NCBI RefSeq assembly: GCF_000425145.1
Contig: NZ_KE384311.1
Coordinates: forward strand, 292,542 to 356,541
Reading direction: 5' to 3'
Source: Pedobacter glucosidilyticus DSM 23534
GTDB lineage: Bacteria; Bacteroidota; Bacteroidia; Sphingobacteriales; Sphingobacteriaceae
DNA length: 64,000 bases
Part shown: positions 1 through 64,000 of the stretch, in pieces
How the letters are laid out: each line of letters opens with the position of its first letter
Position numbering within the stretch: the first letter of the stretch is position 1
Position numbers and translations under genes: made by a program
Notes under the pieces: model-generated
The model's database searches: none
Told to the model about the DNA's origin: nothing
What the model saw: only the letters and a program-made list of their open reading frames with translations

Positions 1-370
1 ATTCACTTTTTTCTTGATAAAAAAGTAAACAAAAAATCAAGGCTTATGAATATTTGTCGTTTCGTCTAAATAAATCCTTATCCACAATCCTGAGTAGTGT
101 GAATGGTTTTACTTGATGAAGGTTTCTACAACACCCGTCGGATTGTTTCCCGATAGTTCTCTATGAAAGTTTTTGCAAAAAATTTATTTGACTTCAATCC
201 AAATCTTCATAGGCCGTCTCTCGTTCTTTGGAAAGGAAAATTTAATTTTCAAAGGAACTTCCTGAATATCCACTTTTTAGATATCTTTTTACTTTATACT
301 CTTTACTTTATACTTTTTACTCATTACTTTAAACCTCATACAGCCTTCCTCGGTCTTCAGACTCCACTTA
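1..370. other. Non-coding region downstream of ddl
   Basis: No credible gene is seen here. The first 40 bases are an AT-rich stretch around TTTCTTGATAAAAAAGTAA that looks like an interspersed intergenic sequence. The right part holds the heptamer tandem repeat listed separately. A plus-strand reading frame at 163-432 runs through this repeat and into the 3' end of ddl in antisense, and its translation has the low-complexity F/L/T/P-rich look of non-coding DNA. Confidence 0.6.
286..334. repeat. Period-7 tandem repeat, seven units
   Basis: Seven heptamers stand head to tail: TTTTTAC, TTTATAC, TCTTTAC, TTTATAC, TTTTTAC, TCATTAC, TTTAAAC. Every unit begins with T and ends in AC. The array lies downstream of ddl, whose 3' end is at 371. 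A shorter array of the same family ends the mutarotase gene at 33467-33494. Confidence 0.8.
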
Positions 371-1363
371 CTACTTCCCCAACGCCTCCTCTATCAATAA
401 AGAATAAAAATCTTGCATGCTTTGGCCTGTAGCTCTCACCTGCTGCGGAATGATGCTATTAGCAGATTGCCCCGGAATGGTATTAATCTCGATAAAATAA
501 AAATCTTGTTGTTTAGATTCTAATATAAAATCTATCCTCACCATACCTTTGCAGTTCAGTTTTTGGTATGCTTTAGAAACTATTCTGCTTACCCTATCCT
601 TTACGCTAACATCAATTTCTGCAGGAGTAATTTCTTCAGTAATACCATCAGTGTATTTTGCTTCAAAATCAAAAAACTCTTTCTGAGTCTTAATCTCAGT
701 AATAGGTAAAACCTTAATCTCACCCTTTTCTTTATAAATACCAACGGTAAATTCTCTTCCTGATACAAATTCTTCTATTAAAACCTCAGACCCCTCAGCA
801 AAGGCTTTTTTAACAGCTTCATCTAAATCTGCCCAATCATTCACTTTAGACATACCAATACTACTACCGCCATTATTAGGTTTTATAAATAAAGGTATTT
901 TTAGTTTCGCTTTAATTTTATCTTGATTGTATTCATCCATTCCAAATAATTGAATAGACTGAGCTGTAAATAATTCATCTACATCCCTAACAATAGCTTT
1001 AGAATAAGCCTTGTTCATGGTAATAGCAGAAGTGGTAGTATCGCAACTGGTATAAGGTAAACCTATTAAATCAAAATAACCTTGTAGTTTACCGTCTTCA
1101 CCAGGCTCACCATGTATAATAATAAAAGCACAATCAAATGTTATTTTCTCGCCATTTACATGTATGCTGAAATCATTTTTATCAACAAAAGTTACAGTAC
1201 CATCTGCTGCTTGGTAGTACCATTTATCTTTTTCTAATATAATTTTATAAACCTGATAAGGTGCTTTAGATAAACTTTCTTCTACCTGCGCTGCACTTTT
1301 TAAAGATACTACAGCTTCGCCAGTAAAACCTCCGGCAACTAGGGCAACATTCTTTTTCATCAT
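371..1363 (-). CDS. ddl: D-alanine--D-alanine ligase
   Basis: ATP-grasp ligase that joins two D-alanines in the cytoplasm to make the dipeptide for peptidoglycan precursors. At 330 residues it is the normal family length. Visible motifs are the N-terminal E16 in the GEAVVS segment, HGEPGEDGKLQG at 84-95, the ATP-grasp KPNNGGSSIG at 161-170 and the metal-binding EINTIPGQS at 292-300. EAKY near 235 has the tyrosine usual for D-Ala-D-Ala rather than D-Ala-D-Lac enzymes. Two adjacent ATGs (codons 1 and 2) are both possible starts. It is divergent from the PASTA operon. The murF-alr fusion at 48595 supplies the neighbouring steps (D-alanine production and addition of the dipeptide). Confidence 0.96.
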   Translation of the reverse strand: MMKKNVALVAGGFTGEAVVSLKSAAQVEESLSKAPYQVYKIILEKDKWYYQAADGTVTFVDKNDFSIHVNGEKITFDCAFIIIHGEPGEDGKLQGYFDLIGLPYTSCDTTTSAITMNKAYSKAIVRDVDELFTAQSIQLFGMDEYNQDKIKAKLKIPLFIKPNNGGSSIGMSKVNDWADLDEAVKKAFAEGSEVLIEEFVSGREFTVGIYKEKGEIKVLPITEIKTQKEFFDFEAKYTDGITEEITPAEIDVSVKDRVSRIVSKAYQKLNCKGMVRIDFILESKQQDFYFIEINTIPGQSANSIIPQQVRATGQSMQDFYSLLIEEALGK

Positions 1364-1437
1364 GCGCCAAATATAATTTTAAATGATAACATTATAACGC
1401 CAAGAGAACTAAAAAAAATTGATTCTATTTCCTGAAT

Positions 1438-1465
1438 TTTGGCTAAGTTTGAGGTATTATTTTTG
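1438..1465 (+). promoter_or_regulatory. Candidate promoter of the PASTA-mltG operon
   Basis: TATTTTTG at 1458-1465 matches the Bacteroidota -7 consensus TAnnTTTG and lies 15 bases before the start codon. A TTTG at 1438-1441 could serve as the -33 box, but its 16-base spacing is shorter than the usual 18-20. Confidence 0.4.
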
Positions 1466-1480
1466 ATTCAATTTTACTAA

Positions 1481-2245
1481 ATGAATAAATTTTTCAAGTA
1501 CCTGGCAACTCCCGAGTTTCGTAAACAGTTAATCATAGCTTTTGCTGCCATTGTAATTTTATTATTTAGTGTATTCTTAAGTTTAAGATATTATACCCGA
1601 CACGGCGAAGGTTTACCAGTTCCAAACCTTAAAGGTTTAGATGTAGAGAGCGCTATTAAATTACTTGAAGCTGATGGATTTAGGTATCAAATAGATTCTG
1701 TTTTTGTGATGGATAAAAAGCCTGGATTAGTTTTAGAGCAAGACCCAGACCCTGAAACCAATGTTAAAACCAATCGTATCATTTATTTAACCATAGTAAG
1801 CTCACAAACACCCGATGTAAGTTTCCCTGATATAGACCATAAAACTTTGGTAGAAGTGATTTCTATACTATCCAATTACGGTTTAAAACTTGGCGATACT
1901 ACCTATAAAGCAGATATAGCCCGAGATGCTGTTCTAGCTTATTCTTATGCAGGACAACCTTTACGTGTTGACCAAAAAATACCAAAAGGTTCTAAAATTG
2001 ATTTGGTTTTAGGAGATGGTATGGGCGCCAGCGAAATTGAAGTGCCAGATTTACGCGGACTTACCTTAAGCGAAGCCAGATTCTCTTTAAAAGGCTCATC
2101 CTTAACTTTAGGAGATATTTTATATGAGGGCAATGTTAGTGATACGGCTAATGCTATTGTGATATCACAAACACCATCTGTACAAGATTCTGTTATAAAA
2201 GTTAGTATCGGTACACGTATCAATTTGGTCTTATCTAACCAATAG
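1481..2245 (+). CDS. Membrane-anchored PASTA-domain protein
   Basis: A 254-residue protein with a short basic N-terminus, one membrane segment at about 17-37, then three PASTA domains outside the membrane at about 45-108, 112-178 and 182-254. Each begins with a V/F-P-[DN]-L/I-type signature. In other phyla PASTA domains sit on Ser/Thr kinases or penicillin-binding proteins and bind muropeptides. Here there is no kinase or transpeptidase domain, so it is a stand-alone PASTA protein as is usual in Bacteroidota. It heads an operon with mltG and lies beside ddl, which fits a role in cell-wall synthesis or sensing. That role is inferred from context. Confidence 0.85.
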   Translation: MNKFFKYLATPEFRKQLIIAFAAIVILLFSVFLSLRYYTRHGEGLPVPNLKGLDVESAIKLLEADGFRYQIDSVFVMDKKPGLVLEQDPDPETNVKTNRIIYLTIVSSQTPDVSFPDIDHKTLVEVISILSNYGLKLGDTTYKADIARDAVLAYSYAGQPLRVDQKIPKGSKIDLVLGDGMGASEIEVPDLRGLTLSEARFSLKGSSLTLGDILYEGNVSDTANAIVISQTPSVQDSVIKVSIGTRINLVLSNQ

Positions 2246-2253
2246 TTTTATTT

Positions 2254-2562
2254 ATGGATGATATTCTAGCTGAAGAATTTCTTGTACTACAACAATCAGG
2301 AGCTTTGGAAAGCTATTTACTTTTAGATGTAAGAGAACCTTTAGAATTTCATACCCATAATGTAGGAGGCATCAATATCCCGCTAGGGAAATTACAAAAC
2401 CTTATTAATGAAGAGGAGATTGACTTTGATACAGAACAAGCCATCATTGTGATTTGTCAAAGAGGATTAAGAAGTAAAACAGCTAAAAGCATCTTAAACC
2501 AAAACGGTTTTAAAAACGTTAGAAATCTTACCGGTGGATTATTAAAATTAAGACAGATATAA
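2254..2562 (+). CDS. Single-domain rhodanese-like protein
   Basis: A 102-residue protein that is one rhodanese domain. LLLDVREPLEF at about 22-32 is the typical N-terminal signature, and C68 in CQRGLRSKTA forms the active-site loop, so it could carry a persulfide. There is no signal peptide, so it should be cytoplasmic. It starts 8 bases after the PASTA gene and sits 18 bases before mltG, so it is probably co-transcribed. The sulfur acceptor cannot be told from the sequence. Confidence 0.88.
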   Translation: MDDILAEEFLVLQQSGALESYLLLDVREPLEFHTHNVGGINIPLGKLQNLINEEEIDFDTEQAIIVICQRGLRSKTAKSILNQNGFKNVRNLTGGLLKLRQI

Positions 2563-2580
2563 ATTACTCTTTTACCCAAT

Positions 2581-3630
2581 ATGGCTCAAGAAAAAACATT
2601 CAATTTAAGAAAAATTGCCATTGCATTATTCATCATTGTATTTGCTGCTAGTGCTTTTATTTTACCTAAAATTTACTTCAAGTTCATCGCAGACAATGTA
2701 AACATTAGCGAAAAAACTTATTTATACATTCCTTCTGATGCAGATTTCAAGCAGGTTAAAGATTCCTTAGATGCTAAAGCACAATTTAAGCGTCCAGAGT
2801 ATTTTTACGATTTAGCAAAAGAACGAGAATTAGAAAAGAAATTTAAACCTGGTAAATATGCCTTAAAACCCGGTATGAATAACAGAGCAATTATTAACAT
2901 GCTAATTTCAGGTAACCAAGAACCGGTTCAAGTATCTTTTAGGAATTTAAGACTTAAAGAAAATTTAGCTGCTGCCATTTCAAAAAAACTAGAGTTTGAT
3001 TCCACACAATTTATGCAATTGCTAGATTCTACAGCTTTTATAGAGCAATATGGCTTTAATAAAGATAATGTGTACACACTTTTCATACCCAATTCTTATG
3101 AAATGTACTGGAATGTTTCTGCCGAAGATTTCTTTATCAGGATGCATAAAGAATACAGCAGCTTTTGGAATGCAGAGCGTAAACAAAAAGCAGAAGCTTT
3201 AAATTTAAGTCAGCAAGAAGTATCTATTTTAGCCTCTATTGTTGATGCCGAAGCTTTAATGGATAAAGAAATGCCTACCATTGCAGGTTTATATTTAAAC
3301 AGACTAAAAAGAGGTATTAAATTAGAAGCAGATCCTACCGTGATTTTCGCTAATCAAGACTTCACGATTAGAAGAGTATTAAATAAACATTTAACCAAAG
3401 CATCTCCATACAATACTTATCGTGTAACTGGTTTGCCTCCGGGGCCCATCATGATGCCTTCTATCAATGCTATTGATGCTGTTTTAAATTACGAAAAGCA
3501 CAATTACATCTATATGTGTGCTAAAGAAGATTTTTCTGGCTACCATAATTTTGCTGATAATTTAGCAGACCATTTAGCAAATGCTCGTAAATTTCAACAA
3601 GCATTAAATCAAAGAAATATCAAAAAATAA
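2581..3630 (+). CDS. mltG: Endolytic peptidoglycan transglycosylase MltG (YceG family)
   Basis: Inner-membrane lytic transglycosylase that cuts nascent glycan strands and so sets their length. The 349-residue protein has one membrane segment at about 11-30 and an exported domain. The C-terminal catalytic region carries SIVDAEA at 219-225, the NRLKRGIKLEADPTVIF block and the GLPPGPI motif. In Escherichia coli the first block reads SIVEKET, so the first glutamate is an aspartate here (D222) while the second acidic residue (E224) is kept. It lies in an operon with the PASTA protein and a thioesterase gene, and its stop codon is 3 bases from the next start. Confidence 0.93.
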   Translation: MAQEKTFNLRKIAIALFIIVFAASAFILPKIYFKFIADNVNISEKTYLYIPSDADFKQVKDSLDAKAQFKRPEYFYDLAKERELEKKFKPGKYALKPGMNNRAIINMLISGNQEPVQVSFRNLRLKENLAAAISKKLEFDSTQFMQLLDSTAFIEQYGFNKDNVYTLFIPNSYEMYWNVSAEDFFIRMHKEYSSFWNAERKQKAEALNLSQQEVSILASIVDAEALMDKEMPTIAGLYLNRLKRGIKLEADPTVIFANQDFTIRRVLNKHLTKASPYNTYRVTGLPPGPIMMPSINAIDAVLNYEKHNYIYMCAKEDFSGYHNFADNLADHLANARKFQQALNQRNIKK

Positions 3631-3633
3631 GGC

Positions 3634-4041
3634 ATGTTTAGCTACGAAACCAATATCAGAGTAAGATATGCCGAAACAGACCAAATGGGTTATGTTTATT
3701 ACGGTAATTATGCAGCTTTTTATGAGGTTGCTCGTACAGAAATGCTGAGAAGTTTAGGCATGACATACAAGTCTATGGAACAAGATGGTGTGATGATGCC
3801 CGTATTAGAAATGCGAACTAAATATTTTAAACCAGCCAAATACGATGAAAACATCACTGTTAAAGTAACCATCAAAGAAAAACCAGGAGTAAGAATTGTT
3901 TTTTATTACGACATGTTTAATGAAAAACAAGAACACTTGAATACTGGCGAAACAACTTTAGTGTTTGTAGATATGGAGAAAAACAGGCCATGCCTACCGC
4001 CAAGCAACTTCATGAAAAAAATTAGCGTATTTTTTGATTAA
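3634..4041 (+). CDS. Hot-dog acyl-CoA thioesterase, YbgC/4HBT family
   Basis: A 135-residue hot-dog-fold thioesterase that would hydrolyse acyl-CoA in the cytoplasm. The family signature RVRYAETDQMGYVYYGNY covers about residues 9-26, with D16 as the expected catalytic aspartate. The helix with YEVARTEMLRSLG follows. The length is normal for the family. It sits 3 bases after mltG and 9 bases before the YihY-like gene. YbgC proteins are often tied to envelope or phospholipid metabolism, which fits this operon, but the acyl chain preference cannot be read from the sequence. Confidence 0.9.
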   Translation: MFSYETNIRVRYAETDQMGYVYYGNYAAFYEVARTEMLRSLGMTYKSMEQDGVMMPVLEMRTKYFKPAKYDENITVKVTIKEKPGVRIVFYYDMFNEKQEHLNTGETTLVFVDMEKNRPCLPPSNFMKKISVFFD

Positions 4042-4050
4042 CTTCGTTAA

Positions 4051-5037
4051 ATGCAGTGGCTACATAACTTTTTATATAGGTTTAGATTTTATCAGCATAT
4101 TATAGAATGGACAAAGGTTTTGATTTTACCGGGCTTTAGTCCGCTACCTTTTTATACCGTAGCTGTTTTTTTCTTTCAGGAAATCAAGAAAGACTCTTTA
4201 GTAAATAAAGCATCTTCACTTGCTTACAATTTTATGATGGCTATCTTCCCATCCATCATTTTTCTTTTTACGCTTATCCCTTATATCCCTATAGATAATT
4301 TCCAAGACCAATTAATGACAGTTATAGCCTTGGTATTGCCAGAGAATGCTTATTTAGCTTTAGAATCAACCATTGAAGATATTGTTAAAAATCAAAATGG
4401 TAAATTATTATCCTTGGGTTTTATATTAGCCTTATTTTTTGCTACCAATGGTATCCATACCTTAATGCAGGCTTTTAATAAATCATCCTTAATTATAGAA
4501 ACCAGAGGATGGCTAAAGCAAAGAATAGTTGCTTTTAACCTTACTGTTTTAATTGCCTTTTCTATAATCATAGGTATAACTGTTCTTATTGTTGGCGAGT
4601 TTGTTATTACTACATTTAGAACGGGCTTAAACTTAGACAGTAATGGCTTTTGGATCTTCCTCATCACCATTACCCGCTGGATGATCATCATAGCTGTATA
4701 TTTTATCACCACTTCTTTACTTTATAGATACGGCCCTGCTAACTCTAAAAAATGGAAGTTATTTAGTGCTGGTTCTTGGCTAGCTACCTTGCTTGCCATT
4801 ATTAGTACCATAGGTTTTTCGTACTACATCAATAATTTTGGGGCTTACAACAAATTATATGGCTCCATTGGTACTTTACTAGTGGTGATGATTTGGCTTT
4901 ATATCAACTCGCTTATTCTCTTAATTGGCTTCGAGCTAAATGCCAGTTTAGATTTATCAAAAAGAAGTATCAAAATTGTAAAGCCAAGATTCAACTCTTT
5001 CAAATCAGAACCTCAAAATAAAATCAAAACACCTTAA
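4051..5037 (+). CDS. YihY/BrkB-family inner-membrane protein
   Basis: A 328-residue polytopic protein with about six membrane helices, including segments near 65-90, 115-140, 165-190, 210-230, 245-265 and 275-300. It begins with a cytoplasmic region and ends with a basic tail. LAYNFMMAIFPSIIFLFTLIPYI and the late YGSIGTLLVVMIWLYI block are typical of the YihY/BrkB family. Older databases label such proteins ribonuclease BN; that name came from a mis-assignment and should not be used. Function is unknown. It follows the thioesterase gene by 9 bases and precedes the cupin gene by 1 base. Confidence 0.88.
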   Translation: MQWLHNFLYRFRFYQHIIEWTKVLILPGFSPLPFYTVAVFFFQEIKKDSLVNKASSLAYNFMMAIFPSIIFLFTLIPYIPIDNFQDQLMTVIALVLPENAYLALESTIEDIVKNQNGKLLSLGFILALFFATNGIHTLMQAFNKSSLIIETRGWLKQRIVAFNLTVLIAFSIIIGITVLIVGEFVITTFRTGLNLDSNGFWIFLITITRWMIIIAVYFITTSLLYRYGPANSKKWKLFSAGSWLATLLAIISTIGFSYYINNFGAYNKLYGSIGTLLVVMIWLYINSLILLIGFELNASLDLSKRSIKIVKPRFNSFKSEPQNKIKTP

Positions 5038-5038
5038 T

Positions 5039-5380
5039 ATGACCACAAAACAAGCTCCTTACCAAGTTTCTAGTTTAATTGCCGAAGAACAAATTAAAGA
5101 AGGATTAAGTAGACAAATTTTTGGTTATGATGACAAAGTGATGATGGTTAAAGTATTTTTCAAGAAAGATGTTATTGGCGATTTACACGCCCACCCTCAC
5201 GTACAAGTGAGCTATGTGGCAGAAGGAAGCTTTGAAGTTTATATTGGTGATGAAACCCAAATACTAAGAAAAGGTGATGGATTTTATATAAAACCTGATA
5301 CTATACACGGCGTAAAATGCTTAGAGGATGGCATTTTAGTGGATGTATTTAACCCTTTAAGAGAAGATTTCATCTCTTAA
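5039..5380 (+). CDS. Small single-domain cupin protein
   Basis: A 113-residue cytoplasmic protein that is one cupin barrel. The first cupin motif is seen as HAHPHVQVSYVAEGSFEVYI at about 41-60, with the metal-ligand histidines, and the second as the PDTIHGV segment at about 85-91. Similar small cupins bind a metal and may act on or sense small molecules, but the ligand is not readable here. It starts 1 base after the YihY-like gene and is the last gene of the 1481-5380 operon. No clear terminator follows before the tRNA-Ser promoter. Confidence 0.88.
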   Translation: MTTKQAPYQVSSLIAEEQIKEGLSRQIFGYDDKVMMVKVFFKKDVIGDLHAHPHVQVSYVAEGSFEVYIGDETQILRKGDGFYIKPDTIHGVKCLEDGILVDVFNPLREDFIS

Positions 5381-5465
5381 ACCTACCATATACACCACTC
5401 AGATAATTTTAATGTATTGATAAATAAAAAGTTAAGCCAAAAAAGAGAAAAATAACATTTTCTAC

Positions 5466-5496
5466 TTTGGAGATTTGCTTTGAGTTTGTACTTTTG
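5466..5496 (+). promoter_or_regulatory. Promoter of tRNA-Ser(UGA)
   Basis: TTTG at 5466-5469, a 19-base spacer, and TACTTTTG at 5489-5496 match the Bacteroidota consensus TTTG-N19-TAnnTTTG. The mature tRNA begins at 5501, so transcription would start close to its 5' end. Confidence 0.75.
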
Positions 5497-5500
5497 CGGC

Positions 5501-5585
5501 GGAGAGTTGGCAGAGTGGTCGATTGCGGCAGTCTTGAAAACTGTTGACTGTAACAGGTCCGGGGGTTCGAATCCCTCACTCTCCG
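5501..5585 (+). tRNA. tRNA-Ser (anticodon UGA)
   Basis: The 85-base sequence folds as a class II tRNA. The acceptor stem GGAGAGT pairs with ACTCTCC, the anticodon stem GCAGT/ACTGT holds the loop CTTGAAA (anticodon TGA), there is a long variable arm, and the T-loop contains TTCGAAT. The discriminator base is G, as expected for serine. The 3' CCA is not encoded in proper register. Confidence 0.96.
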
Positions 5586-5593
5586 CCCAGTAT

Positions 5594-5630
5594 AAAAAGC
5601 CTTAAAATCTAATGATTTTAAGGCTTTTTT
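5594..5630 (+). terminator. Rho-independent terminator of tRNA-Ser
   Basis: The stem GCCTTAAAATC/GATTTTAAGGC with a 4-base loop is followed by a run of six T. The same stem recurs at 11947-11985. Confidence 0.85.
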
Positions 5631-5889
5631 GTTTAATTAAAACTATCAAAAATTACACTTTTTTAGCTAAAAAAATGGTTGTAAAGCGGTAATCATACAA
5701 GCGCACAATAACCATAAGCAATAAATAGGTTCTCTAGACAATTGAGAGCCTATTTTTTTTGAATTTTAGTTAACTCATTATTAATCAATTATTAAAATAA
5801 GAATAAGGTTTGATAAAAAGAAAATAAGTTTCTAAATTCGAAGCTTATTTACAAACTAAAAATCTATCTACTAATAAATTCATCAAAGC
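5631..5889. other. Intergenic region before the propeller gene
   Basis: No gene is seen. It contains an orphan terminator-like hairpin at 5724-5760 and an AT-rich stretch up to the start codon at 5890. No exact TAnnTTTG box was found close to that start. Confidence 0.5.
5724..5760 (+). terminator. Orphan terminator-like hairpin
   Basis: Arms AATAGGTTCTC (5724-5734) and GAGAGCCTATT (5744-5754) pair with one G:T wobble, and eight T follow. No gene lies between it and the tRNA-Ser terminator about 95 bases upstream, so what it terminates is unclear. A small RNA or leftover of a lost gene is possible. Confidence 0.6.
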
Positions 5890-8800
5890 ATGCAACATCT
5901 TTACCCTCTTCAAAATTTACTTATTGTTAATTTAAAGCGTGTAAAACATTTAACTTGTGTATTCTTTTTTATTTCATTGACATTCCAATCAACAAGAGCA
6001 TTAGCACAAGCCCCAACCATTACGAATTTTACACCAACCACAGGCTCAGTAGGAACATTGGTAAGAATAACAGGCACCAATTTAAGTAACCCAACAGCTA
6101 TCACCATTGGCGGGGTAGCGGCGATCCCCATTAGTAATGATGGAACCACTTTAGTAACCATGGTAATGCCTGGTGCAACAACAGGAGCATTGAGTATAGC
6201 CACATCAGCCGGTACAGGAAATGGAACAGGGAATTTTACAGTAACGCCCACACAAGCACCCAATACCCAGCAAGGCAATAAACTAGTAGGCACAGGGACA
6301 ATTGGTAGTGCTGAACAAGGATTTTCAGTAAGTATCAGCGCAGACGGTAATACCGCTATCGTTGGAGGATTTAGAGATAACAGTAATGTAGGTGCAGCAT
6401 GGGTATATACACGAAGTGGAAGCACTTGGTCCCAACAAGGCAATAAATTAGTAGGTACTGGGGCAGTAGGTGCTGCTCAACAAGGATTTTCAGTAAGCAT
6501 CAGTGCAGATGGTAATACCGCCATAGTTGGGGGACGTAACGATAACAGTAATGTAGGTGCTGCATGGATATATACACGAAGTGGAAGCACTTGGTCCCAA
6601 CAAGGTAGTAAATTGGTAGGTACTGGGGCAGTAGGTGCTGCTCAACAAGGATTTTCAGTAAGCATCAGTGCAGACGGTAATACCGCCATAGTTGGGGGAA
6701 GAAATGATAACAGTAGTGTAGGCGCAGCATGGATATACACCCGAAGTGGAGGGATATGGACTCAACAAGGCAATAAACTAGTAGGCACAGGTGCAAATGG
6801 ACTTGCGCAACAAGGATCTTCAGTAAGCATAAGCGCAGATGGAAATACAGCTATAGTTGGAGGTCCTGCTGATGATTTTTTTATTATAGGTGCAGCATGG
6901 GTTTATACCCGTAATGGAAGCACTTGGACACAACAAGGCAATAAATTAGTAGGTACAGGTGTTTCTGGATCATCGGCTTCACAAGGATCTTCAGTAAGCA
7001 TCAGTGCGGATGGTAATACTGCTATAGTTGGTGGTGATCTAGATGATGAAGGTGTTGGTGCAGCTTGGATATACACTCGTAGTGGAAATTTATGGACCCA
7101 GCAAGGCAATAAATTGGTAGGCACAGGTGCAACTGGAGCTGCTTCACAAGGATCTTCAGTAAGCATCAGTGCTGACGGTAATACTGCCATAGTTGGTGGT
7201 CTAGGTGATGGTAGTGGTGGTGCAGCATGGGTGTATACACGCAGTGGAGGCGTATGGACACAAAAAGGAAATAAGTTGGTAGGTACTGGGGCAGTATTTG
7301 GTGCTCAACAAGGAAATTCAGTAAGCATTAGTGCAGATGGTAATAATGCCATAGTTGGTGGAAATGTTGATAATATTTTTACCGGCGCAGCGTGGATTTA
7401 TAATTATGTTCCACAACCTCCTATTATCACCAATTTCACACCAACAATGGGCTCAGTAGGTACTTTGGTAAGCATAAATGGTACTGATTTAAATAACACA
7501 ACCGCTGTGACTATTGGAGGAGCGTCAGCAATACCCATTAGTAATAATGGAACCACCTTAGTGGCTTTGGTAATGCCCGGCGCTACAACTGGAGGAATCA
7601 GCATAACAACCGATGGCGGAACAGCTAATGGAATAAGCAATTTTACAATTACTCCTACGCAAGCGCCCAATACCCAACAAGGTAATAAACTGGTAGGCAC
7701 AGGTGCAGTCGGATCGGCTGTACAAGGAAATTCAGTAAGCGTTAGCGCAGATGGCAATACTGCCATAGTCGGTGGTTACAATGATAATGGGGCTTTAGGT
7801 GCTGCTTGGATATATACCCGTAACGGGAACATCTGGACACAACAAGGGGGTAAACTAGTTGGTACCGGTGCAACTGGAGTTGCTAGACAAGGGTGGTCAG
7901 TTAGCATCAGTGCAGATGGTAATACTGCTATAGTAGGAGGTTATACAGATAACAGCAGTATAGGTGCTGCTTGGGTATATACCCGTACTGGGAGTACTTG
8001 GACTCAGCAAGGCAATAAATTAGTAAGTTCAGATGCGATTGGAGCTTCGCAACAAGGATATTCTGTTAGCATAAGTGCGGACGGCAACACCGCAATAGTC
8101 GGGGGTATTGGTGATAACAGTAATGCAGGCGCAGCTTGGATATATACACGTAACGGGGGTATCTGGACTCAACAAGGCAATAAACTAGTGGGCACAGGTG
8201 CAACGGGAGCTGCCCAGCAAGGATTTTCTGTCAGCATCAGTTCAGATGGCAATAATGCTATTGTTGGAGGTGTTGCTGATAACAGTAATGCAGGTGCAGT
8301 ATGGATATATACCCGCAATGGAACTACATGGACTCAGCAAGGTAATAAATTAGTGGGTACGGGTTCAATTGGTGCTGCTAGACAAGGAAGATCAGTAAGC
8401 ATCAGTGCAGATGGCAGTACGGCCATAGTTGGTGGCAATGAAGATAATAATTTTACAGGTGCAGCATGGGTATATACCCGAAGTGGAGGAACATGGACAC
8501 AACAAGGCAATAAATTGGTAGGTTCAGGATCAACTGGAGCTGCCCGACAAGGAAGATCAGTTAGCATTAGTGGAGATGGCAATACAGCAATTGTTGGAGG
8601 AGATACAGATGAAAGTAATGCGGGTGCAGCATGGTTGTTTACTCGTAACGGAAGTACTTGGACTCAACTAGGAAATAAACTTTTAGGCACAGGCGCAACA
8701 GGAGCAGCAAGACAAGGATGGTCAGTTAGCATTAGTGCGGACGGTAATACCACCCTAGTAAGCGGTAATAGTGATAATGTAAATAGAGGTGCAGTATGGG

Positions 8801-11679
8801 TTTATAATTATGTTGCACCACCACCAACCATAACAAGCTTTACCCCATTGAGCGCCAAACCTGGCGATATTGTAACTATAACAGGTACAGGTTTTAACAC
8901 TAACACCGCAAGTAATATAGTGTTTTTTGGTGCAACAAAAGCCACTGTAACAGCAGCAACAGCAACCAGTATAACAGTAACTGTCCCAACAGGAGCTACT
9001 TTTGCACCTATTACTGTTCTAAATACAACATCTCAATTAGTTGCTTATAGTATGCAATCCTTTAACCCAATTTATTCCCCAGTAAAAACCGCAATAACGG
9101 CTAATGATTTCATACCTAAAGTAGATCTTGAAACAGGTGTTTCTCCATTATCAGTAGCTATAGGGGATTTAGATGGCGATGGTAAAGCTGATTTGGTGGT
9201 GGCTAACGAAAACTCAAGTACAATTTCCATATTCAGAAATACTAGTACTAATGGAAGTCTAACTCTAGGTTCATTTAGTGGAAAAGTTGATATTGCTACA
9301 GGTTCTAGTCCATATTTTGTAGCAATAGGAGATTTAGATGGTGATGGTAAACCCGATTTAGCTGTGGCTAATCGGTCATCAACTACTGTCTCAATCTTTC
9401 GAAATACGAGTACAATTGGAAGTATAACGGCTGGTTCTTTTGCTGCAAAGGTAGATTTTACAACAGGATCTACCCCAACTTCATTAGCACTTGGAGATTT
9501 GGATGGTGATGGTAGAACAGATATTGGGGTTGCTAATTATTCTTCGAATAGTGTTTCAATATTGCGCAATATTGGTAACTCTGGAAGTATAACAGAAAGT
9601 TCATTTGCTGCAAAAGTAGATTTTACAACATCCGGTTTTCCAAATTCAATAGCTATAGGAGATTTAGATGGCGATGGTAAATCAGACTTAGCTGTTACAA
9701 ATGAATCACCAAGTTCAGTTTCCATATTTCGTAATACTAGTGTTATTGGAAGTATAGACATAGGATCATTTGCAAATGCTTTTGATATTTCGTATGGTGC
9801 TGTTCCAACTTTATTAGCTATTGGTGATTTAGATAGGGATGGTAAATCTGATTTGTTGGTAGCTAATGGTACATCTAGCGTTTCAGTATTCCGTAATACA
9901 AGTAGTAATGGTATAATAGATGCAAATTCATTTGCTGCTAATGTAGATTTTACAACCACAGGTACAGCTACTTCAGTTGCAATAGGGGACTTAGATGGCG
10001 ATAATAAACCTGATTTTGCTGTTGCTAACGCTAATGCTGGCTCAACTAGCGTTTCAGTATTTCGTAATACTAGCACTAGCGGTAGTATAACTTCAGGCTC
10101 ATTTGCACCTAAAATAGATTTCACAACAGCATTTAGTCCCCGTTCTGTAGCAATAGGGGATTTAGACGGTGATAGTAAACCCGATTTAGTAACTGCTAAT
10201 ATTGGATTAAGTAATATTTCCATAATCCGTAATGCGTCAAACACCCCTGATTTATCAGCTTTAACCCTAAGCTCAGGTACATTATCTCCAGCTTTTGTAG
10301 CTAGTACGACAGCTTATACAGCAAGCGTAAGTAATTTAATAACAAGTATTACAGTCACCCCAACAGTAGCAGATGCTAATGCAACAGTTACTGTAAATGG
10401 AATATCAGTAACCAGCGGAAACGCATCAGGAGCGATAACTTTAAATGTAGGTAGCAATACTATAACGACGTTAGTAACAGCGCAAAACGGAACTACAAAA
10501 ATCTATACAGTAATTATTACTAGGGCAGTTAACAATGCTCCAACAGACATAGCTTTAACTCCAACAAGCATTAATGAAAATGTGCCTGCAAACTCTATAG
10601 TAGGTTCTTTGACAAGTACCGACCCGGACGTGGGTAACACTTTTACTTATACTTTAGTAGCAGGAACTGGAGGTGACAACAATGCAAGTTTCAGTGTCAG
10701 TGGAGACGAATTAAGAATTAATAACAGTCCAAACTTTGAAACTACGCCAAGTTTTTCGGTTAGGATAAGAACTACAGACCAAGGAGGTTTAACCAGAGAA
10801 CAAGCATTTACCATTACGGTGAATAATGTGAATGAATCTCCAACGATAGCAAATGCCATCCCGAATCAAAACGCAACGGAAGACCAGTTATTCAACTTCA
10901 CATTTGCAGCAAATACTTTTGCAGATGTAGATGCAGGAACAACTTTAACTTATACTTCACAGTTAAATGGAGGAGGAGCATTACCAACGTGGTTGAGTTT
11001 TGATGGGGCAACAAGAACATTCTCTGGCACACCATTAAATACGAATATTGGTACAATTATTATAGATGTAATTGCAAACGATGGAAGTGGAGGAACAATT
11101 ACTGCTATTTTTAATATTGTAGTTGGAGCAACATTACCAGTAACTTTAAACCAATACTCAGCTAAATTACAAACAAACGGAACAGTATTGTTAACGTGGG
11201 ATACCTTTGCAGAACAAAGCAATGATTATTTCGAAATATCAAAATCAACAGACGGAGAAAACTTTGTATTGTTAAGTACAATAAAAGGAAATGAAACAAC
11301 CACTCGACGCAGCTTATATAACTATACAGACAGAACACCAAAAAGTGGAGATAATTATTACAAATTGGTACAGGTAGATTTAGATGGAGCTAGAGAAGAG
11401 TTAGGGATAAGAAGTGCGAAAGTAGCATTAGCAAATGATTCAAAAGTAACAATCTATCCAAATCCAAGTACAGATTTAGTGAATATAGTATTTGAGGCAG
11501 GAAAGTTTATCAGCATAGAACTAATAGACTTAAACGGTAGATTAATACAGAAAAAGGAAGTATTATCAAAAGCCTTGGAGACCACATTAGAAGTAAAAGA
11601 TTTACCATCATCAAGCTATTTAATCAAATTAGTAGGCAATCAAGAAACAATAACCAGAATATTGATTGTGAAAAAGTAA
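5890..11679 (+). CDS. Giant T9SS surface protein with three seven-bladed propellers
   Basis: A 1929-residue exported protein. The order is: N-terminal signal region ending near ALAQ at about 40; IPT/TIG domain about 42-125; seven blades of about 55 residues ([15 protein letters not shown] core) about 126-507; a second TIG about 508-590; seven more such blades about 591-975; a third TIG about 976-1060; seven FG-GAP/VCBS-type repeats with DLDGDGK calcium-loop motifs about 1073-1448; a cadherin-like sandwich about 1450-1545; a cadherin repeat about 1550-1650; a putative Ig/dystroglycan-type domain about 1650-1750; and a T9SS sorting domain with YPNPSTD near 1855. It is probably a surface adhesin or binding protein. 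No catalytic site is seen. The gene stands alone between tRNA-Ser and a decayed antitoxin. Its ligand is unknown. Confidence 0.9.
6271..7410 (+). repeat. First coding repeat array, seven units of about 165 bp
   Basis: Seven near-identical units encode [10 protein letters not shown]...[15 protein letters not shown]...[10 protein letters not shown]. The second and third units are almost the same at DNA level, which points to recent duplication or gene conversion. Seven units fit one closed propeller. Confidence 0.85.
7675..8814 (+). repeat. Second coding repeat array, seven units of about 165 bp
   Basis: Another seven units of the same family as the array at 6271-7410, after a second TIG domain. 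The last unit of each array ends in W-[IV]-YNYV in place of YTRSG, which marks the closing blade. Confidence 0.85.
9106..10235 (+). repeat. Seven FG-GAP/VCBS-type coding repeats
   Basis: Seven units of about 160 bp carry the core [10 protein letters not shown]-x-D-L, a typical calcium-binding blade loop. Unit five has DRDG, and units six and seven have DGDN and DGDS, so three of the seven loops deviate. Confidence 0.85.
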
Positions 11680-11707
11680 AATTAATATAGAATTTAAAAA
11701 TAGGTAA

Positions 11708-11880
11708 GTCCTCGAGAATGAGTTAAGCAACATATTAGGTAAACGTTCAAGAAAGTCTGAAATTTTATCGGGGAAAAGAAAGTTAAGCTTGTCGATGATT
11801 CGTAAACTAACTAAAATATTAAATAGACAGTATCCCATAAAGTGTGTATTCATTACCTCTTTGTATTATTGTCTAAGATT
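11708..11880 (+). pseudogene. Remnant of a HigA-like HTH antitoxin
   Basis: The plus frame from 11708 reads, without an ATG, a peptide containing SEILSGKRKLSLSMIRKL. This closely resembles the helix-turn-helix recognition region of HigA-type antitoxins (COG5499-like), in which a V-S-E-I-L-x-G-K-R-x-L-s block is followed by IRKL. An in-frame stop at 11705 and a lost C-terminus (the frame changes character after about 11826 and stops at 11878) show it is broken. No HigB toxin gene is visible. The family assignment rests on memory of the motif. Confidence 0.6.
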
Positions 11881-11916
11881 TTTTTGATAAAAGCTAATAT
11901 ACCCTCTAAATATTCT

Positions 11917-12000
11917 ATTAGATTCCCTCCTTCCCTGCCCAAGCATAAAAGAGCCTTAAAATCCTGTGATTTTAAGGCTCTTTTTATTTTATTATTAAAA
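11917..12000 (+). repeat. Degenerate copy of tRNA-Ser 3' end plus terminator (att-like)
   Basis: This stretch aligns in register with 5565-5642: the T-arm and acceptor part of tRNA-Ser (about 19 of 26 bases by eye), then GCCCA, then the terminator hairpin (23 of 26 bases), then an AT-rich end. Nothing resembling the 5' half of the tRNA precedes it. That pattern is expected of an attachment-site duplicate rather than a full decayed tRNA gene. Confidence 0.45.
11947..11985 (+). terminator. Rho-independent terminator hairpin
   Basis: The stem AGAGCCTTAAAATC/GATTTTAAGGCTCT with a 4-base loop is followed by T-rich sequence. A-rich sequence on the other side means it could also work on the minus strand for the MmcQ-like gene at 12119. 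Confidence 0.75.
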
Positions 12001-12118
12001 ATTAAAGTCTCTTTTCCAATTAAGGTTTACAATACTTCCAGATATTTAATTTCAGCTACAAGTCTGTCTGTTAACCATTCATATATCATAGAGTTTAATT
12101 TACATAATTTTATAGTGT

Positions 12119-12466
12119 CTATTCCTTTTCTATGTTTACCAAGGCAACTAATTTAGATGGTGCAACCTGACAGTAAGCTATACCAAGTATATCTTTTAAA
12201 ACTTCTTCTTGTAGTTGACTGCTTTGCACAAGTGTCCATCCATGGGTACCAAATTTATTAGGAACAGGATAAATAACATGAGGAAATAATTTACTAAAAA
12301 CATCTTGATCAATTAAATTAAATTTTAAGCAACAACGGTTAACCTGATGATTAAAAGTGGCAAATATCTTTCCCTTAACCTTGAAAGCTGTTTTATCATG
12401 ATGTGGGGCTTCTTTTACCTCGGGTAGTGCAAGAGCTAGATTCTTAAAAACTTCAAAATTCACCAT
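12119..12466 (-). CDS. MmcQ/YjbR family DNA-binding-like protein
   Basis: A 115-residue protein of the MmcQ/YjbR family, whose fold resembles the CyaY/double-wing DNA-binding fold. Family hallmarks visible are the N-terminal LALPEVKEAPHHDKTAFKVKGKIFA block at about 11-35 and the HGWTLV segment near 74-79. There is no signal peptide. The biochemical role of the family is not well settled. It stands alone, followed by the hairpin at 11947-11985. The upstream gene is 113 bases away. Confidence 0.88.
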   Translation of the reverse strand: MVNFEVFKNLALALPEVKEAPHHDKTAFKVKGKIFATFNHQVNRCCLKFNLIDQDVFSKLFPHVIYPVPNKFGTHGWTLVQSSQLQEEVLKDILGIAYCQVAPSKLVALVNIEKE

Positions 12467-12579
12467 TTACTTACATTTCTAGAATAATATTATAATTTTT
12501 TTGGCACATCAATACCTCACCAAATTAAAAAATAATAGCTCTAAAATTTCAAACTGCGATGATAAAAATAGTATTCAAT

Positions 12580-13245
12580 TTAGAGAGAAGACCTCTGTTC
12601 ATTTAAAATTCCGTTTAAAAAGGCGTATTTAACAAGGGCTGCTGTATTTTTTACTTTGATTTTTTGAATAAGGTTTTGCCTATAACCCTCTATTGTTCTT
12701 TTGCTGATGAAAAGCTTATTAGAAATTTCTTGATTGGTAAAACCATCTGCAATAAGATGTAAGATTTCGATTTCTCTGGAAGAAAAATTATGTTTTAAGT
12801 TTTTGTCTTTCTCTTGCTTAGATAAACGTGTGAGCTTATCTAATAAACTTAATGAAAACTCTGAGCAGATGTACCTTTGACCGCTATGAACATGTTTTAT
12901 AGCAAATTTTAATTCTAATGGCTCTATATTTTTGAATAAATAGGCTGATATACCTTCTTTAAAAAATGCTATTATAAATTCTTCATTATCTATAACAGAA
13001 AGCATAATGATAGAAAGATGAGGATATTGTTGCTTAATTAATTTTATTAAACTCAACCCTTCAATATCAAGTTTATTGATGTTTACTAATAATATATCAG
13101 CTATACACCCGGTTTTAAGCAGGTTAAGCAATTCATTTCCACATGCTGTATCTGCTACAATTTTTAAATCAGCATCTTTTTCCAATAAATTTTTTAAAGT
13201 ATTCCTAACAGTATGGTGATTTTCTGCAAGTATAATATTTATCAT
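12580..13245 (-). CDS. LuxR/NarL-type response regulator lacking the phosphoacceptor Asp
   Basis: A 221-residue protein with an N-terminal receiver-like domain (about 1-120) and a C-terminal LuxR helix-turn-helix (about 150-215, with SSREIEILHLIADGFTNQEI). In the receiver the acidic pair that normally reads DD is E8-N9, and the phosphoacceptor position in DILLVNIN is N55 instead of aspartate. The conserved lysine (AYLFK) is kept. It therefore probably does not work by ordinary phosphotransfer and may be constitutive or ligand-controlled. No histidine kinase lies nearby. It sits 176 bases beyond the last gene of the PL8-SusCD locus, on the same strand, so a role in controlling that locus is possible but only inferred. 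Confidence 0.88.
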   Translation of the reverse strand: MINIILAENHHTVRNTLKNLLEKDADLKIVADTACGNELLNLLKTGCIADILLVNINKLDIEGLSLIKLIKQQYPHLSIIMLSVIDNEEFIIAFFKEGISAYLFKNIEPLELKFAIKHVHSGQRYICSEFSLSLLDKLTRLSKQEKDKNLKHNFSSREIEILHLIADGFTNQEISNKLFISKRTIEGYRQNLIQKIKVKNTAALVKYAFLNGILNEQRSSL

Positions 13246-13421
13246 AGTTGGGATGAGTTCAAATCTGAAACAAGCTTTATTCAGCTTTTTTTATAACTCA
13301 TCTACAGCAATATGTATACCTATTAATTTTAAAACAGATATTTAAGCCATCATCATCTACATAAATACATATACAATTTTTAGGTTACTGGTTATGTGTA
13401 GCTTTATATAGGGTCTATTTG

Positions 13422-14066
13422 CTATTCAAAAATCAGCTCGCCAAAATAGGCCGGTAAATGAAAATTAGGTTCATGATTTTCTACTTTATTCCAACAAAGA
13501 AAATGAGGATGCTTTAAATCATCTCCACATTTATAGAAATTTGCTTTGCAGCATTTCCCTTTTAAAGTTTTTAATTGATGATGAGTAAAAACGGTTAGCG
13601 GTAACATTATGGTAAGCTCCCAACTGTACGGAAGTTCGCTATTTTGATTTTGCCTAAAGCTTTTCTGAATTTTTATTTTACGAAGATCAGCAGCTAGTAT
13701 AAATCTTCTATCATGTTTATTTGTACCAAACTGGGCTAAACAAGCTCTGTTACTGTTAAATTCGAAATTATAATAACCACTATCGTCAAAAGCTAAAAAA
13801 AACTCCACACAACTATCTTCATAAACAGGCTCGTTTGGATTTATATAACGAGCTAAAAAGTCATTCTCTTGTACTTCAAATCTTAGTGCAAGCATATCGG
13901 CAGTATACAAAACAGAAACATCACATGTGCCTTTATATGCTACGTTTGGCCAAAAAGTCTCATTTATTTTGTGCTTTTTTTGTTGATTTAAAACTGATGA
14001 AACCAAGCTTATATCGCTTAAAAAATTGATATGCTGAACTTCTGAAATGTTAATCTTTTTAGACAT
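13422..14066 (-). CDS. CBM9-like carbohydrate-binding protein
   Basis: A 214-residue protein resembling the carbohydrate-binding family 9-like domain: WPNVAYKG near 40, LRFEVQENDF near 67, the EDSCVEFFLAFDD strand near 86-98 and a C-terminal NFHLPAYFGELIF. Stand-alone proteins of this type are common in Bacteroidota carbohydrate loci. No signal peptide is visible, so a cytoplasmic location is suggested, which is odd for a glycan-binding module. Its ATG overlaps the stop of the GH20 gene by one base (TAATG), indicating translational coupling and a place at the end of the PL8-SusCD operon. Confidence 0.75.
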   Translation of the reverse strand: MSKKINISEVQHINFLSDISLVSSVLNQQKKHKINETFWPNVAYKGTCDVSVLYTADMLALRFEVQENDFLARYINPNEPVYEDSCVEFFLAFDDSGYYNFEFNSNRACLAQFGTNKHDRRFILAADLRKIKIQKSFRQNQNSELPYSWELTIMLPLTVFTHHQLKTLKGKCCKANFYKCGDDLKHPHFLCWNKVENHEPNFHLPAYFGELIFE

Positions 14067-15721
14067 TATAAGCCTTTTTCTTGTTTGGTTAAATCATCAG
14101 TACTGGCACTTTGCTTTTTACGTTGTACTGGCCCTTGAAATTCTTGAAATTTCTCTGGTAAGAATGGATAAAAATAGTACAAGCTATCTTCTGCAAAGTA
14201 TTTTAAGTGAAGGTTTAAACGCTGTTTAAATAGCGTGAAATCTTTAGCATCAGGCTTAACCCATGCAGATTCTGCCAAAGCAGTAATTCTTGGGAAAAGC
14301 ATATAATCTAAGTGATTTTCTGTAGAGATAGACTCTGTCCAGATATTAGCTTGTATACCTTGCACCAATTTTGCAGCACCATCTAAACCTAAAATATCTT
14401 GACTAGGGAACTGATAAACCTGCTCTATAGTTACAAATTTACCATCCCATTTACGCCCTATCTGGTGTTTTTCATCCTGTACAAAATCAAAATATAAAGG
14501 TAAACGCGGACATAAAACTGTCTTAAATCCTTTAGATAAGGCTTGTTTCAGGATTTCTGGCTTATCATGTCGCCACCAAAAAATTGTTGTTTGCGCTGTA
14601 GGCAATTTAGAATCTACCACCTCATCCCAAGCTAAAATCTCATTATCCATTTTTAAGATGCTATCTCCCATCCTATATAAAAAATGATGTTCTACTTCTT
14701 TTAATGAGGTAAAATTCTTTGCCTTCATTAATTTTTGAACATCAGCATCCACATTCCAATGTTGATTTCCAAAATGCACTTCATCTGCACCGATATGTAA
14801 TTTTTGCGATGGAAACAACACATTTACTTCTTTTAAAATATCTGTAAGATATTGGTAAGTGCCTTCTTTAGCAGGATTAAAAGTAAACTCTGGATATTTT
14901 GGCGAACCACCACCACTAAACTGCGGATAAGCTAAATTAGCCGCTGTAGCATGGCCCGGCATATCTATTTCTGGAATAACCTCTATAAACCTATTGGCTG
15001 CATAAGCTATAATTTCTTTAATATCTTCTTGACTATAATATTGAGCTTTAGCATTGGGGTTGCTATAATTACCTACGCCACCAACGGTTGTTAAACGTGG
15101 ATATTTCTTAATCTCTATACGCCAGCCTGGTTGGTCTGTTAAATGCCAGTGAAACTTATTGAGCTTGTAAAAAGCCATCCAATCTAAAATTTGTTTCACC
15201 TTTTCTTTACCGAAAAAATGCCTTGATTCATCTAGCATCAAACCTCTCCACTCGAAAAAAGCTTTATCCGTTATATTCCAACAAGAAAGTGCGTAATTGC
15301 CCTTAGCGTTTTTAGATTGCTTTAATACTTGTAATAAGCTAGAGGCTCCTCTAAATAATCCTTCTTCTGTTGCCGCAATAACTTCTACCTTTTGGGCGGC
15401 CATTCTTATTTGATAGAGATGGCTTTCTTTACTTTTTAGTGGAACTAGCTTAAAGCTGATGACATTGCTAAGTGCAGATTTCTTTGTTCCTAAACTTAAT
15501 CCTGTAGCTTTTAAAACCTCATTTTGAAAGTAATAAGCTGCTTGTGCATTACTTTTCTCATCAGTTTGTATGGCTGTGGCCTGATGAACTAAAAAAGAAG
15601 AAGCTACCTTTTCATAAGAAAAAGGTTTTGGAATGATAGCCAAATCATGATTCTGAGCTTGACTGGCTAAGCTAAAACTGAAGAATAAAATGAAGATAAA
15701 CTGTTTAACAAGTTGATGCAT
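14066..15721 (-). CDS. Beta-N-acetylhexosaminidase, GH20
   Basis: Exo-acting enzyme that releases terminal GlcNAc or GalNAc by substrate-assisted catalysis. The 551-residue protein has a signal peptide (about 1-22), an N-terminal GH20b domain (about 28-150) and the catalytic barrel (about 155-500). The catalytic pair is D313-E314 in LHIGADEVHFG. Substrate-binding WRGLMLDESRHFF and HWHLTDQPGWRIE are present. It should be periplasmic. It follows the GH3 gene by 12 bases. In this locus it would take hexosamine residues from glycosaminoglycan oligosaccharides after the uronate is removed. That pathway place is inferred. Confidence 0.93.
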   Translation of the reverse strand: MHQLVKQFIFILFFSFSLASQAQNHDLAIIPKPFSYEKVASSFLVHQATAIQTDEKSNAQAAYYFQNEVLKATGLSLGTKKSALSNVISFKLVPLKSKESHLYQIRMAAQKVEVIAATEEGLFRGASSLLQVLKQSKNAKGNYALSCWNITDKAFFEWRGLMLDESRHFFGKEKVKQILDWMAFYKLNKFHWHLTDQPGWRIEIKKYPRLTTVGGVGNYSNPNAKAQYYSQEDIKEIIAYAANRFIEVIPEIDMPGHATAANLAYPQFSGGGSPKYPEFTFNPAKEGTYQYLTDILKEVNVLFPSQKLHIGADEVHFGNQHWNVDADVQKLMKAKNFTSLKEVEHHFLYRMGDSILKMDNEILAWDEVVDSKLPTAQTTIFWWRHDKPEILKQALSKGFKTVLCPRLPLYFDFVQDEKHQIGRKWDGKFVTIEQVYQFPSQDILGLDGAAKLVQGIQANIWTESISTENHLDYMLFPRITALAESAWVKPDAKDFTLFKQRLNLHLKYFAEDSLYYFYPFLPEKFQEFQGPVQRKKQSASTDDLTKQEKGL

Positions 15722-15733
15722 GACGTCTAGATT

Positions 15734-18115
15734 TTATTTAACCGTAAAAACTGCACTTTGTCTAATATCTTCTGATGAAGACCCCAACATGACTTTAAAA
15801 TCTCCGGGTTCTACAACACGTTTCATATCTCTATTCCAAAGCATTAAATCATCAGAAACGAGTTTAAAAACGAGTTTTTTAGTCTCACCGGGATTAAGAG
15901 TTACACGTTGAAAGCCTCTTAGGTTTTTCTCGTATGTAGTAACTGTACTTAATAAATCTCGGGTGTATAATTGTACAACCTCGTCTCCAGCTAATGTGCC
16001 TGTATTGGTTATATCAACACTTACCATAACTTCATCTTTAGTAGCTAATTGGTTATCAATTTTAATGTTGCTATATTTAAAAGTAGTGTAACTTAAACCA
16101 TAGCCAAAAGGATACAACAAACCTTTAACTCTGGCAGACTCGCCTTCATCTGTTTGTGCATTTGGTTTGGTTGGGAAATTAAGTGGCAACTGCCCTACCG
16201 ATTTTGGAAAAGTTAAAGTTAATTTCCCTCCAGGATTATAATCTCCAAATAAAACATCGGCAACAGCCAAACCACCTTTTACACCTGGATAACCTGCATA
16301 CACAATAGCTGGCGCATAGCGGTCTAACCAATTGATAGTCATGGGTTGCGAACCTGTTAAAACCACCACATAAGGTTTACCAGTAGCATGAATAGCTTTG
16401 GCTAAAGCCATTTGATGGCCAGGCAAATCTAAAGAAGTACGACTTTTATTTTCGCCAGCAGTTTTGGTATTTCCGCCTAATACTAAAATGGTTAACTCTG
16501 CTTTTTGAGCTTGTTTAACGGCAAAATCTATAGCCGCTTGCTCTTCGGCATTTGGTGCTTCTGGGAAAATTTCGCTCTCTGGCCAGTTTTGATCAATTAA
16601 AGCACTACCCTCGGCATATAAAACTTTGGCTTTGCCGATTTTATTTTGGATACCTTCTAAAATGGTAACACTAGCCGATTTTAGCGGCCCGTAATGGGTA
16701 TGTGCATAATCATTATCTTTTGCGTTTGGACCAATAACTGCTACCGAACTTAATTTCTTTGAAATTGGTAAAGCATTATTGCTATTTTTTAAAAGCACTA
16801 AACTTTCTTTGGATGCTTGTAAAGCTACATTTTGGTGGTTTAGGTTGTTTACCAATTTTGCACTTTCTTCGGCATTTTTAACGTAAGGCTCATCAAACAA
16901 ACCTAATTTAAATTTTACTCTTAAAACATCTTTTACACGGCTGTTAATGGTATCCATCGGAATCCTGCCCTCTTGCACCAATTCTCTTAAAGCATAAATA
17001 ATACTATCCGGAGCTCTAAAAGTTGTTCTTACATTCATACCAGCCATAAAAGCCTGGTAAACAGCTTCTTTTAAATTAGCTGCAACATGGTGTTTGTTAT
17101 AAAGATATTCTAAAGCATCGCTATCACTCACTACATAACCGGTAAAACCCATATCGGTTCTTAACCTATCTATTAACCAATATTTGCTACCAGAAACTGG
17201 GATGCCATTATAATCATTATAAGAACTCATAACCCCCATAATATTGGCTTCTTTAATTACCTTTCTGAAAGGATAAAGCAAAATATCTTCTACTTCGCGA
17301 GGAGAAACCTGTGGGTCTGTACGGGCTAAACCCTCCCTAGCCCCCTTGTTAGCGCTATAAACAGCAAAATGTTTTGGGGTTGATGCTGCACCGGCAGATT
17401 GTATACCATTTGCCATCTCTACACCTAAGCGAGCGGTTAAATATGGGTCCTCGCCATAAACTTCTTCTAAACGACCCCAGCGTTGATCGCGGGCAACATC
17501 TAAAATTGGTGCATAAACATTGGTATAACCTAAAGCTCTGGCTTCTTTACCTGTAATAACCCCCATTTGGTGTACCAAAGATGGATTCCAAGTCATGCCC
17601 ATATTTAATTGCGTAGGAAAACCTGTAGCTTCATAAGCCTCTATACCACGGATGCCTTCATTAGTAAAATCTACCGGGATACCTAAACGAGTTTGCTCTA
17701 TAAAAAAGCGCTGTGTCTCATTCATAGCCCATACATGGCGTTTAATATCGGTAACTAAATCAAGTTTGGTTTCTACACTATTCCAGTTTAAAAAGCCGTT
17801 TAAATGCTCATCAATATTGGCAATACCATCTTTCCAAATCTCGTTTTTCCAATTAGCGGTAGGTAAAGAGTCTTTTAGTATTCTTTTCCAGCCGTATAAA
17901 GTAGCCATCTGATTGGTTTTCTCGTTCAGGTTCATCTGCGAAAGCAAATTATCTACACGTTCATCAATAGAGCGTGTTTTATCTTCGTAGATGTCTTTTT
18001 TACCGTTTTTATTAAGGTCTATCCAATCTTTTTTATAAATTTTAATAGGATTGGTAAAGGATACTAAAATGGTTGTTACGGCAAATAATGCTAAAAAAGG
18101 CTTTCTATTCATCAT
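15734..18115 (-). CDS. GH3 family beta-glycosidase (BglX-like)
   Basis: A 793-residue exported glycosidase with the usual GH3 order: the N-terminal barrel (about 90-380), the alpha/beta sandwich domain (about 430-650) and a C-terminal fibronectin III-like domain (about 690-775). The nucleophile is expected at D331 in GYVVSDSD. The KHFAVYS segment is also typical. Sequence close to BglX-type enzymes suggests beta-glucosidase or beta-xylosidase activity, though GH3 also contains N-acetylglucosaminidases. In this locus the substrate is uncertain. An unusual N-terminal insertion containing KKDWIDLNKNGKKD, which looks like a dockerin-type or EF-hand calcium loop, follows the signal sequence. It lies between GH88 and GH20. 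Confidence 0.92.
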   Translation of the reverse strand: MMNRKPFLALFAVTTILVSFTNPIKIYKKDWIDLNKNGKKDIYEDKTRSIDERVDNLLSQMNLNEKTNQMATLYGWKRILKDSLPTANWKNEIWKDGIANIDEHLNGFLNWNSVETKLDLVTDIKRHVWAMNETQRFFIEQTRLGIPVDFTNEGIRGIEAYEATGFPTQLNMGMTWNPSLVHQMGVITGKEARALGYTNVYAPILDVARDQRWGRLEEVYGEDPYLTARLGVEMANGIQSAGAASTPKHFAVYSANKGAREGLARTDPQVSPREVEDILLYPFRKVIKEANIMGVMSSYNDYNGIPVSGSKYWLIDRLRTDMGFTGYVVSDSDALEYLYNKHHVAANLKEAVYQAFMAGMNVRTTFRAPDSIIYALRELVQEGRIPMDTINSRVKDVLRVKFKLGLFDEPYVKNAEESAKLVNNLNHQNVALQASKESLVLLKNSNNALPISKKLSSVAVIGPNAKDNDYAHTHYGPLKSASVTILEGIQNKIGKAKVLYAEGSALIDQNWPESEIFPEAPNAEEQAAIDFAVKQAQKAELTILVLGGNTKTAGENKSRTSLDLPGHQMALAKAIHATGKPYVVVLTGSQPMTINWLDRYAPAIVYAGYPGVKGGLAVADVLFGDYNPGGKLTLTFPKSVGQLPLNFPTKPNAQTDEGESARVKGLLYPFGYGLSYTTFKYSNIKIDNQLATKDEVMVSVDITNTGTLAGDEVVQLYTRDLLSTVTTYEKNLRGFQRVTLNPGETKKLVFKLVSDDLMLWNRDMKRVVEPGDFKVMLGSSSEDIRQSAVFTVK

Positions 18116-18170
18116 TGAAAAGTGTATGGATATTTCCCCAAACTTATTAAATATTTTAAAAAGAATAATT

Positions 18171-19433
18171 TTATTGTTCTTTTAATTTTTGATAGCGTAA
18201 AAGTGCTTCTAAGAAATAGTAATCAGCATAAATAAGTGGTACATCAATTTCTGATTTATGAGGGATACTACCTACAGAGTGTTTAAGAATAAAACCTAAG
18301 TTTGTACCTTCTTCTGCCAAATAAGGTTTGTTAGATAAAGATTGTAGCATTTCTTCGGCTACTTTAAAATAAGTTTCTCCTTTTGATTTACTAAAAGTAC
18401 TTAACTCAAGCAAAGCAGAGGTTACCAAAGCACCTGCAGAAGCGTCTCTTGGAATATAGTCTAGCTTTTTGTACTCTGGATATATCCATTCTGGTGTGTA
18501 GCCTTCTTGGTTAGCGTTAAAATCCCAATACGGAATTTTATCTTTTGGTAAGTTTGGATGATTTATAAAGAAATCAGCAGCTTTTTCTGCAGCAGCTAAA
18601 AATTCTGGGTTTTGTGTTTCACGATACATTAATGTAAAGCCGTAAATTGCCCATCCCTGTCCTCTAGACCATGTAGAATTATCGGCATAACCTTGGTTGG
18701 TTTGTTGATGTAAAACTTTACCAGTTTTCTCATCATAATCTACCACGTGGTAAGTACTATAATCAGCTCTAAAATGATTTTGCATGGTTTTGGTTGCATG
18801 ACTGATAGCTGCATTTTTATATTTTGGATTACCTGTTAATTTGGAAACATAGAATAACAATTCTAAATTCATCATATTATCGATAATCACAGGGTACTGC
18901 CATAAAGTTTTCTTATCCCAAGACATCTTTGGATTCCACGATTTGATAAGCCCTACTTTCTCATCGTAACGGGTTAAGGCTGATTCTGCTGATTGTATTA
19001 ATATATCCTGATATTCTTTAATTTTTTGGGGATCTTTTTCAAAACGTATAGCATTGCCGTAAGAACAATACATCACAAAGCCTACATCATGATGTTGCGT
19101 TAAAAATTTACCTGCCTCTAATGCTTCTGTCCACTGTTTTGCTGCCGCTTTCCATTCTGGCTTTTGGGTATACTCGTAGATATACCATAAACCTCCTGGG
19201 AAAAAGCCGCCTGTCCAATCCCAAACATCAGTTGTTTTCATAGTGCCATCAGGATAGATAGACCGTGGAAAAGCAGTTAAATCCTTAGAATTGTTTAACA
19301 AAACAGTGTATTGCTTTTGAGCTACCTCAAAGTCTTTTTCGATAACTTTTTGAGTGCTGCAAGATGCCATTGTAAATGTTAAACTTGCTAATAAAAAAAT
19401 GCGCTTTGCGCCAGAGGCTGATATCTTTATCAT
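18171..19433 (-). CDS. Unsaturated glucuronyl hydrolase, GH88
   Basis: Releases the 4,5-unsaturated uronic acid from oligosaccharides made by polysaccharide lyases, by hydration of the double bond. The 420-residue protein is a lipoprotein by its N-terminus (SLTFTMASC, C25). The (alpha/alpha)6-barrel motifs are DVWDWTGGFFPGGLW at about 69-83, HHDVGF with D116, IDNMMN with D185, RGQGW and the DASAGAL block. D116 and D185 match the two catalytic aspartates known in the family (D88 and D149 in the Bacillus enzyme) by motif. It lies in the same locus as a PL8 lyase, which is the classical pairing. Confidence 0.93.
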   Translation of the reverse strand: MIKISASGAKRIFLLASLTFTMASCSTQKVIEKDFEVAQKQYTVLLNNSKDLTAFPRSIYPDGTMKTTDVWDWTGGFFPGGLWYIYEYTQKPEWKAAAKQWTEALEAGKFLTQHHDVGFVMYCSYGNAIRFEKDPQKIKEYQDILIQSAESALTRYDEKVGLIKSWNPKMSWDKKTLWQYPVIIDNMMNLELLFYVSKLTGNPKYKNAAISHATKTMQNHFRADYSTYHVVDYDEKTGKVLHQQTNQGYADNSTWSRGQGWAIYGFTLMYRETQNPEFLAAAEKAADFFINHPNLPKDKIPYWDFNANQEGYTPEWIYPEYKKLDYIPRDASAGALVTSALLELSTFSKSKGETYFKVAEEMLQSLSNKPYLAEEGTNLGFILKHSVGSIPHKSEIDVPLIYADYYFLEALLRYQKLKEQ

Positions 19434-19554
19434 GATTATATATTGATGTTATTTTTTGCGTGTTGTATAGCAGGGCTAGCCATTTTTACATGGCTAACCT
19501 ATGCTCATTATCAAACCAAACTAATCTTTAATTTTTTGTGCTTATGATTGTTTT

Positions 19555-20484
19555 TTAAGGGTTGATGGTAAGTTCTAGCTCTTTAACAGTCTTAGTTTCT
19601 CCGTAAATATTAACGTTAGAACCTACAAATGTAACGGTGTAGGTACCTGCTCGGTTGTAAATAAATGTATATTCATCTAAACGGGTACTCATATTTTTAA
19701 GTGCTACGCCGCTATCAGGCTTAACTTTAGTAAGATTTAAAGCGTTAGACACCGCCCATACTTGATTGCTTAAAACATTAGCTGCCCCACCTGCAAATTT
19801 TAAAATTCTATCGGTGCCAAATAGCCACGATACAGGAGAAGTTCCAAATCTAACTGATGTCCAACCTGCAGTTCCAATATCTGCAACTGTTAATAATTGT
19901 CCGTCTGTGGTAGTCATTTTTATATCAAACTTATTTACCCACCAACGTGGCTGGGTAGAGCCAGTAACACCATTATATTTAAATGCGAAGTAAACAGGCT
20001 TACTTTTATCTAATGTTAAACCCAAACTACTAAGACTTAATAAATTAACCACACCAGAGGATACATAAGTATTATCGTTTGATTGCAATCCGGATAAGGT
20101 AAATGCTGTTGTGATATCTGTCCAATCTGCAGATTCATTGATATTAGCTTCTGTATATTGTCCATTAAATTTTTGCGAAGCAAAAACCCTGAAAGATCGA
20201 GGTTGCTGAACATCAGAACCGTATCTTCTATTGGTGGCAAATTCTACTGTAATATTATCGCTTTCTGCTACTGTTCTGTCTTTATAAATGTATCTGCTGC
20301 CTTCTAATCCAGAATAAAATATAAGTTGTTCTGGATTTCCAGAGATTAAAAATTTAACGGTATCTCCTACTTTGTAGCTATTTTTTTCTGTTTTAACAGA
20401 GAAACTAAGCTCGGTAACTTCTTTTTTGTTACATGCTGAGAACAACATGATTAAAAGAGGTATGATATATATTTTTCTTATCAT
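19555..20484 (-). CDS. DUF5017-like surface lipoprotein of the SusCD locus
   Basis: A 309-residue lipoprotein with lipobox LIMLFSAC (C18). An N-terminal beta-sandwich-like region about 25-100 contains YKVGDTVKFLISGNPEQLIFYSG, typical of DUF5017-type proteins. The rest resembles a jelly-roll module and a C-terminal Ig-like strand set (TYTVTFVGSNVN). Proteins in this position, 19 bases after susD, often serve as surface glycan-binding proteins that hold the polysaccharide next to the SusCD importer. The ligand is inferred to be the same glycan as for the PL8 lyase. No catalytic motif is seen. The DUF5017 name is from memory. Confidence 0.7.
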   Translation of the reverse strand: MIRKIYIIPLLIMLFSACNKKEVTELSFSVKTEKNSYKVGDTVKFLISGNPEQLIFYSGLEGSRYIYKDRTVAESDNITVEFATNRRYGSDVQQPRSFRVFASQKFNGQYTEANINESADWTDITTAFTLSGLQSNDNTYVSSGVVNLLSLSSLGLTLDKSKPVYFAFKYNGVTGSTQPRWWVNKFDIKMTTTDGQLLTVADIGTAGWTSVRFGTSPVSWLFGTDRILKFAGGAANVLSNQVWAVSNALNLTKVKPDSGVALKNMSTRLDEYTFIYNRAGTYTVTFVGSNVNIYGETKTVKELELTINP

Positions 20485-20503
20485 GACGTTTTAAATTTAA
20501 ATT

Positions 20504-22144
20504 TTACCATCCTGTATTTTGTGTCATTCCACCGTTTAGAGAGAGTTCTAAGATTGGAATAGGCAATAAGTTATGTCTAGGCGTAACATTACTACCAGCT
20601 AGTGCAGCAAACCTAAAATTAGTAGGTGCTGTACTTTGTATATCACTGGCAAGTTGGTTCATTTCTGATGTAAAAATATCCCATCTTATCAAATCAAACT
20701 TCCTTAAACCTTCAAAGGCTAATTCAAGAAAACGTTCTTCTCTAATTAATCTACGTAACTCTTCTTTACTGGTAGCTAAGGCAGTAACATCTGTAGCACC
20801 GGCTCTATCTCTTACTTCTTTAAGTGCTGTGGTTGCAATACTTGTTGGACCATTAACCTCATTTTCTGCTTCTGCTAACATCAACAATACATCGGCATAG
20901 CGTAATAAAGGATAATTCATAGGGGTATAGTTTTTATTCTTTGGTTTTACAACCTCATAAACCCTTCTGTATTTACCGCAGTTTCTATTATAAAGTTGTG
21001 CGCTTGTCCAAAAGGTAGAATCTCTAACCACCTGAAGGTTATTTACGTTATTATAAACGTATTGATACGGAGCAATTGTCCAGTCTCTTCTGCTATCTGT
21101 AGCACCATAGCGGTTATATAATTTTGGAGTAGCATTTATAAAACCATAGCCATAACCAAATACTTCATCATTACATTGTAAGCCTAAAGTATTGCCTACA
21201 CGACCAGATTCAAAATCGCCACCTCTGTTTCCAAAGAATTCTACCTCCCAAATAGACTCGCCAATATCATATCTATCAGCAGCGTAATTGATAAATATTT
21301 GTTTAAAATCTGGATTTAAACGGTGTTCTTTAGGACCATTATCTGGATAAACAATTTTTCTGGCCCATTTTAAAGCTTCTGCATACTTACTAACATCATT
21401 TAAAGGTGCACCTGCCATTTTCAAGTAAACCCTAGCTAAAATGCCTCTAACGGCAGATTTTGAAATTCTACCACCGGCACCTACTTGTGTTGCTGTTCTT
21501 ACTAAGCCTTCGGCTTCTTCCATTTCGCTTACAATAAAGTTGTAAACTTCTCTTTGTGGCGTTCTTTTAATATTTACATCATTTACTGAGGCAGTAGGTT
21601 GTATTTTTAAAGGAACATCACCCCAATTACTTACCAATAAAAAGTGGTAATATGCTCTTAGAAACTTAGCTTCACCTTTGGCTACTGCTTTATTCTCCTC
21701 AGACATTTGTACTTGGTCTATCCTACTTAAAAAAACATTGGCTCTTTCTATGCCTTCGTATAAATACCTCCATAAGTTGGTTACTGTATTGGTTGATGCG
21801 TCGAAATTGTAAACGGCAGTACCTATAGTAAAAGCACTTCTAGAGTAAAAACCGTCATCGGCAACATTTAAATCTAATAGTAAAGCACCACCATAAACCT
21901 CTTCTTTACCTAATATTTCGTAAACACCAGCAAGACCTATATTAACGTCGGTTTCATTGTTATAATAGTTCTCTTTAACAATAAATTTGGGTTCTTTATC
22001 TAAGAATTTTTCGCAGCCACTTTGGGTTAACAATAAAATGGCACTAAAGCTTATTAAGGCTGTTTTCTTAAATGCAGCTACCGGATGATGTAGACTGAAA
22101 AAAGACTTAGTTTTTATTTTAAAATTTTTATGTTGAGTTTTCAT
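20504..22144 (-). CDS. SusD/RagB-family glycan-binding lipoprotein
   Basis: Outer-membrane lipoprotein that closes over the SusC channel and captures oligosaccharide. The reading frame is open to 22216, but the upstream part overlaps susC and is not signal-like. The start at 22144 (MKTQHKNF) is preferred because it lies 10 bases after the susC stop and gives a leader ending in LLLTQSGC before EKFLDKEP. The SusD features are the helical TPR-like N-terminal region with EGIERANVFLSRID, the RGILARVYLKMAG helix and the C-terminal RFLELAFEGLRKFDLIRW block. The length from this start is 546 residues, normal for the family. Confidence 0.95.
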   Translation of the reverse strand: MKTQHKNFKIKTKSFFSLHHPVAAFKKTALISFSAILLLTQSGCEKFLDKEPKFIVKENYYNNETDVNIGLAGVYEILGKEEVYGGALLLDLNVADDGFYSRSAFTIGTAVYNFDASTNTVTNLWRYLYEGIERANVFLSRIDQVQMSEENKAVAKGEAKFLRAYYHFLLVSNWGDVPLKIQPTASVNDVNIKRTPQREVYNFIVSEMEEAEGLVRTATQVGAGGRISKSAVRGILARVYLKMAGAPLNDVSKYAEALKWARKIVYPDNGPKEHRLNPDFKQIFINYAADRYDIGESIWEVEFFGNRGGDFESGRVGNTLGLQCNDEVFGYGYGFINATPKLYNRYGATDSRRDWTIAPYQYVYNNVNNLQVVRDSTFWTSAQLYNRNCGKYRRVYEVVKPKNKNYTPMNYPLLRYADVLLMLAEAENEVNGPTSIATTALKEVRDRAGATDVTALATSKEELRRLIREERFLELAFEGLRKFDLIRWDIFTSEMNQLASDIQSTAPTNFRFAALAGSNVTPRHNLLPIPILELSLNGGMTQNTGW

Positions 22145-22154
22145 ATCAATCAGT

Positions 22155-25100
22155 TTATAAAGAAACATTAAATCCAAACACAATTGTTTTAGGGCGAGGA
22201 TATGCAGAATAATCAAACCCTGGTGTTAAGGCCGAGTAGTAAACGGCAACTTCAGGATCAAAACCAGTGTAGTTGGTAAAGGTTAATAAATTTTGTGCCG
22301 AGGCATAAACTTTTACCGATTTAACTTTTAAGCGTTTTAATACGGCTGGAGGAATGTTATAACCTAAAGCAACGGTTTTTAATCTTAAATAAGAACCATC
22401 TTCTACAATACGACTTGAGTAAGCGTTTGGACCTTGCCCGTTTACTCTAAACATAGTGGTATTGGTGTTTTCTGGAGTCCATCTGTTTGAAAAAGTTGCA
22501 TATTGGTTTAAGCCTGGTCTGTTACCTGCTTCAAACAAAAGTCTGTTTGCATTTAAAATATCATTACCATAAGACCATTGGAAAAACAGGTTTAAATCAA
22601 AATTTTTATATCTGAAATTATTGCTAAAACCTCCTTGATGTATCGGGTAACCTCTTCCTATTACCGTTCTATCTAAATCGTTTACAACACCATCGGCATT
22701 TAAATCTCTGTATTTGATATCACCGGGTTTTATTAATGCTCTTGTATTACCATTGGTAGCAACGTTATCTTTTAACTGATAAGCTCCACTTGGTAATAAA
22801 TCAAAATCATCATAATTGTATACGCCTTCCCAGATGTAACCATACATTTGACCTAAAGGCTGACCCAGTTTGGTAATATATGCTGGTATTTCTCTGAAAT
22901 TTTGATCCCAAGGCACTGTACGTATTAAGCTTTCTTGATTTTGGCTAAGCTCTAGTACTTTATTTTTATTAAAAGCGATATTGATAGAAGTACTCCATGA
23001 GAAGTTTTTAGTATCAATATTCTGACTGATAACACTTAATTCTAAACCTTCGTTTGATGTTTTACCTATATTCTTAAATGCAGAACTGTATCCAGTTGAG
23101 TAAGGAAGTAAAGCGTTAAGTAATAAATCTGATGTTACTTTTTTGTAATAATCAGCAGTAAAAGTAATACGTTGTTTTAAAAAGCCTAAATCAAATCCAA
23201 TATTGGTTTGGGCTGTAGATTCCCACTTCAAATCTGGATTTGCAATAGAACTTAAATACATACCTTGTACTAAGTTATTATTGAAAGAATAGAAACCATT
23301 GCTTGTTGGGCCAGTGTTATCAAAATTTATTTCGGCAAAAGTGGGATAATCATTTACACGGTTATTACCTGTAACACCATATCCTAACCTAAATTTAGCA
23401 TCAGAAAATATGTTTTGGTTTTTCATAAAATCTTCATTAATCACTCGCCATGCAAATGCTGCAGAAGGGAAATAACTCCATTGGTTATTTTGTCTAAATT
23501 TTGAAGAACCATCAGCCCTAAATGATGCTGTTATTAAATATTTGCTTTTGTAATTATAGTTAATTCTTGAAAGGTAAGACATCAAAGACCAATCTGTATT
23601 TAAAGAGGTTACTGGTTGTTGTATACCTTGGCTTAAGCCTGCTAAACCCAATATTTCATTAGGCAATTGTGTTGCTCTTAAACCATATCTTTTAAAAGTA
23701 TTTTCCTGAAATGTAACACCACCCACTAGGTTAATAGTATGGTCTTTATTTATTTTTTTATTGTAAGTAATGATGTTTTCGTTTAACCATGTATTGTTAT
23801 CAGTATAGGTAACAGCACCATTTACTTTATCAGTACTACCAAAGTAGCCATATCTGGTTTGTGAGTTATTGAAAACATCTTGTCTGGTAGAAGTATTATT
23901 AACCCCTCCGGATATTTTAATTTTTAAATCTTTTGCAAGCGCATATTCTAAAAACCCGTTAGCTACTAAACGGTTGGTAAATGTTTCTCTAAGCTCATTT
24001 CTTGCAGATAAAATAGGATTTATACGATAATCGTTTAACGGGTTATCAATTTCAGGATCTAACAATAAATCGTCTAGCTCTACCCCTGTGGCCGTAACCG
24101 GACGATATCCCCAAACGCTATACATTAGATAATTCATAGCCGAGAAATTTTGGTCTGGTGTGGCTGGATTAGATCCGAATGTTTTGGTACCAGAGTACAA
24201 TACATTGGTACCTACTTTAAGTTTATCATTAAAAGTCTGGTCTAAAGTAAACCTACCCTGTTTACGGTTAAAACCAGAGTTTATGATGATTCCTTTTTGA
24301 TCGAATATATTTCCAGATAATGAATATTTGGTGTTTTTTGTACCTCCTCTTATAGATAGAGAATGGTCTTGCATAGGCGAGCTTTGGAATAATCTATCTT
24401 GCCAATCTGTACCTTCTGCATTTCTGTAATCTTCTAATGTTTTACCATCTCTAAAATAATTAAGCTGTATGCCAACCGGATCACGCTCTGCTTGTAGTTT
24501 TACAAACTCATAGGGTCCCATAACATCGATAGTATTGATGATTTGTTGAACACCTACGTAACCTTGGTAATTGATTACCGGCGGACCTTCTTTACCTTTT
24601 TTTGTGGTAATTAGGATTACACCATTTGCTCCTCTTGCGCCATAAATAGCTGTTGCAGAAGCATCTTTTAATACTTCTATAGACTCTATTTCTGCCGGAT
24701 TTAATACTCCAGCATTTGCATCCTCAGTAGGAAAACCATCAATAACATATAATGGTGAGTTATCTTGTGTTAAAGAGTTTGCCCCTCTAACCACAATGTT
24801 AACACCAGAACCTGGTTTACCACTTTCTGAGCTTACTTGTACACCGGCTATTCTACCTGCCAATGCTTCTATAGCAGAACCAACTGGGGCTTTTTGTAAC
24901 TCTTCCATGTTTACAGAGCCTACAGAACCTGTTAAATCTCTACGTTGCACTTCACCGTAACCAATAACAACGACTTCACTTAAAGCCTTATTATCAGATC
25001 TTAGTGCTACATCTATGGTGGTTTTATTACCAATTACAACCTCTTGTGTGGTAAAACCTAGATAACGAAACTGTAAAATAGTGGTGGCGGCTGTAGGCAC

Positions 25101-25292
25101 TTTGATGGTATACTTACCATTGATATCTGTAACAGCGCCTAGTGTACTTCCTTTAACAGCTACACTTACACCAATTAAGGGGTCTCCTAGAGCAGCATCG
25201 GTAACCTTACCCGTTATTTGCCTTGTTTGCTGTGCTTGTAAACTTACTAGCGGAAGCATGAATAAGATTAATATTGAAATCTTCCTAATCAT
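22155..25292 (-). CDS. SusC/RagA-family TonB-dependent outer-membrane transporter
   Basis: A 1045-residue TonB-dependent glycan importer. After the signal peptide (about 1-21) comes a carboxypeptidase-D regulatory-like domain (about 24-105), then the TonB-dependent plug (about 110-235) with LSEVVVIGYGEVQRRDLTGS and the SusC signature IESIEVLKDASATAIYGARG, then the outer-membrane barrel to the C-terminus, which ends in a typical FGFNVSL. No N-terminal STN signalling domain is seen, and there is no FecR/ECF sigma pair nearby, so regulation by trans-envelope signalling is not suggested. It heads the operon with susD 10 bases downstream. Confidence 0.96.
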   Translation of the reverse strand: MIRKISILILFMLPLVSLQAQQTRQITGKVTDAALGDPLIGVSVAVKGSTLGAVTDINGKYTIKVPTAATTILQFRYLGFTTQEVVIGNKTTIDVALRSDNKALSEVVVIGYGEVQRRDLTGSVGSVNMEELQKAPVGSAIEALAGRIAGVQVSSESGKPGSGVNIVVRGANSLTQDNSPLYVIDGFPTEDANAGVLNPAEIESIEVLKDASATAIYGARGANGVILITTKKGKEGPPVINYQGYVGVQQIINTIDVMGPYEFVKLQAERDPVGIQLNYFRDGKTLEDYRNAEGTDWQDRLFQSSPMQDHSLSIRGGTKNTKYSLSGNIFDQKGIIINSGFNRKQGRFTLDQTFNDKLKVGTNVLYSGTKTFGSNPATPDQNFSAMNYLMYSVWGYRPVTATGVELDDLLLDPEIDNPLNDYRINPILSARNELRETFTNRLVANGFLEYALAKDLKIKISGGVNNTSTRQDVFNNSQTRYGYFGSTDKVNGAVTYTDNNTWLNENIITYNKKINKDHTINLVGGVTFQENTFKRYGLRATQLPNEILGLAGLSQGIQQPVTSLNTDWSLMSYLSRINYNYKSKYLITASFRADGSSKFRQNNQWSYFPSAAFAWRVINEDFMKNQNIFSDAKFRLGYGVTGNNRVNDYPTFAEINFDNTGPTSNGFYSFNNNLVQGMYLSSIANPDLKWESTAQTNIGFDLGFLKQRITFTADYYKKVTSDLLLNALLPYSTGYSSAFKNIGKTSNEGLELSVISQNIDTKNFSWSTSINIAFNKNKVLELSQNQESLIRTVPWDQNFREIPAYITKLGQPLGQMYGYIWEGVYNYDDFDLLPSGAYQLKDNVATNGNTRALIKPGDIKYRDLNADGVVNDLDRTVIGRGYPIHQGGFSNNFRYKNFDLNLFFQWSYGNDILNANRLLFEAGNRPGLNQYATFSNRWTPENTNTTMFRVNGQGPNAYSSRIVEDGSYLRLKTVALGYNIPPAVLKRLKVKSVKVYASAQNLLTFTNYTGFDPEVAVYYSALTPGFDYSAYPRPKTIVFGFNVSL

Positions 25293-25320
25293 ATATTTTT
25301 AGTTTATAGTGGTTTTAATT

Positions 25321-25350
25321 TTTTACACCATGTATATGGTTGATGTAAAA
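25321..25350 (-). promoter_or_regulatory. Imperfect inverted repeat upstream of susC
   Basis: TTTTACACCAT at 25321-25331 faces ATGGTTGATGTAAAA at 25336-25350, an inverted repeat with an asymmetric bulge, 29-58 bases before the susC start. It could be an operator or a leader hairpin. No clean TAnnTTTG box was seen next to it. Confidence 0.3.
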
Positions 25351-25426
25351 GCTTATCCAAATTTGGGTATTGATTACATTAAAAAAGGGGTAAAATTTAG
25401 TGTGAATAGGGGTGCAAATTCTTTAA

Positions 25427-25465
25427 ATATTAGAAATAGCTTATGATTAAAGCTATTTCTAATAT
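25427..25465 (-). terminator. Perfect 16-bp hairpin between the lyase unit and susC
   Basis: ATATTAGAAATAGCTT (25427-25442) and its exact complement (25450-25465) form a 16-bp stem with a 7-base loop. It lies 48 bases beyond the stop of the T9SS protein gene on the transcribed minus strand. The following T-run is weak, so it may be an attenuator or transcript-stabilising hairpin separating the PL8 unit from the SusCD unit. Confidence 0.6.
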
Positions 25466-25512
25466 AAAAATTTTCATCAATTGGTTCATCATGATGAATG
25501 ATGATTATCATT

Positions 25513-26931
25513 TTATTTTTTTACAAATTTTGTTTGTGCGTTTAAGCCATTAGCTGTTATTCTGGCAACGTAAACACCTGCTTGAATGGTAGGGATTGCT
25601 ATCTTAATTGCATTATCACCTGCTTGTAGGTTTTGGCTACTTTCAAAAACTTTTTTACCACTAATATCATAAACGGTAATTTTAGCTACTGTAGAAGAAG
25701 AAGCATTAATGTAGGCATTTAAAAGACCTTCTTCATTAACATATACTTTAAAGTTTTGGTTGCTTAAAGATGATTTAACCGCCACCAATTGGTTATAAAT
25801 AGTTTCGGTACCATCAAAATCAACTTGCTTCAATTGGTAATAGTTATTGCCATTTAAAGGATTATTATCCGTATAGCTATAATTTTGTATAGCGTCTGAG
25901 TTGCCTTTACCATTTATGCGTGAAACAAATTTAAAGTCTTTGTCCTCTCCTGCTCTAAAAATTTCGAAATGAGAATTACTTTTTTCTGAAGCTGTTTTCC
26001 AGTTTAAAAGAATACCGCTAGCTGTATTTTCTCCTGTAAAAGAGGTAAATGATACTGGTACTGTACTTGCTGGATAGGTTACAGAAATATTAGAAATTTT
26101 AACAGTTTCTTGGGTAGCATTTGAAGAAAGAGTAAATGAAATTGCATTTATATTTGTTTGTGTATAGGCTGATGAAGCTTTAGGAAAATCCTCGGCATAT
26201 TTTACACCATCAACATAAACATGATAAGTATTAGCTGGAATATTTACAGAAGGATTTGTACCATAGCTATAAGTTGAAGATGTAGAATTGCTATTCGCAA
26301 AAATTTCAACAACTTGAGATAAACTGGCTTTGATTAAGTAGGGAGTTGCTGTATTAACTTGATTAGCAGGAGAACCATCAAGCGGTCTATATTGTGTTAT
26401 AAAGCTTCCGCTTCTAATAACTCTAAAAGTACCAAAAATATCCCCTGCACTACTGAAAGGACTACTGGAGCTAATTAAAGCTGAGCCGCCAACTGTATTA
26501 CCAAATGCAATAACTAAGGCACTATTTGCAGTTGCAAAAGCAGGCATATCTAATGTAAACTTAAATTTAACTAAAGGGTTAGCATTAGCAATATTAAAAA
26601 CAGCAGCTTTAGCTATGCTCGTAGTAGAGTTTTTAATAGATAAAACATCTCCTTCTAATTTAAACTCTCCGTTTGTTCCATAGCATAGTGCTCTTAATCT
26701 GTAAGCACCATCTGTAATATTTGGAAAAAATCTTCCTTGAATACTTGTTAAAGAACTTGGCAGAGGAGATTCAAAATATTTATTATTTACACCCGCTGCA
26801 GTTGTGTCATTAGCTGGCGAGGCCCCTCTGTTTAAATTAACATTTATAATTTTGTTAAAAGGTAAAAATTGTGCTTTTGCTATACCAGAACTTAACAGTA
26901 AGCCTAAGCCAAGAAGTAGTTTTCTTTTCAT
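25513..26931 (-). CDS. T9SS-exported protein of unknown function
   Basis: A 472-residue protein with a signal peptide (about 1-20), an N-terminal region of about 280 residues that I do not recognise (beta-rich in appearance, with GAYRLRALCYGTNGEFKLEGD near 95), and a fibronectin-like linker with FEIFRAGEDKDFKFV. A T9SS type A sorting domain closes it (DISGKKVFESSQNL, ending FVKK). It lies 18 bases after the PL8 gene, in the same transcript. Its position suggests a surface-bound glycan-binding or accessory protein for the lyase, but that is inference. No catalytic motif is visible. Confidence 0.8.
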   Translation of the reverse strand: MKRKLLLGLGLLLSSGIAKAQFLPFNKIINVNLNRGASPANDTTAAGVNNKYFESPLPSSLTSIQGRFFPNITDGAYRLRALCYGTNGEFKLEGDVLSIKNSTTSIAKAAVFNIANANPLVKFKFTLDMPAFATANSALVIAFGNTVGGSALISSSSPFSSAGDIFGTFRVIRSGSFITQYRPLDGSPANQVNTATPYLIKASLSQVVEIFANSNSTSSTYSYGTNPSVNIPANTYHVYVDGVKYAEDFPKASSAYTQTNINAISFTLSSNATQETVKISNISVTYPASTVPVSFTSFTGENTASGILLNWKTASEKSNSHFEIFRAGEDKDFKFVSRINGKGNSDAIQNYSYTDNNPLNGNNYYQLKQVDFDGTETIYNQLVAVKSSLSNQNFKVYVNEEGLLNAYINASSSTVAKITVYDISGKKVFESSQNLQAGDNAIKIAIPTIQAGVYVARITANGLNAQTKFVKK

Positions 26932-26949
26932 AATTTTAATTATTTGGTT

Positions 26950-29900
26950 TTATTTTTTAATGATTTTTTTTGTAATAAGGGTTTGATTTTCTGATGCACT
27001 TATCATATACATACCCGCACTAAGAGTAGAAATATCTAGTTGTATAAGTTTTTGTTCCTGTACGCTGTAAGTTTTATCAAATACTTCTCTGCCAAGCGTA
27101 TCATGGATACGTACTCGTATTTGTTTCCTAAATTCATCAGGATACTGTAAGAAAATTTCTTTGTCGCTAGGGTTAGGATACAGGATCAATTCTGATCCTG
27201 CTGTTAATAATTTTACACTAATAGTTGACTCATAACTAATAGTACCATCTTGATCTGTTAAAAGGAGTTTATAATACAACTGAGGATAATAGCTAGGGTA
27301 ATTTTTATCAGTAAAAGTATAATCAGTTACAGCATTGGTGTTTTTTGCTGCATCAATAGTGTAGATAGGTTCAAAATCAATACCGTTTACACTTCTGAAC
27401 AAGGTGTAAAAATTGGTATTACGCTCTGTAATACTTTGCCATTTTAAAGCTATACCTTCTGGTTTAACAGTCCCTTCAAAACTATTCATCTCAACGGGCA
27501 AGGTTGTATCCTTAACCAGTACTAAACTTGCAGAAAAACCATCCTTTAAAGTGAAACTTGCATTTAAACCATTGGTGATTTGCGCTAAAGCTGCATTATT
27601 AGTATTATTTACCACTCGCCACTTACCTGTTAAGTTTACAGTGATTAAGCTAGCAGATGAAACCCAACCACTAGTTGCGTTGGTTACGGCATTTAAATCA
27701 GGATTAGCAATTTTAACAATTAAAGTATCTCCGGCCTCTCTCAAGGTTAACAAAGCTCGTCCAGATATTCCTTTAAGGTAACCTACATTGATATTGGGTT
27801 GTGGTAAAAAGCAAGTGTAGGATATGATATTTGCCGGAATATAGCGTACAGCATGTACAGAATCTGTTTGTTTTAATACTTGATAAATTTCTCCGTTTGT
27901 TATACGCTGCGCTAATGCATTCATATTTTGTGGAGAAATATTTGGTACCACCGTATAATGGTATTTTGCCGAAGTTGGTCTGGTACCGTGTAATAACCAA
28001 GCTTTACTTGCATTTGCTGTTGATGTAGTGCTGGTATTATTAGTAGTATGTTGTGGGGTAGACTGCTGCCCTCTAAATACTTGTATGTTTCCATTTCCTA
28101 CCGGGATATAATAACCAGTAGTTTGTGCGTTTACCAACCATACCGGATTAGTTGTTGTAGAAATCTCGCCGCTATATGTAGTACTTGTTGGTGTTGAAGA
28201 GTTTAAATAAATAGCCGGATTAGAACTGGCATTAACACCCTGAAAAAGAGTTGTGATAACTTGATTTGAGTTATTGGTAGCACTAATATTACTACCTAAG
28301 CAAACCAATAAAGAATCAAAAGTAAATACAGATTTTTTAAATTTTAAGTTATTAGCGGTGTATTTAGAGCCTGCGTCTTCTATAAAATTCATCCCAAATA
28401 CGCCATAATTACCATCTGCTAAGGCTCCAACAAAATTATCTGCCTGATATTCTGATGCAGTACCCGCAATTAAAGGTTTTAAATTATCATACGCTAAACG
28501 TAAACTGGTTGTGCCTGGCATCATATTCCAATCCCAGCCGGCACCATTTGCTATATAACCAGATGATGCTAAACTACCGTCGTACAATATTTCTAAAGAA
28601 CCATAGCTTTGGTAACGTCCGTATCTATTTGCTTCGCTATAAATTTCGGCTCCAAACATATAATCAGTAAAACCTCGCATAGCTGCCATCCATCTGCCTT
28701 TCCGCATGATACCAGTTTGCCCGTAATTAAACTGATGGAAACCATCTAGATTGATATTGGCAACGTTATACCTATTGGTTTGAAAAATGTAATTATAAAA
28801 CTTTGCCATTTCTGGCTCAAAACTGCTTCCAAGCAAATCTCCGCCAACGGTAATTAATCTTTCAAAAGCAGTTACATTAACCGGAACGCCAGATGGGAAA
28901 GGGCCTCTACCTGATGCTGCATGTGGATAAATTGCTCCTTTAGAGGTTTCTAAGAAAAGACTTTTCATAAAGAAACACATCTTTTCATAGGCTGTTTGGG
29001 TAATTCTAAAAGGTGTTCCTCTGAGTTCGAAAGCTCTGGTTATCCAAGTAGCGTAGGCATAAGCATAACTAATATGTTGCGAGTTATGATGAAAAAAAGT
29101 ACCATCTGGTTTTATACCATCCAGTGCACCTTGACTTATCTCTACCGCATATTCTAAAAAAGCAGAAAATTCTCTTAAATCTCGAGCTATTTCATCATGA
29201 TTAGCTCCTAGTAAAGCTAATTCTATCAAAAAATTAGACTTTACGTGTATGAAGTCTGTATTTTGTCCTGGCGTTGGATTTATTGCATAAATTTTATTAA
29301 ACTCATGAGACCATTTCAACATTTTTAACACTTCTGCTTGAAGTGCCGCATCTTGTATATAAGGGTATGCTTCTAAGAAACCTATTGGAAAATTACGCGA
29401 TGCAGTGTAATCATTATAAGGCATTACATTTCTGGCTCCTTCTGCCAAACCCTGCTCTAAAACAAGATAAGCTAATAATTTTTGTAGCAGATTATAGGCT
29501 GTAGCATCATTATTTACAGCATGCGCTCTGGCTAAAGCACCACAATGGATAGAAATAGTTAGTAGCGTAGCTTCATCAAATACGTTTACACCTACACCTT
29601 TTAAAGAACCATCAGGATTAGTGGTAATGTCTAAACTATTTACATAATCTTTAGCCGCTTGTAATACTGTTGTATTGGGTGTAGTAAGTGTTCTGTTATA
29701 AGTATTTCTGATGGTTTGAATGGCAGAAATTTCTGCTTGTGTAGCACTAGGTATATTTTGCTGCGGTTGGTTTAACCAATTTACTAAACCCGAAGTATAT
29801 GGCGAAGTAACAACAAAATGTTGCACATCTAATCTTAAATGTGGCCCCGGAATACGTTGTTCTGTATTTCCTACAAAAAGCATTTCATCTAGGTAAAGTG

Positions 29901-30378
29901 TATTTAGACTAGTAGAAGACGGACGATACACCACTTCCATCCTGTTTAAGGTAAAAGAAAAAGACTCGTTACCATTGTTATAATCATACCTATAACTTCT
30001 ATGATACTCTCTCCAACCGGTATAATTTAGTAACATACGGCCTTGTCTTCTTAAAACACCACCAGTATCATAAAATCTAAATAATAAAGTATCTGTACTA
30101 TTTCTAGAGCTGTAAACCAAAAACTGTGCACAGCTTGATGAAAAATTCCCTATTTCAGAGGAAGGAATATTAAGGTTATTTGCAGTTAAAACTGAACCAC
30201 TTTGAGGTAACCACTTTAAAGATTTAGCCCCTCCTTTTACATGCTCATCACTCAATATAATTTGCCCACTGTTGGTAGACCAATTATTAGGTATACTAGA
30301 ATTGAAATCAACAAAGCGTTGTTGCGCCCATGAAACTGTTTGTATACCCGTAAGAATAATCAGTAAAAGTATCCTCAT
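26950..30378 (-). CDS. T9SS-exported polysaccharide lyase family 8 (chondroitinase/hyaluronidase type)
   Basis: An eliminative endo- or exo-lyase for uronate-containing glycosaminoglycans such as chondroitin or hyaluronan. The 1142-residue protein has a signal peptide (about 1-19), a chondroitinase ABC-type N-terminal sandwich (about 20-170), an (alpha/alpha) toroid (about 185-540), PL8 beta-sandwich domains (about 545-950) and a T9SS sorting domain (about 1060-1142, with YPNPSDKEIFLQ). By motif, H431 and Y438 in FHHNSQHISYAY correspond to the catalytic His and Tyr of chondroitinase ABC (H501, Y508). R491 and E582 (SEANRYGRY) are candidates for the other two active-site residues. The T9SS tail places it on the cell surface or outside. 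Confidence 0.9.
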   Translation of the reverse strand: MRILLLIILTGIQTVSWAQQRFVDFNSSIPNNWSTNSGQIILSDEHVKGGAKSLKWLPQSGSVLTANNLNIPSSEIGNFSSSCAQFLVYSSRNSTDTLLFRFYDTGGVLRRQGRMLLNYTGWREYHRSYRYDYNNGNESFSFTLNRMEVVYRPSSTSLNTLYLDEMLFVGNTEQRIPGPHLRLDVQHFVVTSPYTSGLVNWLNQPQQNIPSATQAEISAIQTIRNTYNRTLTTPNTTVLQAAKDYVNSLDITTNPDGSLKGVGVNVFDEATLLTISIHCGALARAHAVNNDATAYNLLQKLLAYLVLEQGLAEGARNVMPYNDYTASRNFPIGFLEAYPYIQDAALQAEVLKMLKWSHEFNKIYAINPTPGQNTDFIHVKSNFLIELALLGANHDEIARDLREFSAFLEYAVEISQGALDGIKPDGTFFHHNSQHISYAYAYATWITRAFELRGTPFRITQTAYEKMCFFMKSLFLETSKGAIYPHAASGRGPFPSGVPVNVTAFERLITVGGDLLGSSFEPEMAKFYNYIFQTNRYNVANINLDGFHQFNYGQTGIMRKGRWMAAMRGFTDYMFGAEIYSEANRYGRYQSYGSLEILYDGSLASSGYIANGAGWDWNMMPGTTSLRLAYDNLKPLIAGTASEYQADNFVGALADGNYGVFGMNFIEDAGSKYTANNLKFKKSVFTFDSLLVCLGSNISATNNSNQVITTLFQGVNASSNPAIYLNSSTPTSTTYSGEISTTTNPVWLVNAQTTGYYIPVGNGNIQVFRGQQSTPQHTTNNTSTTSTANASKAWLLHGTRPTSAKYHYTVVPNISPQNMNALAQRITNGEIYQVLKQTDSVHAVRYIPANIISYTCFLPQPNINVGYLKGISGRALLTLREAGDTLIVKIANPDLNAVTNATSGWVSSASLITVNLTGKWRVVNNTNNAALAQITNGLNASFTLKDGFSASLVLVKDTTLPVEMNSFEGTVKPEGIALKWQSITERNTNFYTLFRSVNGIDFEPIYTIDAAKNTNAVTDYTFTDKNYPSYYPQLYYKLLLTDQDGTISYESTISVKLLTAGSELILYPNPSDKEIFLQYPDEFRKQIRVRIHDTLGREVFDKTYSVQEQKLIQLDISTLSAGMYMISASENQTLITKKIIKK

Positions 30379-30614
30379 AAAAAATTCATTTATTGGTTTT
30401 AATATGCTTGGTTAGCATTAACCGAATTTGGAGAACTTTTACTTCTTAAAAGGGATATTAATTAGTTTGTTAAGGGGTAAATATTAGTTTAAAACGTGTT
30501 TGAAGCGTATTTTTATTTATCTGATGTTTTTTACGAGAAAGGTAATATTTATAAAAGAGACACTGCCAGTTTAAAAATTAAACATAACATTGACTAATTT
30601 TCAAATACAAGAAT

Positions 30615-30637
30615 AAAAAAGCTGATAAAATTATCAG
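30615..30637 (-). terminator. Terminator of the SSS symporter gene
   Basis: On the minus strand CTGATA-ATTT-TATCAG is followed by C and six T, 3 bases after the symporter stop codon. It separates the symporter unit from the PL8 unit. Confidence 0.6.
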
Positions 30638-30640
30638 ACC

Positions 30641-32248
30641 TTAATGTCCATTAAATACGGTGTATAGAATAATCATTACAGCTATGAGTAAAGCCCATAG
30701 TAACCAAACCGTTTGAGAGGGTTTAGCTAAATTACGGCTATCTAAAGTATTGTTGCTATGGGTTATACCTTTTTTATCTGCCAAAGTAATGATAAAAGCT
30801 AATGCCGATAGCAATATAAAAATATAAAAAGAGAGTAAGAGAAAATGTGGCCAAAAATCAAATTTTGCTACCGGATAAATCCATAAGTATAAAACACCTA
30901 TACCTAAACTGATAATTGTACCTCCTATTAAAGTAAAATTTGCTGCTTTTGTAGTGGTCTTTTTCCATAATACACCAAATAGAAACACTACTGACATTGG
31001 TGGAGCTATAAAACCTAAAATAGACTGAAATACATCAAACAAGTTTAAGCCTTTAATACTATCTATAGCTAAAGTTAAAAAGATAGCTATGATAGCGCCT
31101 ATTACATTTACCAACCTGCCCGTTTTAACAATTTGCTTTTGTGTAGCGTTTGGATAATATTTCTTGACATAGATATCCATCGTGTAAACGGTACTTAAAG
31201 AATTTAGTGCCGATCCAATAGTACTCACCAATGCAGCTATCAATACAACAATGATTAACCCGGTTAAACCTGGAGGAAATAAACGTGTTACCATAGTCAT
31301 GTATGCTTCATCTGGATTGTTCAAATCTGGATATAATACATAACATAATATACCTGGAATGATGAATAGCGGCACATCTAAAATTTTTAACCAACCGATG
31401 AGATTTACTCCTCTTTGCCCCTCTTCCAAGTTTTTTGCTCCTAAAACAGACTGTACCATAGATTGATCTGTACACCAAAACCATACTCCCATAATGGGAT
31501 AACCTAAAACGATAGCCAACCAAGGATAATTTTTATCATCAGCTGGTAATAATAAGTTCCAGTATGAGGCAGGTGTTTGCTCATAAACAGCCATCATACC
31601 TCCAGCTTTATTAAAACCTATGATCACCAATAATAAAGAAACAGCTATCAGTAACAACATTTGGAAAACATTGGTATAGGCAATGGCTTTTAAGCCCCCG
31701 GCAATGGAGAAAAATGCAGCTAATATCACCATAGTAATAACGGACGCCCACATAGGAAAACCTAGCAGTTGTCTAATAAGTATACCACCTGCAAATAGTG
31801 TTAATGCCAACCATGAAATAAGAATTGTGATGAGTGTATACCAAGCTAGGATATTTCTAGTTGAGTTTCCAAAACGTTTTCCCATATATTCTGGTAGAGT
31901 TAAAACTTGCGCTTTCAGATAACGTGGTGCAAATACAACTGCTAATAAAAATATGAATACAAAAGCATACCATGCAAAATTACCTGCTACCAAACCGGTG
32001 GTATAACCTATACTAGCCGATGCAATAAGCATAGAAGGACCCACGTTTGTTCCCCACATGTTCAAACCTATACTGTACCATTTTAAAGAGTTTCCAGCAA
32101 GAAATAAGTTCTCCCCTTCTGGCTTTTTTTTGACAAAACTTACCCAATAGCCTAAAGCCAATAAACTAAGTAGATAAACAATGATAACAGTGTAATCCAG
32201 AAAATTAAGGTATTGATGGATATCTTTCATAACTTTTATGGGCTTCAT
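30641..32248 (-). CDS. Sodium:solute symporter (SSS/SGLT family)
   Basis: A 535-residue inner-membrane transporter with about 14 membrane helices, of the SSS family that couples sodium entry to sugar or sugar-acid uptake. Features include the N-terminal LDYTVIIVYLLSLLALGYWVS helix, a GGLKAIAYTNVFQM block typical of the family near 185-200, and VSTIGSALNSLSTVYTMDIY near 335-355, where sodium-site serines occur. Either M1 or M7 (32230) could be the start. The Gfo/Idh/MocA gene ends 68 bases upstream on the same strand, so uptake and oxidation of a released monosaccharide are probably linked. The substrate cannot be read from the sequence. Confidence 0.92.
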   Translation of the reverse strand: MKPIKVMKDIHQYLNFLDYTVIIVYLLSLLALGYWVSFVKKKPEGENLFLAGNSLKWYSIGLNMWGTNVGPSMLIASASIGYTTGLVAGNFAWYAFVFIFLLAVVFAPRYLKAQVLTLPEYMGKRFGNSTRNILAWYTLITILISWLALTLFAGGILIRQLLGFPMWASVITMVILAAFFSIAGGLKAIAYTNVFQMLLLIAVSLLLVIIGFNKAGGMMAVYEQTPASYWNLLLPADDKNYPWLAIVLGYPIMGVWFWCTDQSMVQSVLGAKNLEEGQRGVNLIGWLKILDVPLFIIPGILCYVLYPDLNNPDEAYMTMVTRLFPPGLTGLIIVVLIAALVSTIGSALNSLSTVYTMDIYVKKYYPNATQKQIVKTGRLVNVIGAIIAIFLTLAIDSIKGLNLFDVFQSILGFIAPPMSVVFLFGVLWKKTTTKAANFTLIGGTIISLGIGVLYLWIYPVAKFDFWPHFLLLSFYIFILLSALAFIITLADKKGITHSNNTLDSRNLAKPSQTVWLLWALLIAVMIILYTVFNGH

Positions 32249-32316
32249 CCCGAAATCCCTCTTGATGAGAGAGTTGGTTGATTATTTTATTTTATAATTT
32301 GGTTTCTATTGTTTAA

Positions 32317-33381
32317 TTACAATCCGTAATTGTTAAGAATATTTTTAATTTTTACCGGCATACCTGTTTTTAAAGATTTATCCATGGCTTGTAATAAAGC
32401 TACGGTTCCTATCCCCTCTTGCATATCGGGGTAAGCGGTAAAATTCTGTTCAATGCTATCGGCAAAGTATTCTAAATAGTTTTGATACTCGCCCGCATGG
32501 TGACTTTGCCCTTCAAAACGGAAATAATATTTTAAGGTGCTATCGCCCCAAATGATGATTTTTTCTTCTCCTGTTTTATCGGTTACGGCATAACGCAATT
32601 CGTGGTAATCTGCTTGGCTGGCACCTTCTGTCCCTCTTAAAATGGTACTCATACCGCTATCTCTTTGTGCAGGTTGCGTGGGGCCGGTATAAGCACCACT
32701 TACTCTGGCAATTCTGCCATCGCTAGCCTTAAAGATGAAGTGCATGGTGTCTTCATTTTTTAAGCCACCTTTTTTACCGTTTTCGCTTAACATGCCATAA
32801 CCCATCACTTCTTCTATGTTGGGTAAATACCAACGTATAAAATCTACCGGGTGACTTAAACCTCCGTACAACCATTTAAAAGATGATTCTAAAGCCCAAG
32901 GCTTTTCTAAAAACCACCTATGGTCTGCATGGTATTGCGCTTCTATGGTAATTAAATCTCCAATTAAACCTGCTTCAAAATCTTTTCTTTGTCTTTTAGC
33001 AGGCTCGAAAAAACGAGAACTTTGTCCAACAAATACTTTCTTGCCGCTTTGCTTACTTAATTCTAAAAGCTCTTTAGCATCAGCCAAATCGTCAATAAAT
33101 GGTTTGGTACAGATGACATGCTTACCATGCTTAAGTGCCATTTTCACATGTTCTGCATGTAATTTATCAGGCGTATAAATAGCAATAGCATCTATCTCCG
33201 CATCATTTAACATTTCCTGATAACTGGTAGTGTAATGATGAAAATCAAACTCTTTAGCTCTTTGCTTGCAAGCCTCTTCGCTTAAATCGCACATCATCTT
33301 TAACTCAATTTTTGAGCTATTTAAGGCAGCCGCAATGGTACTTCTACCTTCTCCTAAACCTAATATTCCTAATTTTAACAT
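32317..33381 (-). CDS. Gfo/Idh/MocA-family oxidoreductase
   Basis: A 354-residue cytoplasmic NAD(P)-dependent oxidoreductase. The N-terminal Rossmann motif reads GILGLGEGRS at about 4-13, and AIYTPDKLHAEHVKMALKHGKHVICTKPF at about 68-96 carries the lysine of the family's (E/T)KP motif. The C-terminal alpha/beta domain follows. There is no signal peptide. Members act on sugars, inositols or their acids. Next to an SSS symporter and downstream of glycosidases, a role in catabolism of an imported sugar is likely. The substrate is unknown. Confidence 0.93.
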   Translation of the reverse strand: MLKLGILGLGEGRSTIAAALNSSKIELKMMCDLSEEACKQRAKEFDFHHYTTSYQEMLNDAEIDAIAIYTPDKLHAEHVKMALKHGKHVICTKPFIDDLADAKELLELSKQSGKKVFVGQSSRFFEPAKRQRKDFEAGLIGDLITIEAQYHADHRWFLEKPWALESSFKWLYGGLSHPVDFIRWYLPNIEEVMGYGMLSENGKKGGLKNEDTMHFIFKASDGRIARVSGAYTGPTQPAQRDSGMSTILRGTEGASQADYHELRYAVTDKTGEEKIIIWGDSTLKYYFRFEGQSHHAGEYQNYLEYFADSIEQNFTAYPDMQEGIGTVALLQAMDKSLKTGMPVKIKNILNNYGL

Positions 33382-33412
33382 GGTGTAGTTGGTTGGTTGG
33401 TTAGTTTGTTAG

Positions 33413-33430
33413 TCCCGATAGCTATCGGGA
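33413..33430. repeat. 18-bp perfect palindrome
   Basis: TCCCGATAGCTATCGGGA lies in the 102-base gap between the mutarotase-like and the Gfo/Idh/MocA genes. The GC-rich palindrome stands out from its AT-rich surroundings and resembles short palindromes often scattered between genes in Bacteroidota. Confidence 0.75.
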
Positions 33431-33466
33431 GTTAGGTGGTTAATTTATTGATTGGATTTTAGGGTC

Positions 33467-33494
33467 TTTTTACTTTATACTTTCTACTTTATAC
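33467..33494. repeat. Period-7 tandem repeat, four units
   Basis: TTTTTAC, TTTATAC, TTTCTAC and TTTATAC stand head to tail. They belong to the same family as the array at 286-334. The stop codon of the mutarotase-like gene lies inside the third unit, so its last codons come from the repeat. Confidence 0.8.
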
Positions 33495-34176
33495 TATTAA
33501 AAAACACCCATGTTTCTCCTTTGGTGGTTCCGGCTATTCCTTCTTGATATTTACTCATAATTTTATTCCACTCGTTTACCCTAGGGTTATTTTCTGTTGT
33601 TTTTGGGTTTAACTCGTCTAAAGTTTTTCCTTTCGGGATGCTGATAACCAACATCAATTGTCTGCCGTTTTTAAACAAAAGCAATTGTTGGAAACTGGCA
33701 TTACAAAAGCCTTTTGAAACCTCTGGCCACTCTTTAAACTGTGTGGCATGATATTTTAAATATTCGTTTTGCAAATTAGTATCGGCTACTAAATTGGCTG
33801 TTAACAGAATGTGTTCCCAATCCTTAGCTGTAGTCGTATCGGTACAATAAGAACGGTTAAACTCATAAAACAAATCATCATGTTGTTTAAGTTCTGCTTC
33901 GGGAAATCTCATTTTTAAGCTATCGCCTAAAGCGGAATTAAGGCCTTTTCCATAAACTACAAAATGCGTTTTCCATCTAAAAAGCTGCTCATCTTCTTTC
34001 AATAAAGCTTTTAGCTGATTGATGGTCGCCTCGCTAGTATCCTGATAAAGCATTTCTATGATAGCTGGCTTTTGCATATCAGGCTTTTGCTTTGGAAATT
34101 GGCAAGCGTAAACCTGTACCATCATCCAAAAGGAAAAAACAAGGCTTATGTACTTTAAAAAACTACTTTTTAGCAT
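33484..34176 (-). CDS. Exported L-rhamnose mutarotase-like lipoprotein
   Basis: The frame is open to 34215, but the ATG at 34176 is preferred because it begins a good leader (MLKSSFLKYISLVFSF) ending at a lipobox-like VYAC. From there the protein is 230 residues. The last 104 residues match the L-rhamnose mutarotase family, seen in the closing NPRVNEWNKIMSKYQ...GETWVFF segment. The preceding part (about 35-125) looks like a second, diverged alpha/beta domain of the same size. Classical RhaM is cytoplasmic, single-domain and about 104 residues long; this one is exported and double-length. It overlaps the GH141-like gene by 14 bases. It probably helps interconvert anomers of released rhamnose, or is a binding protein. 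Confidence 0.75.
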   Translation of the reverse strand: MLKSSFLKYISLVFSFWMMVQVYACQFPKQKPDMQKPAIIEMLYQDTSEATINQLKALLKEDEQLFRWKTHFVVYGKGLNSALGDSLKMRFPEAELKQHDDLFYEFNRSYCTDTTTAKDWEHILLTANLVADTNLQNEYLKYHATQFKEWPEVSKGFCNASFQQLLLFKNGRQLMLVISIPKGKTLDELNPKTTENNPRVNEWNKIMSKYQEGIAGTTKGETWVFFNSIK

Positions 34177-36088
34177 CATTATAAAAATTAATTTCCCAAC
34201 GTTTATCTGCTGCAACTTGCTCTTTTAAAAGGTGTTGATATGATTTTTGTAAGCCAGCCGCCTGCTTAATTTCTGTTTTAACCATAGGGCCATTATTTAT
34301 CCATATGTTATTAGGACCGTTGGCGTTTTGCAGGAATTTCTCTGCCGGACACCAATTGTCTTTTACGGTAAAATAACTCGTTCCTTCATCGGTATAGAAA
34401 TAAAACCAATGCTCTGGTAAATGGGCATAAGGTGCTTTGTAAATACTATCAACCACATTTTCTGTGATGCTAGAACCTGGCTGGGCCGATAAAGTATAAA
34501 ACCCAGCAACATCATACAAATGTTTAGCATAATGATGTATTTTATTAGCATGTATGCGATTATTGCTCATGGTGTTGATGGTTTTTGTCCAACCCCAACC
34601 TACGGAGATTCCAGTATAAGAAACCTCATTAATTTCATTGTAAGCGATGTTAATTCCTTTCACAAAACCAGCTCCAATACCTACACAACCCCAATCCTCG
34701 TGAGTTACATTGGTAATGAGGTTATTGGTAATTTGTAAATTTTGGGTTAGCTCTCTTTCATCTTTAGGCTGATAAGGCAAATGGGCTTCCATAGCTTCAT
34801 CAGAAAAAACACCGGCTAAAATGGCCGAGCCACCAATATCTTTAAATAAATTGCCATTGATAGTATCTTGCAAATTGCCTCTTTGGTAGTCTAAACCGAT
34901 AGAAGAAAGGTATTGAAAACGGCAATTTTGAAAGCTGGTAGCTGTTGTATAAGCTGCTTCTACAGCCGCTTTTGGTCGGCCTACCCAAGCTTGGTTTTCT
35001 AGACCTGCTTTATCTGGCGTTCCAGGGATTTTTAATTTATAGGCATCCAAAAGAAACAAGCCAGCTTGCAAAGGCACATGCCCTTGCTGCGACGGACGTA
35101 ACCAATTGCTGTATTGGAAAGCAATATTATCAAACTTTACATGACTTACAGGCTGCTCAGCTGTACCTTTTATTTGCACTAAATTTTCTAGAACAGGTGC
35201 TATAACTTCGGTTTTATTAAGCTGCTGATTTGCTTTTGGCCAGTAATAAATTTTTCTGTTGGCTTTATCTAAAAACCATTCGCCGGGTTCATCTAAAAAC
35301 GCTAAAGCATTACTGAGGTAATAAGCCGAGTTTCCGGTTTCTTTAGAAATCCAAGGGGCTGGCCAAGGGTGTTCTGATTGTATTTTACTTTCTGGTTGGT
35401 AAAAAAACAACTCGGCTTGATTGCCTTTTGTTTGTATACTTTTAATTCTAAGAACAGCTATTGCCCACCATTGGTGGATAAACATTTCCATGCCAGGAGC
35501 ATATTTTAAACCCGATTTTGGAATTTCTATGGTACAGCTTTCTGTGGCTTTATTCCAAGCTAAAATTCTATCCATTTTAACATCTGGGGTACTTTTTGCC
35601 CTGGTAGCTTTCTCGCCCCCTACCCATAACTGCCTAAAATCTATCGCATTATCAGCGATGACAGGCACATCAGCCACATAAACATTTCCTTGCGCTATTG
35701 CTGGCAAGCCTGCTATTTTACTTGTTACTTTTTTCCAGTTTTGGATGTTGATACCGCCACTTAAAATAGCTTGTTGTTTACCTAAAGATTTGATAATGGT
35801 TGGCGATTGTGCCGTTCCAGAATCTTCTGGTCTGATAAAAACAGGCTGCTCTAACTGGTAAACTCCACCTTCTAGGTAAATGGTAATACCATCTTTTATA
35901 GCCGGATTTTTTAATCGTCTTAATTCTCTTGCTTGTCTTAAAGCAGCATCTAAACTAGCTAAAGGCTGCTCTTTTGTTCCTTTATTTTGGTTATTCCCTT
36001 TCGGGGATACAAAAATTTCTGTAGCAGCAATAAAATGATGATGAAGGATGAATACCGCAAAAGCTGCTATAAATTTCGTTTTGATCAT
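34163..36088 (-). CDS. Right-handed beta-helix glycoside hydrolase, GH141-like
   Basis: A 641-residue exported protein (signal peptide about 1-22). It begins IFVSPKGNNQNKGTKEQPLA, a typical entry to parallel beta-helix enzymes with a DUF1565-like start. Many N/G-rich beta-helix coils follow, for example ITNNLITNVTHEDWGCVGIGAG and IAYNEINEVSYTGISVGWGW at about 440-490. This architecture and size resemble GH141, which includes an alpha-L-fucosidase from a pectin rhamnogalacturonan-II locus and a xylanase. GH120 or an uncatalogued beta-helix family cannot be excluded. It starts 1 base after the GH2 stop, inside the GH78 operon. Confidence 0.7.
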   Translation of the reverse strand: MIKTKFIAAFAVFILHHHFIAATEIFVSPKGNNQNKGTKEQPLASLDAALRQARELRRLKNPAIKDGITIYLEGGVYQLEQPVFIRPEDSGTAQSPTIIKSLGKQQAILSGGINIQNWKKVTSKIAGLPAIAQGNVYVADVPVIADNAIDFRQLWVGGEKATRAKSTPDVKMDRILAWNKATESCTIEIPKSGLKYAPGMEMFIHQWWAIAVLRIKSIQTKGNQAELFFYQPESKIQSEHPWPAPWISKETGNSAYYLSNALAFLDEPGEWFLDKANRKIYYWPKANQQLNKTEVIAPVLENLVQIKGTAEQPVSHVKFDNIAFQYSNWLRPSQQGHVPLQAGLFLLDAYKLKIPGTPDKAGLENQAWVGRPKAAVEAAYTTATSFQNCRFQYLSSIGLDYQRGNLQDTINGNLFKDIGGSAILAGVFSDEAMEAHLPYQPKDERELTQNLQITNNLITNVTHEDWGCVGIGAGFVKGINIAYNEINEVSYTGISVGWGWTKTINTMSNNRIHANKIHHYAKHLYDVAGFYTLSAQPGSSITENVVDSIYKAPYAHLPEHWFYFYTDEGTSYFTVKDNWCPAEKFLQNANGPNNIWINNGPMVKTEIKQAAGLQKSYQHLLKEQVAADKRWEINFYNDAKK

Positions 36089-36089
36089 C

Positions 36090-38495
36090 TTATTTAGTTT
36101 TGATGTTTATACTTACCGGTTTAAAGCCATCCGCCTCAGCGGTTAAAACTATTTTACCGGCATGCTGACTAGCTTTTACAACGGCTAAAGCTTTACCTTT
36201 CCAAAGTTTACGATTAGGTTTACTTAGTGAGCTTAAATCGGCCTGATAACCGTTATCTGTTCCTGCAATTTGCCCTGCTCCACTAAGGGTAAATTTGATA
36301 AGATTATCTGCATATGGGATGATTGTACCTGCCTCGTCTACCAATGTTGCGGTAACAAAAGCCAAGTCGTTTCCATCAGCGTTAAGCTTATTTCTATCTA
36401 CATTTAAAACAATATGGTGTGGAGCGCCAGCAGTACGAATCTCTTTCTCTAAAACAACTTTACCATTTAGATAAGAAATGGCTTTTAATGTACCTGCCTC
36501 AAAAGGAACTTTCCACGAAACATGCAATTCATCAGTAGTTTTAGCTTTTTTACCTAAAGATTTACCATTCAAAAATAGTTCAACTTCATCAGCCTGGTTA
36601 TAATAAGCCCAAACATCTACCACTTTTCCAGCTTGCCAATTCCAATGCGGTAAAAGATGTAAAACAGGCTGGTTTGTCCACTCGCTTTGGTACATGTAAT
36701 ATACATCTTTAGGAAAACCTGCTAGATCTATAATGCCATAATAAGAGCTTCTGGCGGGGAAATCATAAGGAACGGGTTCGCCCAAATAATCAAAACCTGT
36801 CCACACAAAAATGCCCGACATGAAATTTCTGTCTTTTACCGCTTTCCAAGCTTTTTCATGACTGGTACCCCAATAAGCGGCAACATTATCATAAGCGGTT
36901 ACGGTATAATCTGGGTTGCCATTTACCACAAATTTATCTTTAGAGCTTGCTGGCCATAAACGTAAGGTATCGGCTAAATCATAAACCCCACGGGTTTGTA
37001 ATGCCGATGTTGTTTCTGCAGCAATTAAAGGAATATCGCCAAAACGTTTTGGTAAGCTATCATAATCAAAATATTTATAGTTGAAGCCTAAAACATCTAA
37101 AGCATTGCTTTTCCAGATGAAGTTTTTTGCAGGCTCTGTCTCTGTTAAAGCGGTGGTAACTGGCCGGGTATTGTCATGCAGTTTTACAATTTTGCTCAAG
37201 TTGGCTGCTATTTTAGTTCCGGTACTATCAAATTGTTCTCTAATCTCGTTACCAATGCTCCACATAAAAACCGATGGATGGTTGCGGTCTCTTTTTACTA
37301 AATCGGCTAAATCACGTTCATGCCACTCTTCAAAATCTCGGTGATAATCAAACTTATTTTTGCGTTTCTTCCACATATCAAAAGCTTCATCCATTACCAA
37401 GAAGCCCATTTTATCGCATAAATCTAAAAACTCTGGTGCTGGTGGGTTGTGCGCTGTTCTTATAGCATTTGTCCCCATGGCTTTCAGTATTTCTAATTGC
37501 CTTTCCATAGCTCTAACATTTACAGTAGCGCCTATAGCACCTAAATCATGATGCAGACAAACTCCTAGAATTTTTGTAGGCATATCATTTAAGTAAAAAC
37601 CGTTCTTAACATCAAACCTAAAACTTCTAATTCCGGTGGTCGTCTTTAGCTCGTCTACCAATACTTTGTTTTGATATACTTTGGTGATGACCTGATACAA
37701 ATTAGGCTCTTGTGGCGACCATAAAGCAGGATTTTTAACATTTAGATTTTGTGTGATGATTCCGCTTAATTGATTAACCGGTACCGTTTGAATGTTACGA
37801 GCAACCAGTTTGCCTTTTGCATTTAAAACTTTTACTTCTACTTCTAGCGGTGATTTTAAAGTACTGATATTTTCTAGCTGTAGCTGATGTTTTAGCGTAG
37901 CTTCATTGGCAGAAACTTGTGGTGTGGTTACAAAAACACCATGTTGCGCAATAGCTATTGGGTTAGTAATCAGCAATTTTACATTTCTGTAAATGCCCGA
38001 GCCACTGTACCATCTAGAGTTTGGCTGCTGGCTATTGTTTACCCTTACGGCGATGATATTTTCTTGATTTGCTGGTTTTAAATGCGGCGTAATATCATAT
38101 TGAAAAGAGATATAGCCGTTTGGTCTTTTTCCTAAAAACACGCCATTTATCCAAACTTCGCTATGCTGATAAACACCATCAAATTGTATAGAAACTGTTT
38201 TATTCTGGGTATTAGCTGGTGTTTTAAACGTTTTACGATACCAAGCAATACCGCCCGGTAAAGCACCGCCTTGATTGGTTGCGGGGTGCTCTTCAGCAAA
38301 ATCAGCCTCGATGCTCCAATCATGAGGCAAATTTAATTTACGCCAAGCATCATCATTAAAAGCTATATTTTTTGCTTCTGGCTCATCGTCTAGCTTAAAC
38401 TTCCAATCGTAATTGAAATTTATTTGTGTACGAGGCTGTGCAAAAACCTGAGTGTATAAACTAAGAATAAAAATAAGGCTCCAGAGTTTCTTCAT
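36090..38495 (-). CDS. GH2 beta-galactosidase/glycosidase
   Basis: An 801-residue exported (signal peptide about 1-19) GH2 enzyme with a jelly-roll sugar-binding domain (about 25-190), an Ig-like domain (about 190-290), the catalytic barrel (about 295-600) and C-terminal DUF4982-like and Ig-like domains (about 620-800). E417 in MWSIGNEIRE is the acid/base and E494 in IAAETTS the likely nucleophile. The sequence type is that of beta-galactosidases, though beta-glucuronidases and others occur in GH2. It lies 9 bases after the GH43-like gene, in a rhamnoglycan-type operon. Confidence 0.92.
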   Translation of the reverse strand: MKKLWSLIFILSLYTQVFAQPRTQINFNYDWKFKLDDEPEAKNIAFNDDAWRKLNLPHDWSIEADFAEEHPATNQGGALPGGIAWYRKTFKTPANTQNKTVSIQFDGVYQHSEVWINGVFLGKRPNGYISFQYDITPHLKPANQENIIAVRVNNSQQPNSRWYSGSGIYRNVKLLITNPIAIAQHGVFVTTPQVSANEATLKHQLQLENISTLKSPLEVEVKVLNAKGKLVARNIQTVPVNQLSGIITQNLNVKNPALWSPQEPNLYQVITKVYQNKVLVDELKTTTGIRSFRFDVKNGFYLNDMPTKILGVCLHHDLGAIGATVNVRAMERQLEILKAMGTNAIRTAHNPPAPEFLDLCDKMGFLVMDEAFDMWKKRKNKFDYHRDFEEWHERDLADLVKRDRNHPSVFMWSIGNEIREQFDSTGTKIAANLSKIVKLHDNTRPVTTALTETEPAKNFIWKSNALDVLGFNYKYFDYDSLPKRFGDIPLIAAETTSALQTRGVYDLADTLRLWPASSKDKFVVNGNPDYTVTAYDNVAAYWGTSHEKAWKAVKDRNFMSGIFVWTGFDYLGEPVPYDFPARSSYYGIIDLAGFPKDVYYMYQSEWTNQPVLHLLPHWNWQAGKVVDVWAYYNQADEVELFLNGKSLGKKAKTTDELHVSWKVPFEAGTLKAISYLNGKVVLEKEIRTAGAPHHIVLNVDRNKLNADGNDLAFVTATLVDEAGTIIPYADNLIKFTLSGAGQIAGTDNGYQADLSSLSKPNRKLWKGKALAVVKASQHAGKIVLTAEADGFKPVSINIKTK

Positions 38496-38504
38496 GATGA
38501 TGGA

Positions 38505-39608
38505 TTAATCGGCTTTAAAATTGATATTACTTTTCCCTAAATCTTTGGATGTGGCCACAGCTATACCCCTATCACCAGCTTTATTAACAGCACAATAGAA
38601 ATGATAAACAATGCCTTTATACTTTAAAACCCAAGATTTATGAGCATATAATTCGTCGTAAGGTTCTGATGATTGTATGAGATTTTCGCCTTCCCAATCT
38701 GTCCAGTTCACTAAATCTTTAGAGGCTGCAAAACGGTTAAAAGCACCGTTTCTATCTTGCCAAAATGCCCCGAAATAGAACATCACGTAAGTATCTCCCA
38801 TTTTTTGAATAACACCATCTCCGGTAATTCCTACCGGATGATGAACAACTGGATTTTTCTGAAAACGCTTCCAACTTACCATATCGTCAGAAACAGCCAT
38901 CCCAATACGCTCATACCAACGGGTTTTCTTGTTATTTACTAAAGAATCTCCAACTGCGTTGTAATACATCACAAAACGATGTCCGGTTAAACGCTTTTTA
39001 TCTTCTATAACAGAGCTTTTAAATAACTTATTACGGTTTTCCCACCAGCGTACATCGGCATCAGATGAGCTTAAAACTGGCTTTGCTAATCTTTCCCATT
39101 CATGTGCTTTGCTTGGGTTTTTAGAAGTATAAGCCATCCCGATAGACAAAGGCTCAGGCTCGTAGCCTTTGCTGTTTCCTCCGAAATAAGACATCCAATA
39201 TTTACCCTTGAAACGGTGTAGTTTATAATTACCACCCCATTTGGTATCAACTAAAGCATTATAACCCGCTTTCTGGTGTGCATCCCAACGGTTATCATCA
39301 CTAAAAGAAAGCTGCTTACCCAAAGTTTCCCACTGCAAAAGATTGGTGCTGCTAGCCAACCAAGTTTCGTAACCTATACCATCAAAAACCAAATAAGTTA
39401 TGTACCACTTACCTGCTTTACGGTAAATGGTTGGGCAATCTATTTTTTTCTCTTTAGACGCCGTAGTAAGCACCAAACCATATTTGTATGGGGTTTTTAC
39501 TGCTTCATAAATGGCTTGCATTTCTGCCTTTGAAACACTTTTATCTTGTGCTTTAAGCGCATTGATAGCAAAAATTATGGTGGTGATAAACAGACTTATT
39601 CTTCTCAT
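38505..39608 (-). CDS. Exported five-bladed propeller glycosidase, GH43-like
   Basis: A 367-residue exported protein (signal peptide about 1-20). Repeated blade patterns such as KIDCPTIYRKAGKWYITYLVFDG (about 55-77), KGKYWMSYFGG and GDTYVMFYFGAFW are seen, and YAHKSWVLKYKGIVYHFYCAV (about 329-349) comes near the end. This is the look of GH43/GH117-type five-bladed enzymes. D58 in the first blade is a candidate catalytic acid. The exact family is not certain. It overlaps the GH78 gene by 4 bases (ATGA), so the two are translationally coupled. Confidence 0.75.
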   Translation of the reverse strand: MRRISLFITTIIFAINALKAQDKSVSKAEMQAIYEAVKTPYKYGLVLTTASKEKKIDCPTIYRKAGKWYITYLVFDGIGYETWLASSTNLLQWETLGKQLSFSDDNRWDAHQKAGYNALVDTKWGGNYKLHRFKGKYWMSYFGGNSKGYEPEPLSIGMAYTSKNPSKAHEWERLAKPVLSSSDADVRWWENRNKLFKSSVIEDKKRLTGHRFVMYYNAVGDSLVNNKKTRWYERIGMAVSDDMVSWKRFQKNPVVHHPVGITGDGVIQKMGDTYVMFYFGAFWQDRNGAFNRFAASKDLVNWTDWEGENLIQSSEPYDELYAHKSWVLKYKGIVYHFYCAVNKAGDRGIAVATSKDLGKSNINFKAD

Positions 39609-42367
39609 TCGATAGTAAATTGATAGCTTCCTGAACCTACTTTTAAAACCACACGATCACCCTCAACACCTTGATTAATAATATTTATATCGGTTGAAAT
39701 ATCCTTTCTAGCTTCAAAAATTTTATTTGTTTTGCCTTTCGGCAGATAAATGAGGGCTGTTGTATTTACAGGAATTTCTATATGCAATTGGAAATTTTGA
39801 GAATTCTTTTTCCACGATGATTTGATTAAACCATAAGAAGACTCATACACAGCTTCCGCTGATGTGACATCGCCAACTACAACGGGATAAATCTTTATCT
39901 TATTAAAAGCAACAGATTCTTCTTCTTGCCTTATGCCTGCCAAACCACTATAAAACCATTCCATTAAATGGCCAAGCATAAAATGATTGTTAGAAACATC
40001 TGGCAAAGCTTGCCAGCTTTCTGTTAAAGCTGTAGCTCCCTTTGCTATCTGGTAACCATAACCCGGCACATCAGAACGGCTGTTCATATCAAAAATAACA
40101 TCAGAACGGCCAGCTTCTTCAAGCACTCTTAAGACATAGCGGTAGCCAATATCTCCGGCTGTTAAAGCATTATGCCTTTTACGGATATCCTGAATTAAAT
40201 TTTCTAAAACTGCTGCTCGGTTGGACTCATCTACCAAATTCATGTATAAAGCCATAGCATTTGCTGCCTGACTACCTGTAGCATACTGCTTATTTTCTGG
40301 ATTAAAGAAGGTTTTGTTAAATGCTGTTTTTACTTCTTTAGCTAGCTCTTGATATTGCTTTGCATCATCGGGTTTACCCAATAAAAGGGCTATTTGTTGT
40401 AAGATATTTAAATCGTAATAGTAAATAGCTGTACCAGTTAGGCCTTTTGGGGTTTGCTGCGATACGCCTGGTCGCTCTGGACCTATATCATACCAATCTC
40501 CTAAACCTTGCTTTAAAATATGACCATCTGCTTTACTTTTTAGGTAAGTAATGTAACGTTGCATGCTTGGATAAGCCTTTTCTAAAACTTGTTTATTGCC
40601 GTACCATTTATATAAATACCACGGTAAAATAATGCCTGTACTACCCCACTCTGGCGAGTCTCTAAACATATCGCCACCCCAAGTAAATTTCACATATTCT
40701 GGAGCTATTTCTGGGATTAAACCATCATCTAATTGTGATGAAATGATATCATCAACCACTTTTGAGGCTAAAGTAGCAACATCAAAATTGTACATAACAG
40801 AAGAAATCATGAGGTGAGATTGCTCTAACCAGCCTAATTTTTCGCGGTGTGGGCAATCAGTAAAAACGCTCATCATATTGCTCTTTATAGCCCAATCTAT
40901 TAATGTATTAGTTTGATTAAACAAAGTATTTGATGATGTAAAATTTCCGACCCTAGCTGCCGAATTTCTAATATGTAGACCTTTTAATGCTAATAATTGA
41001 GGTAAAGCTGTGTAAGTACCTTTGGGTGCAGCACCTTTAACTTGTAAATATCTAAAACCGTAATAGGTAAAACGAGGTTGCCATTCTTCCACACCATCAC
41101 CTTTTAAGACATACTCGAAATAAAAAGGACTGCCAGTTGGTTTTTGATTAGCTTTTAAATCTTTTAATAATTCTGAAGCGTAAATTCTAACCGTATCACC
41201 TCTCTTACCTTGAACTTTTATATTGATGATACCTGAGGCATTCTGACCTAAATCATACACCCATTCTTTATTGTTTAATTGATGAAGGAGTTTGGCATCA
41301 AAATTCTCAAAAACACGTAAAGGTTCTGCCAACTGAGGTTTTACTTGCGGAGGGCCATCTACAATTAAAACATTTTTCCACTTTTTATCAGTTTTAAACT
41401 GCGGACTGTCCCAGCCTTTTTGTTCTAAACGGGCATCATAATCTTCGCCACCATAAATACTTGAAAAAGTGATTGGACCTAGGCTGGTTTGCCATTTTTC
41501 ATCGCTAATAATATTTTCTTCTGTACCATCTTGATATTTTAGTACCAAACGACACATCATTTTAGGGTATCCGAAGGCTGTTTTAAGCTTTCTAAATCGG
41601 CCTTTAACTGGTGGTACATAGTAAAAACCATTACCCAACATCACACCAAGGGTATTTTTACCAGTTTTTAGGGCTTTGCTAACATCAAAAGTAACGTATA
41701 GTGCTTCCTCATTGTATTTTACCCAACCAGCATCTAAAAAATGATTGCCTTGTTTGTTACCATTAATACTTGCTTCAAAATGCCCTAAACCGCTGATATA
41801 AAGCATCGCCGACGCTAGTTGCTTTTTAACCTTAAAATCTTTCCTCAGTAAAGGCAAAACATTACTTCCAAAATGCTTATCCTTTTTATTATCTAAGGGT
41901 AAAACATCTACTAAAGAATCAGTTAAACGTTCGTAAGCAATCCATTTGGCACCCTTCCAATCTTCTATATTGGATAATCCGGTATGAAAACTTGCGGTTT
42001 TGCTTGTTGCAATATTCCCATGATTATCTTTTACTAAAACTTTCCAGTAATAAGTTGTTGCCGCTTGTAAAGCTTTGCCTTTATATTTTATTTGGATAGA
42101 TGTTGAACTTAACTGCTCGCCAGAATCCCAAACATTAGCTTTATTTTCATTTATAAGAGCCAAATCATCGGCAATTAAAATATGATAGGATGTTTGAATG
42201 GTATTTCTTTGTTGAGCTAATAATTTCCAGCTAAAAAATAGATATTTAGGATTTATACCTGCTGGCTGTTTAGCATCATTAACATTGAGTCCATAAATTT
42301 GTAATAAAGGTTGTGCACCTATCTCTAAACTTATGAATACGAAGATAAGGCTTAGTAATTTACCCAT
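39605..42367 (-). CDS. Alpha-L-rhamnosidase, GH78
   Basis: A 920-residue exported enzyme (signal peptide about 1-18) that releases terminal alpha-L-rhamnose. An N-terminal fibronectin-like domain (about 20-130), concanavalin-like rhamnosidase domains (about 150-460), the (alpha/alpha)6 catalytic barrel (about 470-820) and a C-terminal beta-sandwich are visible. DCPHREKLGW at about 503-512 is the family's catalytic-region signature (commonly DCPxRxxLGW). It is the first gene of a compact operon with GH43-like, GH2, GH141-like and mutarotase-like genes. It is divergent from the barrel protein at 42590, with 222 bases between. Confidence 0.94.
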   Translation of the reverse strand: MGKLLSLIFVFISLEIGAQPLLQIYGLNVNDAKQPAGINPKYLFFSWKLLAQQRNTIQTSYHILIADDLALINENKANVWDSGEQLSSTSIQIKYKGKALQAATTYYWKVLVKDNHGNIATSKTASFHTGLSNIEDWKGAKWIAYERLTDSLVDVLPLDNKKDKHFGSNVLPLLRKDFKVKKQLASAMLYISGLGHFEASINGNKQGNHFLDAGWVKYNEEALYVTFDVSKALKTGKNTLGVMLGNGFYYVPPVKGRFRKLKTAFGYPKMMCRLVLKYQDGTEENIISDEKWQTSLGPITFSSIYGGEDYDARLEQKGWDSPQFKTDKKWKNVLIVDGPPQVKPQLAEPLRVFENFDAKLLHQLNNKEWVYDLGQNASGIINIKVQGKRGDTVRIYASELLKDLKANQKPTGSPFYFEYVLKGDGVEEWQPRFTYYGFRYLQVKGAAPKGTYTALPQLLALKGLHIRNSAARVGNFTSSNTLFNQTNTLIDWAIKSNMMSVFTDCPHREKLGWLEQSHLMISSVMYNFDVATLASKVVDDIISSQLDDGLIPEIAPEYVKFTWGGDMFRDSPEWGSTGIILPWYLYKWYGNKQVLEKAYPSMQRYITYLKSKADGHILKQGLGDWYDIGPERPGVSQQTPKGLTGTAIYYYDLNILQQIALLLGKPDDAKQYQELAKEVKTAFNKTFFNPENKQYATGSQAANAMALYMNLVDESNRAAVLENLIQDIRKRHNALTAGDIGYRYVLRVLEEAGRSDVIFDMNSRSDVPGYGYQIAKGATALTESWQALPDVSNNHFMLGHLMEWFYSGLAGIRQEEESVAFNKIKIYPVVVGDVTSAEAVYESSYGLIKSSWKKNSQNFQLHIEIPVNTTALIYLPKGKTNKIFEARKDISTDINIINQGVEGDRVVLKVGSGSYQFTIE

Positions 42368-42589
42368 ACTACAGAACTTGGTTTATATCTTAAATGCCTA
42401 GAAAAACAAGCTTCAGGTTTGTACAAAAATAAAATCGAAAAGACACACTTATTTGTATCAAGTTCTCCAGCTTTTGTAGGATATTAGCCTGTATAATTGT
42501 TTATATGAAAAACTACATAGCCTTTAATTGATTTCTTTTGTAACGTTTCAGGATGTTACTTCGTCTTAACAGGAATCAATAATTATACA

Positions 42590-43123
42590 ATGAAAAAAAC
42601 TTTACTAGTTGCACTGGTATTTACCGGAATGCTAACATCTAAACTTTCTGCACAGGAAGTAAACAACACTGTTAAAATTAATCCTTTAAGTGCTCTTTTC
42701 AGGATTGGATCTGTATTTTATGAGCGCAAAATGAGTGATAATTTATCGCTTCAATTGGGTGTTGCTTATACAGGCTTAAAGTTAGATGAAACCAAATTTT
42801 CCGGTTTTTCTACTACGCCCGAACTTAGGTATTATCCTAAAGCAAATGCTTTAAATGGTCTGTATTTTGGTCCTTTTTTACGTTATCAAAACTATACAGT
42901 TAAAGATGATATAAACGAAGGTTCTTACACTTCGTTTGGCGGAGGAGCAGTTTTGGGTCGCCAGTGGGTTTACAAAAGTGGTTTTACTTTAGATTTATTC
43001 TTTGGCCCCAGTTACAATGCTGGTAAAATTAAGGCAGATGACGGTAGCGGAGAACCAGAAGTTAATGGTGCAATAGATGGTTTTGGTTTAAGAGCTGGTA
43101 TTGCTATAGGATTTGGTTTTTAA
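42590..43123 (+). CDS. Small outer-membrane beta-barrel protein (DUF3575-like)
   Basis: A 177-residue exported protein (signal peptide about 1-21) with alternating amphipathic strands, including SLQLGVAYTGL, GLYFGPFLRYQNYTV and the C-terminal GLRAGIAIGFGF, which ends in phenylalanine as outer-membrane barrel proteins do. An 8-strand barrel is the likely fold. It resembles DUF3575-type proteins. Function is unknown. It is divergent from the GH78 operon and followed by a terminator-like hairpin, so it is probably monocistronic. Confidence 0.8.
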   Translation: MKKTLLVALVFTGMLTSKLSAQEVNNTVKINPLSALFRIGSVFYERKMSDNLSLQLGVAYTGLKLDETKFSGFSTTPELRYYPKANALNGLYFGPFLRYQNYTVKDDINEGSYTSFGGGAVLGRQWVYKSGFTLDLFFGPSYNAGKIKADDGSGEPEVNGAIDGFGLRAGIAIGFGF

Positions 43124-43138
43124 GTACCCTAAGCATAA

Positions 43139-43194
43139 GAAATGGATATTTAAGCTGACCTTGATCAGACTTATCTATCCATTTTCTTTTTTTA
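43139..43194 (+). terminator. Terminator-like hairpin after the barrel gene
   Basis: AGAAATGGATA pairs with TATCCATTTTCT (one bulge) across a loop of about 25 bases, and a run of seven T follows. Confidence 0.5.
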
Positions 43195-43234
43195 CAAGAA
43201 TTTCTACTTAATTTGATGATTAACAAAAATCATC

Positions 43235-44452
43235 ATGAAAATTGAAAATAAGCTATTTGGGTTTTTAGGAGTTATCTTTTTTACATCATCTGTATTTGCT
43301 CAAGAATCACAAATAAAAATTGATGCTGGTTCGTACCCAAGAAAACAAAGCATTATTACCTTAGAATTACCTAAATCTTACAATCAAAAACTTTATCATT
43401 TAGAAAATATAAAAACAGGTAAAAAAGCTATTTTACAGCAAAAAGAAAATCATACTTATACTTTTATCTTACCTGATGAATTGCAATCGCAAACTAGTGC
43501 GACGTATAAAATAAGTGTAATAAAAAATCAGCTTAAGGCTAAAAATACTGTTACTATTTTAAAAGACACCAAAAAAGTACAAGTTAAGATAGCTAATAAA
43601 ACACTTTTTGATTATCATATACAAACGGTTTATCCGCCTAAAGGCTTTCCTGATTATTATGCTAGAAGCGGTTTTATTCACCCGCTTTACAGCCCTAATG
43701 GAAGTGTTTTAACTGATGATTTTCCTAAAGGACATATGCACCAACATGGTATTATGATGGCTTTAACCAATACCACTTTTAAAGGTGAAAAACATGATTT
43801 TTGGAATCAACACAGCAAATTGGCTAATGTAAAACATACGGAAGTTTTGGCTATTGAAGAAGGCCCGGTTTTTAGCAGTTTTAAAGTAAAACATCAACAT
43901 TATAGCTTAAAATATGGAGCTGTTTTAGATGAAATTTGGACCGTTAGAATATATTCTTTTCAAAATAAGTTCTTATTTGATATCGTATCTGAATTAGAAA
44001 ACATAACTAAAGACACGCTATTTGTTAATAAATATCATTACGGCGGAATGGCTTACAGGGCGTCTAAACACTGGAATATAGATGATAGTCTGCATTACCA
44101 AAACAAGTGGCAAATTAAAACCAATAACGGCGATGATGTTGCTACAGCTAATGCTAAAGCGGCTAAATATGTATCGGCGTTTGGATTATTGAATGGAAAA
44201 ACTGCTGGTTTAACGGTGTTTGGCTTTCCACAGAATTTAGCTTACCCGCAACCTATTAGATTACACCCTACCATGCCTTATTTTAGCTTCTCGCCCATGG
44301 TAAATGCTGCCTTTACTATAAAACCTAAAGAAGTTTTTATTTCACAATACAGGTATTTAAGTTATGATGATTTGCCTCAGGAAAAACATATTGAAAGCTT
44401 AAATATAGATATTGAGTTACCCGTGGTTGTAAAGTTTACAGCTCAAGAATAG
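43235..44452 (+). CDS. DUF6807 (PmoA-like) exported protein
   Basis: A 405-residue exported protein (signal peptide about 1-22). An Ig-like region spans about 25-120, then a galactose-mutarotase-like sandwich about 125-400 with the hallmarks YARSGFIHPLYSPNGSVLTDDFP and HMHQHGIMMAL at about 167-177, a histidine cluster likely to bind metal or substrate. Databases often call this family methane oxygenase PmoA by error; DUF6807 is the better name. Members are common in Bacteroidota and Planctomycetes near carbohydrate genes. Its proximity to the GH78 cluster is suggestive, but it is on the other strand. Confidence 0.75.
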   Translation: MKIENKLFGFLGVIFFTSSVFAQESQIKIDAGSYPRKQSIITLELPKSYNQKLYHLENIKTGKKAILQQKENHTYTFILPDELQSQTSATYKISVIKNQLKAKNTVTILKDTKKVQVKIANKTLFDYHIQTVYPPKGFPDYYARSGFIHPLYSPNGSVLTDDFPKGHMHQHGIMMALTNTTFKGEKHDFWNQHSKLANVKHTEVLAIEEGPVFSSFKVKHQHYSLKYGAVLDEIWTVRIYSFQNKFLFDIVSELENITKDTLFVNKYHYGGMAYRASKHWNIDDSLHYQNKWQIKTNNGDDVATANAKAAKYVSAFGLLNGKTAGLTVFGFPQNLAYPQPIRLHPTMPYFSFSPMVNAAFTIKPKEVFISQYRYLSYDDLPQEKHIESLNIDIELPVVVKFTAQE

Positions 44453-44501
44453 TTAATTGATTATTAAACATAATTGTATAATTTATTTGAAGCTAAAAAT
44501 C

Positions 44502-44509
44502 TATCTTTG
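44502..44509 (+). promoter_or_regulatory. -7 box of lepA
   Basis: TATCTTTG matches TAnnTTTG and ends 9 bases before the chosen ATG at 44519, implying a very short leader. No good -33 box is seen at 18-20 bases upstream. Confidence 0.5.
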
Positions 44510-44518
44510 CTCTCCAAT

Positions 44519-46303
44519 ATGAAGCATATACGTAATTTTTGCATTATTGCACATATAGATCATGGCAAGAGTACTCTGGCCGATAGACTATTAGAATATA
44601 CTAAAACCATTACACAGCGTGAAGCGCAAGCCCAATTGCTAGATGATATGGATTTAGAAAGAGAACGTGGGATAACCATTAAAAGTCATGCTATACAAAT
44701 GAATTATTTGTATGGTGGTCAAGAATACATCTTAAACCTGATTGATACACCAGGTCACGTAGATTTTTCTTACGAGGTTTCCCGTTCTATTGCTGCTTGT
44801 GAAGGCGCTTTATTAATTGTTGATGCCTCACAAGGTATTCAAGCACAAACCATTTCTAACCTTTATTTAGCTTTAGAGCAAGACTTACATATCATCCCTA
44901 TCTTAAACAAGATGGATTTGCCTGGTGCTATGCCAGAAGAAGTAAAAGATCAGATTGTTGATTTAATAGGTTGTGATAGAGATGAGATTATTCCTGCATC
45001 TGGTAAAACCGGATTAGGTATCGAAGCTATTTTAGAAGCAGTTATTAATCGTGTTCCTGCTCCTGTAGGCGATCCTCAAGCACCACTTCAAGCGCTTATT
45101 TTCGATTCTGTTTTTAATTCATTCCGTGGTATTATAGCTTATTTTAAAGTTGTAAACGGCGAAATTAAGAAAAACGATAAAGTAAAGTTTGTGGCTACTG
45201 GCAAAGAATATATTGCTGATGAAGTTGGTATTTTAAAACTAACCCCGCAAGCTAAAGATGTTGTCAAAACTGGTGATGTAGGTTACATCATTTCTGGAAT
45301 TAAAGAAGCAAGAGAAGTTAAAGTTGGTGATACCATTGTTTTAAAAGATAAACCTGTTGAAGGTATACAAGGTTTTGAGGAAGTAAAACCCATGGTTTTT
45401 GCTGGTATTTACCCTGTTGATACGGATGAGTTTGAAGAGCTTAGAGAGGCAATGCACAAGTTGCAATTGAATGATGCCTCTTTGGTTTTCGAGCCAGAAT
45501 CTTCTGCGGCTTTAGGATTCGGTTTCCGTTGCGGATTTTTAGGAATGCTACACATGGAAATTATCCAAGAGCGTTTAGAGCGAGAATTTGATATGACGGT
45601 TATTACAACTGTACCTAACGTTTCTTACATAGCACACTCGACCAAAGGAGATCCTATCGTAGTAAATAACCCTTCAGAATTACCGGACCCTTCAAAACTT
45701 GATTTTGTTGAAGAACCTTACATTAAAGCCAATATCATAACAAAAGCAGAATTTGTTGGCCCGGTTATGTCTCTTTGTATCCAAAAAAGAGGTGTTATTG
45801 TTAACCAGCACTATTTAACTTCCGACCGTGTTGAGTTAGTTTTTGAAATGCCAATGGGTGAAATTGTATTTGATTTTTATGATAGATTAAAAACAATTTC
45901 TAAAGGTTACGCTTCTTTTGATTATCACCAGATTGGCTACAAACAATCTGATTTAGTAAAGCTAGATATTATGCTTAACGGAGAGCATGTTGATGCTTTA
46001 TCTTCATTAATTCATAGAAGTAATTCTTATGATTTTGGTAAAAAAATATGCGAAAAATTAAGAGAACTTATCCCAAGACAACAGTTTGAAATTGCTATAC
46101 AAGCATCTATAGGTGCTAAAATTATAGCTCGTGAGAACGTTAGAGCGTTAAGAAAAGATGTTACCGCAAAATGTTATGGTGGTGATATTTCTCGTAAACG
46201 TAAATTATTAGAAAAGCAGAAGAAAGGTAAAAAACGTATGCGCCAGGTTGGAAACGTAGAAATCCCACAATCGGCGTTTATGGCGGTTTTAAAACTAGAT
46301 TAG
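44519..46303 (+). CDS. lepA: Elongation factor 4 (LepA)
   Basis: Ribosome-associated GTPase acting in translation. The start at 44519 ([17 protein letters not shown]) is preferred over the upstream in-frame ATG at 44474, because the family begins there and a -7 box lies between the two. From it the protein is 594 residues, the normal length. G motifs [17 protein letters not shown] and NKMDLP, the EF-G-like domains, and the LepA-specific C-terminus with [21 protein letters not shown] are all present. folD follows, separated by a repeat-rich spacer of 66 bases. Confidence 0.97.
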
Positions 46304-46316
46304 TACATAGATTTGC

Positions 46317-46366
46317 GTATTGAGTATTGCGATGAACTCAATACTCAATACTCAATACCCAATACT
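46317..46366. repeat. Period-7 CAATACT repeats with a 13-bp hairpin before folD
   Basis: Four heptamers CAATACT, CAATACT, CAATACC, CAATACT run from 46339 to 46366. The first 13 bases are the exact complement of GTATTGAGTATTG at 46317-46329, giving a 13-bp stem with a 9-base loop. The array ends 4 bases before the folD start codon. Confidence 0.85.
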
Positions 46367-46369
46367 AAA

Positions 46370-47248
46370 ATGATATTATTAGACGGAAAATTAGTTTCTG
46401 AAGAACTTAAAAAACAAATAGCTGTAGAAGCAGCAGAACTTTTAGAAAAAACTGGTCGTAAACCGCATTTAGTAGCTGTTTTAGTTGGTAATGATGGAGG
46501 AAGTGAAACTTATGTAGCCAGCAAAATGCGTAACTGCGAAAAAGTTGGGTTTAAATCATCTTTAATCCGATACGATAATACAGTAACAGAAGCCGAGTTA
46601 CTCAATAAAATACAGGAATTAAATCAAGACAAAGAAGTAGACGGTTTTATCGTTCAACTTCCTTTGCCAAAACACATTAACCCAGATGTGATTACAGAAG
46701 CTATTGATTACCGTAAAGATGTGGATGGCTTTCATCCGATTAACCTAGGCAGAATGCAGCGTAATTTACCTTGCTTTTTACCTGCAACACCATACGGTAT
46801 TATGCTGATGTTGGAATATTACGGTATAGAAACCGCTGGAAAACATTGTGTTGTTGTTGGCAGAAGTAATATCGTAGGCAGCCCCATGAGTATCTTGATG
46901 GCTAGAAACGCTAAACCTGGAAATTGTACGGTTACCTTAACTCATAGCAGAACACAAAATCTTAAAGATTTTACTTTAAAAGCTGATATTCTGATTGCTG
47001 CAATAGGTAAGAAGAATTTTATTACTGCCGATATGGTTAAAGAAGGTGCTGTAATTATTGATGTAGGCATGAACAGAGAAAGCTCTGAAACCACTAAATC
47101 GGGATATAAATTATTTGGCGATGTTGATTTTGATGGAGTTGCGCCAAAGAGCTCTTATATTACACCTGTACCTGGTGGTGTAGGCTTAATGACAATCGTA
47201 AGCTTACTAAAAAATACTTTAGCGGCAGCTAAAAGAGAGATTTATTAA
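46370..47248 (+). CDS. folD: Methylenetetrahydrofolate dehydrogenase/cyclohydrolase
   Basis: Bifunctional cytoplasmic enzyme that interconverts 5,10-methylene-, methenyl- and 10-formyl-tetrahydrofolate. The frame is open from 46313, but the first 19 codons are translated repeat DNA. The start at 46370 ([13 protein letters not shown]) matches the family and gives 292 residues. Hallmarks are [13 protein letters not shown] (with the catalytic tyrosine and lysine), [20 protein letters not shown] and the NADP-binding [14 protein letters not shown], closing with [11 protein letters not shown]. The heptamer array directly before the start could affect its expression. Confidence 0.97.
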
Positions 47249-47288
47249 ATTTTACGTATAGGATATTTTTATTTCACGTATAAAGTAT

Positions 47289-47296
47289 TACTTTTG
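47289..47296 (+). promoter_or_regulatory. -7 box of the DUF6364/PIN pair
   Basis: TACTTTTG matches TAnnTTTG and lies 25 bases before the antitoxin start. The -33 box is not clear. Confidence 0.5.
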
Positions 47297-47321
47297 TGGG
47301 AGTTTATCATTCTACTAAGTT

Positions 47322-47579
47322 ATGGATACAAAAATAACACTCTCTTTTGATGAAGAAATCATCAAAAAAGCTAAAGCTTATGCTGCTGAAAACAACATCA
47401 GTTTATCAAGACTAATAGAGTTTTTACTTACCAAAATTACCACTAAAGAATACAAATCATTAGAGGATTATCCCATTGCAGATTGGGTTTCTGCCGTTGC
47501 AGAAGGTGAGGCTATCTATCAAACAAAAAAAGCTTCCACAAAAAAACTTAAAGATGATTTTTTTGCATCAAGAAAATGA
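47322..47579 (+). CDS. DUF6364-type antitoxin
   Basis: An 85-residue protein. The N-terminal half (KITLSFDEEIIKKAKAYAAENNISLSRLIEFLL, about residues 4-36) has the ribbon-helix-helix pattern expected of a DNA-binding antitoxin and matches DUF6364-type proteins. The charged C-terminal tail would bind and block the partner toxin. Its last codons overlap the start of the PIN-domain gene by 4 bases (ATGA), the usual layout of type II toxin-antitoxin modules. It probably represses its own promoter together with the toxin. Confidence 0.85.
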   Translation: MDTKITLSFDEEIIKKAKAYAAENNISLSRLIEFLLTKITTKEYKSLEDYPIADWVSAVAEGEAIYQTKKASTKKLKDDFFASRK

Positions 47580-47998
47580 ATATATTTCTTGATGCTAATA
47601 TTCTAGTTTCTGTATTGAATAAAGAATATCCTTTATTTACCTATTCTTCTCGGATTCTAAGTTTGGCTAATCTGCCTAGATACAAACTTTACACATCTCC
47701 AGTTTGCTTAGCAATAGCATTTTACTTTGCTGAAAAAAAATCTAAATCTGCTTTAGCCAAACAAAAGATAGCTACTTTATGCGAGTATATTTTAATTGCA
47801 GATAATACTTCAGAAGCAGTACAGAAAGCACTTATCAACAAAGCATCACATGATTTTGAAGACGGCTTAGAATATTATGCAGCTTTAGAAAAAAAATGCT
47901 CATGCATCATTACAGAAAATAAAGAAGATTTCTATTTTTCTGAGATAGAAGTTTTATCTTCTAAAGAGTTTTTTGATCAATATATGCTCAAAAATTAA
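47576..47998 (+). CDS. PIN-domain toxin (VapC-like ribonuclease)
   Basis: A 140-residue PIN-domain protein. The acidic residues expected at the metal site are D6 in MNIFLDANILV, D92 or E93/D94 in the HDFEDGLEYYAA motif, and D114-like in ITENKEDFYF (the last normally reads TxNxxDF). This fits a magnesium-dependent endoribonuclease that cuts RNA when freed from its antitoxin. It overlaps the antitoxin gene by 4 bases. Its 3' end overlaps the 3' end of the convergent DUF502 gene by 4 bases. Confidence 0.87.
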   Translation: MNIFLDANILVSVLNKEYPLFTYSSRILSLANLPRYKLYTSPVCLAIAFYFAEKKSKSALAKQKIATLCEYILIADNTSEAVQKALINKASHDFEDGLEYYAALEKKCSCIITENKEDFYFSEIEVLSSKEFFDQYMLKN

Positions 47999-48591
47999 TC
48001 ATGTAAAGCGCTTACCCCACCAGAAACTATAAATTTCATTGCTTGTGAAGACGATATAGGTAATGGCTTAACTTTTTCTGCTTTTACAATAACCAATTCG
48101 CCGGCAAAAGAATAAGACCACGGAAAATAAACAGCTACTTCATCGGTTAAACCTAAAACCTTTAAATCCTTTTGTGTTAAAAAGCCAATTCTTTTTGTCC
48201 CGTCTGCAACTTCTACCAAAACAGGTTCATTTAATTTTTTTTCATCACCAACTATTGCTTCTGTAATATCTTTTACAGATGAGTATAAGAATTTAAAAAC
48301 AGGTATTTTGTTAAGCCATTTCCCAAACCAATTATAAATAGGCTCTGTAATGAGATAAGTAGCTATAATTCCAAAAAATAGAATAATGATGATGACAGAT
48401 AGTATACCCAGACCTGGTATGTAAAGTGGCTTACCTGTATTAGGGTGGGTTATAAAGCTATCACTAAAATTTAAAATAGAATCTAAAGAGGTAAAAGCCC
48501 AGAATAAGATTAAAATTGCAGCCCCCATAGGTAAAATCAGCAATAAACCTTTAATAAAATATCTCAGTAAAGCATTAATTAATCTTTTCAT
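47995..48591 (-). CDS. DUF502 inner-membrane protein
   Basis: A 198-residue protein with two membrane segments at about 13-33 and 59-82, then a soluble domain with the DUF502 patterns PIYNWFGKWLNKIPVFKFLYSSVKDI (about 83-108) and EVAVYFPWSYSFAGELVIV. Function is unknown. It starts 3 bases after the murF-alr stop, so the two are co-transcribed. Confidence 0.9.
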   Translation of the reverse strand: MKRLINALLRYFIKGLLLILPMGAAILILFWAFTSLDSILNFSDSFITHPNTGKPLYIPGLGILSVIIIILFFGIIATYLITEPIYNWFGKWLNKIPVFKFLYSSVKDITEAIVGDEKKLNEPVLVEVADGTKRIGFLTQKDLKVLGLTDEVAVYFPWSYSFAGELVIVKAEKVKPLPISSSQAMKFIVSGGVSALHD

Positions 48592-48594
48592 AAC

Positions 48595-51060
48595 TTATTC
48601 GTAATAATAAACACGTTTAACCCTTTGTGATATATTGGTAAGCACTTCATAAGGAATGGTATGTAACTGTTCTGCCATTTTGTAGAGCTGTGGCTGCGAA
48701 TCAAAAATAATAACCTCATCTCCTTCTTTTACATCTTTATCTGTAATATCGAGCATACACATATCCATACAAATATTTCCTATGGTAAATACTTCTTGGT
48801 TATTGATAAACATACTACCAAAACCTTTACCCAAAGCTCTCTGGTAACCATCGGCATAACCAATTTTAACAGTAGCTATTTTACCGTCTTGCTGCATCAC
48901 ACCTACTCTGCCGTAACCAATAGTATCGCCTTTTTTTAATTCCTTTATTTGTGATACGGTAGTTTTTAAGGTTGCTACCTGATGTAAACTTGCATCGTCT
49001 TTAGATAAATTATCAATTCCATATAAACCAATTCCCAAACGTACCATATCAAATTGTGCTTTCGGCCATCTTCTTATGGCTGATGTGTTGCAAATATGTT
49101 TGATAAAGGTATAACCAATTTCTGCTTCCAGGTTTTTACAAAAACTATCAAATTTATGAATTTGAGACTTTGTATAATCATCATGCTGTGGTGCTTCGCT
49201 AGCTGCTAAATGAGAAAAAACAGTTTTAATTTTTACAGTATCGTTGTCTAATAAAAATGATTTAATAGCAGATAAATCTTTCTCCTCAAAACCTAAACGA
49301 TGCATACCTGTGTCTAGCTTCAGATGGATTGGGTATTGTATTTTATTAAGCGTTTTAAGATATTGATGTAAGGATGATAAAGCCGTAAAACTAAAAATCT
49401 CTGGTTCCAGATTATATTTCACTATGGCTTCAAAAGAAGAAACTTCTGGGCTCATCACCATAATTGGTAACGTTATTCCGGCTTGTCTAAGCGCTATACC
49501 CTCATCAGCGTAAGCAACCGCTAAATAATCTACTTTATTATATTGAAGTAAATTGGCTATTTCATAACTCCCGCTACCATAAGCAAAAGCTTTAACCATA
49601 GCCATTAGTTTTACACCTTGCTGCAGTTTAGATTTATAGTAATTTAAGTTCTGCTCCAGAGCGTTGAGGTTTATTTCTAAAATAGTTTCATGAACCTTTT
49701 GGGTTAAAATCTTAGAAATCTTCTCAAACTCAAACTGCCTTGCTCCCTTTAATAAAATGGTTTCATTGTTAAAACTATCCAGATTATAATGTTCAATAAA
49801 GGTATCGGTATCTAAAAAAAATTGGCTACTTGTATTAAAAAGTGTTTTAAAACTTGTTAATTGAGGGCCAATAGCAATCAATTTATCTATATGTTTAGCT
49901 TTTAAAAGCTTAGCAACTTTACTGTAAAGCACCTCACTCTTTAAACCCGATTGTTGAATATCAGATAAAATAAGCGTTTTTACAGGATGCTGATTTTGCT
50001 GGTTAAGAAAATCTAAAGCTATCTCTAAAGAAGAAACATCAGAGTTGTAACTGTCATCAATAATAGAAGTTTGGTTAATACCGCTTTTAAGCTCTAGCCT
50101 CATCTTAACTTGATGCAGCCTCGCTAATCTTGTAGAAATAACAGGTATTGATACTTTTAAAGCCAATAAAGTTGCCAAACAAGTAATAGCGTTCTCTATA
50201 GATGCTTTGTCTGTAAATGGAATTTGAATGTCAAAATCTTCTTGCTGATAAGTACAATTTAAGCATGTATGTTGATCAATGATAGTTTGATGTTTGATCC
50301 TTAAATCAGCATGTTCACTAAAACTCCATGTAAAGACATTTACCTGAGAAGCTTTAAAAGAAACATATTGTTGATTACAAATAAGCAATTTTACTTCTTT
50401 AAAAAGCTCAAATTTTTCTTTTATTTTTTCGGTCCTGTTTTTAAAGCCTTCATCATGCGGACTTCCAATATTGGTTAGTATACCAATATCAGGCTTGATG
50501 ATGTTTTGAAGTTTAGCCATTTCATGAGGTAATGATAAGCCTGCTTCAAAAACAGCAAAATCATACTGTTTATCCATTTGCCAAACAGCCAATGGAACAC
50601 CTATTTGCGAGTTATAACTTTTAGGACTTCTAACCACATGATAATCTGGGGCTAATAGCTGAAAAAGCCACTCCTTAACAATGGTTTTTCCGTTACTCCC
50701 GGTAATACCTATTACAGGGTAATTAAATTTGCTTCTATGATGAGCTGCTAATTGTTGTAACGCATGTAAGGTATCGTTTACATAAATAAAATTTGCTTCA
50801 GGAAAATCGTTAATATTAAAATCTTTCTGATAATAAATAAAGGCTTTTACACCAGCTTGATATAAAGTTGGGATGAATTGATGAGCATCTTTACTTCCTT
50901 TTAAAACAAAAAAAACAGAAGAAGAGGCATCTGTTACCTTTCTGCTATCTGTTAAAATATGATGAATAATTTGATGAGGTTGAGCTAAATGGTTATCACC
51001 TTCTCCTATCAAACTAGCTATTTCCTGAATTGAATATATTTCTGAATTCATTTGCAGCAA
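48595..51060 (-). CDS. murF-alr: MurF-alanine racemase fusion
   Basis: An 821-residue bifunctional cytoplasmic protein. The N-terminal half (about 1-450) is UDP-N-acetylmuramoyl-tripeptide:D-alanyl-D-alanine ligase, with the ATP loop GITGSNGKT at 118-126 and the Mur ligase SYNSDVSSLE motif. The C-terminal half (about 455-821) is a PLP-dependent alanine racemase with LMAMVKAFAYGSG (the PLP lysine), RLGIGLYGID, and the GDTIGYGR and NICMDMCMLD blocks. Such fusion is well known in Bacteroidota. It couples D-alanine supply, through Ddl (371-1363), to addition of D-Ala-D-Ala. M1 or M4 may be the start. Confidence 0.96.
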   Translation of the reverse strand: MLQMNSEIYSIQEIASLIGEGDNHLAQPHQIIHHILTDSRKVTDASSSVFFVLKGSKDAHQFIPTLYQAGVKAFIYYQKDFNINDFPEANFIYVNDTLHALQQLAAHHRSKFNYPVIGITGSNGKTIVKEWLFQLLAPDYHVVRSPKSYNSQIGVPLAVWQMDKQYDFAVFEAGLSLPHEMAKLQNIIKPDIGILTNIGSPHDEGFKNRTEKIKEKFELFKEVKLLICNQQYVSFKASQVNVFTWSFSEHADLRIKHQTIIDQHTCLNCTYQQEDFDIQIPFTDKASIENAITCLATLLALKVSIPVISTRLARLHQVKMRLELKSGINQTSIIDDSYNSDVSSLEIALDFLNQQNQHPVKTLILSDIQQSGLKSEVLYSKVAKLLKAKHIDKLIAIGPQLTSFKTLFNTSSQFFLDTDTFIEHYNLDSFNNETILLKGARQFEFEKISKILTQKVHETILEINLNALEQNLNYYKSKLQQGVKLMAMVKAFAYGSGSYEIANLLQYNKVDYLAVAYADEGIALRQAGITLPIMVMSPEVSSFEAIVKYNLEPEIFSFTALSSLHQYLKTLNKIQYPIHLKLDTGMHRLGFEEKDLSAIKSFLLDNDTVKIKTVFSHLAASEAPQHDDYTKSQIHKFDSFCKNLEAEIGYTFIKHICNTSAIRRWPKAQFDMVRLGIGLYGIDNLSKDDASLHQVATLKTTVSQIKELKKGDTIGYGRVGVMQQDGKIATVKIGYADGYQRALGKGFGSMFINNQEVFTIGNICMDMCMLDITDKDVKEGDEVIIFDSQPQLYKMAEQLHTIPYEVLTNISQRVKRVYYYE

Positions 51061-51103
51061 ATTTGGCGATTATATGTGAATAACACTAATTTTATGCTTC
51101 ATC

Positions 51104-51592
51104 ATGGAAAAAGAAAAACCATCCAAATTCATTGATAAAAAAACAGCTTTACAAAAGGCAGAAGCATATTGCGCTTATCAGGAAAGAAGTCAATACGAAG
51201 TGAGAACAAAACTTTTAAATCTGGGCTTAAAGTTTCAAGAACTAGAAGAAGTAATTACGGCTTTGATAGAAAATAATTTTTTGAATGAAGCTCGTTTTGC
51301 TCAAGCTTATTCACAAGGAAAGCTAAGAATGAAAGGCTGGGGAAGAAATAAAATTAAACAGGGCTTGGTAGCTAAAGGTGTTTCTGTGCCGATTATCAAA
51401 TCTGCCTTACAAAAAATAAATAAAGAAGAGTATGTAGCTAAACTTGAGGATGTTCTTGTGAAAAAACATAAAGAATATCAATTTAAAGATGATTATAACA
51501 CCAAAAATAAGCTGATAAAATATGCTTTAAGCAGAGGCTTCGAGTATGATTTAATTTTTTTTGTACTGAATAAGAATGGCTTAAAGCAATAA
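51104..51592 (+). CDS. recX: Regulatory protein RecX
   Basis: A 162-residue cytoplasmic protein made of three-helix repeats, of the RecX family, which modulates RecA filaments. Family patterns seen are ALQKAEAYCAYQERSQYEVRTKL at about 15-37, FLNEARFAQAY at about 59-69, and WGRNKIKQGLVAKGV at about 77-91. recA is not in the window. It is divergent from murF-alr with a 43-base gap and is followed by the tRNA cluster promoter. Confidence 0.92.
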   Translation: MEKEKPSKFIDKKTALQKAEAYCAYQERSQYEVRTKLLNLGLKFQELEEVITALIENNFLNEARFAQAYSQGKLRMKGWGRNKIKQGLVAKGVSVPIIKSALQKINKEEYVAKLEDVLVKKHKEYQFKDDYNTKNKLIKYALSRGFEYDLIFFVLNKNGLKQ

Positions 51593-51615
51593 TTGAAAAT
51601 TTTTGCAAAGAGGAC

Positions 51616-51645
51616 TTGCAAACTCTTTTTTTCTGCCTATATTTG
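51616..51645 (+). promoter_or_regulatory. Promoter of the tRNA-Gly/tRNA-Leu cluster
   Basis: TTG at 51616-51618, a 19-base spacer, and TATATTTG at 51638-51645 match the Bacteroidota promoter consensus. It lies 46 bases before the first tRNA-Gly. Confidence 0.8.
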
Positions 51646-51691
51646 CACTCCGTTCAAACGGAAAACGTTCTTTAATAAATAAATAAATTAT

Positions 51692-51764
51692 GCGAAAGTA
51701 GCTCAGTTGGTAGAGCACAACCTTGCCAAGGTTGGGGTCGCGAGTTCGAATCTCGTCTTTCGCT
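51692..51764 (+). tRNA. tRNA-Gly (anticodon GCC), copy 1
   Basis: A 73-base cloverleaf. The acceptor stem is GCGAAAG/CTTTCGC, the anticodon stem CAACC/GGTTG holds the loop TTGCCAA (GCC), and the T-loop is TTCGAAT. Identical to the copy at 51946. Confidence 0.97.
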
Positions 51765-51799
51765 CTAAGGGATAAAAATCCTGATTTGTGGAAACACAA

Positions 51800-51885
51800 G
51801 CTGAAGTGGTGGAACTGGTAGACACGCAGGACTTAAAATCCTGTTCGCCCTAAAGCGAGTGCGGGTTCGATTCCCGCCTTCAGTA
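51800..51885 (+). tRNA. tRNA-Leu (anticodon UAA), copy 1
   Basis: An 86-base class II tRNA. The acceptor stem GCTGAAG/CTTCAGT has a G:U first pair, the anticodon stem CAGGA/TCCTG holds the loop CTTAAAA (TAA), a long variable arm follows, and the discriminator is A. Identical to the copy at 52070. Confidence 0.97.
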
Positions 51886-51945
51886 CAAAAAATCAATCAA
51901 AAGGCTTTGATTGTTGTTCTTTAGCAAGTAAAGAATATAAATTAT

Positions 51946-52018
51946 GCGAAAGTAGCTCAGTTGGTAGAGCACAACCTTGCCAAGGTTGGGGTCGCGAGTT
52001 CGAATCTCGTCTTTCGCT
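51946..52018 (+). tRNA. tRNA-Gly (anticodon GCC), copy 2
   Basis: Same 73-base sequence as copy 1, 254 bases downstream. The preceding bases ATAAATTAT are also shared with copy 1, so the duplicated unit includes a little 5' flank. Confidence 0.97.
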
Positions 52019-52022
52019 CCAT

Positions 52023-52049
52023 AAAACCTTCCCTATCAGGAAGGTTTTT
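52023..52049 (+). terminator. Terminator-like hairpin between tRNA-Gly and tRNA-Leu copy 2
   Basis: AAAACCTTCC/GGAAGGTTTT, a 10-bp stem with a 6-base loop, ends in a T-run of five. It sits in the middle of the cluster, which would separate the last tRNA-Leu from the upstream promoter unless read-through occurs. Confidence 0.65.
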
Positions 52050-52069
52050 ATTTTACAGCTTCTAAAGCT

Positions 52070-52155
52070 GCTGAAGTGGTGGAACTGGTAGACACGCAGG
52101 ACTTAAAATCCTGTTCGCCCTAAAGCGAGTGCGGGTTCGATTCCCGCCTTCAGTA
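52070..52155 (+). tRNA. tRNA-Leu (anticodon UAA), copy 2
   Basis: Same 86-base sequence as copy 1. It lies after an internal terminator-like hairpin, and no separate TAnnTTTG box was seen in the 20 bases between them. Confidence 0.97.
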
Positions 52156-52157
52156 CG

Positions 52158-52188
52158 AAAGCCTGATATGAAAATATCGGGCTTTTTT
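52158..52188 (+). terminator. Terminator of the tRNA cluster
   Basis: AAAGCCTGATAT/ATATCGGGCTTT with a GAAA loop and one G:T wobble is followed by a T-run. Confidence 0.8.
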
Positions 52189-52357
52189 GTTTTTATAATC
52201 ATATCAAGCAATCAGAACTTAAAGAAATCAAGAATCTTTGAGGCATGAACAGTTTATAAAGACCTTACAACTATTCTAAAGGCTTAAATCTAAAGAACTA
52301 TTAAATGAATCCTAAGCAATTGTAATACAATCTTTAAACATTTTATATTTAATGGTA

Positions 52358-52390
52358 AACAAAAAAAGCAGCCTTTATAGCTGCTTTTAT
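52358..52390 (-). terminator. Terminator of tRNA-Ser(GCU)
   Basis: A perfect 9-bp stem AAAAGCAGC/GCTGCTTTT with a 7-base loop. On the minus strand it is followed by a run of seven T and sits 10 bases after the tRNA-Ser 3' end. Confidence 0.8.
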
Positions 52391-52400
52391 CACTTTTTTG

Positions 52401-52487
52401 CGGAGAGAGCGGGATTCGAACCCGCGGTACCGTTTCCAGTACGACAGTTTAGCAAACTGTTCCTTTCGGCCTCTCAGGCACCTCTCC
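52401..52487 (-). tRNA. tRNA-Ser (anticodon GCU)
   Basis: An 87-base class II tRNA on the minus strand. The acceptor stem is GGAGAGG/TCTCTCC with a final G:U, the anticodon loop is TTGCTAA (GCT), a long variable arm follows, the T-loop is TTCGAAT, and the discriminator is G. Confidence 0.96.
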
Positions 52488-52503
52488 TTCCCTATTGGGT
52501 GTG

Positions 52504-52533
52504 CAAATATAACAATACGAATATATCTACAAA
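52504..52533 (-). promoter_or_regulatory. Promoter of tRNA-Ser(GCU)
   Basis: On the minus strand TTTG (52530-52533), an 18-base spacer and TATATTTG (52504-52511) match the consensus. It ends 16 bases before the tRNA. Confidence 0.8.
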
Positions 52534-52547
52534 AAGAAATTTTAATT

Positions 52548-54629
52548 CTATTGTCGGTAATCTATCCTTACATGGTAGATACCCATCAGCATCGTTTTGA
52601 AAATCAGCTTGATAGTCTCAATTTCTTTCAATGTAATATTACTATCATTTAATTGATTTTGCTCTAGTTTATAATCAATAATACGCTCAACCAGGTTATT
52701 GATGCTCTCTGCATCGGGTTCTTTTAAGCTTCTAGAGGCTGCTTCGACAGAATCTGCCAGCATTAATACCGCAGTTTCTTTGCTAAAAGGAATTGGTCCA
52801 GGATAACGGAATGTATTTTCATCAACAATCTTTTCTGGGAAATTCTTTAAAAACGACTGGTAAAAATAATCTACTCTGGTATTCCCATGATGCGTTCTGA
52901 TGAAATCTATAATCACTTCTGGCAGGTTATGCCTACGAGCAAGTTCAACACCATTTACCACATGCCTGATAATGATTTGAGCACTTTCTTCATAAGGTAA
53001 TTTATCATGCGGATTTAAACCTTTATTCTGGTTCTCGATAAAAAATTGTGGATTTTCCATCTTTCCAATATCATGATAAAGTGCTCCGGCTCTCACTAGC
53101 AACGCATTCCCTCCTATTTTAAAAATGGCCGATTCTGCTAAATTAGCCACCTGTAAAGAGTGCTGAAAGGTGCCTGGTACTTTATAAGCCAACTCTCTTA
53201 ATAAAGTAGAATTGGTATTGGTTAACTCCATTAAAGTAATATCTGAGGTGATGCCAAACATCTTCTCGAACAAATAAATTAAAGGATAAGCCAATAAGGA
53301 AAGTAATACACTAAAAATAAATGGCAGAAACTTTAACCATTCTACAGATGCCAAAGCTCCTTCTCTGATTAAGGAGATTCCTAAATAAGAAATAAAATAG
53401 GTAAGTAATATCAATAAAGCACTAATTAGAAACTGCTCTCTACGTACCAGATTTTTAATACTATAAATAGAAACCATACCTGCCGAAATTTGCAAGAAGG
53501 CAAACTCGAAACTATTTGGCACAAAAAAGCTTGCTATCAATACCACTAATAAATGGATATTCATAGCTAAACGGGTATCAAATAATATCCTGATGATGAT
53601 AGGAACTATACAATAGGGTATGTAATACAAACTTGGCAATTTCATTCTGATAGACCAGGATAAGAATAACAACATCCCAGTTACAACCAATAAGATTAAA
53701 GAGATTTGTCTGTTATCCTGAAAAATATCTTTTCTAAACAGGTAAAGAAAAACCATCAGTAAAGACACTATGAGTGCAACTAGTAAAAACTGACCTAAAA
53801 GAACTAAATTTCTATCACCTGTTACTCTTGCATTTTCCTCATAAGCTAAACGTAAAGATTCTAGTTTCTGGTAAGCCTCATCATTAATGGTAGAACCATT
53901 TTCAATAATTACCTCACCTTTTTGCACCATTCCTCTTGTGGAGGATACATTTTCTATAGCTTGCTTTTGTAAGCTCTCTGTAAAGCGCTCATCTAATAAA
54001 ATATTTGGCGTAATCCTATCTTTCAGAATATTTACTAGAATATCAGTTCTTACTTTTTTATTCTCAACCACACGCTCGCTAGCCAAAGAAAAGGCAGAAG
54101 TTGTAGTTAATAAAGTTGCTGTACTTACTTCTGTTTTCACATTGTTTTTCAACAACATGATTAAGTAGTTAGCATTATCTTTTTCTTTCTGATAGCTCTT
54201 ATTTAAGCCTATAATACCTTTTTGGTAAATATTTTTAAGCAACTCAAAACCAAACTCAAAAGTTCTTTCTTTGTAATCATCATCGGGTAATCCTGCCGAA
54301 CGCCATTTAGCTTCAAAATCTGCCTGATACTCATTCAACTGTACTTCCAAAACTTTATCATCCAAACGGTAAACAGGCAAAATAGACTTTAAGATATTAT
54401 CCTTATCAGATTTTATCTCTTGTGTAGTTTTTCTGATAGCAAAATTATAGGGAGATATTAAGTCGTCATGCATCCAAACCACACCTTTTTCAAATTCATA
54501 TTTGAATCTAGCTTGTTTAGGTAAAATTGCAGTAATAAACAGGATGCTAAGCACCATTAAAACATATTTAAGGGCATAGGCATATTTCCTGTAAATAATC
54601 TTGTGCGAATCTCTGTTGATAGTAGCCAC
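52548..54629 (-). CDS. 7TM-HD phosphohydrolase (PgpH-like, cyclic di-AMP phosphodiesterase family)
   Basis: A 693-residue inner-membrane protein. A first membrane helix (about 18-38) is followed by an extracytoplasmic 7TMR-HDED region (about 45-285), a block of seven membrane helices (about 290-470) and a C-terminal cytoplasmic HD domain (about 485-680). The HD motif is H517-D518 in ALYHDIGKM, with RHVVNGVELARRH and IRTHHG following. Proteins of this build, such as PgpH, hydrolyse cyclic di-AMP. No diadenylate cyclase is in the window. The tRNA-Ser(GCU) promoter lies just 3' of the gene. Confidence 0.93.
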   Translation of the reverse strand: MATINRDSHKIIYRKYAYALKYVLMVLSILFITAILPKQARFKYEFEKGVVWMHDDLISPYNFAIRKTTQEIKSDKDNILKSILPVYRLDDKVLEVQLNEYQADFEAKWRSAGLPDDDYKERTFEFGFELLKNIYQKGIIGLNKSYQKEKDNANYLIMLLKNNVKTEVSTATLLTTTSAFSLASERVVENKKVRTDILVNILKDRITPNILLDERFTESLQKQAIENVSSTRGMVQKGEVIIENGSTINDEAYQKLESLRLAYEENARVTGDRNLVLLGQFLLVALIVSLLMVFLYLFRKDIFQDNRQISLILLVVTGMLLFLSWSIRMKLPSLYYIPYCIVPIIIRILFDTRLAMNIHLLVVLIASFFVPNSFEFAFLQISAGMVSIYSIKNLVRREQFLISALLILLTYFISYLGISLIREGALASVEWLKFLPFIFSVLLSLLAYPLIYLFEKMFGITSDITLMELTNTNSTLLRELAYKVPGTFQHSLQVANLAESAIFKIGGNALLVRAGALYHDIGKMENPQFFIENQNKGLNPHDKLPYEESAQIIIRHVVNGVELARRHNLPEVIIDFIRTHHGNTRVDYFYQSFLKNFPEKIVDENTFRYPGPIPFSKETAVLMLADSVEAASRSLKEPDAESINNLVERIIDYKLEQNQLNDSNITLKEIETIKLIFKTMLMGIYHVRIDYRQ

Positions 54630-54749
54630 TTGTATAATTTGTTCAAAAATAGGATATTAATTATAAAATACCGATTTACATGCCAGAAGAATATCTGCAT
54701 TTTTAATGTATAAATGCTAACAAAGGCCAAGCCTGTTTTTCTTGAGCAT

Positions 54750-54772
54750 AAAAAAACCCGCATTTGCGGGCT
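54750..54772 (-). terminator. Terminator after the gene at 54778
   Basis: On the minus strand CCCGC-AAAT-GCGGG is followed by seven T, 8 bases after the stop codon. Confidence 0.75.
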
Positions 54773-54777
54773 TCTGG

Positions 54778-55407
54778 TTATATTTTTTCTCCTTTTGCTA
54801 ATTTCTCTTTCCTGTGGTCTTGCCATAGGTAATGCATCAAAGTGTTTAAAACTACAGCATTCCAATCATGGTGTAGGCTTAATTTTACTTTTTTTCGCTT
54901 ATCGCTGATGCTATCCACATGCAAAATACCTTTATCCAGATAATATTTAATATCGTTCCAATGAACAAGCTCTGTTTTAATTTTACCCCAAAACCACGTT
55001 TTATAAGTCATCATAAAACCTTGATTACTTACGGTTGTAGTCCCGATATCAAAAGTTTCTCCGGCGTTTAAAACCTCAATAAAATGGCTTACCAAATACT
55101 TTTTAACATACTGCCACAAGCCAGACATGATATAATAATAAGTATGATCTTCTTCTAAAAGTTCCTCAACCTTACTACTACTAAACTTTATACTAATGTT
55201 TTTTCCATCCTTAGCCTGCACATCAATGGTGTATTCTTTCCTTTCGGGCTTCTTTGCCGAGCCAATTAAAGAAACGCCGTAACGTATTGCCGAAACATCA
55301 GCACAAGCTATAGTGCTTTGGTTAACCTCAATAAATTCTTTATTGATTTTTACTTTCTGTTTCGATGAAGGGATGACGATATCAACGTCAAAATTATGTT
55401 GCTGCAT
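54778..55407 (-). CDS. Uncharacterised cytoplasmic protein
   Basis: A 209-residue protein with no signal peptide or membrane segment and no family I recognise. It appears to contain two similar beta-rich halves. Residues about 15-75 (KQKVKINKEFIEVNQSTIAC ... KDGKNISIKF) and about 125-185 (TTTVSNQGFMMTYKTWFWGKIKTELVHWNDIKYYLDKGILHV) both look like PH-type strand patterns, joined by a helical WQYVKKYLVSHFIEVL segment. The WNDIKYY pattern resembles bacterial PH-like domains, but this is weak. It starts 23 bases after ruvB and is followed by a clear terminator. Confidence 0.7.
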   Translation of the reverse strand: MQQHNFDVDIVIPSSKQKVKINKEFIEVNQSTIACADVSAIRYGVSLIGSAKKPERKEYTIDVQAKDGKNISIKFSSSKVEELLEEDHTYYYIMSGLWQYVKKYLVSHFIEVLNAGETFDIGTTTVSNQGFMMTYKTWFWGKIKTELVHWNDIKYYLDKGILHVDSISDKRKKVKLSLHHDWNAVVLNTLMHYLWQDHRKEKLAKGEKI

Positions 55408-55430
55408 GCCTCGAATATAATAATTATGAA

Positions 55431-56453
55431 TTAAAAAAGTGTCCCGGTGCTGCCGGATTTTAATTTACCTAAATGATGATAAGCAGCTTCTGTAGCTTCT
55501 CTTCCTCTTGCAGTACGCATTAAATAGCCCTCTTGTATTAAAAAAGGCTCGTAAACCTCTTCTATCGTACCTTCATCTTCGCCTACCGCAGTTGCTATTG
55601 TTTTTAAACCTACCGGCCCACCCTTAAACTTATCTATAATGGTTGATAAGATTTTATTATCCATCTCATCTAAACCATGTTCATCCACGTTAAGTGCGTT
55701 TAACGCATAACGAGCTATTTCGGTTTCAATTTCTCCATTTCCTTTTATCTGGGCAAAATCTCGAGTACGTCTTAACAAAGCATTGGCTATACGTGGCGTA
55801 CCTCTACTCCTTCTCGCAATTTCATAAGCACCTTCTTCTGTAATAGGTGTTTTTAAAATATCTGCAGAGCGCATTACGATAGAAGTTAATAATTTAGCAT
55901 CGTAATATTGCAGTCTCGAGTTTATACCAAATCTTGCCCTTAAAGGCGATGTTAACAAGCCAGACCTAGTGGTGGCGCCAACCAAGGTAAAAGGATTTAA
56001 AGATATTTGTACCGACCGAGCATTGGGCCCAGTTTCTAGCATAATATCTATCTTAAAATCCTCCATGGCCGAGTATAAATACTCTTCTACTAGTGGACTT
56101 AAACGATGTATCTCATCAATAAACAAAATATCACCTGTATCTAAATTGGTCAGCAAACCAGCTAAATCGCCAGGTTTATCTAATACGGGCCCACTGGTAA
56201 TTTTAATGCCCACACCCATTTCATTAGCGATGATATGAGAAAGTGTAGTTTTACCCAATCCTGGAGGACCATGTAATAAAACATGATCTAAAGCTTCGCC
56301 TCTTAAGCGAGCAGCCTTCACGAAGATTTTAAGGTTTTCTAGAATTTTATCTTGTCCGGCAAAATCTTCAAACTCCTGCGGACGTAACACTTTCTCAACC
56401 TCTTTATCTGTAGGATTTAATCGATCTTTATTGGGATCAAGATTTTCATTCAT
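55431..56453 (-). CDS. ruvB: Holliday junction branch migration helicase RuvB
   Basis: AAA+ motor that drives branch migration with RuvA at Holliday junctions. The 340-residue length is standard. The Walker A motif GPPGLGKTT lies near 65-73, Walker B is seen as [11 protein letters not shown], sensor 1 as GATTRSG, and the RuvB C-terminal winged helix carries the [12 protein letters not shown] motif. Upstream lies a 215-base gap with an unexplained GC-rich element. ruvA and ruvC are not in the window. Confidence 0.97.
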
Positions 56454-56522
56454 GGGGATGAAGTTAATAAAAACACTTCTGGTTTAGAATAAGTGCAGAA
56501 GATTTTTTAGAAAGCAAATGAA

Positions 56523-56654
56523 ATGCAGTTATTTACCGCTAGTCCTGCTAAACGCTCATACGCCTACAAGGCATTAAGCTCGAGGCCGGTATCCGCTTAT
56601 ATCAGGTTTAGGGTGGCAAAGCCTGTAGAAATATCAAAGTTTTATTTTCAATAA
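56523..56654 (+). other. GC-rich intergenic element with a 43-codon reading frame
   Basis: Between ruvB and the SGNH gene lies a stretch richer in G and C than its flanks, about 56533-56632. On the plus strand it has an ATG-started frame of 43 codons with a basic peptide (MQLFTASPAKRSYAYKAL at its start), antisense to the surrounding genes. No family is recognised. It may be a small gene, a structured leader or RNA on the minus strand before ruvB, or a decayed repeat element. Confidence 0.3.
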
Positions 56655-56668
56655 TTCTTCATAAATAT

Positions 56669-57742
56669 TTACCAGTTCATCTTTTCCGCTAAAAATTCAA
56701 TCAAGCTGTTTGCTAAATCTTGCTGCTCTTTGATACTAGGATGTCCTCCCGAATTCTTGTAAGGAATAAAATGTGTATAAATCTTTTCGTCTTTTAAACC
56801 GGCTACCGCTTTTTTAACATAAGCAGGCCAAGGCGAGCCTTCTCTGGTGATATCCATATTACCCAAAATACAAACTATCTTAGCTTTAGGATATTTACTT
56901 CTGATAGACTGCACAAAATTCTGATAAGATTTAATGATAAAATCTTCTGTTGGTGCTTGGCTACCAAAAGCAGCTTTAAAGCCCTCTGTATTGGTTCTCT
57001 TTACCAACCAAGAATCATTCTGGAATAAATTAACAACTACTACATCTGGTGTATACTGCTTAAAATCCCATTTACTTGAGGCATCGTTAGGATCTAAACG
57101 ATCATACATCTGTGGCATAATCAAAGGGAACCAGCTAATCATGATACCTATGCCACTTCTACAAATGCTATGATATTGCGCATTAAAATGCTTTGCCGTT
57201 AAATGAGCATAACTCAAATAAGCATTGGTAAAAGTACTATCAGGAGAATCTTTACCAGAAAAATCTTCAACCGCATAACCTGCTGTAATAGAATTTCCAT
57301 AAAACTCTATTTTTCTTGCTTTAGGTTTATCAACAGGTAAAACTTTAGCATTCTTCGGTAAATCAAACCCGTAAAACAAGGTTTTACCTCTTGTCCATTC
57401 TGTTCTTTTAAAAACTTCTATTTGATGTTTACCAGGCTTTAAGTTTTGGGCAAGTATATAAGTTTTCTTTACTTTTTCTGGTCTAAAAATATAGCTACTA
57501 TCACCATCTATAATGATGTTATAATAATTTTTCCCAGTTTCGTCTTGAAAGGTTGCAGAAATAGCGCTTCCTTGGAAATTAAGCTTCACACTTGTGGCCG
57601 ACCAATACAACTCTGCCATAGCTTTATCTTTTTTAATTCTCCCTTGATATGCAATAGCTTTATGCTGTGGATTTATTTTTTGTTGCGCAAAAGAGGTATA
57701 GCTAACCAGCCAAAAGATGATGAATAGAAAATGTTTCTTCAT
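56669..57742 (-). CDS. SGNH/GDSL esterase with N-terminal jelly-roll (CE2-like)
   Basis: A 357-residue exported protein (signal peptide about 1-19). The N-terminal beta-sandwich (about 25-140) and C-terminal SGNH hydrolase domain (about 142-357) are the layout of CE2 carbohydrate acetyl esterases. S151 in FYGNSITAGY is the nucleophile and H334 in SGGHPSIKEQQ the base. The usual aspartate two or three residues before the histidine is absent (SGGHP), as in CE2 enzymes that use a Ser-His pair. It likely removes acetyl groups from glycans in the periplasm. Its start overlaps the GT2 stop by 4 bases. Confidence 0.85.
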   Translation of the reverse strand: MKKHFLFIIFWLVSYTSFAQQKINPQHKAIAYQGRIKKDKAMAELYWSATSVKLNFQGSAISATFQDETGKNYYNIIIDGDSSYIFRPEKVKKTYILAQNLKPGKHQIEVFKRTEWTRGKTLFYGFDLPKNAKVLPVDKPKARKIEFYGNSITAGYAVEDFSGKDSPDSTFTNAYLSYAHLTAKHFNAQYHSICRSGIGIMISWFPLIMPQMYDRLDPNDASSKWDFKQYTPDVVVVNLFQNDSWLVKRTNTEGFKAAFGSQAPTEDFIIKSYQNFVQSIRSKYPKAKIVCILGNMDITREGSPWPAYVKKAVAGLKDEKIYTHFIPYKNSGGHPSIKEQQDLANSLIEFLAEKMNW

Positions 57743-58476
57743 GCTGATTTTTGCTTATACGTTCTAAACCAGCTTCTTATTTTCATTTCGATAACTCCTA
57801 AAAAAGCTTCTCTGAATATTTTAGTCGACATTTTAGAGGTTCCTTCTGTTCTGTCTGTAAAAATAATAGGAATTTCCACTACGTTAAAGCCATGTTTAAT
57901 AGCCGTAAATTTCATTTCTATTTGGAAGGCATAACCTACGAACTTTATTTTATGAAATTCTATCGTTTCTAAAACCTGTTTACGGTAACATTTAAAACCA
58001 GCCGTAGCATCTTGTATATCAATACCTGTAATTAAACGAACATATACCGAAGCAAAATAAGACATCAATACCCTGCCCATAGGCCAATTTACTACATTTA
58101 CACCTTTGATATATCTTGAACCTATAGCAACATCAGCCCCATCTACACAAGCTTCTCTTAACCGAACTAAATCATCAGGGTTATGAGAGAAATCGGCATC
58201 CATCTCAAAAATAAATTCATAATGATGGTTTAAAGCCCACTTAAAACCATGTATATAAGCAGTGCCTAAACCTTGTTTACCACTACGTTCTTCTATAAAA
58301 AGCCTTTCGGGATAAATGCTTTGCAAATGTTTTACGATAGATGCTGTACCATCTGGCGAGCCATCATCAATAATTAAAACATGAAAAGGTTGAGCTAATG
58401 AAAAAACCTTGTGAATAATTTTTTCAATATTCTCTTTTTCATTATAGGTAGGGATTATAACTAAGCTATCAGACAA
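57739..58476 (-). CDS. GT2 polyprenol-phosphate mannosyl/glycosyltransferase (DPM1-like)
   Basis: Cytoplasmic glycosyltransferase that moves a sugar from a nucleotide donor to a polyprenyl phosphate. The frame is open to an ATG at 58524, but a TTG at 58476 is preferred as start. It gives the typical N-terminus (M)SDSLVIIPTYNEKENI, and a -7 box and palindrome lie upstream of it inside the longer frame. From TTG it has 245 residues. Motifs are IPTYNE, IIDDGSPDGTA, the DxD-type EMDADFSHNP and the late QIEMKF and TDRTEGTSKM blocks. It is followed by the SGNH gene with a 4-base overlap. Confidence 0.85.
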   Translation of the reverse strand: MSDSLVIIPTYNEKENIEKIIHKVFSLAQPFHVLIIDDGSPDGTASIVKHLQSIYPERLFIEERSGKQGLGTAYIHGFKWALNHHYEFIFEMDADFSHNPDDLVRLREACVDGADVAIGSRYIKGVNVVNWPMGRVLMSYFASVYVRLITGIDIQDATAGFKCYRKQVLETIEFHKIKFVGYAFQIEMKFTAIKHGFNVVEIPIIFTDRTEGTSKMSTKIFREAFLGVIEMKIRSWFRTYKQKSA

Positions 58477-58489
58477 TTTGTAAATTTTT

Positions 58490-58517
58490 AGCTTCCAAAA
58501 ATACATTTTTGGAAGCT
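58490..58517. repeat. Perfect 28-base palindrome overlapping the GT2 promoter
   Basis: AGCTTCCAAAAAT (58490-58502), the loop AC, then ATTTTTGGAAGCT (58505-58517). The minus-strand TATTTTTG (58496-58503) inside it matches the -7 consensus and lies 19 bases before the TTG start. It may be an operator or a hairpin; no T-run follows on the minus strand. Confidence 0.7.
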
Positions 58518-58553
58518 TATACATATATCAATTCTTATTCTCTTTTTTTCACA

Positions 58554-60053
58554 TTAATGTGCTGTTGGTGCAACACCTTCCTCTGCTCCGTGTGTAAGTC
58601 TTTTTAAAGGTTTGATGATTAAGAAAACCAACAGTCCAAATAATATACAAAATATGGCAATACCAGTAAAAATAGTAAGCTCGCCAGCCTCGGCAGATGC
58701 TTCTGATAAAATACCCGCAACTTTACTTCCTAAACCTGTAGCGGCAAAGTAAGCGCCCATCATAAAAGCTACATACCTTTCTGGAGATAACTTTGTTATA
58801 AAAGAAAGTGCAACAGGCGATGCACAAAGCTCGCCAATGGTATGAAACAAATAAGCTAGAATTAGCCAGTGCATAGCAGATTTACCAACTTCTTGATATT
58901 CTAAAGCGGCAGCTGTCATGAAAAAAAAGCCAGAACCCATAATAATTACACCCACTGCCATTTTAAAAATGGAAGAGGCTTCTTTACCTGCTTTAGCCCA
59001 TTTTGTCCAGAAAGCACCCACTATAGTGGCAAAAATTAAAATAAAAATTGCGTTTACGCTTTGGAACCAAGATGCCGGAACTTCAGGTAAGAAACTTAAA
59101 CCTATCATACGGTTGGTTTTTTGGTCGGCATAAACATTCATCAAACCACCGGCTTGTTCAAAAGCTCCCCAAAAGACAATAATGATTAAGAAAGATAGAA
59201 AAACAACTTTCATCCTATCTTTTTCTATAGCATTACACTCGTTATACATCACCATAGCAACCCCTACGGCAAAGCTTAAGCCCATAATTAACAAGCCATA
59301 TTGCCAGCTAGATGTTGTAAAAACAACTAATCCTAAAGCTAAAACTGCTAGGGTTGAGAACAGAGAGTTTTTCTTTTTAAAGATGTCTAAAAACAAATTT
59401 TGTTGAGGCTCGCCAGAAGTTTTCTCTACCACAGCCAAATCTCCAACATGGGTTAAATATTTTTGTCCGTACAGGTACACCATTTGGCCTAAAGCCATAC
59501 CCACACCTGCCATCCCGAAACCATAATGCCAGCCATAAGTTTCGCCAACATAACCAACGGCCAAAGCAGAAATAGCAGCACCAAGATTTATCCCCATATA
59601 AAAAATATAGAAACCCATATCTTTTCTCCTATCGCCATTGGCATATAAACCGCCTACCATAGTAGAAATATTAGGTTTTAAGCATCCTACACCGGCTACA
59701 ATTAAAATTAAACCTGTATAAAAAGCCCACATCTGCTCTATAGCTAAAATACCATGCCCCGCAACCAATAACCAACCACCTAGCATTACCGATTTCTTTT
59801 GACCTAAATATTTATCAGCAATAATACCACCGGGAATAGAGGCTACATAAACAAACATGGTATACCAACCGTAAAGTGCATAAGCCTCGCCTTCTGTCCA
59901 TCCTAAACCTGCATTTAAATCGCTTGTTTTAGCTACTAAGTAAAGTACCAAAATGGCTCTCATACCATAATAACTGAAGCGTTCCCACATTTCTGTAAGA
60001 AACAAGATATATAGCCCTATGGGATGGCCAAATAATTCTTTTTGCTTTTCCAT
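58554..60053 (-). CDS. Peptide MFS transporter (POT/PTR family), first copy
   Basis: A 499-residue inner-membrane proton-coupled di/tripeptide transporter with 12-14 membrane helices. The ExxER motif of POT carriers is seen as TEMWERFSYYGMRAIL at about 16-31. GGIIADKYLGQKKSVMLGG and the FYMGINLGAA block (the family's FYxxINxG signature) follow, and the late FHTIGELCASPVAL is also typical. It is a tandem paralogue of the next gene, with 68 bases between. Confidence 0.94.
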   Translation of the reverse strand: MEKQKELFGHPIGLYILFLTEMWERFSYYGMRAILVLYLVAKTSDLNAGLGWTEGEAYALYGWYTMFVYVASIPGGIIADKYLGQKKSVMLGGWLLVAGHGILAIEQMWAFYTGLILIVAGVGCLKPNISTMVGGLYANGDRRKDMGFYIFYMGINLGAAISALAVGYVGETYGWHYGFGMAGVGMALGQMVYLYGQKYLTHVGDLAVVEKTSGEPQQNLFLDIFKKKNSLFSTLAVLALGLVVFTTSSWQYGLLIMGLSFAVGVAMVMYNECNAIEKDRMKVVFLSFLIIIVFWGAFEQAGGLMNVYADQKTNRMIGLSFLPEVPASWFQSVNAIFILIFATIVGAFWTKWAKAGKEASSIFKMAVGVIIMGSGFFFMTAAALEYQEVGKSAMHWLILAYLFHTIGELCASPVALSFITKLSPERYVAFMMGAYFAATGLGSKVAGILSEASAEAGELTIFTGIAIFCILFGLLVFLIIKPLKRLTHGAEEGVAPTAH

Positions 60054-60121
60054 TCAATCGTTGTTAGTGTGTTTTTGAAAGATATTGAATTTAGCTGGAT
60101 TTTATAAATATTAAAAGCCGA

Positions 60122-61900
60122 TTATTTTACCCCATGCATTAATTTTTTCAATAATGGTGTTAGTAAAATGATAAATACCCCTAAAGCAACTGGAATAATA
60201 GTAAAGATTAAAAAGAAGGCCGACATAGAGTAGTTAGCCGTAATCTGGTCTATCATCCCTCCCATGGTACCTGCTATTTTATTACCTATAGCAATAGCTA
60301 AATACCAAATACCAAACATAATGGCTATCATCCTACCCGGTACTAGTTTACTTACGTAAGATAAACCTACTGGAGATATACAAAGCTCGCCCATGGTGTG
60401 GAAAAAGTATGCTAACACTAACCAAATCATACTAACCGCTGCTGTTTGTGCCCCTTGCGGAATATCACTAGCACCATAAGCTAAAACTGCAAAACCGGTC
60501 CCTAATAACATCATTCCAACACCGTTTTTAACTGTTGCAGGCGGGTTATACTTACTTTCCCAAACCTTAGAAACCAAAGGTGCACAACTGATGATGAATA
60601 AAGAGTTTAAAACACCAAACCACGTTGCCGGAACTTCTGATTTTACATCGCTATACTGCTGATCGAGCATGTAGATAACAATTACCCAAATGATGATGAA
60701 ACCAATAGCCAAAATGATGTTTCCTAAAGCAAATCTTTTAAAAGTATTAGCGAAAAGCTTGAATAAAACATAAGAAATAATCACCAAAGGCACTACCGTA
60801 ATCAAGGTATTGGCAATATTGAAAATCAACTTATAATCGCCTGTTAAAACTCTAGCGGTATAATCACTAGCGAAAATAGTCATAGAACCACCAGCTTGTT
60901 CAAAAGAAGCCCAAAAGAAAATGGTAATGAAAGCCAAAATGATAACGGCTATCATTTTATCTCTTAAAACAGGTGTGTACTGAGAAATCCTTTTGATGAG
61001 GATGAATAAAAATAACACCAAGGCTGTTATAATCATAAAATTACTACCACTTAAGCCAGCAAGCTCAAAATTAAAGGCATTTACACTGGTAATTTTTGAT
61101 ACCGGGTCATTAATTACCCAAGTTAAACCTATTACTGATATTAAGCCTATCAATACTAAATCAAACTTAGAGAAAGGGTTTAATTTTTCATCCTCTTTAA
61201 CTGCTGTACCAGAAGCATTTGAGGCTTCTTCTTTTATCGGCTTTAAGCCAATATCACCAAAAATATTCTGGGTGAAATAGAATTGAAGCATCCCTACCAG
61301 CATGAAAATTCCGGCTAAGCCAAAACCATAGCTCCATCCCCAATCCGGACTTTCGCCAATATAACCGCATAAAAGCATTCCTAAAAAGGCTCCAGAATTT
61401 ACACCCATATAGAAAATGGTATAAGCACCATCTTTCTTTTCAGGATGATTTTTATACATCTGTGCTACGATAGAAGTCATGTTAGGCTTAAAAAAACCAT
61501 TACCAAATACCAATAAAGCTAAACCCAGATACATGAAAATTGGGTCTACCTCTATTGCCATGGATAAATGGCCCAAAGTCATCAATAAAGCGCCTAAAAC
61601 TACGGCCCAGCGGTAACCAATAATTCTATCAGCAATGTACCCCCCTAAAATGGGTGTGAGGTAAGCAAAAGAAGTATAAGAACCATAAATCGCCAAAGCA
61701 TGTTCACGTGGCCAGCCCCAACCTGGGTTGTCACCCATGATAGAAGAGGTTAGAAACAACACCAATAAGGCTCGCATTCCGTAATAAGAAAAGCGCTCCC
61801 ACATTTCGGTAAAAAAGAGTACAAAAAGCCCTGCCGGATGCCCTAAAACTTTAGATTTAAAAAAATCTTCTGCTGAAGATTGAAGATGCGTACTAGCCAT
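60122..61900 (-). CDS. Peptide MFS transporter (POT/PTR family), second copy
   Basis: A 592-residue POT transporter with the same hallmarks as its neighbour: TEMWERFSYYGMRALL at about 31-46, GGYIADRIIGYRWAVVLG, FYMGVNSGAFLGM and FHTMGELCISPVGLSYVSKL. It is about 90 residues longer, mainly through an extended loop near 225-245 (KEEASNASGTAVKEDEK) and additional central helices. Two POT carriers side by side may differ in peptide preference; that is inferred. Confidence 0.94.
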   Translation of the reverse strand: MASTHLQSSAEDFFKSKVLGHPAGLFVLFFTEMWERFSYYGMRALLVLFLTSSIMGDNPGWGWPREHALAIYGSYTSFAYLTPILGGYIADRIIGYRWAVVLGALLMTLGHLSMAIEVDPIFMYLGLALLVFGNGFFKPNMTSIVAQMYKNHPEKKDGAYTIFYMGVNSGAFLGMLLCGYIGESPDWGWSYGFGLAGIFMLVGMLQFYFTQNIFGDIGLKPIKEEASNASGTAVKEDEKLNPFSKFDLVLIGLISVIGLTWVINDPVSKITSVNAFNFELAGLSGSNFMIITALVLFLFILIKRISQYTPVLRDKMIAVIILAFITIFFWASFEQAGGSMTIFASDYTARVLTGDYKLIFNIANTLITVVPLVIISYVLFKLFANTFKRFALGNIILAIGFIIIWVIVIYMLDQQYSDVKSEVPATWFGVLNSLFIISCAPLVSKVWESKYNPPATVKNGVGMMLLGTGFAVLAYGASDIPQGAQTAAVSMIWLVLAYFFHTMGELCISPVGLSYVSKLVPGRMIAIMFGIWYLAIAIGNKIAGTMGGMIDQITANYSMSAFFLIFTIIPVALGVFIILLTPLLKKLMHGVK

Positions 61901-61943
61901 AAATATCTAAGGATAATTTGAAAATTATTATCTCAATTTTTTT

Positions 61944-62012
61944 GTCACATTGAGCGGAGTCGAAATGTTTACTGACTTACCCAAAAAAGGCTTCGACTCC
62001 GCTCAGCCTGAC
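61944..62012. repeat. REP-like inverted repeat
   Basis: GTCACATTGAGCGGAGTCGAAAT at the left faces GCTTCGACTCCGCTCAGCCTGAC at the right, around a spacer of about 24 bases. The CGGAGTCGAA core is GC-rich against AT-rich flanks. This sequence type is familiar to me as a dispersed extragenic repeat in Bacteroidota. Confidence 0.8.
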
Positions 62013-62115
62013 AATATAGTTGCTTTGAGACAACCTCTACTATTTCAATATTAATTAATTGCTATGTAATTGTATAACTTGTATTCTTGAGAAACGAAAA
62101 TATTACAAATTTGAC

Positions 62116-63018
62116 TTACTTCTGCTGATTAACATTAACAGGTAGAGCCAATTTTGTTGGGTCTATAAACAGTTCATCACTAATATCTGGCTTGTTTTGC
62201 AGTTTCACATTTTCTTGCAATTGCCATTTACCATTTTTAAAACGATAGGTATCATAACTTAAATCGGGCCCATACATAGAAGGTATGCCTGCCATTTCTT
62301 CATTTGGTACAGCTAAATGATCTAATACAATCAATTTATCATCCTTATCATAACGTAAAAGCATAGAAACGCTACTGCTATAATCAAATATTTTACGGTT
62401 TAAGAAAAGTTTACTTTTCGCATCATCCTGTAATACGGGTTTACCAAAAACTGCATCTTTTCCGCTAAAAGATAGTATCTCTATTACTTTAGATGAAGTG
62501 GTTAAAGATTTCCCCTTCCATCCTAACAAAATATAATAAGGGTCTTTGATGCCCAAAACCGGTATAATTTGATAATAAACCGCTCCGTACCACTGCTTGT
62601 TAGCTAAAATCAAATTGTTATCAAGGATTTCTGAAGTTTTATCTGTTAGCGGAATAAGTTCTAACTGTTGAGGATTATTCAATTGTATAGCGCCATAATA
62701 CCTAAAAGAGCCATCCTCTAACATCAAAAACCAAGTAAAGAGCTTAAACTTTTTATCATCAGCAGTTTTTACTGTGATGTATCTCGATAAGCTATCAAAA
62801 GGATAAGTGAAAGAGTTTTTCTCTTTTAAAGCACTGATTAAAGTTCTTACAAATTGGTAATTCGCTTTGATGCGATTTTGCTCTAGCGAATCGTTAGTCA
62901 TCACTTCCCCTAACTTTTGAAGGCTAAGCTCGTAACTCTGCATCGTTTCTGGCTTAAGCTGAGCAAAAAGGCTATGAAACCCTAAAAATAAGACAGTTAA
63001 AATACTGTAAAACTTCAT
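62116..63018 (-). CDS. Uncharacterised exported protein
   Basis: A 300-residue protein with a signal peptide (about 1-19, ending FHSLFAQ). The mature part is rich in short beta-type segments (RYYGAIQLNN, YYQIIPVLGIKDPYYILLGWKGKS, SVSMLLRYDKDDKLIVLDHL, YDTYRFKNGKWQ), suggesting a beta-sheet domain in the periplasm or at the outer membrane. I do not recognise a family. Its ATG directly follows the thiolase stop with no gap, so the two are co-transcribed, although nothing in the sequence links their functions. Confidence 0.8.
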   Translation of the reverse strand: MKFYSILTVLFLGFHSLFAQLKPETMQSYELSLQKLGEVMTNDSLEQNRIKANYQFVRTLISALKEKNSFTYPFDSLSRYITVKTADDKKFKLFTWFLMLEDGSFRYYGAIQLNNPQQLELIPLTDKTSEILDNNLILANKQWYGAVYYQIIPVLGIKDPYYILLGWKGKSLTTSSKVIEILSFSGKDAVFGKPVLQDDAKSKLFLNRKIFDYSSSVSMLLRYDKDDKLIVLDHLAVPNEEMAGIPSMYGPDLSYDTYRFKNGKWQLQENVKLQNKPDISDELFIDPTKLALPVNVNQQK

Positions 63019-64000
63019 TTATGTATGATTTTGAATAACTATAGCACTAGCACCACCACCGCCGTTGCAAATACCAGCAACACCATAACGAGCATTATTT
63101 TGTTTTAATATATGGATAAGCGTTACCAAGATACGAGCACCAGACGCCCCCAATGGATGCCCCAAAGATACTGCCCCACCTTTAATATTTACTTTATTTT
63201 CTGCTAAGCTTAAAGCCTGATTATTTGCTAAAGCTACTACAGAAAAAGCTTCGTTAATTTCAAAAAAATCAATATCTGATATTTTTAAGCTTGCCTTTTG
63301 CAATGCCAAAGGAATTGCTTTAGCAGGAGCTGTGGTAAACCATTCTGGACTTTGTTGCGCATCTGCAAAAGAAACAATCTGGGCTAAAGGCGTTAAACCT
63401 AATGCTAATGCCTTTTCTTTGCTCATTAAAACAAGTGCTGCTGCACCATCATTTAAGGTAGAGGCATTGGCAGCTGTAACAGTACCGTCTTTTTTAAATA
63501 CTGGTTTTAGGTTAGGGATTTTGTCAAAAAATACTTGAGAAATTTCTTCATCTGTAGCTATAGCTATTTCATTTCCTTTTTTATCTGTTAGCCTTATCGG
63601 GATGATTTCATCAGTAAATAAACCATCAGCAGTGGCTTGTTGAGACCTTTTATAAGATTGTATGGCATAAGCATCCTGCTCTTCCCTACTGATGTTACAT
63701 TCGCTAGCGCAAAGTTCTGCAGCGCTACCCATGTGGTAATTGTTATAAACATCCCACAAACCATCTTTTACCAAACCATCTGTCAACTGGCCATGCCCTA
63801 GTCGATAACCATTTCTTGCTTTATCTAAGTAATAAGGCACATTACTCATGCTTTCCATTCCGCCTGCCACAACAATATCTTTATCTCCCGAGGCTATGGC
63901 TTGTGCAGCCAACATCACCGCTTTCATACCCGATGCACATACTTTATTGATGGTAGTTGCCGGAATATCTGGCAAGCCTGCAAATTTTGCCGCTTGTGTA
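63019..64000 (-). CDS. Acetyl-CoA acetyltransferase (thiolase), cut by window end
   Basis: Cytoplasmic thiolase that condenses or cleaves acyl-CoA (acetoacetyl-CoA level). Only the C-terminal part is in the window: the frame remains open through 64000, reading FAGLPDIPATTINKVCASG, so the true start lies beyond. The active-site cysteine is in NKVCASGMKAVMLAA; the second histidine-bearing block is GGAVSLGHPLGASGAR and the final cysteine is in CNGGGGAS. The methionine at 63975 is internal, not the start. Confidence 0.95.
   Translation of the reverse strand, partial: TQAAKFAGLPDIPATTINKVCASGMKAVMLAAQAIASGDKDIVVAGGMESMSNVPYYLDKARNGYRLGHGQLTDGLVKDGLWDVYNNYHMGSAAELCASECNISREEQDAYAIQSYKRSQQATADGLFTDEIIPIRLTDKKGNEIAIATDEEISQVFFDKIPNLKPVFKKDGTVTAANASTLNDGAAALVLMSKEKALALGLTPLAQIVSFADAQQSPEWFTTAPAKAIPLALQKASLKISDIDFFEINEAFSVVALANNQALSLAENKVNIKGGAVSLGHPLGASGARILVTLIHILKQNNARYGVAGICNGGGGASAIVIQNHT

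Follow-up and report, generated by a model that had tools for sequence, protein, structure and literature searches.

A truncated copy of the tRNA-Ser(UGA) 3' end in Pedobacter glucosidilyticus DSM 23534, probably the remnant of an attachment site

Features of the tRNA-Ser(UGA) locus

The window, a stretch of 64,000 bases, was taken from the genome of Pedobacter glucosidilyticus DSM 23534 (G000; 4,021,020 bases in 62 contigs), where it covers bases 292542-356541 of contig C1. The comparison set consisted of 41 genomes including G000, and 18 genomes of the genus were among them. The relatives include Pedobacter glucosidilyticus UBA7667 (G010, a MAG), Pedobacter puniceum HX-22-1 (G012), Pedobacter cryophilus AR-3-17 (G008), a further congener (G013) and a member of the same family from a different genus (G023).

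An intact tRNA-Ser(UGA) gene with its terminator was followed by a very large surface-protein gene, a helix-turn-helix remnant, a degenerate copy of the tRNA end with a second terminator, and two genes on the opposite strand (Table 1). A twin tRNA-Ser(UGA) gene was located on the same contig outside the window (G000:C1:276422), 21.6 kb upstream of the window copy and in the same direction. An Rfam scan detected the tRNA and two matches below the gathering score, which were taken as chance.

Table 1. Features at the tRNA-Ser(UGA) locus, in positions of the window.
Feature	Position	Strand	Basis and remarks
tRNA-Ser(UGA), intact	5500-5589	+	ARAGORN
Terminator hairpin of tRNA-Ser(UGA)	5594-5630, stem 5598-5625	+	Pattern at three places in the genome
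Right flank of tRNA-Ser	5631-5760	+	Common to G010 and, partly, G008; directly behind tRNA-Ser in both
1929-aa surface protein	5890-11679	+	Pfam: FG-GAP and TIG repeats, Ig-like domains, type IX secretion C-terminal sorting domain
HigA-like helix-turn-helix remnant without start codon	11711-11887 (177 bases)	+	Pfam HTH_3, E = 0.043, below cut-off
Inner edge of probable scar	11894-11922	+	19 of 29 positions like the inner right end of the G013 insert
Degenerate copy of tRNA-Ser T-arm/acceptor 3' end (proposed attR core)	11917-11945	+	Hairpin-free shuffles, ungapped comparison
Second copy of tRNA-Ser terminator	11946-11987, stem 11952-11979	+	Genome pattern search
Outer flank of probable scar	11988-12020, about 33 bases	+	Like the flank after the other tRNA-Ser copy; blast 11918-12020
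YjbR/MmcQ-family gene	12119-12466	-	Pfam; not found in G010, at other places in G012 and G013
LuxR-type response regulator	12580-13245	-	Pfam; final gene of the block common to the window and G010; not found here in G012 or G013

The surface-protein gene was present between the two tRNA-end copies as the initial annotation had described. Cadherin-like and He_PIG domains were also detected by Pfam in its product. The GC content of the gene was 40.5%, versus 35.4% for the window, which agrees with a foreign or a repeat-driven composition and proves neither. The start of the gene (5640-6330) found matches in seven of the 41 genomes, its own included. Only the match in G010 was strong; G017 gave 1e-27 and the other four 4.6e-6 or weaker. 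This lineage-restricted start fits the accessory character that had been proposed for the cargo. G000 and G010 were 92-97% identical in the aligned stretches near the surface gene. The front of the gene nevertheless differs between them, because in G010 a broken start of about 100 codons is kept, and behind it lies a different gene of 1188 aa, with EPTP/DUF6242-like repeats, the product of which is 93% identical to the window protein over the last 283 residues.

For the decayed HigA-like antitoxin named in the initial annotation, a start-less helix-turn-helix fragment was indeed found; its identity as an antitoxin is doubtful, with the HTH_3 match below the cut-off. A HigA antitoxin combines a complete helix-turn-helix domain with an adjoining HigB, which this fragment did not, and no toxin-like reading frame was seen beside it by eye. 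Between the two tRNA-end copies, neither the five proteins scanned with Pfam nor the smaller reading frames inspected by eye included a recognisable integrase, in agreement with the earlier observation.

The repeated tRNA end

The tRNA 3' end with its terminator matched bases 11918-11994 with 81% identity over 77 columns (blastn), and the E-value against the whole genome was 2.8e-10. The initial annotation had paired bases 5565-5642 with 11917-12000 and counted by eye about 19 of 26 agreeing positions in the T-arm/acceptor part and 23 of 26 in the terminator. These figures held up well: 18 of 25 positions agreed in the ungapped T-arm/acceptor part, and all 24 bases of the hairpin stem were identical in both copies. 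With up to three mismatches allowed, the hairpin occurred in G000 only after the two tRNA-Ser(UGA) genes and in the second terminator copy, and its reading as a generic terminator was rejected on these grounds.

A score no better than chance once the common hairpin is taken out had been named as grounds for giving up the islet. The 32 nucleotides 5' of each hairpin aligned at a score of 8, compared to a shuffle mean of -4.6, and this score was reached by only two of 5000 dinucleotide shuffles and seven of 5000 simple shuffles. The same score was also reached at 17 of 127,548 other positions of the window (both strands; best score 16), so that it is unremarkable as a free match and convincing because the hairpin fixes its place.

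Random control segments of 78 bases, the length of the first segment of the repeat, were drawn outside 5400-12130 and 51600-52560. None of 2000 matched this well on the forward strand within 10 kb, the best control reaching 50.9 bits compared to 61.7 bits for the repeat. When repetitive stretches were included, 49 of 1000 segments scored as high or higher; among the 40 listed of these, one was the repeat itself and 39 were located in the surface gene's own repeats or in a tandem tRNA cluster. Three other terminator-like segments all failed to reach the score.

No counterpart to the 5' part of the tRNA could be detected in the 64 bases before the copy, where 3097 of 5000 shuffles were as good. 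A decayed complete tRNA gene is thus unlikely, and the earlier claim that the 3' half alone is repeated stands. At the level of sequence, bases 11917-11987 were confirmed as a truncated relic of the tRNA-Ser(UGA) 3' end plus terminator. The unbroken match to the tRNA begins at TCCCTC in the window copy as well as in a repeat found in G013 (see below); a weaker similarity in the window copy extends to 11918.

Flanks of the repeat

The inner edge of the repeat resembled the inner right end of an insert in G013, and a blast match of 11894-11992 to G013 was obtained. The agreement over 29 positions was reached by three of 10,000 shuffles, over 35 positions by seven and over 45 positions by two; in the last 20 positions alone 10 agreed, and 555 of 10,000 shuffles reached this. 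The last five bases of the inner edge overlap the weak tRNA similarity. The outer flank resembled the flank of the other tRNA-Ser gene of G000 (copy 1), with three of 500 shuffles as good, and likewise the G010 copy A flank, with none of 500. No resemblance was observed to G012 copies A and B, G013 copy B or the G013 repeat, for which 431-471 of 500 shuffles were as good. All flank p-values are uncorrected, and the stretches are short and were picked after the alignment was seen. By these likenesses, the inner edge, the tRNA-end copy and the outer flank together have the anatomy of an attR.

On the left side, the similarity of the tRNA-Ser flank to G010 and to G008 was matched by none of 500 shuffles for each. 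Since the sequence from 5631 also stands to the right of tRNA-Ser in G008 and looks like old tRNA flank, the left edge of an insertion would not lie at the tRNA end in the usual way.

Right boundary of the locus

The initial annotation had looked for support in relatives joining tRNA-Ser directly to the MmcQ gene. The gene was present in 11 of the 41 genomes, its own included, and in none of the 10 relatives having it was it within 30 kb of a listed tRNA-Ser match. That prediction failed, and MmcQ was rejected as the native right neighbour of the tRNA. The nearest tRNA-Ser(UGA) was about 87 kb away in G012 and about 70 kb away in G013; in these genomes MmcQ follows a tRNA-Arg within about 0.6 kb and 1.5 kb, respectively. 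The same gene order in distant relatives, which had been named as an argument against the islet, was not observed either.

Similarity of G012 and G013 to the window returns only at 13424, in another context there, and the lineage-specific block thus extends to about 13424, past 12000. G010 is without bases 11763-12510 (approximately), which hold the probable scar and the YjbR/MmcQ gene, and in their place stand about 300 different bases, in which an XRE-like reading frame was seen by eye. As far as the comparison went, G010 shares the LuxR gene and what follows it.

tRNA-Ser(UGA) as an integration site in relatives

Islands that tyrosine recombinases insert into tRNA 3' ends have the intact tRNA at attL and the repeated tRNA end at attR. 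In G023 the reading frame of a 391-aa protein with a Phage_integrase domain (PF00589, E = 3e-10) begins 63 bp downstream of tRNA-Ser(UGA) (tRNA end 111750, reading frame start 111814), and the genes following it look phage-like by eye. A perfect 28-base copy of the tRNA end was found about 53 kb from the tRNA and may have been made by this integrase. The prophage-like element has the tRNA-Ser(UGA) gene and the repeated 3' end in common with the window. It differs in having an integrase, phage-like genes, a length of about 53 kb and a repeat undecayed over 28 bases.

In G013, 20.9 kb separate tRNA-Ser from a copy of its 3' end with terminator. Seven reading frames of this insert were scanned, and an ISL3 transposase, an ECF sigma factor, FecR, SusC, SusD, a SIS-domain protein and part of an alpha-N-acetylglucosaminidase were identified; no integrase was recognised among them. 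The transposase adjoins the tRNA, and the alpha-N-acetylglucosaminidase seems by eye to be split over two frames. The insert and the window share the tRNA and its left flank, have similar inner right ends, and are alike in that an integrase was recognised in neither. The G013 cargo differs, being a SusC/SusD-type carbohydrate locus with an ISL3 transposase, and its tRNA-end copy is nearly undecayed. The integrase and tRNA-end copy in G023 and the 21-kb insert in G013 support tRNA-Ser(UGA) as a used integration site.

The right neighbour of tRNA-Ser varied from genome to genome in the genus loci compared (by eye, not aligned). No further scars were detected in the 18 genomes of the genus with bases 11870-12130 as query; outside G000, G010, G012 and G013 the matches were to the hairpin only, in G015 and G016. 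Fifty loci around BrkB-type genes, many with short flanks, contained 12 tRNA-Ser(UGA) genes in 10 loci. None of the 50 held a relative of the G023 integrase. Extra exact copies of the tRNA end (at least 13 bases) were found in two of the 10 tRNA-Ser(UGA)-bearing loci, and both belonged to a second complete tRNA-Ser gene. Three other tRNA-end matches were rejected as scars: G020:C101 is tRNA-Ser(GGA), G019:C4 is tRNA-Ser(GCT), and G007:C63 was judged to look like a serine-type tRNA of which the contig end has left the 3' half. Passages of PMC4642753 held nothing bearing on the tRNA-Ser locus.

Exchange between the two tRNA-Ser loci

The left flank LA (BrkB, cupin) together with the tRNA is common to G010, G012 and G013 at 92-94%. 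In G000 the two loci are arranged as LB-tRNA-R1 and LA-tRNA-surface gene, whereas in G010 they are arranged as LA-tRNA-R1 (then X) and LB-tRNA-surface gene, the latter without the scar. With the pairing of LA and LB reversed in this way, the two tRNA-Ser loci have exchanged right-hand neighbours within the group. G012 agrees with G000 for LB-tRNA-R1; the identity between these two genomes is about 85% in R1 and 97% in the adjoining 4.4 kb of LB. The terminator types of the two loci are mixed between species. Neither G010 nor G012 could serve as an empty site: G010 carries the surface locus, and in G012 LA-tRNA leads to another neighbour, RA', found in G000 at C1:50422-58638. The G012 neighbours RB0 and Z were found in G000 on contigs C10 and C7. 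This exchange between the tRNA twins is the more interesting part of the locus, more so than the scar itself.

A rather unlikely extension is that the twin genes form a two-port exchange junction. Site-specific integration would bring islets in at either tRNA, and the sequences behind the two left flanks would then be swapped as the twins recombine homologously. If this were true, surface-protein and sugar-uptake cargo would be reshuffled between two chromosomal addresses. With the twins of G000 in the same direction, excision of the 21.6 kb between them would be possible.

Origin of the repeat

Bases 11894-12020 are best explained, with some reserve, as a decayed attR, the right attachment site of an integrative element for which the 3' end of tRNA-Ser(UGA) was once the target. 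Insertion by an integrase would have joined the element to the last 15-25 bases (approximately) of the tRNA, with the intact tRNA remaining on the left and a second tRNA end, the original terminator and its flank standing on the right. Later, the integrase and the greater part of the element would have been lost. The tRNA part of the scar would have drifted and the hairpin been kept, perhaps as the terminator of the convergent YjbR gene at 12119, which it may now serve. What stands today between the tRNA and the scar is a variable surface-protein locus and no intact element. The two tRNA-Ser(UGA) genes would since have recombined with each other, and the scar may for this reason no longer sit in its original context.

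This explanation is favoured by the repetition of the 3' end only, the tRNA-Ser-specific hairpin in G000, the likenesses of the flanks, the G013 insert, the G023 integrase and the variation, seen by eye, of the right neighbour of tRNA-Ser in the genus. Against it stand the failure to recognise an integrase between the copies or in the G013 insert, the failure to find an exact empty site, the surface locus of G010 without the scar, and the search of the 18 genus genomes, in which no further scar was found. The outer flank is also unlike both G012 copies, G013 copy B and the G013 repeat, and the inner similarity is short.

The locus resembles tRNA 3'-end islands in pairing an intact tRNA with a truncated copy of its 3' end, which stands at the opposite side and has a native-type terminator and flank; in addition, an integrase adjoins the same tRNA in a family member. 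Unlike such islands, the locus has no recognised integrase, no intact element and no exact empty site in the relatives searched, and its repeat is heavily decayed. An intact tRNA at one end, a degenerate 3'-end direct repeat (11917-11987) at the far end and the integrase at the same tRNA in G023 are marks of a genomic island. As an integrase in the segment and an empty site in relatives were sought and not found, the segment is not called a genomic island, and only its edge is regarded as a probable scar. The islet of the initial annotation therefore stands in part: the truncated tRNA relic, the used integration site and the lineage-restricted start of the surface gene agree with it, and the missing MmcQ junction does not. 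A single insert is contradicted by G010, where the locus lies behind the other tRNA-Ser flank without the scar, by the flank from 5631 in G008, and by synteny that resumes at 13424. The scar is most likely of a known kind and ordinary as a single feature, in a spot that is unusually reshuffled.

Scar, insert and integrase-bearing element at tRNA-Ser(UGA) in different genomes point to a repeatedly used site of insertion and rearrangement in this Pedobacter group and family, and the surface-protein locus beside it changes its front between near relatives. Tracing more genomes could show the lifetime of such a scar and the way in which rearrangement is driven by duplicated tRNA genes.

Ordinary recombination between the two tRNA-Ser(UGA) loci, by unequal crossing-over or partial gene conversion, could have produced the copy with no integrase involved, and the same process would have swapped the flanks. 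The reversed arrangements of G000 and G010, the mixed terminator types and the lack of a recognised integrase in the window segment all speak for such recombination. However, the copy has its start near the T-arm, the unbroken match begins at the same point in the G013 repeat, whose inner edge is also similar, and an integrase is found at tRNA-Ser(UGA) in G023. Recombination alone is accordingly regarded as a lesser, though real, possibility. It is improbable that the 3' end and terminator were left by a third tRNA-Ser gene that decayed in place: the terminator is well preserved and the flank behind it resembles that of a tRNA-Ser locus, but the 5' part could not be detected, and the sequence upstream resembles the non-tRNA inner end in G013. 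A chance meeting of two similar terminators with a C-rich stretch is very improbable and already contradicted. In its favour, terminators are alike through being palindromic, hairpins with up to three mismatches to this one occur in G003 and G017 at places other than their best tRNA-Ser matches, and free positions of the window score as well as the hairpin-free part. Against it, the hairpin was confined in G000 to the tRNA-Ser genes and the scar, the hairpin-anchored tRNA part was significant, and the whole score was reached by none of the 2000 control segments.

Neighbourhood of the tRNA-Ser(UGA) genes

The left-hand arrangement of BrkB and tRNA-Ser(UGA) is probably old, since the same gene order was also found in more distant bacteria. 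A BrkB-type gene followed directly by tRNA-Ser(UGA) was observed at loci L149, L120, L121 and L145; Shiella aurantiaca is one example of these more remote bacteria. Within the available flanking DNA, which was short for many loci, tRNA-Ser(UGA) was not found in 40 of the 50 BrkB-type loci.

Two tRNA-Ser(UGA) genes are present in G000, the genome of the window, in the same orientation and 21.6 kb apart (C1:276422 and window position 5500, corresponding to C1:298041). The pairing of left with right flanks at the two genes differs between G000 and the relative G010. The synteny breakpoint between the left flank with BrkB and cupin (LA) and segment X, which in G010 comes after R1 on the right of LA, lies close to a dispersed repeat, which matched further copies in G000 and in the relatives G012 and G013 at 80-86%.

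Location of repeats, duplications and altered loci
Feature	Location	Basis
Dispersed repeat, ~300 bases	window 18-329	sequence similarity to other copies
Surface-protein gene, altered front	G010:C32:40135-44193 (L041)	comparison with window gene
tRNA-Gly + tRNA-Leu, tandem duplicated pair	window 51692-52156	
SusC/SusD-type insert, 21 kb, at tRNA-Ser	G013:C1:1084540-1105413	

In the G010 surface-protein gene, an EPTP/DUF6242-like repeat protein takes the place of the front, the 283-aa tail is shared with the window protein, and a leftover broken start of the window's gene lies upstream. Within the G013 insert, an ISL3 transposase adjoins tRNA-Ser and at least one gene is apparently split across two frames. 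The tandem tRNA-Gly/tRNA-Leu duplication showed 100% identity over stretches.
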